The notes beneath the pieces were generated by a model, which saw only the letters and a program-made list of their open reading frames with translations, was not told the origin of the DNA and ran no database searches. This document shows, one piece after another, positions 1 through 42,922 of a stretch of DNA of 42,922 nucleotides (position 1 is the stretch's first letter; each line of letters opens with the position of its first letter). Position numbers and translations under genes: made by a program. Location: positions 1 to 42,922 of the forward strand of contig JAOMAI010000007.1 in NCBI GenBank assembly GCA_028344155.1, in the 5' to 3' direction. The DNA comes from Candidatus Nitrosopelagicus sp. Its GTDB lineage: Archaea; Thermoproteota; Nitrososphaeria; Nitrososphaerales; Nitrosopumilaceae.

Positions 1-2
1 AT

Positions 3-1856
3 TATGTGTCATTTTGGAATAACTGTGCAAAATCTTTATCTTGGTTTGAACCTTGGACTGAAACTTTGCAATGGAATCCTCCTTTTGCAAGATGGTTTGT
101 TGGTGGAAAAATTAATGCATCGTATAATGCGTTAGATGTACATCAGGAATCTAAATCTGAGAAACCGGCAATTTTATGGGAAGGTGAAGATGGAACTGAT
201 AGAAAAATCACGTATAATGAAATGTTTATCCAAGTCAAAAAACTTGCAAATGTCCTTAAATCTCTAGGTGTTAAAAAAGGTGACCGGGTCACGATTTACC
301 TTCCTATGATTCCTGAATTGCCCATATCGATGCTTGCATGTGCTCGAATTGGTGCAATTCATACTGTTGTATTTTCTGGATTCAGCTCAAAATCTCTTTC
401 AGACAGAGTAGAAGATTCACAATCAAAAATCATCATAACTGCTGATGGTGGATACAGAAAAGGGAAGATAATCAATCTTAAAGAAATAGTTGATGATGAA
501 GCCTCATCTGTACAATTTGTAAAAAATGTGATTGTCTATCAAAGAACTGGTCAGAAAATAACACTGAATCAAAAAGATTTACTATGGCATGAGGTAATGC
601 AGAACTCATCTCAAGAATGTGATGCAGAAATACTCGACAGTAATGATTCCTTATACATTTTGTATACTTCTGGCACCACTGGAAAACCTAAAGGCGTCTT
701 ACATGGAATTGGTGGTTATCTAACACATCTTCATTCAACCTACAAATGGGCATTTGACATCAAAGATGATGATGTTTATTTTTGTACAGCCGACATTGGA
801 TGGGTTACAGGTCATAGTTACGTAGTTTATGGTCCCTTGTTACATGGCGCAACACAGGTAATGTATGAGGGTGCACCTGATCATCCTGATTCATCTAGAA
901 TGTGGGACATAATTCAAAAATATGGTGTAACGATTTTCTATACAACTCCAACTGCGCTTCGTATGCTAATGAAATTTGGCGATGATATTCCAAATTCGTT
1001 CAATCTTTCAACTTTACGTTTACTTGGAACCGTAGGTGAACCAATAAATCCTGAAGTATGGAAATGGTACTTCAATGTAATTGGAAAAAAGAAATGTCCA
1101 ATTATTGATACATGGTGGCAAACTGAAACTGGTGGAATGTTAATCAGTCCTTTACCTGGAATTGAAACAATTCCATTGAAACCTGGTTCTGCAACATTAC
1201 CTATTCCTGGATTAAATATTGAAGTTGTAGATGAAGATGGAAATGAAGTCGAACCTGAAACAAAAGGTTCACTAATAATTAAAAATCCTTGGCCTGGAAT
1301 GCTTCTTGGATTGTGGAAAGATACTGAAAAATACAAAGATGTCTATTGGTCCAAGTTTGAATCACTTTACTATCCTGGAGATTATGCTATCAAAGACTCT
1401 GATGGATATTTGTGGTTACTTGGTCGTTCAGATGATGTATTGAAAGTTGCAGGTCATAGAATTGGAACTGCGGAACTAGAAAGTAGTATTGTTTCACATC
1501 GTGATGTTGCAGAATCTGCAGTATGTGGGATACCTGATGAAGTAAAAGGAGAATCAATAATTGCATTTGTTATGTTAAAGGAAAATGTTAACACTACTGA
1601 AGATGAACTTCGTTCTGAATTGCGTGATACCATTAGAACACAAATTGGACCTATTGCAACTCCAAGTCAATTTTACATTGTTAATAAATTGCCAAAAACT
1701 AGAAGTGGAAAAATCATGCGTCGATTACTAAAAGCAATTGCAAAAAATGAAAAAATTGGTGATGTTAGTACTCTAGAAGACGGTGCTGCAGTCAGTGAGA
1801 TTCAATCTGCATTACAAGAATTACAAAACAATATCAAAGATCAAAAAAATAACTAA
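3..1856 (+). CDS. acs: Acetyl-CoA synthetase-family acyl-CoA ligase (AMP-forming), 5' end outside window
   Basis: Activates a short carboxylic acid (acetate, or possibly propionate or 3-hydroxypropionate) with ATP and CoA via an acyl-adenylate. Numbering from the GTG at 6, the P-loop-like A3 motif YTSGTTGKPKG is near residues 220-230, followed by the WWQTETGG motif, the GDY and GRSDDVLKVAGHR adenylation/hinge motifs, and SGK with the catalytic lysine near 569. The reading frame is open to the window edge. The GTG at position 6 lies inside the conserved N-terminal Y-x-x-FW...WF-PW region, so the true start is upstream and the gene is partial here. Substrate cannot be read from the sequence. 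In thaumarchaea such enzymes are candidates for feeding the hydroxypropionate/hydroxybutyrate cycle, but that is inference. The stop overlaps the convergent 58-aa gene by 4 nt. Confidence 0.9.
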   Translation, partial: YVSFWNNCAKSLSWFEPWTETLQWNPPFARWFVGGKINASYNALDVHQESKSEKPAILWEGEDGTDRKITYNEMFIQVKKLANVLKSLGVKKGDRVTIYLPMIPELPISMLACARIGAIHTVVFSGFSSKSLSDRVEDSQSKIIITADGGYRKGKIINLKEIVDDEASSVQFVKNVIVYQRTGQKITLNQKDLLWHEVMQNSSQECDAEILDSNDSLYILYTSGTTGKPKGVLHGIGGYLTHLHSTYKWAFDIKDDDVYFCTADIGWVTGHSYVVYGPLLHGATQVMYEGAPDHPDSSRMWDIIQKYGVTIFYTTPTALRMLMKFGDDIPNSFNLSTLRLLGTVGEPINPEVWKWYFNVIGKKKCPIIDTWWQTETGGMLISPLPGIETIPLKPGSATLPIPGLNIEVVDEDGNEVEPETKGSLIIKNPWPGMLLGLWKDTEKYKDVYWSKFESLYYPGDYAIKDSDGYLWLLGRSDDVLKVAGHRIGTAELESSIVSHRDVAESAVCGIPDEVKGESIIAFVMLKENVNTTEDELRSELRDTIRTQIGPIATPSQFYIVNKLPKTRSGKIMRRLLKAIAKNEKIGDVSTLEDGAAVSEIQSALQELQNNIKDQKNN

Positions 1857-2029
1857 TAATCGTCTAGTGTTGTTTCTTCATCTTCGTCTTCATCTAATGC
1901 CACATTAGTCTGAAATGCTGCCCAAATTGTAGCAACTGCTTCGGATGTAACTTGTATTCCTTGTTCTTTACAAAACTTGATGAAGTTTCTACATTCTCCA
2001 TAAACATCTACATCTTCTTCAAAACTCAT
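1853..2029 (-). CDS. Small acidic protein, 58 aa, unknown function
   Basis: An ATG frame of 58 codons (MSFEEDVDVYGECRNFIKF...) ending in a strongly acidic tail rich in Asp and Glu. It fills the gap between the acyl-CoA ligase and the next minus-strand gene. Its stop codon shares the 4 bases CTAA with the stop of the convergent ligase gene. Two Cys residues (positions 13 and 20) are not in a zinc-finger arrangement. I do not recognise a family. It is supported by a balanced composition and the tight fit to its neighbours, not by homology. Confidence 0.6.
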   Translation of the reverse strand: MSFEEDVDVYGECRNFIKFCKEQGIQVTSEAVATIWAAFQTNVALDEDEDEETTLDDY

Positions 2030-2054
2030 AACTTTTTTACCATTTTTACGTTAG

Positions 2055-2288
2055 TTAATCTTTTTCTTCTTCACTTACTTCTTGATTTATTGATTCGGCA
2101 TCTTTACTCATTTCAGGTATTACTTCTCGGAGATTTTCTATTGCACTTTTTATTTTTAGAACTGCAACTGATGCATCGACTTTTTCTTGATCATAATTAT
2201 GACAAAATTTATCAATTCTTTCTAAAATTCCTTCTAAACGTTTGATATTCAACAATAAATTATGCTTGATTTGTTCATTATCTGTCAT
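2055..2288 (-). CDS. Small coiled-coil protein, 77 aa, unknown function
   Basis: Predicted all-helical acidic protein (MTDNEQIKHNLLLNIKRLE...) with heptad-like Leu/Ile spacing through about residue 60 and a Glu-rich tail. There is no signal peptide and no catalytic motif. It lies 25 nt upstream of the 58-aa gene in the same direction, so the two may be co-transcribed. The opposite strand also has an open frame, but that one is Leu/Phe-rich and cuts across two genes, so the minus-strand reading is preferred. The family is not recognised. Confidence 0.65.
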   Translation of the reverse strand: MTDNEQIKHNLLLNIKRLEGILERIDKFCHNYDQEKVDASVAVLKIKSAIENLREVIPEMSKDAESINQEVSEEEKD

Positions 2289-2312
2289 ACATTTTGTTAG
2301 GTGTTATTTGAT

Positions 2313-2417
2313 TTAATATAGTTTAGACATTGGCCGTTCAGCAAGTCCATCAACACGAGATGGAATTGTTTGGTATTCAGTATATTCCCAACCCTGACCA
2401 ATTATTCGATTTGCCAT
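2313..2417 (-). CDS. Putative microprotein, 34 aa, downstream of fen1
   Basis: ATG frame of 34 codons (MANRIIGQGWEYTEYQTIPS...) starting 10 nt after the fen1 stop and ending 24 nt before the next gene start. Its composition, with mixed charge, aromatics and a GLAERPMSKLY end, looks like a real protein. It fits as the second gene of a fen1 transcript. No domain is recognised, and short length limits confidence. Confidence 0.45.
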   Translation of the reverse strand: MANRIIGQGWEYTEYQTIPSRVDGLAERPMSKLY

Positions 2418-2426
2418 CTGTCATAA

Positions 2427-3449
2427 TTAAAAGAATTGATCTAATGTTTGACTTTTCTTCTCAAGGCTTTTCTTTAATCGGTTCATTGATGTTTCCACTC
2501 TATCTTTAGAAAAATCACGTTCTTCTGACAAATATTTTATAATTCCTTCAAAATCAGTTTCACCAAACTCAATTTTATCAATCTTAGCTACATTTGGCTC
2601 AAGAAAAATTTTCCTTATTTCACCAAATGGAATCTGTTCTAACTGTTCTTGAATTTGAGGAATATCTTCTAGTCTTTTATGCTGTTTAATCATCTTGATA
2701 GCTGTTTTTGGTCCTACCCTTTCAAATCCATCTGGATTAAAATCAGTCCCAATCAATATTCCTGTATCTACTAATTCTTCTCTAGTTAATCCCATACTCT
2801 CTAAATTTTTCTGAAACTCAATCATCTCCGGTAAAACTTCAATGTATGAATTTCTATTTGGTAATTTTCTTCTTCCACTATTTGTAAAATTTCTTACTAA
2901 TCTTTTTGCACCAAATAAAATCGAATCAAAATCTTGACTTGCTGACGCAAATGCATGTCCTGTAATTGTAAGATTTGCAGCTGTCGCTTCTCCTTCTGAA
3001 GGTGCCTGTATATGAGGTATTCCAAATAAATCTAATAATTTTTTTGAATCTTCTACCATTCCATCTCTCATTGATGTAGTCTGCTGTGCATATTTTCTTG
3101 CATCTTCCATGTTTCCTGTAGTAATTGCTTTTTCATATTTTACCGTAGCCTCTTTTTTGATCTGTTTTCTTTTTTCAATTTCGGCTGATTTTAGTGAAGG
3201 TGGTTTGCCATCAAATACGTAAACTGGCTTAATCCCCATTGTGAGAAAATTTATGTTTCTAAATAGCAATCCTGTAATGTGACTTGTTACTCTTCCATGT
3301 GAGTCTGTTAGATGGAGTCCTTCAGGTCCTCTGATTATAGCTAAAAATTGATAGATTGCGTTGTATGCATCGATTGCTACAACTTTATTTGTAAATGATT
3401 CAAGCTGTGTTTTTTCTCTGACTAGTAATGGTTTTAGATCTAATCCCAT
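2427..3449 (-). CDS. fen: Flap endonuclease 1
   Basis: Structure-specific 5' nuclease that removes RNA-primer flaps during Okazaki-fragment maturation and in repair. The 340-aa length is normal for archaeal FEN1. The N-terminal nuclease region has metal-ligand Asp27 and Asp80 (VYVFDGKPP). The internal region has [14 protein letters not shown] and GTDFNPDG, which supply the remaining acidic ligands and the helix-hairpin-helix. The last seven residues QTLDQFF are a PIP box for binding the PCNA clamp. The ATG start follows an AT-rich TATA-like box near 3473-3482 on the minus strand, consistent with a leaderless mRNA. It is transcribed away from the neighbouring tRNA gene. Confidence 0.97.
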
Positions 3450-3492
3450 AGTGATATTCAGTATTTGCTGCTTTTTTTATTTACTGATTCGA

Positions 3493-3500
3493 TTTTATAC
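3493..3500 (+). promoter_or_regulatory. TATA box of the tRNA-Ser gene
   Basis: The AT-rich element TTTTATAC lies about 24 nt (centre to first tRNA base) upstream of the tRNA 5' end, the usual distance for an archaeal TBP site that places transcription start at or just before the mature end. Confidence 0.45.
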
Positions 3501-3520
3501 TAGAAATTCTTACTTTTGAT

Positions 3521-3620
3521 GTCGAGATAGCCAAGCTTGGTCCAAGGCGGACGCCTCGAAATCTCATAACAGGATAGCGTTTGTGCTCTGCACACGGGGG
3601 TTCAAATCCCTCTCTCGGCG
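3521..3620 (+). tRNA. tRNA-Ser(CGA) with a 15-nt intron
   Basis: All arms can be folded by hand. The acceptor stem GTCGAGA (3521-3527) pairs with TCTCGGC (3613-3619), with discriminator G at 3620. The D stem is GCC/GGC and the T arm GGGGG-TTCAAAT-CCCTC. The long variable arm TGTGC-TCT-GCACA marks a class II tRNA. The anticodon stem GACGC (3550-3554) pairs with GCGTT (3577-3581) only if an insert is removed. With the canonical 37/38 position, the intron is 3561-3575 and the loop reads CT-CGA-A-A, giving anticodon CGA at 3557-3559 (Ser, UCG codons). CCA is not encoded. The exact intron boundary can slide by one A, and I could not draw a perfect bulge-helix-bulge. Confidence 0.88.
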
Positions 3621-3666
3621 CTTATTTTTTCTAAAAATTGATATCTTCCTTTATTTTTGAAATATT

Positions 3667-3963
3667 ATGAGCGTAAAACAAGATGCTTTAGATGAATTAG
3701 TAACCGAACAAGAATTGTTGTTAATGGACATGCTAAAAAATTGGCATGAAATTAAAACACGTCTGACAAATATAGATCAAAATAATCCCATGAATGAAAT
3801 GTTTGATAAAATGATTCACGATTTGACAAAGATACAAAATCACACAAATAATTATCGTACATTATTAGAGAAAATGAAGCAAATTTCTGATGAATTCAAT
3901 AAAGAATCTAAAGAATGGCATGAAAAATATGATAAATCTAAAGAATCTGATGATTCAACATAG
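3667..3963 (+). CDS. Coiled-coil protein, 98 aa, unknown function
   Basis: Soluble, charged and almost entirely helical protein (MSVKQDALDELVTEQELLL...). It has two likely helical segments, about residues 1-38 and 42-90, separated by a DQNNPMN turn, and a Lys/Asp/Ser tail. No cysteine, signal peptide or membrane segment. It sits between the tRNA and uspA, with uspA having its own TATA box, so it is probably a single-gene transcript. The family is not recognised; architecture alone suggests an oligomerising or scaffold protein. Confidence 0.7.
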   Translation: MSVKQDALDELVTEQELLLMDMLKNWHEIKTRLTNIDQNNPMNEMFDKMIHDLTKIQNHTNNYRTLLEKMKQISDEFNKESKEWHEKYDKSKESDDST

Positions 3964-4024
3964 TTAATGGAAGAACATAGGTACCAGCGCCTCTTTTTTA
4001 AATAGCTTTGAAATTCTTCTTCTT

Positions 4025-4456
4025 ATGGCCACATCTATAAACAAAATTCTTGTCCCGCTTGATAATTCAAAAAACTCCTTTAGAGGTTTATCATCTGCAA
4101 TCTACCTTGCAAAAAATTGTGATGCTAAAATTATTGTACTTCATGCAGTTTATGCACCTCCAAAAGGTGACTTTGACACATCTGGTAAATTCAACAAAAA
4201 CCACAAAAAACAACTAGATTCTATGATGGATATCGCAGGAAATCAATGCGAAAAAGCAGGAGTTGAATTTGATCAAAAAATTGTATATGGAAATCCTGGT
4301 TATGAAATTGCTAAATTTGCAAACATGTCGCGAAACAAAATTGATATGGTTGTAATTGGCTCAAGGGGAAGAAGTTCTGCAAAAGAATTATTCTTTGGAA
4401 GTACTTCTCAATTTGTTCTTCACAAATCAAAACCTTCTGTATTAATCATAAAATAA
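4025..4456 (+). CDS. Universal stress protein UspA family
   Basis: Single-domain 143-aa Usp fold. The N-terminal strand KILVPLDNSKNS carries the usual Asp, and the C-terminal GSRGRSSAKELFFGSTS matches the ATP-binding pattern G-x2-G-x9-G-(S/T), so it belongs to the ATP-binding branch. A TATA-like TTTAAATAG at 3997-4005 is about 24 nt before the ATG, supporting a leaderless start here. Usp proteins typically dimerise and act in stress responses; a specific role cannot be inferred. Confidence 0.9.
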   Translation: MATSINKILVPLDNSKNSFRGLSSAIYLAKNCDAKIIVLHAVYAPPKGDFDTSGKFNKNHKKQLDSMMDIAGNQCEKAGVEFDQKIVYGNPGYEIAKFANMSRNKIDMVVIGSRGRSSAKELFFGSTSQFVLHKSKPSVLIIK

Positions 4457-4574
4457 TCCACTAGTAAAAAAGAGAGGAAAAAAAGGTCCATCTCATTTTT
4501 GCCAAAAAACGGCACTTTCACTAATGGAATTCTATTATGACAAAATGATTATTAAATATTATCCACAAATCATC

Positions 4575-5969
4575 TTATTGTTTTTCGGCTTTGATTGCTT
4601 CTTTTTTCATCCATAATGTTTTGTTTTTATGATCAATTAGTGATATGCCTAAACTGGCAATTTGGTCTCTAATTTTATCTGCTTCTTCAAATTTTTTCTC
4701 ATCTCTTAATTTCTCTCTCTTGTTAATTAATTCAAAAGTAGATTTTATCTCATCATCTGAAACAGTTTGAACTTTTAATCCTAACACTTCTAACATGTAT
4801 TCTAAAACAGGTAGTGCTTGCTCTGAAATACTCTTACTAATTTTTTCATCTGCCGCCAAACCGTTAATTGTTTTAATCATGTTGAAAAAAACAGACAATC
4901 CTAAAGATGTATTAAAATCATCATTTAGTGCAGCATCAAATTTCTCTCTTGATTCTTCAAGCAATGAGGAAATATCTTCTAATTCTTCTGTTTTGTCTGC
5001 TAATCTTAATTCATAATAACATGTTTCAATTTGTCGTAATCTGATTAAATTTTCTTTTAAGAGATCTTCAGTATAATCAATTGGTTTTGAATAGTGTCCT
5101 GAAATACAAAATAACCTTATAACATTTGGTCCCCATGACTCCAACACATGATTTATTGATTTAACATTTCCAACTGATTTTGACATCTTTTCACCATTGA
5201 TTGTAATCATTCCTGCATGCATCCAAATTTTTGCAAATTGTTCTGAAGTAAATGATTCTGATTGTGCAATTTCATTTTCATGATGAGGAAAAATCAAATC
5301 ACGTCCTCCGCCATGTATTTCAAAATTTTTACCCAAATACTTGATACTCATCGCAGAGCATTCTATATGCCATCCTGGTCTACCTTTGCCCCATGGACTT
5401 TCCCAGTTTGGTTGTGCATCTGAAAATTTCCATAATGCGAAATCTAAAGGGCTTTCTTTTGATTCATCTATTCCTATTCTAGAGCCGCTTTCTAGATCTT
5501 CGGTTTTCTTTTTTGATAATTTTCCATACTCTGAAAATTCTGAAACACGGAAATAAACACCATTTTTTGAGACATATGCGGATTCATTGTTAACCAATTC
5601 TTTGATTAAATTTATCATATCTTCGATATGTTCGGTTGCTTTTGGATAGTTTGTTGCTCTTTTGATGTTTAATCTATCTGAATCTTCAAAATACGTTTGA
5701 ATATATTTTGTTGATAGCCCACTTGCTGATTCCCCCTGTTCCTTTGCACGATTTATTATCTTATCATCAACATCTGTAAAATTTTGAATAAGCTCAACAG
5801 GAATATTATTCGCTTCCAAAAATCTTCTTAACGTATCAAATACTATTATAGTTCTAGCATGTCCGATGTGAGATTGATCATACACTGTAACTCCACAAAG
5901 ATAAATTCGTACTTTATCTGAAAATTCTAATTCTTTTTTTTGATTTGTTAATGTGTCGGAAATCTTCAT
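4575..5969 (-). CDS. cysS: Cysteinyl-tRNA synthetase
   Basis: Class I aminoacyl-tRNA synthetase charging tRNA-Cys. The 464-aa length is typical. Residues 34-37 are HIGH (SHIGHART), and 261-265 are KMSKS (GEKMSKSVGN). Zinc ligands are recognisable as Cys25 (YLCGVTVYD), Cys204 (HIECSAM) and the HHENEIAQSE segment. The C-terminal part is the usual helical anticodon-binding domain. It lies 57 nt downstream of nadE on the same strand. The intervening AT-rich bases could be a separate promoter or an operon spacer. Confidence 0.97.
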   Translation of the reverse strand: MKISDTLTNQKKELEFSDKVRIYLCGVTVYDQSHIGHARTIIVFDTLRRFLEANNIPVELIQNFTDVDDKIINRAKEQGESASGLSTKYIQTYFEDSDRLNIKRATNYPKATEHIEDMINLIKELVNNESAYVSKNGVYFRVSEFSEYGKLSKKKTEDLESGSRIGIDESKESPLDFALWKFSDAQPNWESPWGKGRPGWHIECSAMSIKYLGKNFEIHGGGRDLIFPHHENEIAQSESFTSEQFAKIWMHAGMITINGEKMSKSVGNVKSINHVLESWGPNVIRLFCISGHYSKPIDYTEDLLKENLIRLRQIETCYYELRLADKTEELEDISSLLEESREKFDAALNDDFNTSLGLSVFFNMIKTINGLAADEKISKSISEQALPVLEYMLEVLGLKVQTVSDDEIKSTFELINKREKLRDEKKFEEADKIRDQIASLGISLIDHKNKTLWMKKEAIKAEKQ

Positions 5970-6026
5970 TTGTTAATATCAGATATGGCGTGTCATTTAT
6001 CTTATTTGTGTAAAAATAATCTTAAT

Positions 6027-6809
6027 TCAAAGCTCTTTTGGATTAATTCGTTTGTGTTCACTATTCTGATACATATTGTAGATTTTTTCAACTATTTCTT
6101 TATCTATTTGTGATTCTTTTACGGTATCTTCCAATGACAATTTTTTGTCTATTATGCAATATAGGATTACATCAATTTGTTCATAATCTACGCCTATTTC
6201 ATGTTCGGCTTCATGGTTTGGCCATAAATGTGGGCTACTTTTCTTTGTAATGATTTTTTCATCTATTCCTAAATGTTTGGCTAATTCTCTTACTTGTGTT
6301 TTGTATAATGAAACAATTGGTAATGCATCTGCAGCACCATCTCCAAATTTTGTAAAATATCCTATGTTGAATTCACTTTTATCACTTGAACCTAATGCGA
6401 TTAGATTTTTTAAATTTGCATAATAATATAATATATTCATTCTAATTCTTGCTCGTAAATTTCCTAATGCTTTATCTTCTGGTTCCAATACCATGCTGAA
6501 CTCTTTATGAATTGAATTAATGTCAAGTAGTTTGTAATCCATTCCTAGTGTATCGATGATCTTTATTGCGTCACTAGTCTCTGATTCTGGTGAAATTTTA
6601 GAATCTGGCATTATTAGTGCAAGTGTTTTTTCTTTGACAATGTTATTACATAGATATGCAATAACCGCTGAATCAATTCCTCCACTTAAACCTAAAATCA
6701 CACCTTTTGAATGGGTTTCTTCAATTTTTTGTTGTAATCCATTTTGTATTCTATTTGTAATTATACTGTAATCTTGATTTTTAATTTTTTGTAAAATTTC
6801 TTTATTCAC
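6027..6809 (-). CDS. nadE: NAD synthetase, ammonia-dependent type
   Basis: Amidates deamido-NAD to NAD with ATP. The 260-aa single-domain protein has the PP-loop GLSGGIDSAVIAYLC near residues 40-54 and the conserved LGSSDKSEFNIGYFTKFGDGAAD segment for substrate and second-ATP binding. It lacks the N-terminal nitrilase-like glutaminase domain found in larger NadE, so ammonia is probably used directly, which would suit an ammonia-rich cytoplasm. The gene is 39 nt downstream of the SGNH/pentapeptide gene and upstream of cysS. Confidence 0.95.
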   Translation of the reverse strand: MNKEILQKIKNQDYSIITNRIQNGLQQKIEETHSKGVILGLSGGIDSAVIAYLCNNIVKEKTLALIMPDSKISPESETSDAIKIIDTLGMDYKLLDINSIHKEFSMVLEPEDKALGNLRARIRMNILYYYANLKNLIALGSSDKSEFNIGYFTKFGDGAADALPIVSLYKTQVRELAKHLGIDEKIITKKSSPHLWPNHEAEHEIGVDYEQIDVILYCIIDKKLSLEDTVKESQIDKEIVEKIYNMYQNSEHKRINPKEL

Positions 6810-6848
6810 AATTACGTTTTAAAATAATCTCATAAAAAGTCTATTTGT

Positions 6849-9038
6849 TTATTCACATATTGGATTATTCTTACATTTTAAAATTGCACCATCTAAGTTT
6901 GCTTTTGATAAATCTACACCGTGTAAATTTGTATTTGTCAGATTAGCATCAGAAAGATTGGCTCCCTTTAAATTCGAAAAACTCAAATCAACATTTTCTA
7001 AATTTGTATTTGATAAATTCGCGCCTTGTAAATCCGCACCTATTAAATTATTGTTGAGTTTATTAGATGTTTGATATCCCTCTCCTGAAAAATTCAAAAC
7101 CCATTCTGCAACTGAGTGATTTCTCATATCTAAACCTGATAAATCTGCATTTGCAAGTATTACTCCGTATTTTTTTACATCTTCAAGTTTGTAATTGATT
7201 TTAATTTTTGTTGTCTTTTTAAGTTCATTTTCAATACATCTAAACGCTAAATCTGATTCCAATTCATACGTGCAATTTGTGATTAAATTTATTCTTGGTA
7301 AGATATCTTTTTCCAGGATTAGTTGGTCTGTGACCATATAGTTTGGATTTGATACTTCGATATCCTCATACTCTGAAAATGGTATTTTACCTAAAATAGA
7401 ATTTTTTAAAGTTTCATTTGACTGAAAATCTACTGAAGAAAGATTTGCACTTTTCATAATTTCTCCGTTATGATAATATTGCGAAAAATCTACATAGTTC
7501 AATCTTGCTTGACCAAAATTTACATTTGATAGATCACTTCCTGCTAAAACTGTATTATTGATTAGAGTTCCTTCTACGCTTGTTGTTGATAGATCCAGAT
7601 TTCTTAAATCACTTTTTAGAATTTTTACAGAATTAAATTTTGAATTTGTCAATTTTTCAGTTGAAATTTTTGAAGTATGTATGATGGAATTTGAAAAATC
7701 CACATTCTCCAAATTTGTATTTTCAAACACACTGTTTGACATTTCCATTGCACGTAAGTCCGAATTTTCTAAATTGGAGTTATCAAATATTATTTTATTT
7801 GCTTTTGTCCCAAAAAACTTACTATTCTCTAAATTAGCGTTAGAGAAATCAATATTTTCTAAAATTGAGCGTGAAAACTTAGCATTAGATAAATCAGCTC
7901 CTTGGAAATTTACATTAGAAATTTTTGAAAATCTAAAATCTGCATTAGTTAAGTCCGCATTAGAAAAATCATAATTTGATAGTTCCACATAGCTAAAATC
8001 TAAATTCAATGATTTTGGATCTATAACTTTTCTAAATTGTTTCTCTTTCGTTTGTATTTTCTCTTTGTACTCATTTTCATATTTTGTATCAGTCACAATA
8101 TCTTTAGATTGTCTAAAAATTTCTTTTGCTATCAACTTGTTTCCTTCTGTTCCTAAATGTACTAAATCCCAAAACAGAGGTGTGTTCACATTATCAAAAA
8201 TATTTCTAAAATCACTAACTTTGGCACAATTCTCTTCCATAAGTTCAAGTCTTTCTGCATACATGGTGTAGTATTCTAAATATCTTTGATGAATTTCTTT
8301 TCGTAGAAAATATTCTACATATTCTTGATCTGTAATTACACGTTCTCCTGTTCCAATAAATGGCTGAAGTATAATCATGGTTTTGACATCTTCATTTGAT
8401 AAATCTCTACACATCTGTTTCCATCGTTCTTCCCAATAAATTGGATTGGCAACAAAGTTTGTACTTCCAACAAAACGGTCTAGATCATTCCATCCATCAT
8501 AAATGATAATTAAATCGGGATTAAATTTTAAGAGTTTTTCATTAATTAATGCTACTTCTGTCTGAGACCATGCACTCTGAATTCCTGCGTTAATTATTTT
8601 CACATTTTTCTTGAATACATTTTTTTTAAATTCATTTTCCAAATAGTATGGAATTGTTTCATTATCTTCAACTCCTGCACCAAAGGTTGTTGAACCTCCT
8701 ACCATGATTATTCTATATTCATTAATTCCTTTTTCTTTAATTTCATAATTTCTTAATCCATCTTTATTGTATGTGATTTCTTTAGTTGATGGAATGATTT
8801 CCACTGGCAAATACTCCCATTCATCTGGTAAATTTTCTTTTTCTACAGAAATTATATTCACTTTAATCAAAAACTCTATCGCACTAACAAATTCTGTTTC
8901 AGAAATAGCATCTTCGGCCCACCACCCAGCCGTATTTTTTACCCAATCTGGAATTGATTCTTCTGCATTTACATAATTTATTACAAAAGATCCTAAGACT
9001 AAAATCGATAAAAAAATTACAAGATTATGCGTTGACAT
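6849..9038 (-). CDS. Exported SGNH hydrolase with pentapeptide-repeat C-terminus
   Basis: A 729-aa protein when started at the ATG at 9038; an upstream ATG at 9068 would add 10 residues. An N-terminal hydrophobic stretch ending near VNAEE looks like a signal peptide. Then comes a short IPDWVKNTAGWW domain common in exported thaumarchaeal proteins. The SGNH hydrolase part has all four blocks: GGSTTFG (nucleophile Ser), NAGIQ (Gly), DGWND (Asn) and DLVH (Asp/His). The second half holds two blocks of A(D/N)LxN-type pentapeptide repeats, about 185 and 85 residues long, around a non-repetitive insert containing three Cys. SGNH enzymes act on esters or acyl groups, so surface glycan or lipid modification is a guess. 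The start overlaps the Rieske gene by 14 nt. Confidence 0.85.
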   Translation of the reverse strand: MSTHNLVIFLSILVLGSFVINYVNAEESIPDWVKNTAGWWAEDAISETEFVSAIEFLIKVNIISVEKENLPDEWEYLPVEIIPSTKEITYNKDGLRNYEIKEKGINEYRIIMVGGSTTFGAGVEDNETIPYYLENEFKKNVFKKNVKIINAGIQSAWSQTEVALINEKLLKFNPDLIIIYDGWNDLDRFVGSTNFVANPIYWEERWKQMCRDLSNEDVKTMIILQPFIGTGERVITDQEYVEYFLRKEIHQRYLEYYTMYAERLELMEENCAKVSDFRNIFDNVNTPLFWDLVHLGTEGNKLIAKEIFRQSKDIVTDTKYENEYKEKIQTKEKQFRKVIDPKSLNLDFSYVELSNYDFSNADLTNADFRFSKISNVNFQGADLSNAKFSRSILENIDFSNANLENSKFFGTKANKIIFDNSNLENSDLRAMEMSNSVFENTNLENVDFSNSIIHTSKISTEKLTNSKFNSVKILKSDLRNLDLSTTSVEGTLINNTVLAGSDLSNVNFGQARLNYVDFSQYYHNGEIMKSANLSSVDFQSNETLKNSILGKIPFSEYEDIEVSNPNYMVTDQLILEKDILPRINLITNCTYELESDLAFRCIENELKKTTKIKINYKLEDVKKYGVILANADLSGLDMRNHSVAEWVLNFSGEGYQTSNKLNNNLIGADLQGANLSNTNLENVDLSFSNLKGANLSDANLTNTNLHGVDLSKANLDGAILKCKNNPICE

Positions 9039-9330
9039 AAATGCCGTCATCTCTGATATCAACATCATATTTTTTCAGTTTAACACCTTTTAGATAATCC
9101 ATTAACTCACCTGTCTTGATATTGTAATGCCAAAAATGTAATGGGCATTCTACTATGTCTCCTTCAATTTTTCCCTTTGGTGCGATTGAACCATCTTGAT
9201 GTTGACAAATACCATCTAATGCATGAAATCCATCTTGATTGAAAACTGCAATTTTTTTTCCACCCACTTCAAATTCTTTACTTGAACCAGATTGGATATC
9301 GCCTTTTTCAGCAACTTTAGTCCATGTCAT
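9025..9330 (-). CDS. Rieske [2Fe-2S] ferredoxin-like protein
   Basis: A 101-aa soluble single-domain protein. The Rieske cluster ligands are visible as C-x-H (GICQHQDG) and C-x2-H (VECPLHFWHYN), with the usual spacing of about 17 residues. No signal peptide or membrane anchor is present, so it resembles the small electron-transfer ferredoxins of dioxygenase systems or the NirD type, not the bc1 subunit. It lies 42 nt downstream of ahcY and overlaps the following SGNH gene. No oxygenase gene is adjacent, so its partner is unknown. Confidence 0.93.
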   Translation of the reverse strand: MTWTKVAEKGDIQSGSSKEFEVGGKKIAVFNQDGFHALDGICQHQDGSIAPKGKIEGDIVECPLHFWHYNIKTGELMDYLKGVKLKKYDVDIRDDGIYVNA

Positions 9331-9372
9331 CTAAATGATTTTGAAATAATGTTCTTTATTTACTTATTCTTG

Positions 9373-10611
9373 TTACCAACTTTCGGCATATTTCTTTTGT
9401 TCTTTTGTTAAACTGTCTATCTTGACATCCATTGCTCTTAATGCATCGACTGCAATTTGTCTATCGATTTCTTTTGGAACCGTCATGGTCTTTTTACCCA
9501 TCTTTTTATGATTTTTTAAGATATACAATAATGATAATATTTGATTTGAAAATGATTGTGCCATGACTTCTGGTGGATGTCCTTCTGCTGCAACAAGATT
9601 TGCCAATCGTCCTTTACCAATTAAATAGATTTTTCTTCCATTTCTTAGGATGCATTCGTCTAATGATGGTCTTACTTCTCTAACAGATTTTGATTTTTCT
9701 AATAGGAATTTTGTATCTATTTCTACATCGAAATGTCCTACATTTCCGACTACTGCACCATCTTTCATAGCAAGAAGGTGTTCTTTTCTAATAACGCTAG
9801 TCATTCCTGTAGTTGTAATGAAAATTTGTCCAATTTTTGCAGCTTGTGACATTGGCATAACGTCATATCCATCCATATGTGCTTCTAGAGCTTTTACTGG
9901 GTCGATTTCTGTAACAATTACTTTACCGCCCATTCCCCTTGATCTTTCAGCAACTCCTCTTCCTACCCATCCATATCCTATAACAACAATTTTTTTCGAT
10001 GTGAATAGTAATCCCATCGCTCTTAGATAACCATCTATTGTACTCTGACCTGTGCCATATCTATTATCAAACATATGTTTTGTATCGGCGTCGTTGACAA
10101 TAACTACTGGATATTTTAATTTCCCTTGTTTCTCCATGGCTTGTACTCTTGTAACCCCTGCAGTGGTTTCTTCTGTAGAGCCAAGAATTTCTAGTGATTT
10201 GAATTTTTTATCAAAATGTACCTTAACATTCATGTCTGCACCGTCATCACAAATTAAATTTGGTTTATGTTTTAGTACTTGATCAAGACACCAATCATAC
10301 TCTTTGTTGGTTTGACCATTCCATGCATAGATGTGAATTCCTTGTGTTGCAAGATATGCTGCAATATGATCTTGCGTTGTTAATGGGTTTCCGCCACACA
10401 CTGCAACGTTTGCACCTAATTCTTTAGCGCCCATTAGCAAAACTGAGGTTTCTTTTGTAATATGTAGGCAAAATGCAATTGTTACCCCTTTGAGCGGTTT
10501 CGATTTTTTTAATCTGGTTAATGTATTATCTAAAATGTCCATATGAGTACGAGCCCATTCGTATGAGATCTTTCCTTCTTTTGCTAATTTTGGGTTTTTG
10601 ACTTTACTCAT
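9373..10611 (-). CDS. ahcY: Adenosylhomocysteinase (S-adenosylhomocysteine hydrolase)
   Basis: Reversibly splits S-adenosylhomocysteine into adenosine and homocysteine, removing the product inhibitor of methyltransferases. The 412-aa length is normal for the shorter archaeal form. Recognisable parts include CLHITKETSVL, SSTEETTAGV-like GSTEETTAGVTR, the lysine/aspartate region VIVNDADTKHMFDNRYGTGQS, and the NAD-binding glycine loop VIGYGWVGRG. The C-terminal EGHPPEVMAQSF is also conserved. A TATA-like box at 10634-10641 (minus strand) lies about 25 nt upstream of the start. It is divergent from metG and begins a minus-strand run continuing to cysS. Confidence 0.97.
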   Translation of the reverse strand: MSKVKNPKLAKEGKISYEWARTHMDILDNTLTRLKKSKPLKGVTIAFCLHITKETSVLLMGAKELGANVAVCGGNPLTTQDHIAAYLATQGIHIYAWNGQTNKEYDWCLDQVLKHKPNLICDDGADMNVKVHFDKKFKSLEILGSTEETTAGVTRVQAMEKQGKLKYPVVIVNDADTKHMFDNRYGTGQSTIDGYLRAMGLLFTSKKIVVIGYGWVGRGVAERSRGMGGKVIVTEIDPVKALEAHMDGYDVMPMSQAAKIGQIFITTTGMTSVIRKEHLLAMKDGAVVGNVGHFDVEIDTKFLLEKSKSVREVRPSLDECILRNGRKIYLIGKGRLANLVAAEGHPPEVMAQSFSNQILSLLYILKNHKKMGKKTMTVPKEIDRQIAVDALRAMDVKIDSLTKEQKKYAESW

Positions 10612-10679
10612 AATTTACGATCTTCCCAATCTCTTTAAAAACCATACCTTAATAGTCAAAAAAATCCAAATCATCACAA

Positions 10680-12329
10680 ATGAATAAAAAAGCAATAATC
10701 ACAAGTGCTCTGCCATATTCCAATGGTGAGATACATCTGGGCCATGTTGCATCAACATATTTGCCTGCTGATGTTACCACTCGCTTCTTAAAACAAAATG
10801 GCGTTGAAGCATATTACATATGCGCATCTGATGATTATGGAACTCCAATTTTAATACAATCTGAAAAATTAAAACAAACTCCACAAGAATATGTTGCACA
10901 TTGGAATAAACGTGATTATGAAGATTTTACCGCTTTTGATATAGGATTTGACTTTTTTTATAAAACAAGTTCTGAAGAAAATATCTCATTTGTCCAAGAT
11001 GTCTTTAAAAAAATTGAAAAAAATGGACATATTTATGAAAAAGAAATCATCCAATCTTTTTGTACTTCTTGCGATAAATTCCTTCCAGACAGATTTGTAA
11101 AGGGAACTTGCCCATTTTGTAATGCCGAAGATCAATATTCTGATTTATGTGAAAAATGTGGGCGTATTCCTGAAGAAATTGAAAATCCTCATTGTTCAAT
11201 ATGTGGTGAAACGCCTGTACAAAAATCAACTAATCACTATTTCTTTAAACTGAAAAATTTTTCTGAACCACTTTTGGAATATCTTGAAAATGCTCCACAT
11301 CTTCAAAAAGATGTAAAAAAATATGTTGAAAATTGGATTAAAGAAGGACTAGTTGATTGGGATATAACTCGAGATATTTCGTGGGGGGTACCTATTCCAA
11401 TTGATGGATTAAAACATAAAGTATTCTATGGTTGGTTTGATAATCATCTCGCATACATTTCTTCCACGTTAAAATTTCTGAATGATAAAAATATTGATGG
11501 TAAAAGTTTCTGGAACGATGCTGACATTTATCATTTCATTGGTAAGGATATTGTTTATCACCACTATCTGTTTTTACCTGCAATGAGGTTGGGAATTGAA
11601 AAAGAATTCAAATTACCTGATTATATTCCAACTCGTGGTCACCTTACCCTTGAAGGTAAAAAAATATCAAAAAGCAGAAATTGGTACATTGGTCTAAAAG
11701 ATTTCTTAGAAAAATTTCCTGCTGATTATTTACGATTTTATCTTATTTCCATAAACCCATATTCTCAGGATGATCTTAATTTTGATTGGGAACAATTTTC
11801 AACAAAAATTAATTCTGAATTAATTGGTAATTTAGGAAATTTGGTTAATCGTGCACTTGGATTTACAAACAAGGCTTTCGATGGTGTTTTACCTGAACCT
11901 GAATCTTTTGATGAAAAAGATTCAGAATCTGAGAAAAAAATTATGTCTCTTGCTGATGATATTGGAAAATTAATGCAAGAAAACCATTTAGATCGTGCAT
12001 TAAAACAATTGATGGAATTTTCAGCTCATTTTAATCAATATTTCCAGCACAAAGAACCTTGGAAAAAAGAACCCGGAACAAATGCTTGTATCTATCTGTC
12101 AGTTAATGCTGTACGTTCAATTGCAATTTGTTTACATTCATTCTTACCAAAATCATCTCAAAAAATTTGGTCACAATTAGGGCTCGAAGGAAATGTTTCA
12201 GATATGTCTTGGAATGAAATGTCTGAGTTGAAATTAACGGTAGGACATAAAATTGGAACCGTAGAACCGATATTTTCCAAAGTAGAATTATCTGACATTG
12301 AAAAAGAGCAATCAAAATTAGGAAATTAG
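10680..12329 (+). CDS. metG: Methionyl-tRNA synthetase
   Basis: Class I synthetase for tRNA-Met, 549 aa. HLGH at residues 19-22 is the HIGH box and KISKS at 328-332 the KMSKS box. The connective-peptide insertion carries four Cys pairs (128/131, 144/147, 157/160, 172/175), the double zinc knuckle form. The protein ends after the helical anticodon-binding domain with no C-terminal EMAP-like tRNA-binding domain. A TATA-like CTTAATAG at 10648-10655 is 28-29 nt before the ATG. The next gene starts one base after its stop. Confidence 0.97.
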   Translation: MNKKAIITSALPYSNGEIHLGHVASTYLPADVTTRFLKQNGVEAYYICASDDYGTPILIQSEKLKQTPQEYVAHWNKRDYEDFTAFDIGFDFFYKTSSEENISFVQDVFKKIEKNGHIYEKEIIQSFCTSCDKFLPDRFVKGTCPFCNAEDQYSDLCEKCGRIPEEIENPHCSICGETPVQKSTNHYFFKLKNFSEPLLEYLENAPHLQKDVKKYVENWIKEGLVDWDITRDISWGVPIPIDGLKHKVFYGWFDNHLAYISSTLKFLNDKNIDGKSFWNDADIYHFIGKDIVYHHYLFLPAMRLGIEKEFKLPDYIPTRGHLTLEGKKISKSRNWYIGLKDFLEKFPADYLRFYLISINPYSQDDLNFDWEQFSTKINSELIGNLGNLVNRALGFTNKAFDGVLPEPESFDEKDSESEKKIMSLADDIGKLMQENHLDRALKQLMEFSAHFNQYFQHKEPWKKEPGTNACIYLSVNAVRSIAICLHSFLPKSSQKIWSQLGLEGNVSDMSWNEMSELKLTVGHKIGTVEPIFSKVELSDIEKEQSKLGN

Positions 12330-12330
12330 A

Positions 12331-13089
12331 ATGATTGGCAAGGTATTTCCAAAAATATCTACTAGAGGATACTATGATCTAAAAACTGGAAAAACTGTCA
12401 AAAACACTTCATATGATATCTATCCTAAGACTACTTTTCAAAAAATATTACAAAACGCTGAAATTGTCATAATGATTCATGGTTTAAGAAATAACAAATC
12501 TGGCGCTCTTGCAAAATATGTAATAGCTGAAAAACGCTTAAAATCATTAAACTATCGACACGATGTGGTTGGTTATAGTTATGATTCGAATACTGCAGGT
12601 GTACAATACAAATCCACAGCATTATCTGCATTGAAAATTGGGGTTTTAATTGCAAAAAAGAATGGAAGAAATCTTTCGAAATTTATCTTAGATACAAAAT
12701 CAAAAAATCATTCACTAAAAATTAGATTGATAGGGCATTCCCTTGGTGCTCAAGTCATTTTATCAACAATACAATCATTAGCAAAAAATCCAAAAAATAA
12801 AGGAATTATTGAGTCTGTACATTTCTTTGGAGCATCCATTCCTGCTGATTCGATGAAACCTCTTGTACACGGCAATGAATTTCAAAAAATTGTAAATAAG
12901 AAAATCATTAATCATTTTAGTCCTTATGATGATGTACTAAAAGCAGCTCATGATGAAAAATGGGTTGAATCTCCAATAGGTTATCGTGGTGCATTAGGAA
13001 CTACTTGCTCAAAATATGTTCAAAAACAAGTACGCCCACAAAACCATAGATTTGCAAGCTATGCAAAAACGATAAAATCGTTTCCATAA
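12331..13089 (+). CDS. Alpha/beta-hydrolase-fold protein
   Basis: A 252-aa protein. IVIMIHGLRNN fits the strand and oxyanion-hole region. RLIGHSLGAQVILSTI is a classic G-x-S-x-G nucleophile elbow (Ser in GHSLG). The later segments INHFSPYDDVLKAAHDE and RPQNHRF plausibly supply the acid and His. The overall look resembles the DUF726/lipase-like group, but the substrate is unknown. There is no signal peptide, so it is probably cytosolic. It starts one base after the metG stop, indicating co-transcription. Confidence 0.8.
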   Translation: MIGKVFPKISTRGYYDLKTGKTVKNTSYDIYPKTTFQKILQNAEIVIMIHGLRNNKSGALAKYVIAEKRLKSLNYRHDVVGYSYDSNTAGVQYKSTALSALKIGVLIAKKNGRNLSKFILDTKSKNHSLKIRLIGHSLGAQVILSTIQSLAKNPKNKGIIESVHFFGASIPADSMKPLVHGNEFQKIVNKKIINHFSPYDDVLKAAHDEKWVESPIGYRGALGTTCSKYVQKQVRPQNHRFASYAKTIKSFP

Positions 13090-13113
13090 ATTAAAAAGAG
13101 AATATGCGAGTTT

Positions 13114-13272
13114 CTAACACATCGCTTTTTCTTCAAGAATGAAGTATTTTGCAAGTTTGAGATATGTTTCACGTTCAAAGTCTGATATCTCTTCGTCGCT
13201 ACTATAGATTCTCTCAAACCATGAGATTATGTTCTCAATGTCTTTTGTAGAAAAAACTGTTACTTCAGGCAT
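13114..13272 (-). CDS. Small protein, 52 aa, unknown function
   Basis: ATG frame MPEVTVFSTKDIENIISWFE... to AKYFILEEKAMC, with amphipathic helices and balanced charge. It is convergent with the hydrolase gene, with 24 nt between stops. On the minus strand an AT-rich TGAAATACC lies about 25 nt upstream of the start, as expected for a leaderless archaeal gene. No family is recognised and no motif is evident beyond helices. Confidence 0.6.
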   Translation of the reverse strand: MPEVTVFSTKDIENIISWFERIYSSDEEISDFERETYLKLAKYFILEEKAMC

Positions 13273-13451
13273 ACAGACTACAATGTTAACTGGTATTTCA
13301 TAATTTTAGTAAAAAATTGTCTCGATCAGTGTTGCTAAAAATCCATTAAAGAAGATGATTAGTGGAGTAGAAGAGAGATGTTGTTCTAAATACTGAAGTC
13401 AAATGTACTCTCACTCCAACATCTATTACAAAATTTGTATTTAAGATCTAA

Positions 13452-13727
13452 TTATCCGAGTCGCTTAATGATGTGATAACCAAATTGAGTCTTAACTGGT
13501 GCTGACACTTCCCCGATTTCTAAATTAAATGCAACGTCTTCAAATTCTTTTACCATCTGTCCCTTTGTGAAATATCCTAAATCTCCTTCTTTTTTTGCAC
13601 TTGGGCATGATGATATCTCCTTAGCGGCTGCACCAAATTTTTTCCCTTTTTTAATTTCTTCTAGTATTTGTAAAGCTTGACTTTGTTTCTCAACTAGAAT
13701 GTGCGAACATTTCACTTTTTGAGCCAT
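13452..13727 (-). CDS. Parvulin-type peptidyl-prolyl cis/trans isomerase
   Basis: A 91-aa stand-alone PpiC/rotamase domain. It has the starting CSHILV, the central FGAAAKEISSCPSAKKEGDLGYF and the ending FGYHIIKRLG, all conserved parvulin features. There is no signal peptide or other domain. Thaumarchaeal single-domain parvulins of this kind (CsPinA of Cenarchaeum, NmPin of Nitrosopumilus) are characterised, which supports both function and lineage. Its ATG overlaps the stop of the preceding 95-aa gene (TAATG), so translation is probably coupled. Confidence 0.95.
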   Translation of the reverse strand: MAQKVKCSHILVEKQSQALQILEEIKKGKKFGAAAKEISSCPSAKKEGDLGYFTKGQMVKEFEDVAFNLEIGEVSAPVKTQFGYHIIKRLG

Positions 13728-14014
13728 TATTTATCAAAAATCCTCTCTCTAATTTGTGGGACACGTTTGTATGCCATATCTCTTACTTGCATTTGATCCT
13801 GTGGTGTAGGATTTCCTTGTTTCATTTGTGCAAGTGCCGCAACACCTAGTCCTAAAATCTGACCCATGATTAGTCCAAAAACAAATTCTTTAGGATTCTC
13901 AATTTTCAAAATTTCATTACTCGCTTCTATTTCCTTGTAATATGCCTCGACATTCATGAGTGCCATGTCAATTGTTTGATCTACCATTGCTTGTAATTGT
14001 TCTTCTGCGCTCAT
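13727..14014 (-). CDS. Conserved-looking protein, 95 aa, upstream of parvulin
   Basis: Mostly helical protein (MSAEEQLQAMVDQTIDMALM...), with a Gly/Leu/Ala-rich hydrophobic patch FVFGLIMGQILGLGVAALAQM near residues 45-65 that could be a membrane-facing helix. The frame extends to 14056, but the ATG at 14014 is preferred. A minus-strand TATA box TTATTTATC (14034-14042) sits 24 nt upstream of it. The stop overlaps the parvulin start, suggesting the two proteins are made together. The family is not recognised. Confidence 0.7.
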   Translation of the reverse strand: MSAEEQLQAMVDQTIDMALMNVEAYYKEIEASNEILKIENPKEFVFGLIMGQILGLGVAALAQMKQGNPTPQDQMQVRDMAYKRVPQIRERIFDK

Positions 14015-14092
14015 ACATTTCTCAATATTTTTAGATAAATAAGTAATTTGCGGCAAGATATGTTTTAATTAAACAATTCAAACATCTGGTTA

Positions 14093-14494
14093 TTGTTCAA
14101 ATATTTCACTGTACAAACTGCAAATGAAACCTTACCACTTGTTATAGAAAGATACGCAAATATCAAAAAACAAAAAAATGAAGTAATAAAAGCAGAACAG
14201 GAACTTCAGGTTACTTTGACTGACAATGAAACATTTGAAAAATATGTTGTTTTAAAACAAAAATTAAATGAAGAATTATCAAAATTTTATAAAACTATTC
14301 AGGAATTAGAAGAAACTGGAGTTGTTATGAAAGGATTAGATCAAGGTTTACTTGATTTTCCTTCAAAAAGATTTGATGAAGAAGTGTGGCTTTGTTGGAA
14401 GGAAGGTGAAACTGAAATAAAATTTTGGCATGAAAAGGACTCTGGATTTAATGGGCGAAAACCAGTTAGTGTAGATGCAGAGTCATTAATCTAA
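14093..14494 (+). CDS. DUF2203 family protein
   Basis: A 133-aa protein beginning FKYFTVQTANETLPLV, with a long helical middle and the C-terminal block GLDQGLLDFPSKRFDEEVWLCWKEGE...FWHEKDSGFNGRKP. This matches the DUF2203 pattern (DFP...VxLCW...WH...GFxGR). Function is unknown. Translation starts at TTG; TTTTAATTAAA at 14063-14073 centres 25 nt upstream, supporting a leaderless TTG start. The stop TAA overlaps the ATG of the prenyltransferase by one base, so the two are translationally linked. Confidence 0.88.
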   Translation: MFKYFTVQTANETLPLVIERYANIKKQKNEVIKAEQELQVTLTDNETFEKYVVLKQKLNEELSKFYKTIQELEETGVVMKGLDQGLLDFPSKRFDEEVWLCWKEGETEIKFWHEKDSGFNGRKPVSVDAESLI

Positions 14495-15378
14495 TGCTCT
14501 CTGTTTGGCTACGTGCAATCCGAATAAAATTTCTATTAGCGTCTGTAATTGCTGTTTCGCTTGGGCTTTCCCTTTCATGGTATGCTGGGTATTCAATTGA
14601 TATTTTCCATGCAATGCTGACATTTGCAGGTGTTATTTCGCTTCATGCTAGTGTTGATCTACTAAATGATTATTGGGATTTCAAACGGGGAATTGATACA
14701 AAAACAAAACGTACTAAGATGAGTGGAGGCACCGGAGTTTTACCTGAAGGATTACTCAAACCTAAATCAGTATATCTAGTTGGCATAGGATTTTTAATTT
14801 TAGGTGCAATAATTGGCATCTATTTTGTTACAATATTTGGAATTACAATTGGATTAATCTTAGGATTTGCCATTCTTTCTGTTTATTTTTATTCGACAAA
14901 GATTGTTAATTGGGGACTCGCAGAAGTATTTGTTACAATTAAGGGTGCATTGATTATAATTGGAACATATTTTATTCAAACTCAAAATATTGATGATTTC
15001 ACAATTCTTGCAGGTATTGTAGTCGGAATATTTTCTTCATTAGTTTTGTTTGTAACTTCAATTCCTGATCATGATGTGGATAAAGAAAAAGGACGAAGAA
15101 CGTTGATAATTATTTTTGGTAAATCAAATGCAGTCAGAACTTTCTTAATTTTTCCAATATTGGCATATGGAATTATAATTTATGGGGTGGTATCTGGATT
15201 ATTCCCAATTTACAGTTTAATCGTTCTTCTAGCTAAACCATTCCTTATTTTAGCTATATTACATTTGAAGGATTTGGAAAAATCTGAAAAGATTCTAATT
15301 AGTTCGATGACCAATACTCTCTACTTCAGTAGAATTGCCGGTGCACTTTTTATTATTTCATTTCTGATAGGATTTTAA
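14494..15378 (+). CDS. UbiA-family prenyltransferase, MenA-like
   Basis: Integral membrane aromatic prenyltransferase of 294 aa with about eight or nine hydrophobic helices. The first Asp-rich site is in LLNDYWDFKRGIDT, followed by SGGTGVLPEGLL, typical of MenA (1,4-dihydroxy-2-naphthoate prenyltransferase). The second Asp-rich site is SIPDHDVDKEKGRRT. Thaumarchaea contain saturated menaquinones, so a role in quinone synthesis is plausible. Other UbiA members make archaeal lipids, so substrate remains open. It forms a tight operon with DUF2203 upstream and an aldo/keto reductase 25 nt downstream. Confidence 0.88.
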   Translation: MLSVWLRAIRIKFLLASVIAVSLGLSLSWYAGYSIDIFHAMLTFAGVISLHASVDLLNDYWDFKRGIDTKTKRTKMSGGTGVLPEGLLKPKSVYLVGIGFLILGAIIGIYFVTIFGITIGLILGFAILSVYFYSTKIVNWGLAEVFVTIKGALIIIGTYFIQTQNIDDFTILAGIVVGIFSSLVLFVTSIPDHDVDKEKGRRTLIIIFGKSNAVRTFLIFPILAYGIIIYGVVSGLFPIYSLIVLLAKPFLILAILHLKDLEKSEKILISSMTNTLYFSRIAGALFIISFLIGF

Positions 15379-15403
15379 GTAATGATTTTTGATATACTTT
15401 AGA

Positions 15404-16498
15404 ATGATTCCTGGCTTTGCAACATCTACTGGAACCAAAACATTCTCTGAAAAATTTCTTATTAACAATTACAATTCCTTTCAAAATTTACATTTATCAA
15501 ATATCGGAATTGGAACGTATCTTGGCGAGCCTGATTCTCAAACAGACATAATGGTCAAAGATGCTGTGAAAAAATCTATCTTGTCTGGAGTTAATGTGAT
15601 TGATACTGCAATAAATTATCGTGCACAAAAATCTGAGCGAAGTATTGGTACTGCATTATCTGAATTAATTAATGAAAATTCAATCAAAAGAGAAGAAGTA
15701 TTCATTTGCACAAAAAATGGTTATGTCACTAATGATGGGGACATCCAAGAAGATTTTATGCAATATGTGATGCGTGAATTAGGTCAACCTGGAATTGTCA
15801 AAGAAGGTGATATATCTTCAGGTTATCATTGTATGACTATTCCATATTTACAAGATCAACTTGAACGTAGTTTAAAAAATCTTGACCTTGAATGCATTGA
15901 TCTGATGTATTTACATAATGCTGTTGAAGGTCATCCTGAAATGCCTAAATCTAATTTTTTAGAAAATCTTAAAAAAGTTTTTGAATTTTATGAAGAAAAA
16001 CGTAAAGAAGGTAAAATTAGATTTTATGGTTTGGCAACATGGGAATGTTTTAGAGCAACTTCTGATAATGCAATGTTTCTATCTTTGGAAGACGTAGTAA
16101 ACCTTGCACACGATGTTGGTGGAAGTGAACATGGGTTTAGATTCATACAACTTCCTTTCAATTTACATTTTGATCAAGCAATGTTACTGAAAAATCAATC
16201 TGTATCTGGAACACAAAAATCTGTTCTAGACTCTGCAAATGAATTAGGAATTGGTGTTTTTACAAGTGTTCCATTAATGCAAGGCAAACTTTTGGAATGG
16301 GCAAAATCAAAACCTCTCTTTGCAACCTCATCACCTTCTGTTGGACTTTTACAATTCATCCGTTCAACTCCTGGGGTTCTTGCTCCATTAATTGGTCAAA
16401 AATCTAGTACACATGTAGATGAGAATCTTGAAGTGATGAAAATTAACTCATTGAACCAATCAGAATATGATGAATTTGTTAAAAAATTAGTATCTTAA
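15404..16498 (+). CDS. Aldo/keto reductase
   Basis: A 364-aa (beta/alpha)8-barrel oxidoreductase using NAD(P)H. It has the catalytic tetrad region DTAINYRAQKSE (Asp and Tyr), the Lys in VFICTKNGY and the His in LMYLHNAVE. Late sequence LLQFIRSTPGVLAPLIGQK is the cofactor-binding end. A TTG at 15389 would extend it by five residues, but the ATG at 15404 (MIPGFATST) is the better start. It is probably co-transcribed with the prenyltransferase. A role in quinone or lipid-chain chemistry is inference only. Confidence 0.88.
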   Translation: MIPGFATSTGTKTFSEKFLINNYNSFQNLHLSNIGIGTYLGEPDSQTDIMVKDAVKKSILSGVNVIDTAINYRAQKSERSIGTALSELINENSIKREEVFICTKNGYVTNDGDIQEDFMQYVMRELGQPGIVKEGDISSGYHCMTIPYLQDQLERSLKNLDLECIDLMYLHNAVEGHPEMPKSNFLENLKKVFEFYEEKRKEGKIRFYGLATWECFRATSDNAMFLSLEDVVNLAHDVGGSEHGFRFIQLPFNLHFDQAMLLKNQSVSGTQKSVLDSANELGIGVFTSVPLMQGKLLEWAKSKPLFATSSPSVGLLQFIRSTPGVLAPLIGQKSSTHVDENLEVMKINSLNQSEYDEFVKKLVS

Positions 16499-16666
16499 TC
16501 ACACACAACATAAACTATTTTTTAATTTCTCAATTTGTATTACATAATCACAATTTTTACATACAATCCAATTTTTTGTTTTCATTAAGATTTTTAGGCA
16601 TTTGTATTCTGTCATGAATAATTCTTGCTTTTCACATTCAGGACATGCTCCAAAAAGTTTTTTCAT
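16499..16666 (-). CDS. Zinc-ribbon-like microprotein, 55 aa
   Basis: ATG frame MKKLFGACPECEKQELFMTE... with CPEC near residues 8-11 and CKNC near 36-39, a classic two-knuckle zinc-ribbon spacing, and a terminal CCV. Its stop abuts the aldo/keto reductase stop directly (convergent, zero spacing). No enzyme domain. It may bind nucleic acid or protein, like many archaeal zinc ribbons; the partner is unknown. Confidence 0.68.
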   Translation of the reverse strand: MKKLFGACPECEKQELFMTEYKCLKILMKTKNWIVCKNCDYVIQIEKLKNSLCCV

Positions 16667-16762
16667 GTACTGGATTCATTTTTTTCCTTATAAGATATTC
16701 TTATGATTAATGAGTTCTCACTGTTTAGGTAAATAGAAATACAACTCTAATTGCAAAAAACC

Positions 16763-16915
16763 ATGAAGGTTACAGATCCCGTTTGTGGTCTTGAATTTGA
16801 TGAGGATTTATCTGTCACGCATGATTATAATTCAAAAAAATATCATTTCTGCTGCGACGGTTGCAAAAAGATCTTTATTAAAAAACCAAAGAAATGGTCC
16901 AAAAAATCTAATTAA
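16763..16915 (+). CDS. YHS-domain protein, 50 aa
   Basis: Small metal-binding protein MKVTDPVCGLEFDEDLSVTH... with DPVCG at residues 5-9, then KYHFCCDGCKKIF around 26-38. The pattern DPVCGM-x(n)-Y-x-FCS-x2-C is that of the YHS domain found in copper transporters and toluene monooxygenase subunits. Here it stands alone and has CC in place of CS. The gene overlaps the 3' end of the convergent AsnB-like gene by 8 nt. Copper or iron handling is a reasonable guess for ammonia oxidisers, but that is not shown here. Confidence 0.82.
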   Translation: MKVTDPVCGLEFDEDLSVTHDYNSKKYHFCCDGCKKIFIKKPKKWSKKSN

Positions 16916-17855
16916 TAGGAAATTTGCCACACATTCTACAAAATCTTGAATTTAAATTAATTTCGTAATCACAATCCGGACATTTTCTATCTGAATTTGA
17001 TTTTTTTACTGTGCTAGACTTTCGGAAGCATTCGTAGTAGTGTAGTGATTCTTTAGTTCTAATATACACTCCATCCTCTTCCAAGATCTTTGTTTTTTTC
17101 TGTGAAAAAATCTCATCTGTAATTATTGTATTAAATAATCCTGTTAGATTATTTGTTCCTGATCCATCTTGCATAGGTGATTTTTCTCTCCAAATAACAT
17201 TTTTTGGAAGTTCTTTTTCAAATGTTTCTCTAAGAATCCATTTTCCAAATTTTTTATTGTCTTTGACATTAATTTTTCTTAAAATTGGTATGCTGTCTGA
17301 AAATCTTATTACATCATTATCTAAAAATGGACTTTCAACTTTCATGTTTAATGATTTGGCTATATCTTTTGATGGAAAATGCATGATTTTTTTAATCCGT
17401 TCTAATTCTTCATCTAGTTCGTCATTGGATTTCTTTAATAGGAAATTATATCCTGCAAAAATTTCATCTGCCCCGTCTCCTGTAATTACTGAATCCACTC
17501 CTTTGTTTTTTAATGAACTCAGATAGAGGTATGGAACAATTGAATTACGTATTTCTATATCATTAAAATTATCTAAAATTTTGATTGTTTCATTAATTGA
17601 ATCTAAAATCTCTTCCATGGTGACTTGCATCAATGATAAGGCTAATCCTGTGTGTTTGGCAATGATTTGTGCAAAAGTAAGATCTGTTCCCAAAAAATCC
17701 TTTGTGATAATTGTTATTGCTTGTGGATTCTGATCTTTTCTTAGATGTGCCAGTATACTGCTGTCTAATCCTCCTGATAATGCAATCCATTCTGATTCAC
17801 ATTCTCTGACTGCATTTTGTAACGTTGTTCTACATTGATCCATATCTGTTTTCAT
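16908..17855 (-). CDS. AsnB-like synthetase domain with C-terminal zinc ribbon, no glutaminase domain
   Basis: A 315-aa protein starting just before the ATP PP-loop SGGLDSS (residues 27-33). It contains the asparagine-synthetase signature TGDGADEIFAGY and the C-terminal RETFEKELPKNVIWREKSP. The usual N-terminal class II glutaminase domain is absent, so it would use ammonia or act on another amide donor. The last 28 residues add a zinc ribbon with Cys292/295 and Cys306/309. This is not a truncated gene: upstream is a non-coding promoter region. It could be a free-ammonia asparagine synthetase or a modification enzyme for a macromolecule recognised through the ribbon. Confidence 0.82.
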   Translation of the reverse strand: MKTDMDQCRTTLQNAVRECESEWIALSGGLDSSILAHLRKDQNPQAITIITKDFLGTDLTFAQIIAKHTGLALSLMQVTMEEILDSINETIKILDNFNDIEIRNSIVPYLYLSSLKNKGVDSVITGDGADEIFAGYNFLLKKSNDELDEELERIKKIMHFPSKDIAKSLNMKVESPFLDNDVIRFSDSIPILRKINVKDNKKFGKWILRETFEKELPKNVIWREKSPMQDGSGTNNLTGLFNTIITDEIFSQKKTKILEEDGVYIRTKESLHYYECFRKSSTVKKSNSDRKCPDCDYEINLNSRFCRMCGKFPIN

Positions 17856-17929
17856 AATCTAACTAGAATACATTTCAAATAAAAATTTGTTAATTCAGAA
17901 AGAGATAGTTCCAGCTAATTTCAGCGGAA

Positions 17930-17938
17930 CTTATAAGG
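17930..17938 (+). promoter_or_regulatory. TATA box for the COG2522-type regulator
   Basis: CTTATAAGG is centred 25 nt before the ATG at 17959. This supports a leaderless start there, not the earlier in-frame TTG at 17887. Confidence 0.5.
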
Positions 17939-17958
17939 TAATTGTGATAAGAGTTTCC

Positions 17959-18375
17959 ATGTTACTTCCTGCAGAAATTGAATCGAAGACTCTGATTCCT
18001 GCTCTTCGTGCAATCCTTGCAAAAAACTTGGCTGAGAATCACAATGTCCGTGAAGATGAGATCTCAAAAATGTTAGGTGTTACACAAGCTGCAATTAGTA
18101 ATTACATTCGTGGAACTCGTGGTGATCCTCAATTAATTAAAAAATTATCTGCTGAGAAACAAGTATCTGAAATGATTGACGAGATTGCTGTTGATCTTTC
18201 CTCTGATATGGCATACTCTCCTTCAAGTTTATCTAAATTCATTGGTCTTTGTAATTATATCAAAACCAGTCTTTTAATTTGTGATATTCACCACAATCTA
18301 GAATCTGATATTGATGAAGCAATATGTAAAGAATGTGAAAATATGCTTCTAAAAGGACCTGGCAGCGTTTACTAA
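17959..18375 (+). CDS. Helix-turn-helix transcriptional regulator, COG2522-like
   Basis: A 138-aa protein. The first 65 residues form an XRE-like helix-turn-helix (VREDEISKMLGVTQAAISNYIRG), preceded by LLPAEIESKTLIPALRAILAK. The rest is helical, with four Cys (LCNYIKTSLLICDIHH, ICKECENML) that could bind metal. This layout is that of the archaeal predicted regulators COG2522. Start chosen from the TATA box 25 nt upstream. It shares a 4-nt CTAA stop overlap with the convergent alba gene. Target genes are unknown. Confidence 0.85.
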   Translation: MLLPAEIESKTLIPALRAILAKNLAENHNVREDEISKMLGVTQAAISNYIRGTRGDPQLIKKLSAEKQVSEMIDEIAVDLSSDMAYSPSSLSKFIGLCNYIKTSLLICDIHHNLESDIDEAICKECENMLLKGPGSVY

Positions 18376-18671
18376 TTCTTTATTAAAATAATCTCTATAT
18401 TTGAAATCATTTGTCCATCTTCTTCTGAGATTACACTATCTAGTTTGATATTCTGAATTTCTGAATTTCCTTTTAACATATTTTCTGTTACAATATTTGC
18501 AACCGCTACTGCATTTGGAATTAAATCTCCTTTGGCCATCAAAACAACTCTTTTGTTTGATGATAGTGTAGTTAAGACATCTAATGAACTAGTCATTACT
18601 GATTCATTTTTTACAAAATAACTATCTTTGTCTAAACCAGTTTCTGATCGTTTAACTTCTTCTAATTCCAT
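18372..18671 (-). CDS. albA: Alba-family DNA/RNA-binding protein
   Basis: A 99-aa chromatin or RNA-binding protein. The core VVLMAKGDLIPNAVAVANIVTE matches the Alba strand-helix with the basic residue that contacts nucleic acid, and the end ISNIEIILIKN is the last strand. It has an N-terminal extension of about 35 residues before the core, and the expected second basic loop is replaced by a more acidic one. It may therefore be a divergent Alba paralogue, not the main chromatin protein. Confidence 0.8.
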   Translation of the reverse strand: MELEEVKRSETGLDKDSYFVKNESVMTSSLDVLTTLSSNKRVVLMAKGDLIPNAVAVANIVTENMLKGNSEIQNIKLDSVISEEDGQMISNIEIILIKN

Positions 18672-18720
18672 CTTAATTATAATTTTGCTGGACTTCTTTT
18701 AAATGATATAGACGAATCGT

Positions 18721-19266
18721 CTATTGCTTGAAATCTAACAATGGTATGTTTTGATAATCCCCATTAGGCAACACACGTCTTATTGTAATTGGAATCACTC
18801 GTTCTTCTAGTTCTTTCATTGATATATCTAGTGAGGTTGCAGCACTAACAGGAATGTCTATGAATGGTGGTGCTCCTAGTGATAACTGTAATGCACGTGC
18901 ACCCATAATTCTTGCCTTTTCGAATCTTGTTAATGTTGGAGGTCCCATCAATATTTTTCCATCTGCACTTAATTCCATTGCTTCATGATTTACATCTACA
19001 TCAATAATTTCACGTTGTCTAATTGCCTCGCATTCTTTTTCTAATTCTTCTAACTGTTTATCTGTTAATTCTAATTTTCCTTCTTTTATTTTTCTATAAT
19101 AATCAATTGCCTTCTCCATTGTTGCATGAATACTTACTTCTGCATCTGGATCAATTTCTTCAGTATCTGGTTGAATTATTTCATCTAATTTTGCTTCTGG
19201 AACTAATGGAGCTGGTTCTTCCTCTTTTTTTTCAGTTGTATTTGGTGTATCTTCAGGCTCAGACAA
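18721..19266 (-). CDS. rpoK: RNA polymerase subunit K (Rpo6/Rpb6 homologue) with long N-terminal extension
   Basis: Small RNA polymerase assembly subunit. The C-terminal 65 residues contain the conserved core GPPTLTRFEKARIMGARALQ...LGAPPFIDIPVS and ERVIPITIRRVLPNG. Most archaeal RpoK proteins are little more than this core. Here about 115 residues precede it: a Pro/Glu/Asp-rich acidic region, then a charged helix (EKAIDYYRKIKEGKLELTD). The start is taken as TTG at 19266 (SEPEDTPNTTEKK), because the only nearby TATA box (19288-19297) is 26 nt upstream. An ATG at 19311 would place the start upstream of that box. Confidence 0.92.
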   Translation of the reverse strand: MSEPEDTPNTTEKKEEEPAPLVPEAKLDEIIQPDTEEIDPDAEVSIHATMEKAIDYYRKIKEGKLELTDKQLEELEKECEAIRQREIIDVDVNHEAMELSADGKILMGPPTLTRFEKARIMGARALQLSLGAPPFIDIPVSAATSLDISMKELEERVIPITIRRVLPNGDYQNIPLLDFKQ

Positions 19267-19287
19267 GTAAACTAATTGAAAAATGCC

Positions 19288-19297
19288 AATATATAAT
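19288..19297. promoter_or_regulatory. Single TATA box shared by rpoK and the divergent cyclophilin-like gene
   Basis: The element AATATATAAT, with palindromic core ATATAT, is centred at about 19292. That is 26 nt from the rpoK TTG (19266, minus strand) and 26 nt from the ATG at 19318 (plus strand). No second AT-rich box fits either gene, so one TBP site may serve both directions. Confidence 0.5.
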
Positions 19298-19317
19298 CCA
19301 AAGCTGTACATTTCATA

Positions 19318-19704
19318 ATGGATGGTGGATCTGTATCAAAATCGCAAGTAATTTTGGAAATAATCGGTAATTCTAAAATTACATGTGAATTAAAACGTCA
19401 TCTTTCTCCTTCTTTAGTCGGAACCATTATTCGTTCATTACCTGTAACCGGAACCATCCACCTGCTTGGTAGTAGTGGTGTTTATGTTGAATCTCACATT
19501 GAATCTGGTGGAGAGCGCACTCGAAAAGAATTCAAAAAAGGTGATATTGCATTTTTATCTGTAGGTCATGCATTTTGTTTTTTCCATAAGGATACAAAAG
19601 TTGGAAAGGATCTAATTCCAATAGGAAAAATCATTGATAATGTGGATGAATTATTGAACGTTGATTCTGGAGATGAAGTTTCTATTTATTGTGAAACTGG
19701 TTGA
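19318..19704 (+). CDS. Cyclophilin-like fold protein (COG2164/TM1367-like)
   Basis: A 128-aa protein with the beta-rich pattern ILEIIGNSKITCELKRHLSPSLVGTIIRSLPVTGTIHLLGSSGVY, followed by KKGDIAFLSVGHAFCFFHKDT and PIGKIIDNVDELLNVDSGDEV. This matches the small cyclophilin-like family of unknown function represented by TM1367. The classical cyclophilin catalytic Arg motif is not evident, so isomerase activity is doubtful. It is divergent from rpoK and overlaps the 3' end of rps25e by 19 nt. Confidence 0.75.
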   Translation: MDGGSVSKSQVILEIIGNSKITCELKRHLSPSLVGTIIRSLPVTGTIHLLGSSGVYVESHIESGGERTRKEFKKGDIAFLSVGHAFCFFHKDTKVGKDLIPIGKIIDNVDELLNVDSGDEVSIYCETG

Positions 19705-19985
19705 TAGATGTAGTGACCACTAAATCCGCCTACTTTCTTTATTGTTCCCTCTGATAATGCTTTTTTAAGAAATGCATTGGCAGTTGAAATTTTCACATTA
19801 GTTTGTCTTGCTAAATCTTGGATTGTAATAGCTTTTGATGATTTGACTATTTTACTTGCCTCGGCTTCATTGATAAATACGGCTACTTCTTTCTTCTCAC
19901 TATGATCTTTTTTATCTTTTTTTGTCTTATCTTTACCGCTCTGTGATTTTTCATTTGATGAGACGGATTTATTTTTACTTCCCAT
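19686..19985 (-). CDS. rps25e: Ribosomal protein S25e
   Basis: A 99-aa protein. The N-terminal 35 residues are a Lys/Ser-rich tail. The winged-helix core AEASKIVKSSKAITIQDLARQTNV...ANAFLKKALSEGTIKKVGGFSGHYIY is the S25e domain. The gene is a marker of Thermoproteota/Nitrososphaerota-type archaea and eukaryotes, as euryarchaea generally lack it. It is unlinked to other ribosomal genes here, except S26e 7 kb away. Confidence 0.92.
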   Translation of the reverse strand: MGSKNKSVSSNEKSQSGKDKTKKDKKDHSEKKEVAVFINEAEASKIVKSSKAITIQDLARQTNVKISTANAFLKKALSEGTIKKVGGFSGHYIYQPVSQ

Positions 19986-20040
19986 ATTCTCACATCAATA
20001 TTTGCTATTTATAAACGAACAAAAATTTTCTTAATTTCAA

Positions 20041-20049
20041 CTTTATTAA
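20041..20049 (+). promoter_or_regulatory. TATA box for the 70-aa Cys/His protein
   Basis: CTTTATTAA is centred 27 nt before the TTG at 20072, supporting a leaderless TTG start. Confidence 0.4.
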
Positions 20050-20071
20050 CGGTTGAATTGTTGTTATTACA

Positions 20072-20284
20072 TTGGGTATTGTTTCAAAAGGCACAAAGTG
20101 TAATGTAGATGGCTGTGATGCTGATGCGGCACGTTCTCTTAATACAAAAAAAGTTGAGGATGCTGGATTACGTCTTAACTCATCTGGTAAAAAATCTGGT
20201 TTATGTAAAGAACACTACAAAGAATGGAAAAAAGCAACAAAAGATGACCGTTCATTAGAGCGTGCCAGATATGATAGAGGATAA
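20072..20284 (+). CDS. Small Cys/His protein, 70 aa, probable zinc binder
   Basis: TTG-started basic protein GIVSKGTKCNVDGCDADAAR... with Cys9/Cys14 and a later CKEH pair (GLCKEHYKEWKKATKDDRS), a C-x4-C...C-x2-H arrangement able to hold zinc. The C-terminal third is a charged helix. It resembles no enzyme. The family is not recognised, but the composition and promoter spacing support a real gene. It ends one base before the convergent membrane-protein gene. Confidence 0.72.
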   Translation: MGIVSKGTKCNVDGCDADAARSLNTKKVEDAGLRLNSSGKKSGLCKEHYKEWKKATKDDRSLERARYDRG

Positions 20285-20285
20285 T

Positions 20286-20600
20286 CTAAGGTCTACAATT
20301 AGTTAAAGTGTAAAGTTTTTGTTTAATTAGTTCTAACTCATTTTCATTTTCAGTTTCCATTGCAGCCTCTTTTAAGGTCAACAACATGTTTGTATTAAAT
20401 GAATTTAATGCAATGGAACTTTCTCCAGCAAGATTTTGCTCAATACATGATTCTATTTCTTGCAATAGGGAACTATTATTCTGAATTTCCATGGATATGG
20501 GACTCTCTATAGTAATGTTCATTTGACTAAAAAAATATGCTGAAGATGAAAATCCAACAATCGCTACTGCAATTATTATGATTGGAAATGTTTTTCCCAT
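20286..20600 (-). CDS. Membrane-anchored small protein, 104 aa
   Basis: MGKTFPIIIIAVAIVGFSSS is a single N-terminal transmembrane helix or uncleaved signal anchor. The remaining 75 residues (NITIESPISMEI...LLQEIESCIEQNLAG...LYTLTNCRP) are predicted external and helical, with two Cys that could form a disulfide. An AT-rich box at about 20620-20630 lies 26 nt upstream on the minus strand. Function is not recognised. Confidence 0.7.
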   Translation of the reverse strand: MGKTFPIIIIAVAIVGFSSSAYFFSQMNITIESPISMEIQNNSSLLQEIESCIEQNLAGESSIALNSFNTNMLLTLKEAAMETENENELELIKQKLYTLTNCRP

Positions 20601-20676
20601 AAAATATTTCAGAAATAACGACTTTTAATTTTTTACATACCGAATCATTTACATTGAAAAAGATTCTCGATTACTC

Positions 20677-20757
20677 ATGGGTAAAAGAAAAGATGGAAAA
20701 CATGCACGATTTGCAGATCAGAAAGCAGCACGAAGAAAGGCTAACAAAAAATCTTAA
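20677..20757 (+). CDS. Basic microprotein, 26 aa
   Basis: ATG frame MGKRKDGKHARFADQKAARR with KANKKS at the end, about half Lys/Arg/His. It reads like a ribosome- or nucleic-acid-associated peptide. It ends in a TTAA that is also the stop of the convergent deoxyhypusine synthase family gene, a junction type repeated four more times in this window. That argues against chance. There is no homology evidence from the sequence alone. Confidence 0.5.
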   Translation: MGKRKDGKHARFADQKAARRKANKKS

Positions 20758-21860
20758 TCCAGGTTTATATCTGATTTTTTTAGAATATCGGCAAATTTGT
20801 CTGGAACATTATTAGCTGATTCTTGTAATGTATCATAATAATTACCTAATTTTTTATAAATTCTTTTTTGTTCTCTAGGTTCCTCATTTGATAATGCATA
20901 AAGCGCTAACATGGGAAACGCAATAGTTGAATCGGTATAAACAGTAATCAAATCTTCATGTGAATCTTTTACTTTTCCCCAACTCTTTCCTTCTTGTAAT
21001 GTTGCACCTGATAGTCCTCCTGTATCGGGTCGTGCATCTGTAATCTGAATAATATAATTTTGTCCTCCATGATCTTTTCTTAAAATTTGATCTAACAATG
21101 GGCCTGTTTGTTGTGCTGTATTTTTTGGAACTCCTCCTCCAAGTTCTAAAATGCCTGATTTTTTTGAATTGTAAACAATTGCTGCTTGTTCGATAATCTC
21201 TCTAACGAAGTCTAAATTGAATTGTTTGTTTTTTAATCTATGTACTGCTAAATTCATTGCAAGAGATGAATCTTTGAGTGTTGATACGTATACTGGAACG
21301 TCTAATTCATACGCAGTTGTAAGGAAACTTTTTTCAGGAAATTTTGATTTTTCTTTACTAATTCTTCCTAATACGTTACAAAATTCTGCAGTTGTAAATG
21401 ATTTTTCTGAAAATTTATCCTTAAACATATTCTGAATTATATTATCTTCTAATTCTAATGTCTCATAAAATTTAACATAAACATCTCTAATTCTCACAAT
21501 TTCTTTTTCATACAATATGTTATCGTCAACTTCAAAATGTCCTTGTTTTACTGGTAATCCCCATGCAAAATGATCTTCATGATATACATTTGCACCTGTT
21601 GTAACAATCCAATCTACAAATCCTTTTTCTAAAAGTGTTTTAATTATTCCACCAAATCCTACGGGTGTCATTGCACCTGCAACAGTTAAACAAATAGTTG
21701 CATTCTCATGAATCATTTTTTGATATAATTTTGCCGCCTCTCCTAATTGTCTTGCATTAAATCCCGAATTTGCATAGATTTCAACTAATTCTTTTACTGT
21801 TGTTTTAGAATCAAGTTTGATGTGAGGTATGTCTTTTCCTTCAAAATGGTGGTGATTCAC
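20754..21860 (-). CDS. dys: Deoxyhypusine synthase family enzyme
   Basis: A 368-aa NAD-dependent aminobutyl transferase, expected to modify a lysine of aIF5A using spermidine. Visible conserved parts are the N-terminal ICLTVAGAMTPVGFGGII and DWIVTTGANVYHED, ELGGGVPKN (NAD region), DARPDTGGLSGAT, and SWGKV with the catalytic-type Lys296. The SGATLQEGKSWGK segment differs from the eukaryotic form, so a homospermidine synthase-like activity cannot be excluded. The gene is transcribed alone, convergent with a 26-aa gene. Confidence 0.88.
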   Translation of the reverse strand: MNHHHFEGKDIPHIKLDSKTTVKELVEIYANSGFNARQLGEAAKLYQKMIHENATICLTVAGAMTPVGFGGIIKTLLEKGFVDWIVTTGANVYHEDHFAWGLPVKQGHFEVDDNILYEKEIVRIRDVYVKFYETLELEDNIIQNMFKDKFSEKSFTTAEFCNVLGRISKEKSKFPEKSFLTTAYELDVPVYVSTLKDSSLAMNLAVHRLKNKQFNLDFVREIIEQAAIVYNSKKSGILELGGGVPKNTAQQTGPLLDQILRKDHGGQNYIIQITDARPDTGGLSGATLQEGKSWGKVKDSHEDLITVYTDSTIAFPMLALYALSNEEPREQKRIYKKLGNYYDTLQESANNVPDKFADILKKSDINLD

Positions 21861-21893
21861 ATAAAAATTTTGTAATATAACTAAAATAAGCTT

Positions 21894-22295
21894 TTAGGAT
21901 CTAATGTTACGTGAACCGTCATCATTATCTGATTCTCCAACGTGTTCTTTTACCATCTTTGTCACATCGTCGATTATATCACAAAGGTGTACATCAACTT
22001 CTGTACTAAACATTAGTAATCCGTCTTTTCCACATGCCATGGTTATTCTATTCACTTTTTCATATCTTGTCATAGCAAATTCTGGTTCTCCAATTTCTGA
22101 TGAAAATTGTTTCCGCGTCTTCCATCGCATAATTGCTTGAGTCATAGATTTTTTTGTTTGATCTTTATCAAAATGACGTGCTGTTCCATTCTGCATTTTC
22201 TCATAAACATCTCCGCTGAAGGAATTGTAGACGCCTACATAGCGGATCTTTTCATTTGAATCTAGTAATGCATTACAAAGTTTACCGTAGTCCAT
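21894..22295 (-). CDS. Conserved-looking protein, 133 aa, unknown function
   Basis: MDYGKLCNALLDSNEKIRYVG... to a C-terminal DDVTKMVKEHVGESDNDDG. It has an alternating helix/strand layout with the central MACGKDGLLMFSTEVDVHL, somewhat like small roadblock/profilin-fold sensors, but this is only an impression. The start is ATG at 22295, as a minus-strand TATA element GCTTATAACG (22321-22330) is 30 nt upstream. A TTG six codons earlier is less likely. It precedes the deoxyhypusine synthase family gene on the same strand. Confidence 0.7.
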   Translation of the reverse strand: MDYGKLCNALLDSNEKIRYVGVYNSFSGDVYEKMQNGTARHFDKDQTKKSMTQAIMRWKTRKQFSSEIGEPEFAMTRYEKVNRITMACGKDGLLMFSTEVDVHLCDIIDDVTKMVKEHVGESDNDDGSRNIRS

Positions 22296-22370
22296 AACAA
22301 AAGAGTTTAACAAGTAAATGCGTTATAAGCTTTTCATTTCTTTTAATACGTTAATTTATAATTTTAAAAT

Positions 22371-22718
22371 ATGAAATTTGTCGATATTCCTGATTCAAAA
22401 AGAATTGAACGTGAACCTGATGATAGAAATTTGATTTTTTCTGATGGAAAAATAACGCAAGATGGCGTGGAGATTAAACAAATTGAGTTATTACATTATA
22501 GAATCAAAACAGATCAAAATTTGGGCGAATATTCAATCATCACTGCATTAGTTGATACGGATAAAGGCCAAATCGAAATACTTTATGATGAAGGTTATAG
22601 GGGGGATGATGCATTAAATGACTCTGCAACTATGCTTGTACAAAATTTAGGTTTATCTGGATTGATACTTCGTAGTTTAATTTCATTAAAAAATGAACTT
22701 GAAAAAATTGAAAAGTAA
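22371..22718 (+). CDS. Protein of unknown function, 115 aa
   Basis: Small soluble protein MKFVDIPDSKRIEREPDDRN... with a beta-rich centre (LLHYRIKTDQNLGEYSIITALVDTDKGQIEILYDEGY) and a C-terminal helix. A TATA-like TTTTAATACG at 22341-22350 is 26 nt upstream. Its 3' end overlaps the next gene's start by 26 nt in another frame, so the two are probably one transcript. Not recognised. Confidence 0.7.
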   Translation: MKFVDIPDSKRIEREPDDRNLIFSDGKITQDGVEIKQIELLHYRIKTDQNLGEYSIITALVDTDKGQIEILYDEGYRGDDALNDSATMLVQNLGLSGLILRSLISLKNELEKIEK

Positions 22719-22860
22719 AAATTATCATTACAAGTTATCTGCGGATGACAAAAAACCAAAGTGTGCATTATGTGACAATGATTGTTCATATTATTGTAAC
22801 ATGAATGATCTATATTATTGTGAAAAACACGTTATTGGTCATGATGAAAACGAATCTTGA
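22693..22860 (+). CDS. Cys-rich zinc-finger microprotein, 55 aa
   Basis: ATG frame MNLKKLKSKNYHYKLSADDK..., then CALCDNDCSYYC and YYCEKHVIGH. The Cys/His series C-x2-C-x3-C-x3-C-x8-C-x2-H resembles a B-box or MYND-like zinc finger. It starts inside the end of the 115-aa gene (26-nt overlap). The Lys-rich beginning could contact nucleic acid. No homologue can be named from sequence alone. Confidence 0.68.
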   Translation: MNLKKLKSKNYHYKLSADDKKPKCALCDNDCSYYCNMNDLYYCEKHVIGHDENES

Positions 22861-22893
22861 TTGTTTATTACACAGTGATTTTATCTCTTTACG

Positions 22894-23142
22894 TTGGATG
22901 ACAGTTTTAGGAATCAGTGTATTGATAAAATTGCAATAAAGATAACTGATGAAAAAATTCCTACCGATGAACCATCCTCTGAAATCCTTGACTATTTACA
23001 AAAATTTGCAATTACTCTTGGTGTAGATATTTCAAATACTGAAGAGGTAGTTAATGAAGCATTTTTGTACATTGCAATGAAAAATGCTAAAGATATTGAT
23101 CCTTTAACCAAAGGTGATGAATTTGGTGCAGGGTTTAGTTAA
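22894..23142 (+). CDS. Small protein, 82 aa, unknown function
   Basis: TTG-started helical acidic protein DDSFRNQCIDKIAIKITDEK... to TKGDEFGAGFS. A GTTTATTA element at 22862-22869 is about 28 nt upstream, consistent with a leaderless TTG start. The stop shares TTAA with the convergent 41-aa gene. No signal peptide, membrane segment or metal motif. Not recognised. Confidence 0.65.
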   Translation: MDDSFRNQCIDKIAIKITDEKIPTDEPSSEILDYLQKFAITLGVDISNTEEVVNEAFLYIAMKNAKDIDPLTKGDEFGAGFS

Positions 23143-23264
23143 CTGTTCAATGATTTGAATTTTTTTATTGCTTCTTTTGCTATCTCTTCTGCGCTTTTTT
23201 CATCAAACTTTGTGGGATCATCATTGGCAAAATGTTCATGATCCTTGTCTTTCTTTTCTTTCAT
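23139..23264 (-). CDS. Charged microprotein, 41 aa, divergent from thrS
   Basis: ATG frame MKEKKDKDHEHFANDDPTKF, continuing DEKSAEEIAKEAIKKFKSLNS: a His/Asp/Lys-rich start followed by one amphipathic helix. It is supported by two structural facts: its stop shares a TTAA with the convergent 82-aa gene, and its ATG lies 28 nt from the TATA box it appears to share with thrS. Function unknown. Confidence 0.58.
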   Translation of the reverse strand: MKEKKDKDHEHFANDDPTKFDEKSAEEIAKEAIKKFKSLNS

Positions 23265-23287
23265 GGTATGATATGACACTCTAAGTA

Positions 23288-23296
23288 AATTATAAG
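23288..23296. promoter_or_regulatory. Single TATA box shared by thrS and the 41-aa gene
   Basis: AATTATAAG contains the palindrome TTATAA (23290-23295), centred at 23292.5. It is 27-28 nt from the thrS ATG (23320, plus strand) and 28-29 nt from the divergent ATG (23264, minus strand). No alternative box is visible in the 55 nt between the two starts. Confidence 0.5.
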
Positions 23297-23319
23297 TTGT
23301 GGCAACCATTCCAGTCATT

Positions 23320-25170
23320 ATGAGAATACTACAACTTCATTGTGATAATATCTCGTATGAAGCAACGAAAAAAGAGATAAAATCTGCTGAAGATATTGAA
23401 CCTAAACCTGTTTCAATTGATGAAGTTGTAGTTTGTTTTGTTGCCGTAGAAAATGGTGATGACAATGATGTGGCATTGGATGCGATTTCTCAAATTAAAG
23501 AATCAATGCAAAAAATTGGCTGTAAGAAATTATTGTTGTATCCTTATGCACATTTGAGCTCTGAATTGGCAGCACCTTCTACTGCATTATCCATTTTGAA
23601 ACTAATGGAGTCTGAATCTCAAGACTTGGAAGTTAGTCGTGCACCATTTGGCTGGACTAAGTCATATAATGTCAAAGTAAAGGGTCATCCATTAGCTGAA
23701 AGTTCCAAAGTGATTACAGCTGGTGATAAAAAAGAAAAAACTTCTACTGCGTTGGAATCTGAATCAAAAATAAAATCATACTGGTTTATTCTATCTCCTG
23801 ATGGAACTATGGTTGAGTTTGACAAGTTCAACTTTTCAAAACATAAAAAATTAGAAAAACTTGCAAAATACGAATCTGATAAAAACCGAAATGTTGACCA
23901 ACCTCCTCCACATGTAGCATTAATGAAAAAACTTGCAATTGCCGACTACGAGTCTGCATCTGATCATGGCAATATGAGATTTTTTCCAAATGGACGTCTC
24001 ATAAAATCACTCCTAGAACAATATGTAACAAATAAGGTAAAAGACTATGGAGGCTATGAGGTAGAGACACCAATCATGTATGACTCGCACCATCCTAGCA
24101 TGCAGAGTTATTTTAACAGATTTCCTGCAAGACAATACAACATTAATGCAGATGGAAAACAATTATTCTTAAGATTTGCAGCCTGCTTTGGACAGTTTTT
24201 GATAGCACATGACATGCAAATATCTTACAAAAATTTACCATACAGGCTCTATGAAATGACTCGATACAGCTTTAGACGTGAGCAGTCTGGAGAATTAGTA
24301 GGTCTTAGAAGATTGAGAGCATTTACGATGCCTGATTGCCATGCATTTTGTAAAGACATTCCACAGGCTATAGAGGAGTTCAGAACTCGTTTTGATTTGT
24401 CTAGAGATGTTTTGAAAAATGTTGGTATTGAAAATGATGATTATGAAATGGCTATACGATTTACAGAAGATTTCTACAATGAAAATAAAGAATTAATCTC
24501 AGAGTTGGTCAAAAAATTAGACAAACCGGTACTTGTTGAGATGTGGAAAGAACGATTCTTTTACTTTGTTTTAAAATGGGAATTCAACTATATCGATAAT
24601 TTAGGAAAGGCATCTGCATTATCAACTGATCAAATTGATGTTGAAAATGGTAAGAGATATGGAATTGAGTTTGTTGATGAAAATAACAATACAATTAATC
24701 CTATCATTCTTCATAATTCCCCAAGTGGCGCAATTGAGCGTGTGATCTATGCCCTACTTGAAAAATGTGCTAAAGACGCAAAGGAAGGTAGAAAACCAAT
24801 GTTTCCTCTCTGGCTTGCACCTACACAAGTTCGTATAATTCCGTTGAAAGATGAGTTTATGGAATTTTCACAAAATCTATTTGATAAATTAACTGAAAAA
24901 AATATTCGTGTTGATATTGATGATAGAAATGAATCGATTGGAAAGAGAATACGTGAATCTGAAAAGGAATGGATTCGTTATGTACTTGTAATTGGAGACA
25001 AAGAGGTTAATTCTGAAAATCTTAGTGTTCGTGATAGAACTCAAAGTGATGTACGAAATATTTCATTTGATGATTTTATTAATGAAATACAGACCCAAAA
25101 CCAAGGAAAACCAAATTCTACCCTAAACTTACCTCCACTTTTATCGAAAAGACCAATTATCCAAGTTTAG
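23320..25170 (+). CDS. thrS: Threonyl-tRNA synthetase, archaeal type
   Basis: Class II synthetase for tRNA-Thr, 616 aa. The N-terminal ~140 residues (MRILQLHCDNISYEATKK...) are the archaeal editing domain related to D-aminoacyl-tRNA deacylase, which removes misattached Ser. The catalytic core has FRREQSGELVGLRRLRAFTMPDCHAFC (motif 2) and NSPSGAIERVIYALLE (motif 3), with Cys and His zinc ligands. The C-terminal domain is the anticodon-binding fold. The frame extends to a GTG at 23299, but the ATG at 23320 matches the usual start and the TATA spacing. Confidence 0.97.
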   Translation: MRILQLHCDNISYEATKKEIKSAEDIEPKPVSIDEVVVCFVAVENGDDNDVALDAISQIKESMQKIGCKKLLLYPYAHLSSELAAPSTALSILKLMESESQDLEVSRAPFGWTKSYNVKVKGHPLAESSKVITAGDKKEKTSTALESESKIKSYWFILSPDGTMVEFDKFNFSKHKKLEKLAKYESDKNRNVDQPPPHVALMKKLAIADYESASDHGNMRFFPNGRLIKSLLEQYVTNKVKDYGGYEVETPIMYDSHHPSMQSYFNRFPARQYNINADGKQLFLRFAACFGQFLIAHDMQISYKNLPYRLYEMTRYSFRREQSGELVGLRRLRAFTMPDCHAFCKDIPQAIEEFRTRFDLSRDVLKNVGIENDDYEMAIRFTEDFYNENKELISELVKKLDKPVLVEMWKERFFYFVLKWEFNYIDNLGKASALSTDQIDVENGKRYGIEFVDENNNTINPIILHNSPSGAIERVIYALLEKCAKDAKEGRKPMFPLWLAPTQVRIIPLKDEFMEFSQNLFDKLTEKNIRVDIDDRNESIGKRIRESEKEWIRYVLVIGDKEVNSENLSVRDRTQSDVRNISFDDFINEIQTQNQGKPNSTLNLPPLLSKRPIIQV

Positions 25171-25226
25171 TGTATGATTTATCATTCCTTCTTTGTGGTT
25201 AAATACAAATTCTGTGACTAAAACTT

Positions 25227-25313
25227 ATGCATGGAAAGTTACTAATCTGCACTGATTGTGGTGAATCTCATAATTTCTGTTTATGTGATGACTCTTCATG
25301 CCAATCTGATTAA
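25227..25313 (+). CDS. Cys-rich microprotein, 28 aa
   Basis: ATG frame MHGKLLICTDCGESHNFCLC with DDSSCQSD following. Cysteines are arranged C-x2-C-x6-C-x-C-x4-C plus one His, a dense metal-binding pattern. TTAAATAC at about 25199-25206 is about 25 nt upstream, the expected TATA distance. At 28 codons it could still be spurious, but Cys density and promoter spacing favour a real gene. Confidence 0.5.
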   Translation: MHGKLLICTDCGESHNFCLCDDSSCQSD

Positions 25314-25354
25314 TTGGGCATTACTTTATTTTAAAGTGAATTAAAATCTGTATA

Positions 25355-26221
25355 ATGAGTTACTCTGATTTGTATTTGACTAGTTCTCCAAAGATTATAT
25401 CTCCTGCAGATGATTCTGAACCTGTAGCAACATTATTTGGAATTCCATTTGATTCAACTCATTCGTACAAACCTGGATGTCGTTTTGGTCCCGATGTAAT
25501 TCGTGATGCGTTTAACAATATTGAAATTTTTATGCCAGAATTTGGTGTTGATTTAGAACAAGTTAACATTAAAGATTTGGGAAATCTAGAACATACAGTT
25601 GTTGCTCAAAACATGATTGACATGGTTAGAAAGACTACTGGTGAATTGAAAGATACATCAAAACAATTAATCATTCTTGGAGGAGAACATTCACTCACTT
25701 ATGGTAGTTACTTGAGCTATCCTAAAGATACTGGATATGTTGTGTTTGATGCACATTATGATTTGAGAGATGAATATGCAGGTACCAAACTAAGTCATGC
25801 CGCATATTTGAGACGAATTGTTGAGGAACGTGGATCTAAAAACATCATTCACGTTGGGGCTCGCGCATTTGTCAAAGAAGAATTAGAATTTCTCACTGAA
25901 AATAATATTCGAACCATATCTGACTCTGAAATTAAAAATGGTAATGGCCCAAAATTATTAGAAAAATTAACTGAAAAATTTGAAAATCTCTATGTTAGTA
26001 TTGATCTTGATGTCTTAGATCCTGCTTTTGCTCCCGGTGTTGGAAATCCTGAAGCGATTGGAATCACTTCTCGTGAATTATATGATATGGTAGTTTCTTT
26101 AAAAAATAAAAAAATTAAAGCTGCAGATATTGTTGAATTGAATCCTATGTTTGATAATGGCGCCACTGCATCTTTAGCTGCTAGAATGATTTCAATTATA
26201 ATTGCAATGAACCAAAAGTGA
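25355..26221 (+). CDS. speB: Agmatinase/arginase-family ureohydrolase
   Basis: A 288-aa Mn-dependent hydrolase releasing urea from agmatine (or a related guanidino compound). All metal-ligand blocks are visible: GGEHS, DAHYDLR and SIDLDVLDPAFAPGVGNPE. The N-terminal FGIPFDSTHSYKPGCRFGPDVIR is typical of agmatinases. It may supply putrescine for the spermidine used by the deoxyhypusine synthase family enzyme at 21 kb, and urea as a nitrogen source, both inferred. The following lipid gene starts 9 nt after the stop. Confidence 0.93.
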   Translation: MSYSDLYLTSSPKIISPADDSEPVATLFGIPFDSTHSYKPGCRFGPDVIRDAFNNIEIFMPEFGVDLEQVNIKDLGNLEHTVVAQNMIDMVRKTTGELKDTSKQLIILGGEHSLTYGSYLSYPKDTGYVVFDAHYDLRDEYAGTKLSHAAYLRRIVEERGSKNIIHVGARAFVKEELEFLTENNIRTISDSEIKNGNGPKLLEKLTEKFENLYVSIDLDVLDPAFAPGVGNPEAIGITSRELYDMVVSLKNKKIKAADIVELNPMFDNGATASLAARMISIIIAMNQK

Positions 26222-26223
26222 GG
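26219..26223 (+). promoter_or_regulatory. Shine-Dalgarno-like site deciding the TTG start of the phosphatidyltransferase
   Basis: TGAGG, overlapping the speB stop, lies 7 nt before the TTG at 26231. It is one of the few clear ribosome-binding sites in the window and fits an internal operon gene. Confidence 0.4.
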
Positions 26224-26230
26224 AAATGTA

Positions 26231-26797
26231 TTGTTAAATAATTTACGTGATTCTTTAAAACCTGTATTACAAAAAATTGGAAAATCTTTTGCAGCTACAG
26301 GATTGTCTCCAAATGTATTTACTTGTATAGGTCTTGTATTAGCATTTGTTGCATCATTAATTTATGGAATTGGATTTGAATATTCATTACTTTTAGGCGG
26401 AATTGCATTATTGGCTTCTGGTTTCTTTGACATTGTTGATGGGCAGGTTGCTCGTTATGCAAATAAAATGTCAAAATCTGGAGGATTTTTGGATTCTATA
26501 TTTGATAAAATTGCAGAAGTTGCAATCTTTTTTGGAATCTTAATTGGAAATTACACTGAACCATATTTGGTATTTACCGCCATCACTCTTTCCTTATTGG
26601 TTAGTTATACACGTGCAAAGGCAGATGCTGCAGGAATAACGATGCAAGGAATTGGAATTGGTGAACGTGCAGAAAGGTTACTTGTTATTGCTATAATAGG
26701 GATGATTGGTTTTATGGAGATTGCAGTAATAATCGTAATAATTATTGCAGGAATAACCTTAGCTCAAAGAATATCTGTTTTAATGAAAAATAGATAG
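26231..26797 (+). CDS. CDP-alcohol phosphatidyltransferase (archaetidylinositol phosphate synthase-like)
   Basis: A 188-aa membrane enzyme transferring a CDP-activated lipid to a phosphorylated alcohol. The complete family motif D-x2-DG-x2-AR-x8-G-x3-D-x3-D is present with Asp67, Asp70, Gly71, Ala74, Arg75, Gly84, Asp88 and Asp92. About six hydrophobic helices follow. In archaea this size and type makes archaetidylinositol phosphate, but the head group cannot be read from sequence. TTG start is chosen because of a TGAGG site 7 nt upstream; the ATG at 26227 runs into a stop. Confidence 0.88.
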   Translation: MLNNLRDSLKPVLQKIGKSFAATGLSPNVFTCIGLVLAFVASLIYGIGFEYSLLLGGIALLASGFFDIVDGQVARYANKMSKSGGFLDSIFDKIAEVAIFFGILIGNYTEPYLVFTAITLSLLVSYTRAKADAAGITMQGIGIGERAERLLVIAIIGMIGFMEIAVIIVIIIAGITLAQRISVLMKNR

Positions 26798-26798
26798 T

Positions 26799-27089
26799 TT
26801 ATCCGCGAAGTTTTGTATGTTTGCGTCTCTGATCTGCTGAACGAATTTTTAGAACTTTGAAATGTATTGCACATGAAATACAATACCATTTTGTAACTTT
26901 TGGTGCTGCGATGTATGCTCCTTGCGCACGTAATTCTTTTGCTAATTGATGTTCTACTAAGCTTAGACGTGATGTGACTTTTTTTGCTTTATCTTTTGGA
27001 ACAGTTCCTGCACAGTTTACACATTGAATTGTACCTGAAGAACCTTTTCCTCCTTTTCGTCTACCTCTACTTGCACGCTTTGATGGCAT
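26799..27089 (-). CDS. rps26e: Ribosomal protein S26e
   Basis: A 96-aa small-subunit protein. The basic N-terminal tail PSKRASRGRRKGGKG is followed by the zinc knuckle CVNCAGTVPKDKA and later CISCAIHFKVLKIRS, the conserved S26e pattern. Like S25e, it is found in eukaryotes and in the Thermoproteota/Nitrososphaerota side of the archaea. It is convergent with the phosphatidyltransferase gene, with one base between stops. Confidence 0.94.
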   Translation of the reverse strand: MPSKRASRGRRKGGKGSSGTIQCVNCAGTVPKDKAKKVTSRLSLVEHQLAKELRAQGAYIAAPKVTKWYCISCAIHFKVLKIRSADQRRKHTKLRG

Positions 27090-27172
27090 GTTAGAAATTC
27101 AAATCCTCGATATATAAAGTGAGATATTATCGCTCAAAAAAACAATTTAAAGATCAAGAATAATTACGAATT

Positions 27173-27277
27173 ATGACTGGACTGTGTGAAAACTGTCTTA
27201 CTTCTAATATTGAAGTAAAATTTGTTAAAGGAAAAACACTTTGTTCCAATTGCGCAAATAAGGATTCAAATAAGTAG
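27173..27277 (+). CDS. Zinc-ribbon microprotein, 34 aa
   Basis: ATG frame MTGLCENCLTSNIEVKFVKG ending KTLCSNCANKDSNK. CENC and CSNC, 16 residues apart with a beta-hairpin-like linker, form a minimal zinc ribbon. AATTTAAAG near 27143-27151 is 26 nt upstream, the expected TATA distance. It is followed by the PfkB gene 24 nt later. Confidence 0.62.
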   Translation: MTGLCENCLTSNIEVKFVKGKTLCSNCANKDSNK

Positions 27278-27301
27278 TACAAACCACAATTTTTGCTCAT
27301 T

Positions 27302-28174
27302 ATGAAAGTTGGAATATTTTCACATTGTACGATGGACACAATTGTTTACGAAAATGAACAATATGATGCTCCTGGCGGTCCAGCTAGTTATTGTTCATTA
27401 ACTGCACGCAAACAAAAACATGATGTCGACCTATATACCAAATTCGGTCCAAATTACCCTTTAGAAGAGTTTTTCAAAGAAAACAAAATTAACGCTCCTG
27501 ATTCTTTATCCACACAATCTACTACTAGATTTAAAATCGAACTAAATGGTTCTGATAGAAAGCTCTTCTTAGAAAATATGTGTGACAAAATTAATTTCAT
27601 TGAAAATGATAATGATGGGGTAATAATTAGTCCTGTATTCAATGAGATTTCTTTAGAAACTTATTCACAAATCAAAAATTCTGATAATTTTATTCTTTTA
27701 GATCCTCAAGGTTTTCTAAGGGAAACAAATTCTAATAATGAAATCTTTCTAAAAAAAACTTCCCTTGATCTTAACAACATAAATGCCATTAAGATGAATC
27801 CTGATGAATTACATGCATTGACTGGTCTTACAGGTAATGATGGAATTAAACAATTACAAAAACTTGGTGTTGAATATGTAATTTATACAAATAAACAAGA
27901 AATCTCTTTACTTGTAAAAGATAAATTGTATACAATTCACTTGCCAAAAATGACTTTGACTGACACTACTGGAATTGGGGATATTTTTTGTTCCACATTT
28001 CTTTGTACTATGTTAAAAGAAAAAGATTTTCTATGGGCGCTATCTTTTGCAGGTGGCGCAGCACAATCCGCCTTAGAATCAAAGGCATTTGGTCTTGAGA
28101 AAGTTCCAGAAAAAAATGCATTAGAAAGTAATGGTTCGTATTTTTATAATATATTGGAGTTTAAGCAGATCTAA
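27302..28174 (+). CDS. PfkB-family carbohydrate/nucleoside kinase
   Basis: A 290-aa ribokinase-fold enzyme. The N-terminal PGGPASYCSLTARK is the first signature region, and TDTTGIGDIFCSTF contains the second signature DTTGxGD, with the catalytic Asp and anion hole. KMNPDELHALTG is the usual middle motif. The sugar or nucleoside substrate is unknown. The frame begins at a TTG at 27293, but the ATG at 27302 (MKVGIFSHCT) is preferred. It is immediately upstream of the NAD kinase. Confidence 0.88.
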   Translation: MKVGIFSHCTMDTIVYENEQYDAPGGPASYCSLTARKQKHDVDLYTKFGPNYPLEEFFKENKINAPDSLSTQSTTRFKIELNGSDRKLFLENMCDKINFIENDNDGVIISPVFNEISLETYSQIKNSDNFILLDPQGFLRETNSNNEIFLKKTSLDLNNINAIKMNPDELHALTGLTGNDGIKQLQKLGVEYVIYTNKQEISLLVKDKLYTIHLPKMTLTDTTGIGDIFCSTFLCTMLKEKDFLWALSFAGGAAQSALESKAFGLEKVPEKNALESNGSYFYNILEFKQI

Positions 28175-28205
28175 CATATATTGTGCATGAGAAAATAAAC
28201 TATCT

Positions 28206-29225
28206 ATGCATGTTGGAATATTTGGAACTGGGCAAACTGATTCCTCTGAAAAATTTCTTAAAAAAATTTTAGATGAAAATAACATCTCATCATCAAAAAT
28301 TGGAACAAAATCTAAGAATAGAAAATCTGATTGCATATTTGTTCTTGGGGGGGATAAGGGAGTTAGAAATTATTTTCATAGAACTTTTGATTCATCCATT
28401 CCTGTTTTGGGAATTAATGAATCCGAATCTGATGGATTTCTTTCACAACTTGATTTGAAACAGCTTCCGTCATTAATTTCTCGTATCAAGAAAATGGATT
28501 TTGAGACTGAACAGGTAACCCGATTGGGCGTAAAAATTGATGGAAAAAATGTTTACCCTGTATTAAACGACGTTGCTGTTTTTTCATCTAGAAGTGCTAT
28601 GTTAATGGAGCATACACTGAGAGTTAACGGTGATGAAGTTTGGCATGATAGTAGTGATGGTGTAATAATCTCAACACCAATTGGCTCTTCTGCATATTCC
28701 ATGTCTGCAGGCGGTCCTGTAATTTTTCAAGATTCTGGTGTATTTGGAATAATTTCAGTAAATTCTCTTGATATTACTAGACGACCATTGATTGTATCTA
28801 ATGCAAGTGTAATTGAAGTTGATGAAATTTCATCAAGATTACATTGTGAAGTTGTTTTAGATGGATTGGATCGTTATAAAGTAAAAAACTCCGTTGAAGC
28901 TACAAACTATGAACCTTCTGCAAATATTATTCGTCTAAAAAAAGATACAACTGCCATCTCTGCTATTGCTAAGAAAGTTAAACTTGCTGAAGAATTATTC
29001 AATATGCCACCAAGCTCAAAATTACTTCTTAAAATTTTGGAGTATGAGGGCTCTATGAGTCAAAAAGAATTAGTGAAAAAAACATTATTGCCTGATAGAA
29101 CTGTACGTTTAGCCATGAGTCATCTGTTAGAAAAAGGATATGTCAAGAAGAAAGTTTCCATTAGAGATTCACGTCAGAAAATATATGAGATATCAAAATT
29201 GATTAATTCTGATTTGCAGCAGTAG
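28206..29225 (+). CDS. nadK: NAD kinase with fused C-terminal winged-helix domain
   Basis: Phosphorylates NAD to NADP. Residues 1-260 are the ATP-NAD kinase fold, with the conserved LND at 120-122 and DGVIISTPIGSSAYSMSAGGP at 151-171. The usual GGDGT loop reads GGDKG here (48-52), keeping the catalytic Asp50. Residues about 265-335 form a winged helix (SKLLLKILEYEGSMSQKELVKKT...DRTVRLAMSHLLEKGYVKKK), resembling MarR/ArsR DNA-binding domains. The fusion could sense NAD(P) or ATP and bind DNA; this is inference. The 3' end overlaps pyrG by 23 nt, convergently. Confidence 0.88.
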   Translation: MHVGIFGTGQTDSSEKFLKKILDENNISSSKIGTKSKNRKSDCIFVLGGDKGVRNYFHRTFDSSIPVLGINESESDGFLSQLDLKQLPSLISRIKKMDFETEQVTRLGVKIDGKNVYPVLNDVAVFSSRSAMLMEHTLRVNGDEVWHDSSDGVIISTPIGSSAYSMSAGGPVIFQDSGVFGIISVNSLDITRRPLIVSNASVIEVDEISSRLHCEVVLDGLDRYKVKNSVEATNYEPSANIIRLKKDTTAISAIAKKVKLAEELFNMPPSSKLLLKILEYEGSMSQKELVKKTLLPDRTVRLAMSHLLEKGYVKKKVSIRDSRQKIYEISKLINSDLQQ

Positions 29226-30804
29226 TGAATGCTTTGAATACGTGTTCTGGATATCCCGGTCTACTGTTAAATTCTGGGTGAAATTGAACCCCTACAAAAA
29301 ATTTATGACTCGGAATCTCTAAAATCTCCATTCTTCTTCCTTCGTCACTTTCACCTGAAAAGATCATACCTTTTTGCGCAAATTCATCTAAATATTTTGT
29401 ATTAAATTCATATCGATGTCTGTGCCTTTTTGAAATTTTGTCTTGCCCGTAAATTTTGTTTGCTATTGTATCTGGTTTGACATTTATCTCATTTGCACCT
29501 AATCTTAATGATCCTCCCATATCTGTAATTCCGTCCTGTTCTGGAAGTAAATCTATTATTGGATTATTTGTATTTTGTTCAATTTCTGTTGAATTTGCAT
29601 CTGTGTGGCTACATACATTTCTTGCAAACGATACTGCAGCTAATTGAAATCCAAAACATATTCCAAGATATGGGATATTTCGTTCTCTTGCAAAATTTGC
29701 AGTTTTTATTATTCCTTCTGAGCCTCTAGTACCAAATCCTCCTGGAACTAAAATTCCATTATATTTGGATAATGTATCTACATTTCCGTTAATAGTTTCT
29801 GAATCAATCCAATCTATTGTAATTTTCTTTCCAAGTGATGCAGCTGCATGTTTTAAGGCATGATTTACACTAACATAACTATCTGCAAGTGTTACATATT
29901 TTCCTACCATTGCAATGTTGATTGGTTCTCCTTCATTTTGTAATGAATTAACAATTTTATTCCATGTGTCCCAGTTCTGAGATGCGTTAACATATCCCAT
30001 CTTATTGAATTTTTTGAAAATTACATCTACCAACCCTTGTTCATACAAAATTTCAGGAACTTGAAAAATTGAATCGACATCATGACATGAAAACACATCG
30101 TTGTTTGTAACATTTGTAAACATTGAAATTTTATTTCTTGTCTTATCCTGTAATGGCATGGAACATCTTACACAAAGCAAATCTGGTTGAATTCCAATTC
30201 TTCTTAATTCCTGAACACTATGTTGTGTAGGTTTGGTCTTTTGTTCCCCTACTACATCTAATGATGGCGCTAATGTGACATGAACAAAAATTACATTTTC
30301 TGAACCTTCTTCAACTCTTATTTGTCTTAATGCCTCTAAAAATGGCAAACTTTCGATATCTCCAACGGTTCCACCACATTCCACCACTAGTATTTCTAAT
30401 TCTTCATCTTCAGCAATTTTTTTAATTCTATCTTTTATTGCATCTGTAACATGCGGAATAATCTGAACACATGCACCCAAATATTCTCCTTTTCGCTCAG
30501 ATTCTATCACACTTGAATAAATTTGTGCAGTTGTAATATTATGTGATTTAGGTATATCTTGATTCAAAAATCTTTCATAATTTCCTATATCCATATCACA
30601 TTCTCCTCCATCATCAGTCACAAAGACCTCTCCATGTGCAATTGGGTTCATTGTTCCTGCATCATAATTTAGATATGGATCAATTTTGATACATGAAACT
30701 TTTTGATCTGATAATTGTAATAATTTACAAATTGATGATGAAACTACGCCTTTTCCTAACCCAGACATAACCCCTCCTGTAACAAAAATAAACTTTGTCT
30801 GCAT
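29203..30804 (-). CDS. pyrG: CTP synthase
   Basis: Converts UTP to CTP with ATP and glutamine. The N-terminal amidoligase domain starts KFIFVTGGVMSGLGKGVVSSS. The C-terminal glutaminase has GICFGFQLA (nucleophile Cys) and GVQFHPEF (His, Glu). Length is 533 aa from the ATG at 30804. An upstream GTG at 30819 would add 5 residues, but the minus-strand box at 30826-30834 is 26 nt before 30804. It follows trpA by 37 nt, so it may have its own promoter or receive read-through from the trp operon. Confidence 0.97.
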   Translation of the reverse strand: MQTKFIFVTGGVMSGLGKGVVSSSICKLLQLSDQKVSCIKIDPYLNYDAGTMNPIAHGEVFVTDDGGECDMDIGNYERFLNQDIPKSHNITTAQIYSSVIESERKGEYLGACVQIIPHVTDAIKDRIKKIAEDEELEILVVECGGTVGDIESLPFLEALRQIRVEEGSENVIFVHVTLAPSLDVVGEQKTKPTQHSVQELRRIGIQPDLLCVRCSMPLQDKTRNKISMFTNVTNNDVFSCHDVDSIFQVPEILYEQGLVDVIFKKFNKMGYVNASQNWDTWNKIVNSLQNEGEPINIAMVGKYVTLADSYVSVNHALKHAAASLGKKITIDWIDSETINGNVDTLSKYNGILVPGGFGTRGSEGIIKTANFARERNIPYLGICFGFQLAAVSFARNVCSHTDANSTEIEQNTNNPIIDLLPEQDGITDMGGSLRLGANEINVKPDTIANKIYGQDKISKRHRHRYEFNTKYLDEFAQKGMIFSGESDEGRRMEILEIPSHKFFVGVQFHPEFNSRPGYPEHVFKAFTTAANQN

Positions 30805-30841
30805 TTTTTTCTTAAACACTTCTAGTTTTTATTCGTTTATT

Positions 30842-31645
30842 TCAATATCTGGTTCTGTTTTTTAGTTTTTTTGTAAATGTTGCAATTCGAGCTTGAACCT
30901 TATTTGCAGGCGTATTTTCAATAATCTTTATGTTGGCACTACCTACTATCACTGCATCCGCCCCTGATGAAACGTATTTTTGAACATCCTTCTCAGTAGA
31001 TACTCCAAATCCTACCCCTACAGGAATTTTTCCTTTTGCAGCATTTTTTGTATTTTTGAGTGCATCTAGTGTATATTTGTGAATTTTAGTTTGAACTCCA
31101 GTTGTACCAAAAACTGCAACCATGTAAAGAAATCCTGATGTGGATTTGATAATTTGTTTTAATCGATCTTTTTCGGTATTTGGTGATACGAGAAATATCG
31201 TATCCATTCCTATTTTTTTAGCAGCTTTGACATATTCTTTTGATTCTTCTATTGCCATATCTGGTAAAATTAATCCATCAATACCTGCTTGTTTTGCTCG
31301 TGAAATAAATTTCAGATATGTCTGGTTATACAAGATGTTTGTGTATGTCATCAAAACTAACGGAATGTTTGATTCCTTACGTATTTTTTTTACAATTGAA
31401 AAGAAATTCTCAATTTTTGTTCCACTGTTCAATGATTCTGTACTTGCCATCTGAATTGTTGGTCCATCTGCAATTGGGTCTGAAAATGGAAAACCTAACT
31501 CAATGATATCTGAACCTCCTTGGATTAATCCTCTTACTGCAGCAAGTGTAGTTTTTTCAGATGGATATCCTGCCATAATATATGAGATTAGGGCAGTCTC
31601 TTTTTTTGTTTTTAATTGATTAAATTTTTCTTTTATTCTTGACAT
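30842..31645 (-). CDS. trpA: Tryptophan synthase alpha subunit
   Basis: Cleaves indole-3-glycerol phosphate to indole, which is channelled to TrpB. The 267-aa TIM barrel has [20 protein letters not shown] with the catalytic Glu and Asp, and [12 protein letters not shown] near the phosphate site. It is the last gene of the trpEGDCBA operon and overlaps trpB by 26 nt. Confidence 0.97.
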
Positions 31646-32816
31646 TTTTGGCCAAATACTCCTTTACAATATCGATGTCTTTATCGCCTCTGCCTGACAG
31701 GGTAACTACGATTGATTCTGTTTTCTTCATTTTCTTTGAAATTTTAATTGCATGTGCTATCGCATGTGCTGATTCTAATGCAGGAATAATTCCCTCAGTT
31801 CTTGTAAGAATTAAAAATGCATCAATCACTTCATCATCAGTTACTGCTTTGTATTCAACTCGATTTTCATCTTTAAGAAATGCGTGTTCGGGTCCAACTC
31901 CTGGATAATCTAGTCCTGCAGAAATACTATGTGTTTCACTAATTTGACCATCTTTATCTTGCATTAGATACGTCATCATTCCGTGTAAGACTCCTTTTTT
32001 CCCTGCAGTTAGAGGGGCTGAATGTAATTTTGTTTTTAGACCTTTTCCGCCTGCTTCTATTCCTATAATTTTGGCATTTGTATCTATTAGTGGATAAAAT
32101 GTTCCTATTGCATTAGAACCTCCGCCTACACATGCAATTACTGCATTTGGAATTTTCTTCATTTGTTTTTTAATCTCTACGCCAATTACTGCCTGAAAAT
32201 CTCTTACCATCAAAGGATATGGGTGTGGTCCTACTGCAGACCCTAACAAATAATATGTTGAGTCAACATTTGTAATCCAATCCCTCATTGCTTCGTTTAT
32301 CGCATCTTTGAGTGTCTTTGAACCAGATTTCACTGCGTGTACTTTAGCACCTAGTAATTCCATTCTGAAAACATTTTGTTTTTGACGTAATGTATCTACA
32401 TATCCCATGTAAATTTCAGCTTTTAATCCTAAACTTGCACATGCCATTGCAGTTGCTACTCCATGTTGACCTGCTCCAGTTTCTGCAATAATTCTTTTTT
32501 TACCCATACGTTTTGCAAGTAATGCTTGTCCTAACGTGTTGTTGATTTTATGAGCTCCTCCATGTAACAAATCTTCTCTTTTCAAATAGATTTTTGCTCC
32601 ACCTATTGTTTTTGTAAGATTTCTTGCAAAATAGATGGGGGTTGGCCTACCTGCATAATCAATTAATAATCTTCCAAGTTCTTTTTTGAAATTTTTATCA
32701 TTTCTAATCTTGAGGTAATTTTTTTCTAATTCTTCTATTGCAGGTGCAAGCGTTTCTGGAATATATTTTCCACCAAATTCACCAAATCGTCCGTCTTTCG
32801 GTATTCCTATTTTCAT
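31620..32816 (-). CDS. trpB: Tryptophan synthase beta subunit
   Basis: PLP enzyme joining indole and serine. The 398-aa protein has [11 protein letters not shown] with the PLP lysine, [12 protein letters not shown], and [12 protein letters not shown] for the PLP phosphate. The sequence and its pairing with trpA indicate the TrpB1 type that works in the alpha2-beta2 complex. It shares an ATGA with the end of trpC (4-nt overlap), so translation is coupled. Confidence 0.97.
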
Positions 32817-33595
32817 ATAGAATTCACTAATCCTCTAACTGTTTGTTCAATGTTATCATTTTTCATTATTGCCGTTCCTATAAGATACCCTTTTGCACCG
32901 CATTTATGAAGAAATCGAATATCCTCTTTTGAATCAATTCCACTCTCAGAGATGATGATTTTAGATGGATTTGATTTTTCTAGTATATTTTTAGTTGTAT
33001 TCAGATCAATTTTCAAGGTATCTAAATTACGATTATTTATTCCAACAATGTCTGCATTAGTTTTACAAGCATTTTCAAATTCATCTAAAGTATGTGCTTC
33101 GACAATCACTTTTACCTCATTTTTGTGCCCATAATCAATTAATTCATCCATTTCTGGTACCATTTTCTTATCGAAAAGAGATTGTATAAGTAAAAAATAA
33201 TCTGCGCCTATTTTCTTAGCCGCATCGATTTGTATTTTATCAATTGTTATATCCTTCATTAACATTGGAATTTCGACTACTTTTCTAACTTTCATAAAAA
33301 GTTCAGGTGATCCATCAAACAAAAATGGCTGAGTTAATACTGATAATGCAGATGCTCCTCCGTTAACCATTTGTATTGCAATGTCTACTGGGTCTGATAC
33401 TTTTCTAATACTGCCTAATGCGGGTGATGAAAATTTTACTTCTGTAATCAACGGTGCATGCTGTGAATTAATTATTGTTTCACTTAAATCAACTCCTGAG
33501 TTTGATAATGATTCTGAAATATTATAAACTCCATTATCAATTGCTTTTCTTGAGTTGTTGACAAGTTTCTCTAAAATATTTTCCATCTCATTCAA
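32813..33595 (-). CDS. trpC: Indole-3-glycerol-phosphate synthase
   Basis: A 260-aa TIM barrel that closes the indole ring. [13 protein letters not shown] matches the E-x-K-x2-SP active-site motif, [15 protein letters not shown] and IISESGI are the later conserved strands. It is a single-domain protein: no TrpF domain is fused at the C-terminus. It overlaps trpD by 8 nt and trpB by 4 nt. Confidence 0.96.
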
Positions 33596-34607
33596 ACTCC
33601 TCTAACTTATCTGATGCATTATTCTCTTTTGCAAACTGTTTTAATTTTTCAAATGCTTTTCCATTATCTATTGTCTGTCGAGCTAATTCTATACCCTCTT
33701 CAAATTTGTTACATATTCCTCCTACAAGAAGTCCTCCCGCAGAATTTAAGATTGTAATTTCTTTCATTGTTTTATTTGATGTATTATTCAATACTTTGAC
33801 AAATGAATCTATAGCATCTTTTTTTGTTGTAATTTGAATATCTGAGATGTTTCCTTTTTCCATACCGTATTTACTAGGATCAATAATGAACTCTGTAATT
33901 TCTTCATTTTTTAATAAACATGCTTTATTTTTTGATGTTGTTGATAGTTCATCCATGCCATCATTAGATCTTACTGTTAACACTGTATCTGAAAAGTTCT
34001 TTTGCAAAATCTTTGCAATTCGCTCAATGTAGTTATCTGCAAAAACTCCTATCATTTGATGTCTTACTTTTGCTGGATTGCATAACGGACCTAAGAGATT
34101 AAACGCTGTTCTTTTACCAATTATTTTTCTAGCTGGAGCAACATTTTTCATAGCAGGATGAAATTTTGGCGCAAACATGAATCCTATTCCTATTTTTTCA
34201 ATCATTTCTTCTACTACCCATGGTTCTGAATTCAAATCAAATCCAAAATATTCAAAAATATCTGCACTGCCTGATATGCCTGAAACTGAACGATTTCCAT
34301 GTTTTGCAACACTTCCGCCTGCTCCTGTAATGACAAACGCTGCAGATGTGGAAATATTGAATGTCTGCAAATTATCTCCTCCTGTACCACATACGTCAAT
34401 TAAGTTTCCATGGCAACGTGGATTGATGTTAACTGAATATTCATTCATTTTTGTAAACATTGCACGTAGTTCTTCGTTTGTTTCACCTTTGTATGATAAA
34501 TCTCTGAGAAATTCTGCAATTTCCTCATCATTATTTTTCCCATTTAGTATCTCGCTCATCACTGATGACATTTCATCAAATGTTAAATTCCCGTTAATTT
34601 TTTTCAT
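33588..34607 (-). CDS. trpD: Anthranilate phosphoribosyltransferase
   Basis: Transfers phosphoribose from PRPP to anthranilate. The 339-aa protein has the glycine-rich PRPP site CGTGGDNLQTFNISTSAAF, followed by KHGNRSVSGISGSADIFEYFG and FNLLGPLCNPA. Its start lies inside the 3' end of trpG (14-nt overlap), and its end overlaps trpC. Confidence 0.96.
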   Translation of the reverse strand: MKKINGNLTFDEMSSVMSEILNGKNNDEEIAEFLRDLSYKGETNEELRAMFTKMNEYSVNINPRCHGNLIDVCGTGGDNLQTFNISTSAAFVITGAGGSVAKHGNRSVSGISGSADIFEYFGFDLNSEPWVVEEMIEKIGIGFMFAPKFHPAMKNVAPARKIIGKRTAFNLLGPLCNPAKVRHQMIGVFADNYIERIAKILQKNFSDTVLTVRSNDGMDELSTTSKNKACLLKNEEITEFIIDPSKYGMEKGNISDIQITTKKDAIDSFVKVLNNTSNKTMKEITILNSAGGLLVGGICNKFEEGIELARQTIDNGKAFEKLKQFAKENNASDKLEEFE

Positions 34608-35193
34608 GGTTCTCCACCTTTTTTATAAAATTTGAAAATATCTTTGATCCCTCATCTGTTAATATGGATTCTGGATGGAATTGAACTCCTTCAATAAGAT
34701 ATTCTTTATGACTTACACCCATCACTTCTCCATCATCTTCCGCAACCGCGGTAATTTTTAAGGAATTTGGTATGATTGTTTTTTCTCCTACAAGTGAATG
34801 ATATCTGGTTGCTCTAAATGGATTTTTTACTCCTACAAATAATGATTCATCCGTATGTTTAACTTGACTTGTTTTTCCATGACGAATATTTTCTGCATTG
34901 ACAACCTTTCCCCCAAAACATGAAATAATTCCTTGATGCCCAAGGCAAACTCCTAAAATTGGTTTTTTTGGTCCAAGTTCGGTAATTACTTTTTTACAAA
35001 TTCCAAAATATCTTTCATCGTCAGGGGTTCCGGGTCCGGGAGAAATAATTATGGCGTCATAATCTGAATTTTCAATATTCTTTATTGTTACTTTATCATT
35101 TCTAATAACATCTGATGCTACACCTAATTCACCTAACCTCTGAGCAATATTATATACAAAAGAATCATAATTATCGATAATTAGAAATTTCAT
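34594..35193 (-). CDS. trpG: Anthranilate synthase component II (glutaminase)
   Basis: A 199-aa class I glutamine amidotransferase supplying ammonia to TrpE. It shows ISPGPGTPDD, GVCLGHQGI with nucleophile Cys, and GVQFHPESIL with His and Glu. TrpG/PabA proteins can serve both anthranilate and para-aminobenzoate synthases; operon position with trpE favours the tryptophan role. ATG overlaps the trpE stop by 4 nt. Confidence 0.95.
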   Translation of the reverse strand: MKFLIIDNYDSFVYNIAQRLGELGVASDVIRNDKVTIKNIENSDYDAIIISPGPGTPDDERYFGICKKVITELGPKKPILGVCLGHQGIISCFGGKVVNAENIRHGKTSQVKHTDESLFVGVKNPFRATRYHSLVGEKTIIPNSLKITAVAEDDGEVMGVSHKEYLIEGVQFHPESILTDEGSKIFSNFIKKVENHEKN

Positions 35194-36545
35194 TTTGATG
35201 CCTCCTTCAATGCTGTAATCATTGCATTTGCTTTATGTTCTGTTTCTTTGAATTCATTTTCCGCAATTGAATCAAATACAATTCCCGCCCCTGCTTGTAC
35301 AAATCCATTATCATTATCTGCAAAAATACTTCTAATCGCTATTGCAAAATCACAGCAACCGTTAAATGAAAAATACCCGACGGCTCCTGCATATGTTTCC
35401 CTTTTTGTTGGCTCTAATTCTTGAATTATTTCCATTGCTCTTACTTTTGGTGCTCCTGATACTGTTCCTGCTGGAAAAACTGCTTGAAAAGCATCATACA
35501 TGTCGTTTTTCTCATTCAATTTACCAACTACGTGTGTCACTATGTGTTGAACATGACTAAATCTCTTGATTTTCATTAATTCTTTTACTTTCACGGTACC
35601 ATAGTCGCAAACTCTTCCAATATCATTTCTACCTAAATCCACAAGCATTGTATGTTCTGCAAGTTCTTTTTCATCATTTAATAATTCAACTTTTAATTTT
35701 TCATTTTTTTCTTCATCGTCAGTAATTTTTCTTGTACCTGCTATTGGAAATGTTTCCACATCTCTTCCAGTTACTCTTAGTAACATTTCTGGACTTGATC
35801 CAATTATTATGTTATCTTTCATTTTAAGATGAAACATGTATGGCGAAGGATTTAGTTCTCGAAGTTTTTCATATACTTTAAGATAATCTCCTTTCCCTTC
35901 AAATGAAAATCTTCTAGATAGAACAACCTGAAATACATCTCCGCTGTGAACATATTCTTTCGCTTTTTTTACAATTTCCTCAAATTCATTTTCATTCAGA
36001 TTTGGATTAATATCTGACATTTCAAAAATGCCCATATCTCCATCTGTTTTCTTTATAGTATCTTTTCTATCTTTGTCATAATAAAAATAGAAAAATTGTT
36101 TCTTCTTATTGTCATATAGGATGCCGTCATTGTAAATACCAAATTCCATTATTGGTTTTTCTAAATCTCTATTTCCAGGTATATTTTCAAATAATCTGAT
36201 GGCATCATAATCAATATTTCCTACAGCTCCTCCCAAATATCGATAAGACATGTCATCTGTTTTCTTTACCAATTTCTTGATTTCATCTAAAGGTGTATCT
36301 GTTTGAATTGTTTCTATTTTTCCATCTCTGCCTTGAATTGTTATTTTGTTAAAGTAACCTTTTACAATCAATTCTGGATCAAATCCCATGATGGATGTCT
36401 CTGAAAGTTCGTCCGGCCCTTCTAGCGATTCAAACAAAAAAGAATGTGAATAATTTCTAGATATTTTATTGTAAACGTCAAATGGCTGGGTTTCAGTGTA
36501 CACTAGAGGAATCTTAGTAATACTGTGTTTTCCAAAGGTGTTCAC
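35190..36545 (-). CDS. trpE: Anthranilate synthase component I
   Basis: First committed enzyme of tryptophan synthesis, 451 aa. SFLFESLEGP at residues 35-44 corresponds to the LLES tryptophan-binding motif, so feedback inhibition is likely. The chorismate-binding half has VFQVVLSRRF, SPEMLLRVTGRDVETFPIAGTR, PAGTVSGAPKVRAMEII and YAGAVGYF. Translation begins at GTG; no in-frame ATG occurs upstream, and a TATA box at 36571-36580 is about 30 nt away. It heads the trpEGDCBA operon. Confidence 0.96.
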   Translation of the reverse strand: MNTFGKHSITKIPLVYTETQPFDVYNKISRNYSHSFLFESLEGPDELSETSIMGFDPELIVKGYFNKITIQGRDGKIETIQTDTPLDEIKKLVKKTDDMSYRYLGGAVGNIDYDAIRLFENIPGNRDLEKPIMEFGIYNDGILYDNKKKQFFYFYYDKDRKDTIKKTDGDMGIFEMSDINPNLNENEFEEIVKKAKEYVHSGDVFQVVLSRRFSFEGKGDYLKVYEKLRELNPSPYMFHLKMKDNIIIGSSPEMLLRVTGRDVETFPIAGTRKITDDEEKNEKLKVELLNDEKELAEHTMLVDLGRNDIGRVCDYGTVKVKELMKIKRFSHVQHIVTHVVGKLNEKNDMYDAFQAVFPAGTVSGAPKVRAMEIIQELEPTKRETYAGAVGYFSFNGCCDFAIAIRSIFADNDNGFVQAGAGIVFDSIAENEFKETEHKANAMITALKEASK

Positions 36546-36570
36546 CCATAGGCATGCTATTTGAATACAG

Positions 36571-36580
36571 TATTTAAACT
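36571..36580 (-). promoter_or_regulatory. TATA box of the trp operon
   Basis: On the minus strand AGTTTAAATA is centred about 30 nt before the trpE GTG at 36545, giving a predicted leader of only a few bases. No room exists for a leader peptide or attenuator. Confidence 0.5.
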
Positions 36581-36611
36581 CTAAATAGATATTACAGTAA
36601 AGTACGGTACC

Positions 36612-36620
36612 CTTATATCT
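36612..36620 (+). promoter_or_regulatory. TATA box for the 65-aa zinc-binding protein
   Basis: CTTATATCT is centred 25 nt before the ATG at 36641, separate from the trp promoter 40 nt away on the other strand. Confidence 0.45.
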
Positions 36621-36640
36621 AATTGAAATCTACATAGGAC

Positions 36641-36838
36641 ATGAGTCAGTTAGTATATTCTGGAAAATCTGCTTTAATTCAGGATTTCATTTTAAAGACA
36701 GACCATGTATTTTTGAGAACCGATGCACATGAGATGAATTGTTATGTTTGTAAAAAAGGAATTCAGGATGGAACTTCTCTTACTGCAAAAACACTAGATT
36801 CAAAAAATATAATGTTATGTGAAAAGCATTTTGAATAA
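36641..36838 (+). CDS. Small Cys/His protein, 65 aa
   Basis: MSQLVYSGKSALIQDFILKT... with NCYVCKKGIQDGTS and a terminal IMLCEKHFE. The C-x2-C...C-x2-H pattern (residues about 34, 37, 60, 63) is a probable single zinc site, and the ending closely resembles the CEKH of the 55-aa protein at 22.7 kb. Its stop is immediately followed by the convergent ilvD stop. Function unknown. Confidence 0.72.
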   Translation: MSQLVYSGKSALIQDFILKTDHVFLRTDAHEMNCYVCKKGIQDGTSLTAKTLDSKNIMLCEKHFE

Positions 36839-38527
36839 TTAATACTGTGCGGGTTTTGTGATGGCGCCATTTGCTGCAGATCCTACAAGTGATGCAAACT
36901 TTGCAAGTGCACCTGTAGTGTAATTTGGTGCAGGTCTTCTCCATTGTTCTTTCCTAACAGATAATTCTTCTTCAGATACGTGTAGGTTGAGTGAATTATC
37001 TTCTAATTTGATTGATATTTTATCTCCATTTTTCACAAGTGCTATTGGTCCTCCAACAAATGCTTCTGGCGCAACATGTCCTACCATGAATCCACGTGTT
37101 CCACCTGAAAATCTACCATCTGTTACCATTGCAACTTTCTTTCCTAGTCCTTGACCTACGAGGGCTGCAGTTGTTGATAACATTTCTCTCATTCCTGGAC
37201 CTCCTTTCGGTCCTTCATATCTGATAACTACTACATCTCCTTCATCTATCTCACCTTTTGAAACTGCTTCAAATGCATATTCTTCTCTATCGTAAACCTT
37301 AGCAGTTCCTGTAAATTCTTGCATTTCAACTCCTGCAGTTTTAATCACTCCACCTTCTGGTGCTAATGTACCTTTTAGAATTACTGCAGTACCTACTTCA
37401 TGTATTGGCTGTTCTACTGATCTAACAATTTGTTGTTCTGGAATTTCTGTAATTGCTAATTCTTCTAAATTTTGTTTAATAGTTTTACCTGTAACTGTCA
37501 TCGAATCTCCATGTATCAGATTTTTATCTAAAAGTTTTTTCATAATTAATGGAATTCCCCCGATTTTATCTAAACTATTCATTACATAATTTCCACCTGG
37601 TTTCATGTCTGCAAGGTGTGGTGTTTTTTTCCTAATTCTCTCAAAATCATCATACGTGAGATTAATTCCGGCTTCGTTTGCCATTGCCAATAAATGTAAA
37701 ATTCCATTTGTGGAGCCTCCTACTGCATTTAACATTGTAATTGAATTTTCAAATGCCTCAAATGTTACAATATCTAGTGGTTTTATGCCTAATTGAAGTA
37801 AATCTGCACATGCTTTTCCAGTTTCAAATACTATCTTGTTTCGTCTATCATCTTCTGCAGGTGGACTGGCACTTCCAGGCAATGATAATCCAATGGCCTC
37901 TGAAATTGATGCCATTGTATTTGCAGTAAACATACCTCCGCAGGAACCTGCATTAGGACATGCTACATTTTCAATATTTTCTAATTCTTCTGCAGAAATT
38001 TTTCCTGCATCATATGATCCAACCGCTTCATAAACATCTACTACTGTTAACTCTCGCCCATCTAACATTCCTGGCATTATAGTTCCACCATAAACAAATA
38101 CTGATGGTATGTTGAGCCTTATCATTCCCATCATCGTTCCTGGAAGACTTTTATCACATCCTGCTATTCCAACTAACGCATCGTATTGGTGAGCTCTTAC
38201 CATTAGTTCAATTGAATCTGCAATCACTTCTCTACTGATTAATGATGATTTCATTCCTTCATGACCCATTGCAATTCCGTCGCTTACTGCAATCGTACTA
38301 AATTCTCTTGGTGTTGCTCCGCCATCCGTTACACCTTGTTTCGCTTGTTGAGCAAGATTTGGAAGATGTATGTTACAAGGAGTTGCCTCGTTACCCGTAT
38401 GACATACTCCGACAAATGATTTGCTTAAATCTTCATTTGTAAGTCCCATTGCCTTATACATCGCGCGATGTGGAGCACGAGCTGTACCTTCAACAACGTT
38501 TCTACTTGAAATCTTCATTTTACTCAC
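36839..38527 (-). CDS. ilvD: Dihydroxy-acid dehydratase
   Basis: Iron-sulfur enzyme making 2-keto acids for valine, isoleucine and pantothenate. The 562-aa protein has [25 protein letters not shown] and [16 protein letters not shown], which hold the cluster cysteines, plus [10 protein letters not shown] and [18 protein letters not shown]. The GTG at 38527 overlaps the upstream stop (GTGA), suggesting coupled translation. An ATG three codons later (38518, [11 protein letters not shown]) is an equally possible start. Confidence 0.96.
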
Positions 38528-39123
38528 AATCTATTGATTGCTTGTGCATTTAACTCTGCTAGCTGTTTGTCAATAGCTAATTGGTCTTCATTTCCGTATG
38601 TGATTAGAATTCTATCATCTTCTTGTACGATGTATTTTCGTATGTCTTTCACCAGTTGTTGATTAATGTAAAACTTTAATGAATAATCTTCATTTGTACA
38701 AAATTGTCTTCCATCTGGGAATACAAAGCAATTTTCATCTGTTGCAATTTTCATTGAATTAAACAAAAATTCAAGTTCAACTCCGGTTGAATGTCTATGT
38801 ATTGTATTTCCATCCTGATTCTCAAAGTGAATCCACGGTGTTTTTACCTGATAATTTGGTGTTGAAAAATCAAACTTATCGCCAAAAATACTAACTAACA
38901 TGGATGCGTGAACATGCTCTGCCCCCAATTTTCCCGCATTCTCTGGTGCACCTGGAACATTATTTGTAGATGTAACAAACTCATAACATGCAAATGTAAC
39001 AATAACTCCAATCATAGATAAAATTCCTAAAGCTTTGAGATTCCTCATTCGATATTGTGATGATCTCTTACTTGCAAAACCTTCGCGTTCTTCTTCTCTC
39101 TTTTCACGTCTATTCTTACCCAT
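38524..39123 (-). CDS. Membrane-anchored protein with conserved-looking His residues, 199 aa
   Basis: The first 28 residues are very basic, then [22 protein letters not shown] is one membrane helix. By the positive-inside rule, the C-terminal 150 residues lie outside. That domain has [46 protein letters not shown] and a two-Cys segment [12 protein letters not shown]. The clustered His (H-x-H, IH, IHRH) could bind a metal such as copper, and the Cys pair could be a disulfide. The family is not recognised. It is translationally coupled to ilvD by a 4-nt overlap, although no functional link is obvious. Confidence 0.72.
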
Positions 39124-39193
39124 TGTTCATTCCAAATTTATCGACCAAATAAATCAATATCGTTTATACTATCTATGAGTCTATTCAACTGTA

Positions 39194-39595
39194 ATGACCT
39201 TATTTACAGAGATCATTGAAGGAAAGAGGCCAGGTTATGTTATTTTTGAAGATGAACGTCATGTTGCAATTTTAGATAAATACCCAATTGATACGGGACA
39301 TTCTTTAGTAATCCCAAAAAAACCATATGAGAAAATTATAGATATGCCAAAAAATGAAGTGGCTGAATTATTTTCTCTGGTTCCTGAAATTGCAAATGCT
39401 ATTCTTAAAGCTACAGGAGCTGTTGCATTTAGTATTGCACAAAATAATGGCAAAGAGGCAAAACAAATCATTCCTCATGTTCACATACACATTATTCCTC
39501 GATATGCAGACAAGGCCACCATGTGGACAAAGAGAGAAATTCCTGCTGATGATGAATTATCAAACTTACAACAAAAAATTAAAGATTCTTTCTAG
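39194..39595 (+). CDS. HIT-family hydrolase/transferase
   Basis: A 133-aa histidine-triad protein. HVHIHIIPRY is the active-site H-x-H-x-H motif, preceded by ILDKYPIDTGHSLVIPKK, typical of the Hint/FHIT-like branch acting on nucleotide phosphoramidates or dinucleotides. GTTTATAC at about 39162-39169 is 28 nt upstream. It shares a CTAG stop palindrome with the convergent aRF1 gene. Confidence 0.93.
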   Translation: MTLFTEIIEGKRPGYVIFEDERHVAILDKYPIDTGHSLVIPKKPYEKIIDMPKNEVAELFSLVPEIANAILKATGAVAFSIAQNNGKEAKQIIPHVHIHIIPRYADKATMWTKREIPADDELSNLQQKIKDSF

Positions 39596-40869
39596 CTGCG
39601 ATTTGGGTTATAACGAAGTATAGCTGCTATATTTCCTAAACTACCTAACATTACTCCATGTTCTGTTTTTCCTGAAACAACCTCCACCTTAGTTCCTGTT
39701 TGAGCTGCCGTTAATGCGATATAATCTACGAGATCCTGATCAATTATTTCAAAATCAGTTGATTTGCATTTTGAACATGCTATACTCTTCATTTCTGTTT
39801 TTCTTGCAATTCTTTTTCCAAACTCAATCAGTTCATCTTCTACATTAGAACATCTTTTACATGTTTTTTGAATTCGACTCATATTGATATCATCTGAGAT
39901 AATCACCATTCCTGCAATATTATTTTTTAACATTTCAATTACTTCTTTTAGACCATAACTTCCTAATCCTGAATTTGTATTAATTTCCTGAAATAATTTT
40001 TCAATTATTTTTTTCTCTTCTACCATTCTAAAGTTTGATAAAATATCTGAGCACTTTGAAAATGCTTCTCTGATTCCTTCTGCACCTGAATATGATGCAT
40101 CAATTGTGGCAATGATATTATTTTGCAATCTATATTCTAAATACTCTTTATTCACAAACTCTTCTTTTGTTGGACCCGGGCCTGATACTATTAGCCCTTT
40201 TACTTTGTAAATGTCAATAAAATACTCTCTAGTTATTTCTGCAACTCTGTTAAAGTAGTATTGTAATTCCATTTCCCTTAATTTCTGAAATCGTTTTGCT
40301 GACTGTCCTCCTTGTCTATGTTTTCCTGCAACTCCTGAACCTGTTTGTTTTAAAACCTCTAGTTTGTCTCCGTGTAATAATCCCCAACCTGCATCTTTTG
40401 CATCAATTGCCAATAGTCCAATAATGTTATCATCTTGTAACATGTCTTTCAAAATATCAGTATGAAAATGATCATCACATCGGTATAATGATGTGGTCAA
40501 ATCTTTAGGTGGGTCTATTTCGTATATTTTCACAACTTCACTTCCTGGTGGACCTCCTCCTTCTCTTGGAAGTGCACCACAGAATACTACTAATCCTTTC
40601 TCCGGTGTTTTTTTGTATAGTTTCAATCTTTGTTGTACTTTTGATAATGAATCTACTACGTGAGTTCTAGTCAAATCTGATTTTATATTGTCTGCAGTGC
40701 CTTGTTCTTCTCTTAACTGTGTCATTACTTCATGAAGTTGTTGACCTTTTGGAATATACACTGTGATAAGTTCGGTTCCACGACCTGAATGTTGAGTTAA
40801 CTCTTCTAATGTTTTTCTAATCTTGTACATTTTTACAGAATCTACATTTTGAACCTCAAATTTTCCCAT
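39592..40869 (-). CDS. prf1: Peptide chain release factor aRF1
   Basis: Recognises all three stop codons and releases the peptide. NIKS at residues 61-64 (stop-codon decoding) and GGQ at 187-189 (KHRQGGQSAKRF, peptidyl-tRNA hydrolysis) are both present. The C-terminal domain has a CKRC...CSKC zinc-like minidomain. 425 aa is a normal length. The ATG frame MGKFEVQNVDSVKMYKIRK is used as start. Confidence 0.97.
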   Translation of the reverse strand: MGKFEVQNVDSVKMYKIRKTLEELTQHSGRGTELITVYIPKGQQLHEVMTQLREEQGTADNIKSDLTRTHVVDSLSKVQQRLKLYKKTPEKGLVVFCGALPREGGGPPGSEVVKIYEIDPPKDLTTSLYRCDDHFHTDILKDMLQDDNIIGLLAIDAKDAGWGLLHGDKLEVLKQTGSGVAGKHRQGGQSAKRFQKLREMELQYYFNRVAEITREYFIDIYKVKGLIVSGPGPTKEEFVNKEYLEYRLQNNIIATIDASYSGAEGIREAFSKCSDILSNFRMVEEKKIIEKLFQEINTNSGLGSYGLKEVIEMLKNNIAGMVIISDDINMSRIQKTCKRCSNVEDELIEFGKRIARKTEMKSIACSKCKSTDFEIIDQDLVDYIALTAAQTGTKVEVVSGKTEHGVMLGSLGNIAAILRYNPNRS

Positions 40870-40938
40870 TTTCTAATAGTCCTTGACTCAGAATATTAAC
40901 ATTAGTGATTGTTCTTGCCTTAACGGACTTTTAGTTGA

Positions 40939-41157
40939 TTATTCAATTTTTGAAAATATTACTGATTTTGTTTTAAAATCAATCTTCTCAATTTTGTAAC
41001 CTGCTTTGAATACTGCTGAATCGCTTGGCACTGGAAGTTTTTCTCCAATTATCTCGTTAATTTCTATGAATGTTAGAGTGATATTTTCAGTTTTATCCAT
41101 TAGGAATTTTTCCAAAGCAACATATTTCGTTTCACTTTCCATAGATAATCTGAACAT
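40939..41157 (-). CDS. Small protein, 72 aa, weak resemblance to DUF7662-type domains
   Basis: The pattern KYVALEKFLMDKTENITLTFIEINEIIGEKLPVPSD..., ending KAGYKIEKIDFKTKSVIFSKI, recalls a small domain (Y-x-L-x2-YL...ITLTF-x-EIE-x-I-G-x-LP...GW-x-V...VTF) often seen in bacterial and archaeal microgenes. The central aromatic stretch of that domain is missing here. An internal ATG at 41142 (MESETKYVALEK) is a plausible alternative start. It lies upstream of aRF1 on the same strand, separated by 69 nt. Confidence 0.62.
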   Translation of the reverse strand: MFRLSMESETKYVALEKFLMDKTENITLTFIEINEIIGEKLPVPSDSAVFKAGYKIEKIDFKTKSVIFSKIE

Positions 41158-41257
41158 ATGACGTTAATATTCCATTCATAATTCATGCCTGATAATTGAT
41201 CGTGCATAATATGCCTATTTTTTTAACTTTTTTTAGGGGATATGCTAGCTAACAATA

Positions 41258-41440
41258 ATGGCTAATTCGGAAGACGACCGATATGAAACAATATCAATTG
41301 AATCAAAAGTTAGAGAAGGAGTGTTTCATAAAGTCGTGAAAGATTTAGAAACTGGAAAAGCTGTTTCTTGTTCTTGTAAATGTTGGAGTAAGGGAAACAA
41401 GCCTTGCTATGGTATGAAAACTATTGGTTATGATGTCTAG
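41258..41440 (+). CDS. Small Cys-rich protein, 60 aa
   Basis: MANSEDDRYETISIESKVRE..., then AVSCSCKCWSKGNKPCYGMKTIGYDV. Four Cys (C-x-C-x-C-x7-C) near the C-terminus can bind a metal or cluster. The N-terminal half is likely a beta-hairpin. A GGGGAT run 20 nt upstream and a T-rich stretch precede the ATG, but the promoter is not clear. Not recognised. Confidence 0.62.
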   Translation: MANSEDDRYETISIESKVREGVFHKVVKDLETGKAVSCSCKCWSKGNKPCYGMKTIGYDV

Positions 41441-41482
41441 ATTCTAAAAATCAGGCAACTTTCTTTAGTTATAATATTAATT

Positions 41483-42133
41483 TCATGAGTTTCCAAGTTT
41501 TTGGAATACCTGTTCAAATTTTTCAAATGACTGTGCTCCAATTATTCTGTACATTTCATTATCATTGAATATCAAAAATGAAGGTGTTGCATTGATGCCA
41601 ATTTCTTGCCCAAATTGTTCATTATCCAGAACTTTTTGTCTAAATTCAGAATTTCCTAAACATTGACTAAAATCATCCAGATCCATTTCTAAATCCCTGG
41701 CAAATCCTAGTAACACATTTTCAGTTATCCATCCTGTATTTTCCCCTCCCCAATTATTATACAATGTATTATGATATTCCCAAAACTTGTTTTGTTTTTG
41801 TGCACAATAGACTGCTTCAGATGCCAAAATCGATTGTTTACCATTCAATGGAAAGTCTTTGTAAATAAAATTCACATTATTTGTTTTGATATATTCGTCG
41901 GTAATTTTTTTCATTGTTTCATCATGAAATTTATAACAAAAAGTACACTGGTAATCTCCAAATTCAACTATTGTGATCTTGGCATTTGGATTGCCCATTA
42001 TGATTGATCCATTAATTAGGTTCTCTTTTGTTAAAACTGATGGATTGCTGGAGTCTTGTTCTAAGTTATTAACAAGTCCAACTCCTATGAGTACTCCAAT
42101 AATTACTGGTATTGCTAAAAAATAGATCTTCAT
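41483..42133 (-). CDS. DsbA-like thiol-disulfide oxidoreductase, membrane-anchored
   Basis: A 216-aa thioredoxin-fold protein. MKIYFLAIPVIIGVLIGVGL is a signal anchor; the catalytic domain faces outside. The active site is FGDYQCTFCYKF (Cys63-x-x-Cys66), and GINATPSFLIF carries the cis-proline. The insert between is helical, as in DsbA/DsbG. It would oxidise or isomerise disulfides in exported proteins, including copper proteins. It is divergent from cbtB and probably shares its TATA box. Confidence 0.9.
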   Translation of the reverse strand: MKIYFLAIPVIIGVLIGVGLVNNLEQDSSNPSVLTKENLINGSIIMGNPNAKITIVEFGDYQCTFCYKFHDETMKKITDEYIKTNNVNFIYKDFPLNGKQSILASEAVYCAQKQNKFWEYHNTLYNNWGGENTGWITENVLLGFARDLEMDLDDFSQCLGNSEFRQKVLDNEQFGQEIGINATPSFLIFNDNEMYRIIGAQSFEKFEQVFQKLGNS

Positions 42134-42156
42134 ACAATGAGCCGGTTTTTAATTAC

Positions 42157-42166
42157 TTTTAAATAG
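42157..42166. promoter_or_regulatory. Single TATA box shared by the DsbA-like gene and cbtB
   Basis: TTTTAAATAG with palindromic core TTTAAA (42158-42163) is centred at 42160.5, exactly 27.5 nt from both the DsbA-like ATG (42133, minus) and the cbtB ATG (42188, plus). Confidence 0.5.
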
Positions 42167-42187
42167 ATAAGTTTCTTCAAAAAATCA

Positions 42188-42400
42188 ATGTCACAGAAAC
42201 AAGCTACAATTACTACTTCTGGTGTTTCTAAACTTGCAATTGCTGTATTGGCTCTTGTATTCGGATTTGGCTTGTTTATTGTGGGATTTGATCAAGGTCA
42301 TATTTTCAGTGTAGTTATGGGTGAACAAGCATTTGATGAAATGTTCATACATGAATTAACACATGACATGAGACATGCCGCAGGTTTTCCTTGTCATTAA
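42188..42400 (+). CDS. cbtB: CbtB-family small membrane protein
   Basis: A 70-aa protein with one membrane helix (KLAIAVLALVFGFGLFIVGFD), followed by the CbtB pattern GFDQGH...FIHELTHDMRHAAGFPCH with five His after the helix and one terminal Cys. CbtB is classed as a putative cobalt transporter subunit acting with CbtA. No cbtA gene is visible in the next 500 nt. Metal binding by the His-rich tail is likely. It is followed by two transcription regulators on the same strand. Confidence 0.88.
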   Translation: MSQKQATITTSGVSKLAIAVLALVFGFGLFIVGFDQGHIFSVVMGEQAFDEMFIHELTHDMRHAAGFPCH

Positions 42401-42431
42401 TTCATTCTATAAACTCATTCTAGATTCTAAG

Positions 42432-42440
42432 AATATATAA
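42432..42440 (+). promoter_or_regulatory. TATA box of the first winged-helix regulator
   Basis: AATATATAA is centred 24 nt before the ATG at 42460, favouring that start over the TTG at 42454 or the later ATG at 42475. Confidence 0.45.
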
Positions 42441-42459
42441 TGCGCCTTAAATATTGACT

Positions 42460-42813
42460 ATGTTAGCAACATTTATGGCAAAAAGAATCACCTTACCTCA
42501 ATTAAAAAAATATGACGTAACTCAGAAAGTTATTGAAATGTTAGCTGATGCAGAATCCCGTGCAATTATTTTCTCAATTATACGAAAAGGAAAAACTGCT
42601 GCAGAATTATCTGAAAAACATAAAATTCCTTTAAGCTCTGTTTATAAAAAAATCTCTGATTTAGAGACGCTCACACTAATTCATGTAGACAGCTGGCAAA
42701 TTTCTGAAAAAGGTCGTAGATTCAAGGTTTACAGGAGTAGAATAAAGGATGCCGAGATAAGTATAAAAAAACCTGAGGCATCATTAACCTTGACTCCAAA
42801 TGACTCCAAATAA
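42460..42813 (+). CDS. Winged-helix transcriptional regulator
   Basis: A 117-aa protein. LKKYDVTQKVIEMLADAESRAIIFSIIRKGKTAAELSEKHKIPLSSVYKKISDLETLTLIHVDSWQISEKGRR is an ArsR-like winged helix: the helix-turn-helix is KTAAELSEKHKIPLSSVYKKI, the wing follows. There are no Cys, so metal sensing by the usual ArsR ligands is unlikely. It overlaps the next, paralogous gene by 14 nt. Position after cbtB suggests, but does not prove, metal-linked control. Confidence 0.85.
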   Translation: MLATFMAKRITLPQLKKYDVTQKVIEMLADAESRAIIFSIIRKGKTAAELSEKHKIPLSSVYKKISDLETLTLIHVDSWQISEKGRRFKVYRSRIKDAEISIKKPEASLTLTPNDSK

Positions 42814-42922
42814 TGTAAAGAAAAGTATTGTTCGTGAAGCGCTTCCTAAACCAAATATTTTACAATTAAGTGAATATGATATAACGCAAAAAATCATGGA
42901 TTCACTAACTAATGCATGTCAT
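42800..42922 (+). CDS. Second winged-helix regulator, paralogue, cut by window edge
   Basis: ATG frame MTPNNVKKSIVREALPKPNI followed by LQLSEYDITQKIMDSLTNACH, open to the end of the window. The segment L-x2-YD-(I/V)-TQK-(I/V)-x2-L-x-(D/N)-A aligns with the start of the preceding regulator, indicating a tandem duplication. Only 41 residues are visible, so the DNA-binding part is not seen. The 14-nt overlap implies coupled translation. Confidence 0.7.
   Translation, partial: MTPNNVKKSIVREALPKPNILQLSEYDITQKIMDSLTNACH

Follow-up and report, generated by a model that had tools for sequence, protein, structure and literature searches.

A conserved central TATA box between rpoK and a divergent cyclophilin-like gene in the Nitrosopumilaceae, very probably a bidirectional promoter

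Ordinary divergent promoters in archaea consist of two back-to-back TATA boxes, and are assembled from the same BRE, TATA and leaderless parts as the locus described here. Symmetry of bacterial and archaeal promoters was reportedly treated by Warman et al. in 2021. In Pyrococcus furiosus, a single TATA box has been described as giving rise to two RNAs that begin about 50 bp from each other, or 49 bp in the case of PF1918 in vitro, and these bidirectional BRE-TATA-BRE promoters are attributed to symmetric binding by TBP (PMC6640164). In bacteria, two papers, both citing Warman et al., describe bidirectional promoters in which the symmetry of the core elements allows one promoter to fire both ways (PMC10268837, PMC12825309), and bidirectional promoters of the Salmonella chromosome are given there as most frequent between divergent genes (PMC10268837).

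In most sampled loci of the family Nitrosopumilaceae, the gene for the RNA polymerase subunit RpoK and a divergent gene for a cyclophilin-like protein, termed cyc below, lie on either side of one TATA box. The locus was examined in a window of 42,922 nucleotides, the whole stretch of DNA analyzed, which comes from a Candidatus Nitrosopelagicus sp. assembly of 863,450 bases in 42 contigs. The shared-TATA divergent arrangement is real and conserved. It is very probably a bidirectional promoter in which the box starts both messages, because the box and both of its distances are kept across much of the family. The explanation that accounts best for the locus, and which is considered probable, is a single core promoter whose one TATA box would be read both ways, giving leaderless rpoK and cyc mRNAs.

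Layout of the rpoK/cyc locus and its promoter signals

The coordinates of the locus, and of two similar divergent pairs in the same window, are collected in Table 1. The PF01192 match of rpoK has an E value of 2.6e-08 and a score of 34.2 bits against a cut-off of 26, while the closest solved structures to cyc by sequence are 2nnz (E 7.6e-05) and TM1367 (2ka0 and 1zx8; E 0.012-0.015). The N-terminal extension of RpoK is long, with the Rpb6 domain beginning at residue 110 of 181, and open frames in some relatives from the class measure 88-97 aa.

Table 1. Features of the rpoK/cyc locus and of two similar divergent pairs in the window
Feature	Position	Strand	Description
rpoK	18721..19266	-	181 aa, TTG start; PF01192, RNA_pol_Rpb6 domain at residues 110-160
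cyc, cyclophilin-like (PF04126)	19318..19704	+	128 aa, ATG start; E 5e-12
Common TATA box core TATATA	19290..19295	.	centre 19292.5; in 111/111 shared-gap loci
rpoK-side spacer, 23 nt	19267..19289	-	TATA to TTG for rpoK; BRE side for cyc
cyc-side spacer, 22 nt	19296..19317	+	TATA to ATG for cyc; BRE side for rpoK
Central TTATAA	23290..23295	.	between small ORF ATG 23264 (-) and thrS ATG 23320 (+), 55 nt between
Central TTTAAA	42158..42163	.	between ATG 42133 (-) and ATG 42188 (+), 54 nt between; midpoint-centred

The first bases of the rpoK TTG (19266, minus strand) and the cyc ATG (19318, plus strand) are offset by 52, which leaves 51 intervening nucleotides. A sequence-only reading of this DNA had proposed one palindromic TATA box at the midpoint of the two starts. 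The single box midway between them can be read directly in the sequence, with the TATATA centred at 19292.5 and the start-to-start midpoint at 19292. The palindrome holds for the TATATA core and not for the full 10-mer, AATATATAAT. No second TATA-like element was found by eye in the 51-nt gap, and because the gap is this short, two separate boxes each at -26 do not fit. A longer rpoK frame beginning at ATG 19311 was rejected, since loci L007 and L009 carry in-frame stops upstream of this TTG, at distances of 12 and 3 nt, respectively. The same extension is excluded by L003, L008 and L088, where the TTG is the sole start codon after a stop 48 nt upstream.

Promoter rules were derived from a single-contig genome of the same genus, G052 (1,232,128 bases, of which 1.2 Mb were used), in which 1363 genes were called with a simple codon model. 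For the 955 genes preceded by 30 nt or more of upstream space, the start positions of TATA-like hexamers peak sharply at -31 to -27 relative to the start codon. This is the distance expected for a transcript beginning at the start codon, and many first genes in this genome therefore appear to lack a leader or to have almost none. A motif learnt from 673 of the G052 genes comprises A-rich BRE positions and a T-T-T-A-T-A-T box, and it is weak for single promoters, with 24% of the 673 genes scoring above the 95th percentile of shuffled sequence. The BRE+TATA score of the window box is 6.1 in the rpoK direction (97th percentile of shuffled sequence) and 3.1 in the cyc direction (78th percentile). 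The latter score counts against a bidirectional reading, and the higher score toward rpoK implies that the two outputs need not be equal.

Conservation of the box and of its distances across the family

RpoK matches were found in 213 of 250 family genomes, 30 of which gave loci. The best 80 of 113 named loci were sampled, 59 more loci came from 60 entries picked for breadth, and these together with the window and G087 made up 171 sequences, or 140 distinct rpoK loci once identical sequences were removed. G087, a family genome in one contig, has 1,645,259 bases; the 1.2 Mb used contain two stretches of N totalling 80 kb, which were treated as breaks. The cyc gene is divergent from rpoK and within 1.5 kb of it in 127 of the 140 distinct loci. 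Among these adjacent loci, 111 have an in-frame start pair 49-54 nt apart when a choice among in-frame starts is allowed, and the fullest other 6-nt bin in a scan of gaps from 13 to 120 holds 29 loci. In 22 loci, neither gene offers more than a single possible start ahead of the matched segment; their gap is 51 or 52 in 18 cases, and 68, 70, 124 and 879 in the remaining four. In-frame TTG starts in G087 give a gap of 52. The shared-gap set spans at least 11 genera, by genus labels matched by eye. Ten of the 29 loci that fail the 49-54 rule were omitted on account of a contig edge, the lack of a usable start list, or borderline or uncertain starts (L020, L027, L035, L063, L065, L066, L067, L186, L200 and L212).

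TATATA lies near the middle of the gap in every one of the 111 shared-gap loci, and in 58 of them it is flanked by exactly 23 nt on each side. The rpoK-side spacer measures 23 nt in 101 of the 111 loci (range 20-24), and the cyc-side spacer measures 22 or 23 nt in 101 (range 21-25). These distances are the same whichever start codons are used, the combinations for cyc/rpoK being TTG/TTG in 43 loci, ATG/ATG in 34, ATG/TTG in 33 and GTG/ATG in one. The occurrence of TATATA in this set is more than chance: the same hexamer is found at -36 to -17 in 33 of 1363 called genes in G052 and in 15 of 1277 in another family genome, compared to all 111 shared-gap rpoK loci. The element common to all of them amounts to about a hexamer plus one flanking A, and Shine-Dalgarno-like motifs are present in 1/111 and 0/111 spacers on the two sides. 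With start codons taken as proxies for 5′ ends, rpoK and cyc both appear to be leaderless by their geometry. The sequence-only reading had anticipated this on both sides, and it is borne out by the genome-wide TATA peak and by the 22-23 nt that separate the box from each start in most of the 111 loci. Conservation of the box and its spacing in relatives, a check set beforehand, was likewise found, with TATATA kept throughout the shared-gap loci and spacer lengths held.

Spacer length is kept across the family and spacer sequence is not. Grouped by their spacers, the 111 shared loci form seven sequence clusters, and the mean identity between clusters is 0.36 on the cyc side and 0.42 on the rpoK side, or 0.31 and 0.40 when the 6 nt adjoining the box are left out. 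The simplest reading would be that the two genes depend on one box, which has to lie at a set distance from each. The across-family comparison rests on one control, the neighboring divergent pair rps25/orf20072. In a like-for-like search of in-frame starts, the fullest 6-nt bin holds 122/140 loci for rpoK/cyc compared to 35/99 for the control, and outside the Nitrosopelagicus clade it holds 101/119 compared to 22/77; the totals differ from the 111/127 count above because here duplicates were removed on the sequence between the two matches. When N-termini are forced to align, the control gap ranges from 82 to 312 nt (37 loci) and the rpoK/cyc gap from 50 to 61 nt (only 16 loci, mostly Nitrosopelagicus). 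This like-for-like control strengthened the case for a shared box.

Conservation within Nitrosopelagicus proves little, because neighboring divergent gaps of 31, 57, 68 and 86 nt are about equally fixed in the genus; it was rejected as stand-alone evidence, and only comparison between genera counts. In 15 close loci of the genus, the box reads TATATATTGG in 13 and TATATAATGG in 2 instead of TATATAAC, and the TTTGGAT that adjoins it, read toward rpoK, is invariant. Among 12 relatives and the window, 31 of the 36 columns before the rpoK TTG are invariant. In the 12 relatives, this rpoK side (-36 to -1) is 98% identical to the window, while 15 other nearby gene starts, a few of them probably misplaced, are 36-96% identical; the cyc side, compared without gaps, is 75% identical. 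In view of the near invariance of the rpoK side, rpoK would seem to impose the stronger constraint in Nitrosopelagicus. The gaps of other tight divergent pairs in the window, 31 nt at 17855/17887 and 57 nt at 22313/22371, likewise hardly vary across the genus, and the 31-nt pair would need overlapping promoters.

At 19 loci, cyc is distant or was not found nearby. Six of these keep TATATAAC at the rpoK box and six, where cyc lies further away, read TATATTA (L022, L081, L102, L045, L049 and L054). The idea that the palindrome is lost in separated loci proved wrong, as AATATATT in L045, L049 and L054 is itself palindromic. With corrected starts, the cyc-direction medians of the 19 separated and 111 shared loci are both 4.99 (p 0.037), and the rpoK direction gives p 0.074; these p values ignore relatedness, and starts in the 19 were chosen by best TATA score. 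With the start of L196 left uncorrected, the cyc-direction TATA medians were 4.26 and 4.99 (p 0.003; rpoK direction p 0.20), and BRE+TATA scores were lower in the 19 in both directions (p 0.033 and 0.004). After start correction, motif scores hardly separate the 19 from the shared loci, and the comparison with separated lineages weakened on re-checking.

The pairing of rpoK and cyc seems to be older than the family. Outside Nitrosopumilaceae, 56 genomes of the class have a PF04126 match; 32 of these were picked, and in 26 the two genes are divergent, with domain matches within 500 nt of each other by coordinates. Several genomes have two PF04126 proteins. In G087, the higher-scoring copy is found elsewhere (1127666-1128034), and the lower-scoring copy adjoins rpoK (814110-814436).

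Similar divergent pairs and alternative explanations

The matching arrangements that the sequence-only reading had pointed to at 23.3 kb and 42.16 kb are real after correction of the starts, with gaps of 55 and 54 nt and central boxes (Table 1), and by gap and box both pairs fit a class with a central box and a gap of about 50 nt. What look by eye like the same pairs in G052 also have gaps of 55 and 54, respectively. For the 23.3-kb pair, 7 of 8 relatives with both genes have a gap of 53-55, and the other has 110.

Among the 267 divergent pairs of G052, 14 have gaps of 48-54 nt, a small peak with a soft upper edge (8 pairs at 55-61); 2 pairs lie at 43-47, and a second, broad peak begins at about 70. 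In G087, 13 of 250 pairs fall at 48-54 nt, none at 43-47 and 2 at 55-61, and the rpoK/cyc pair is absent from this count. Over the range 36-69 nt, the p values from binomial tests are 0.005 for G052 and 0.0005 for G087. Under a stricter flank-fitted Poisson null, which expects 6.9 and 6.7 pairs (p 0.011 and 0.020), the peak is modest. Pairs with a gap of 47-55 carry 0.72 midpoint TATA-like hexamers per pair in G052 (18 pairs) and 0.77 in G087 (13 pairs); in pairs 70-100 nt apart (81 in G052 and 57 in G087) where a spread over offsets is expected, the value is below 0.18 at each offset. Eight of the G052 pairs with a gap of 47-55 have reciprocal best hits for both genes in G087, where four are still divergent neighbors. 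Counting the corrected rpoK pair, three of these four lie near 50 nt, and one is at 72.

In the mechanism proposed for the shared box, TBP would bind the near-symmetric TATATA in either orientation, and TFB would dock on either side and fix the direction through the BRE. On the strand so chosen, RNA polymerase would then initiate some 24-27 nt from the box, at or beside the start codon of rpoK or cyc, and two leaderless mRNAs would result. As the box is required by either complex, no more than one could occupy it at a time. TBP and TFB occupancy, initiation on both strands and mutual exclusion are inferred, as is any regulatory coupling of rpoK to cyc, by which direction choice might link polymerase supply to the cyclophilin-like protein, as the sequence-only reading had proposed. 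There are two TBP genes each in G052 and G087, as well as four TFB genes in G052 and seven in G087, as judged from paired domain matches; with several factors at hand, factor choice could tune direction. A stronger proposal is that the promoter has been strictly shared since the family ancestor and acts as a built-in switch, in which a complex on the RpoK side would exclude that of cyc and the docking TFB would pick the direction. This is rather unlikely.

It is quite unlikely that the box serves rpoK only, with cyc transcribed from another promoter and the mirror distance inherited without function. Such a one-way promoter would suit the Nitrosopelagicus loci, where the rpoK side is 98% and the ungapped cyc side 75% identical to the window, and it would suit the window scores of 6.1 toward rpoK and 3.1 toward cyc. 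However, it is the cyc direction that has the higher median BRE+TATA score over the 111 loci, at 6.97 compared to 4.96 for rpoK. Moreover, an unselected spacer should vary in length, as it does in the control pair (82-312 nt), whereas the box lies 21-25 nt from cyc in 111/111 loci even though this spacer is near random between clusters (0.36).

A possibility held tentatively is that each direction has a TATA box of its own, the two overlapping with a shift of 1-3 nt and each being read by TBP in its own register; this is a sub-form of the single two-way promoter, and the probabilities of these two readings overlap and are not additive. The best hits for the two directions are indeed shifted by 1-3 nt in 15 of 18 G052 pairs with a gap of 47-55, and the rpoK/cyc gap itself ranges from 49 to 54. 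The common element, at about a hexamer and one A, is nevertheless short for two separate 8-nt boxes, and use of overlapping boxes would be mutually exclusive all the same. A reading in which both spacings are fixed by a regulator, one whose operator is the invariant centre and which covers the TATA box as well, is highly improbable. In Nitrosopelagicus, invariance does extend through most of the 23 nt toward rpoK (31/36 columns), beyond what a TATA box needs, and in two genomes the TATATAACG/TATATATTGG form precedes no more than one called gene each. Between clades, however, sequence outside the box is not kept, so that no common operator is visible family-wide.

Comparison with described bidirectional promoters

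In the open literature, outside of which most subscription papers lie, no papers were found on the rpoK/cyc pair or on promoters of this kind in Thaumarchaeota, and the search returned no start-site papers for Nitrosopumilus. The mechanism is already known; that literature yielded no account of a leaderless case conserved in this way for two genes. In P. furiosus, bidirectional initiation is read mainly as a source of non-functional antisense RNA (PMC6640164). If the shared promoter is true, it would provide a case in at least 11 genera in which both products are coding and one of them is a polymerase subunit, which would point to selection exploiting TATA symmetry. A start-to-start gap of about 51 nt with a central box could then serve as a genome-only signature for shared promoters in leaderless archaea, and the 111 natural sequence variants could be used for testing what sets promoter direction.

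Compared to ordinary divergent pairs, whose gaps in G052 are mainly from about 70 nt, rpoK/cyc has a single central box and a gap of about 51 nt. The bacterial system differs in its machinery, with a sigma -10 element and starts that are usually 18 bp apart (PMC10268837). The arrangement resembles the P. furiosus BRE-TATA-BRE promoters in having one TATA box between starts about 50 bp apart; a BRE on both sides is a P. furiosus feature (PMC6640164). In that study, head-to-tail genes supplied the motif, the second RNA is antisense and is presumed to have no function, and the 5′ UTRs are said to differ from those of the mostly leaderless archaea (PMC6640164). Unlike the P. furiosus promoters as described there, the rpoK/cyc locus has two coding products, both leaderless by geometry, and its layout is kept in most of the sampled family loci. 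The rpoK/cyc locus very probably represents an already described mechanism, here involving two genes and conserved unusually well.
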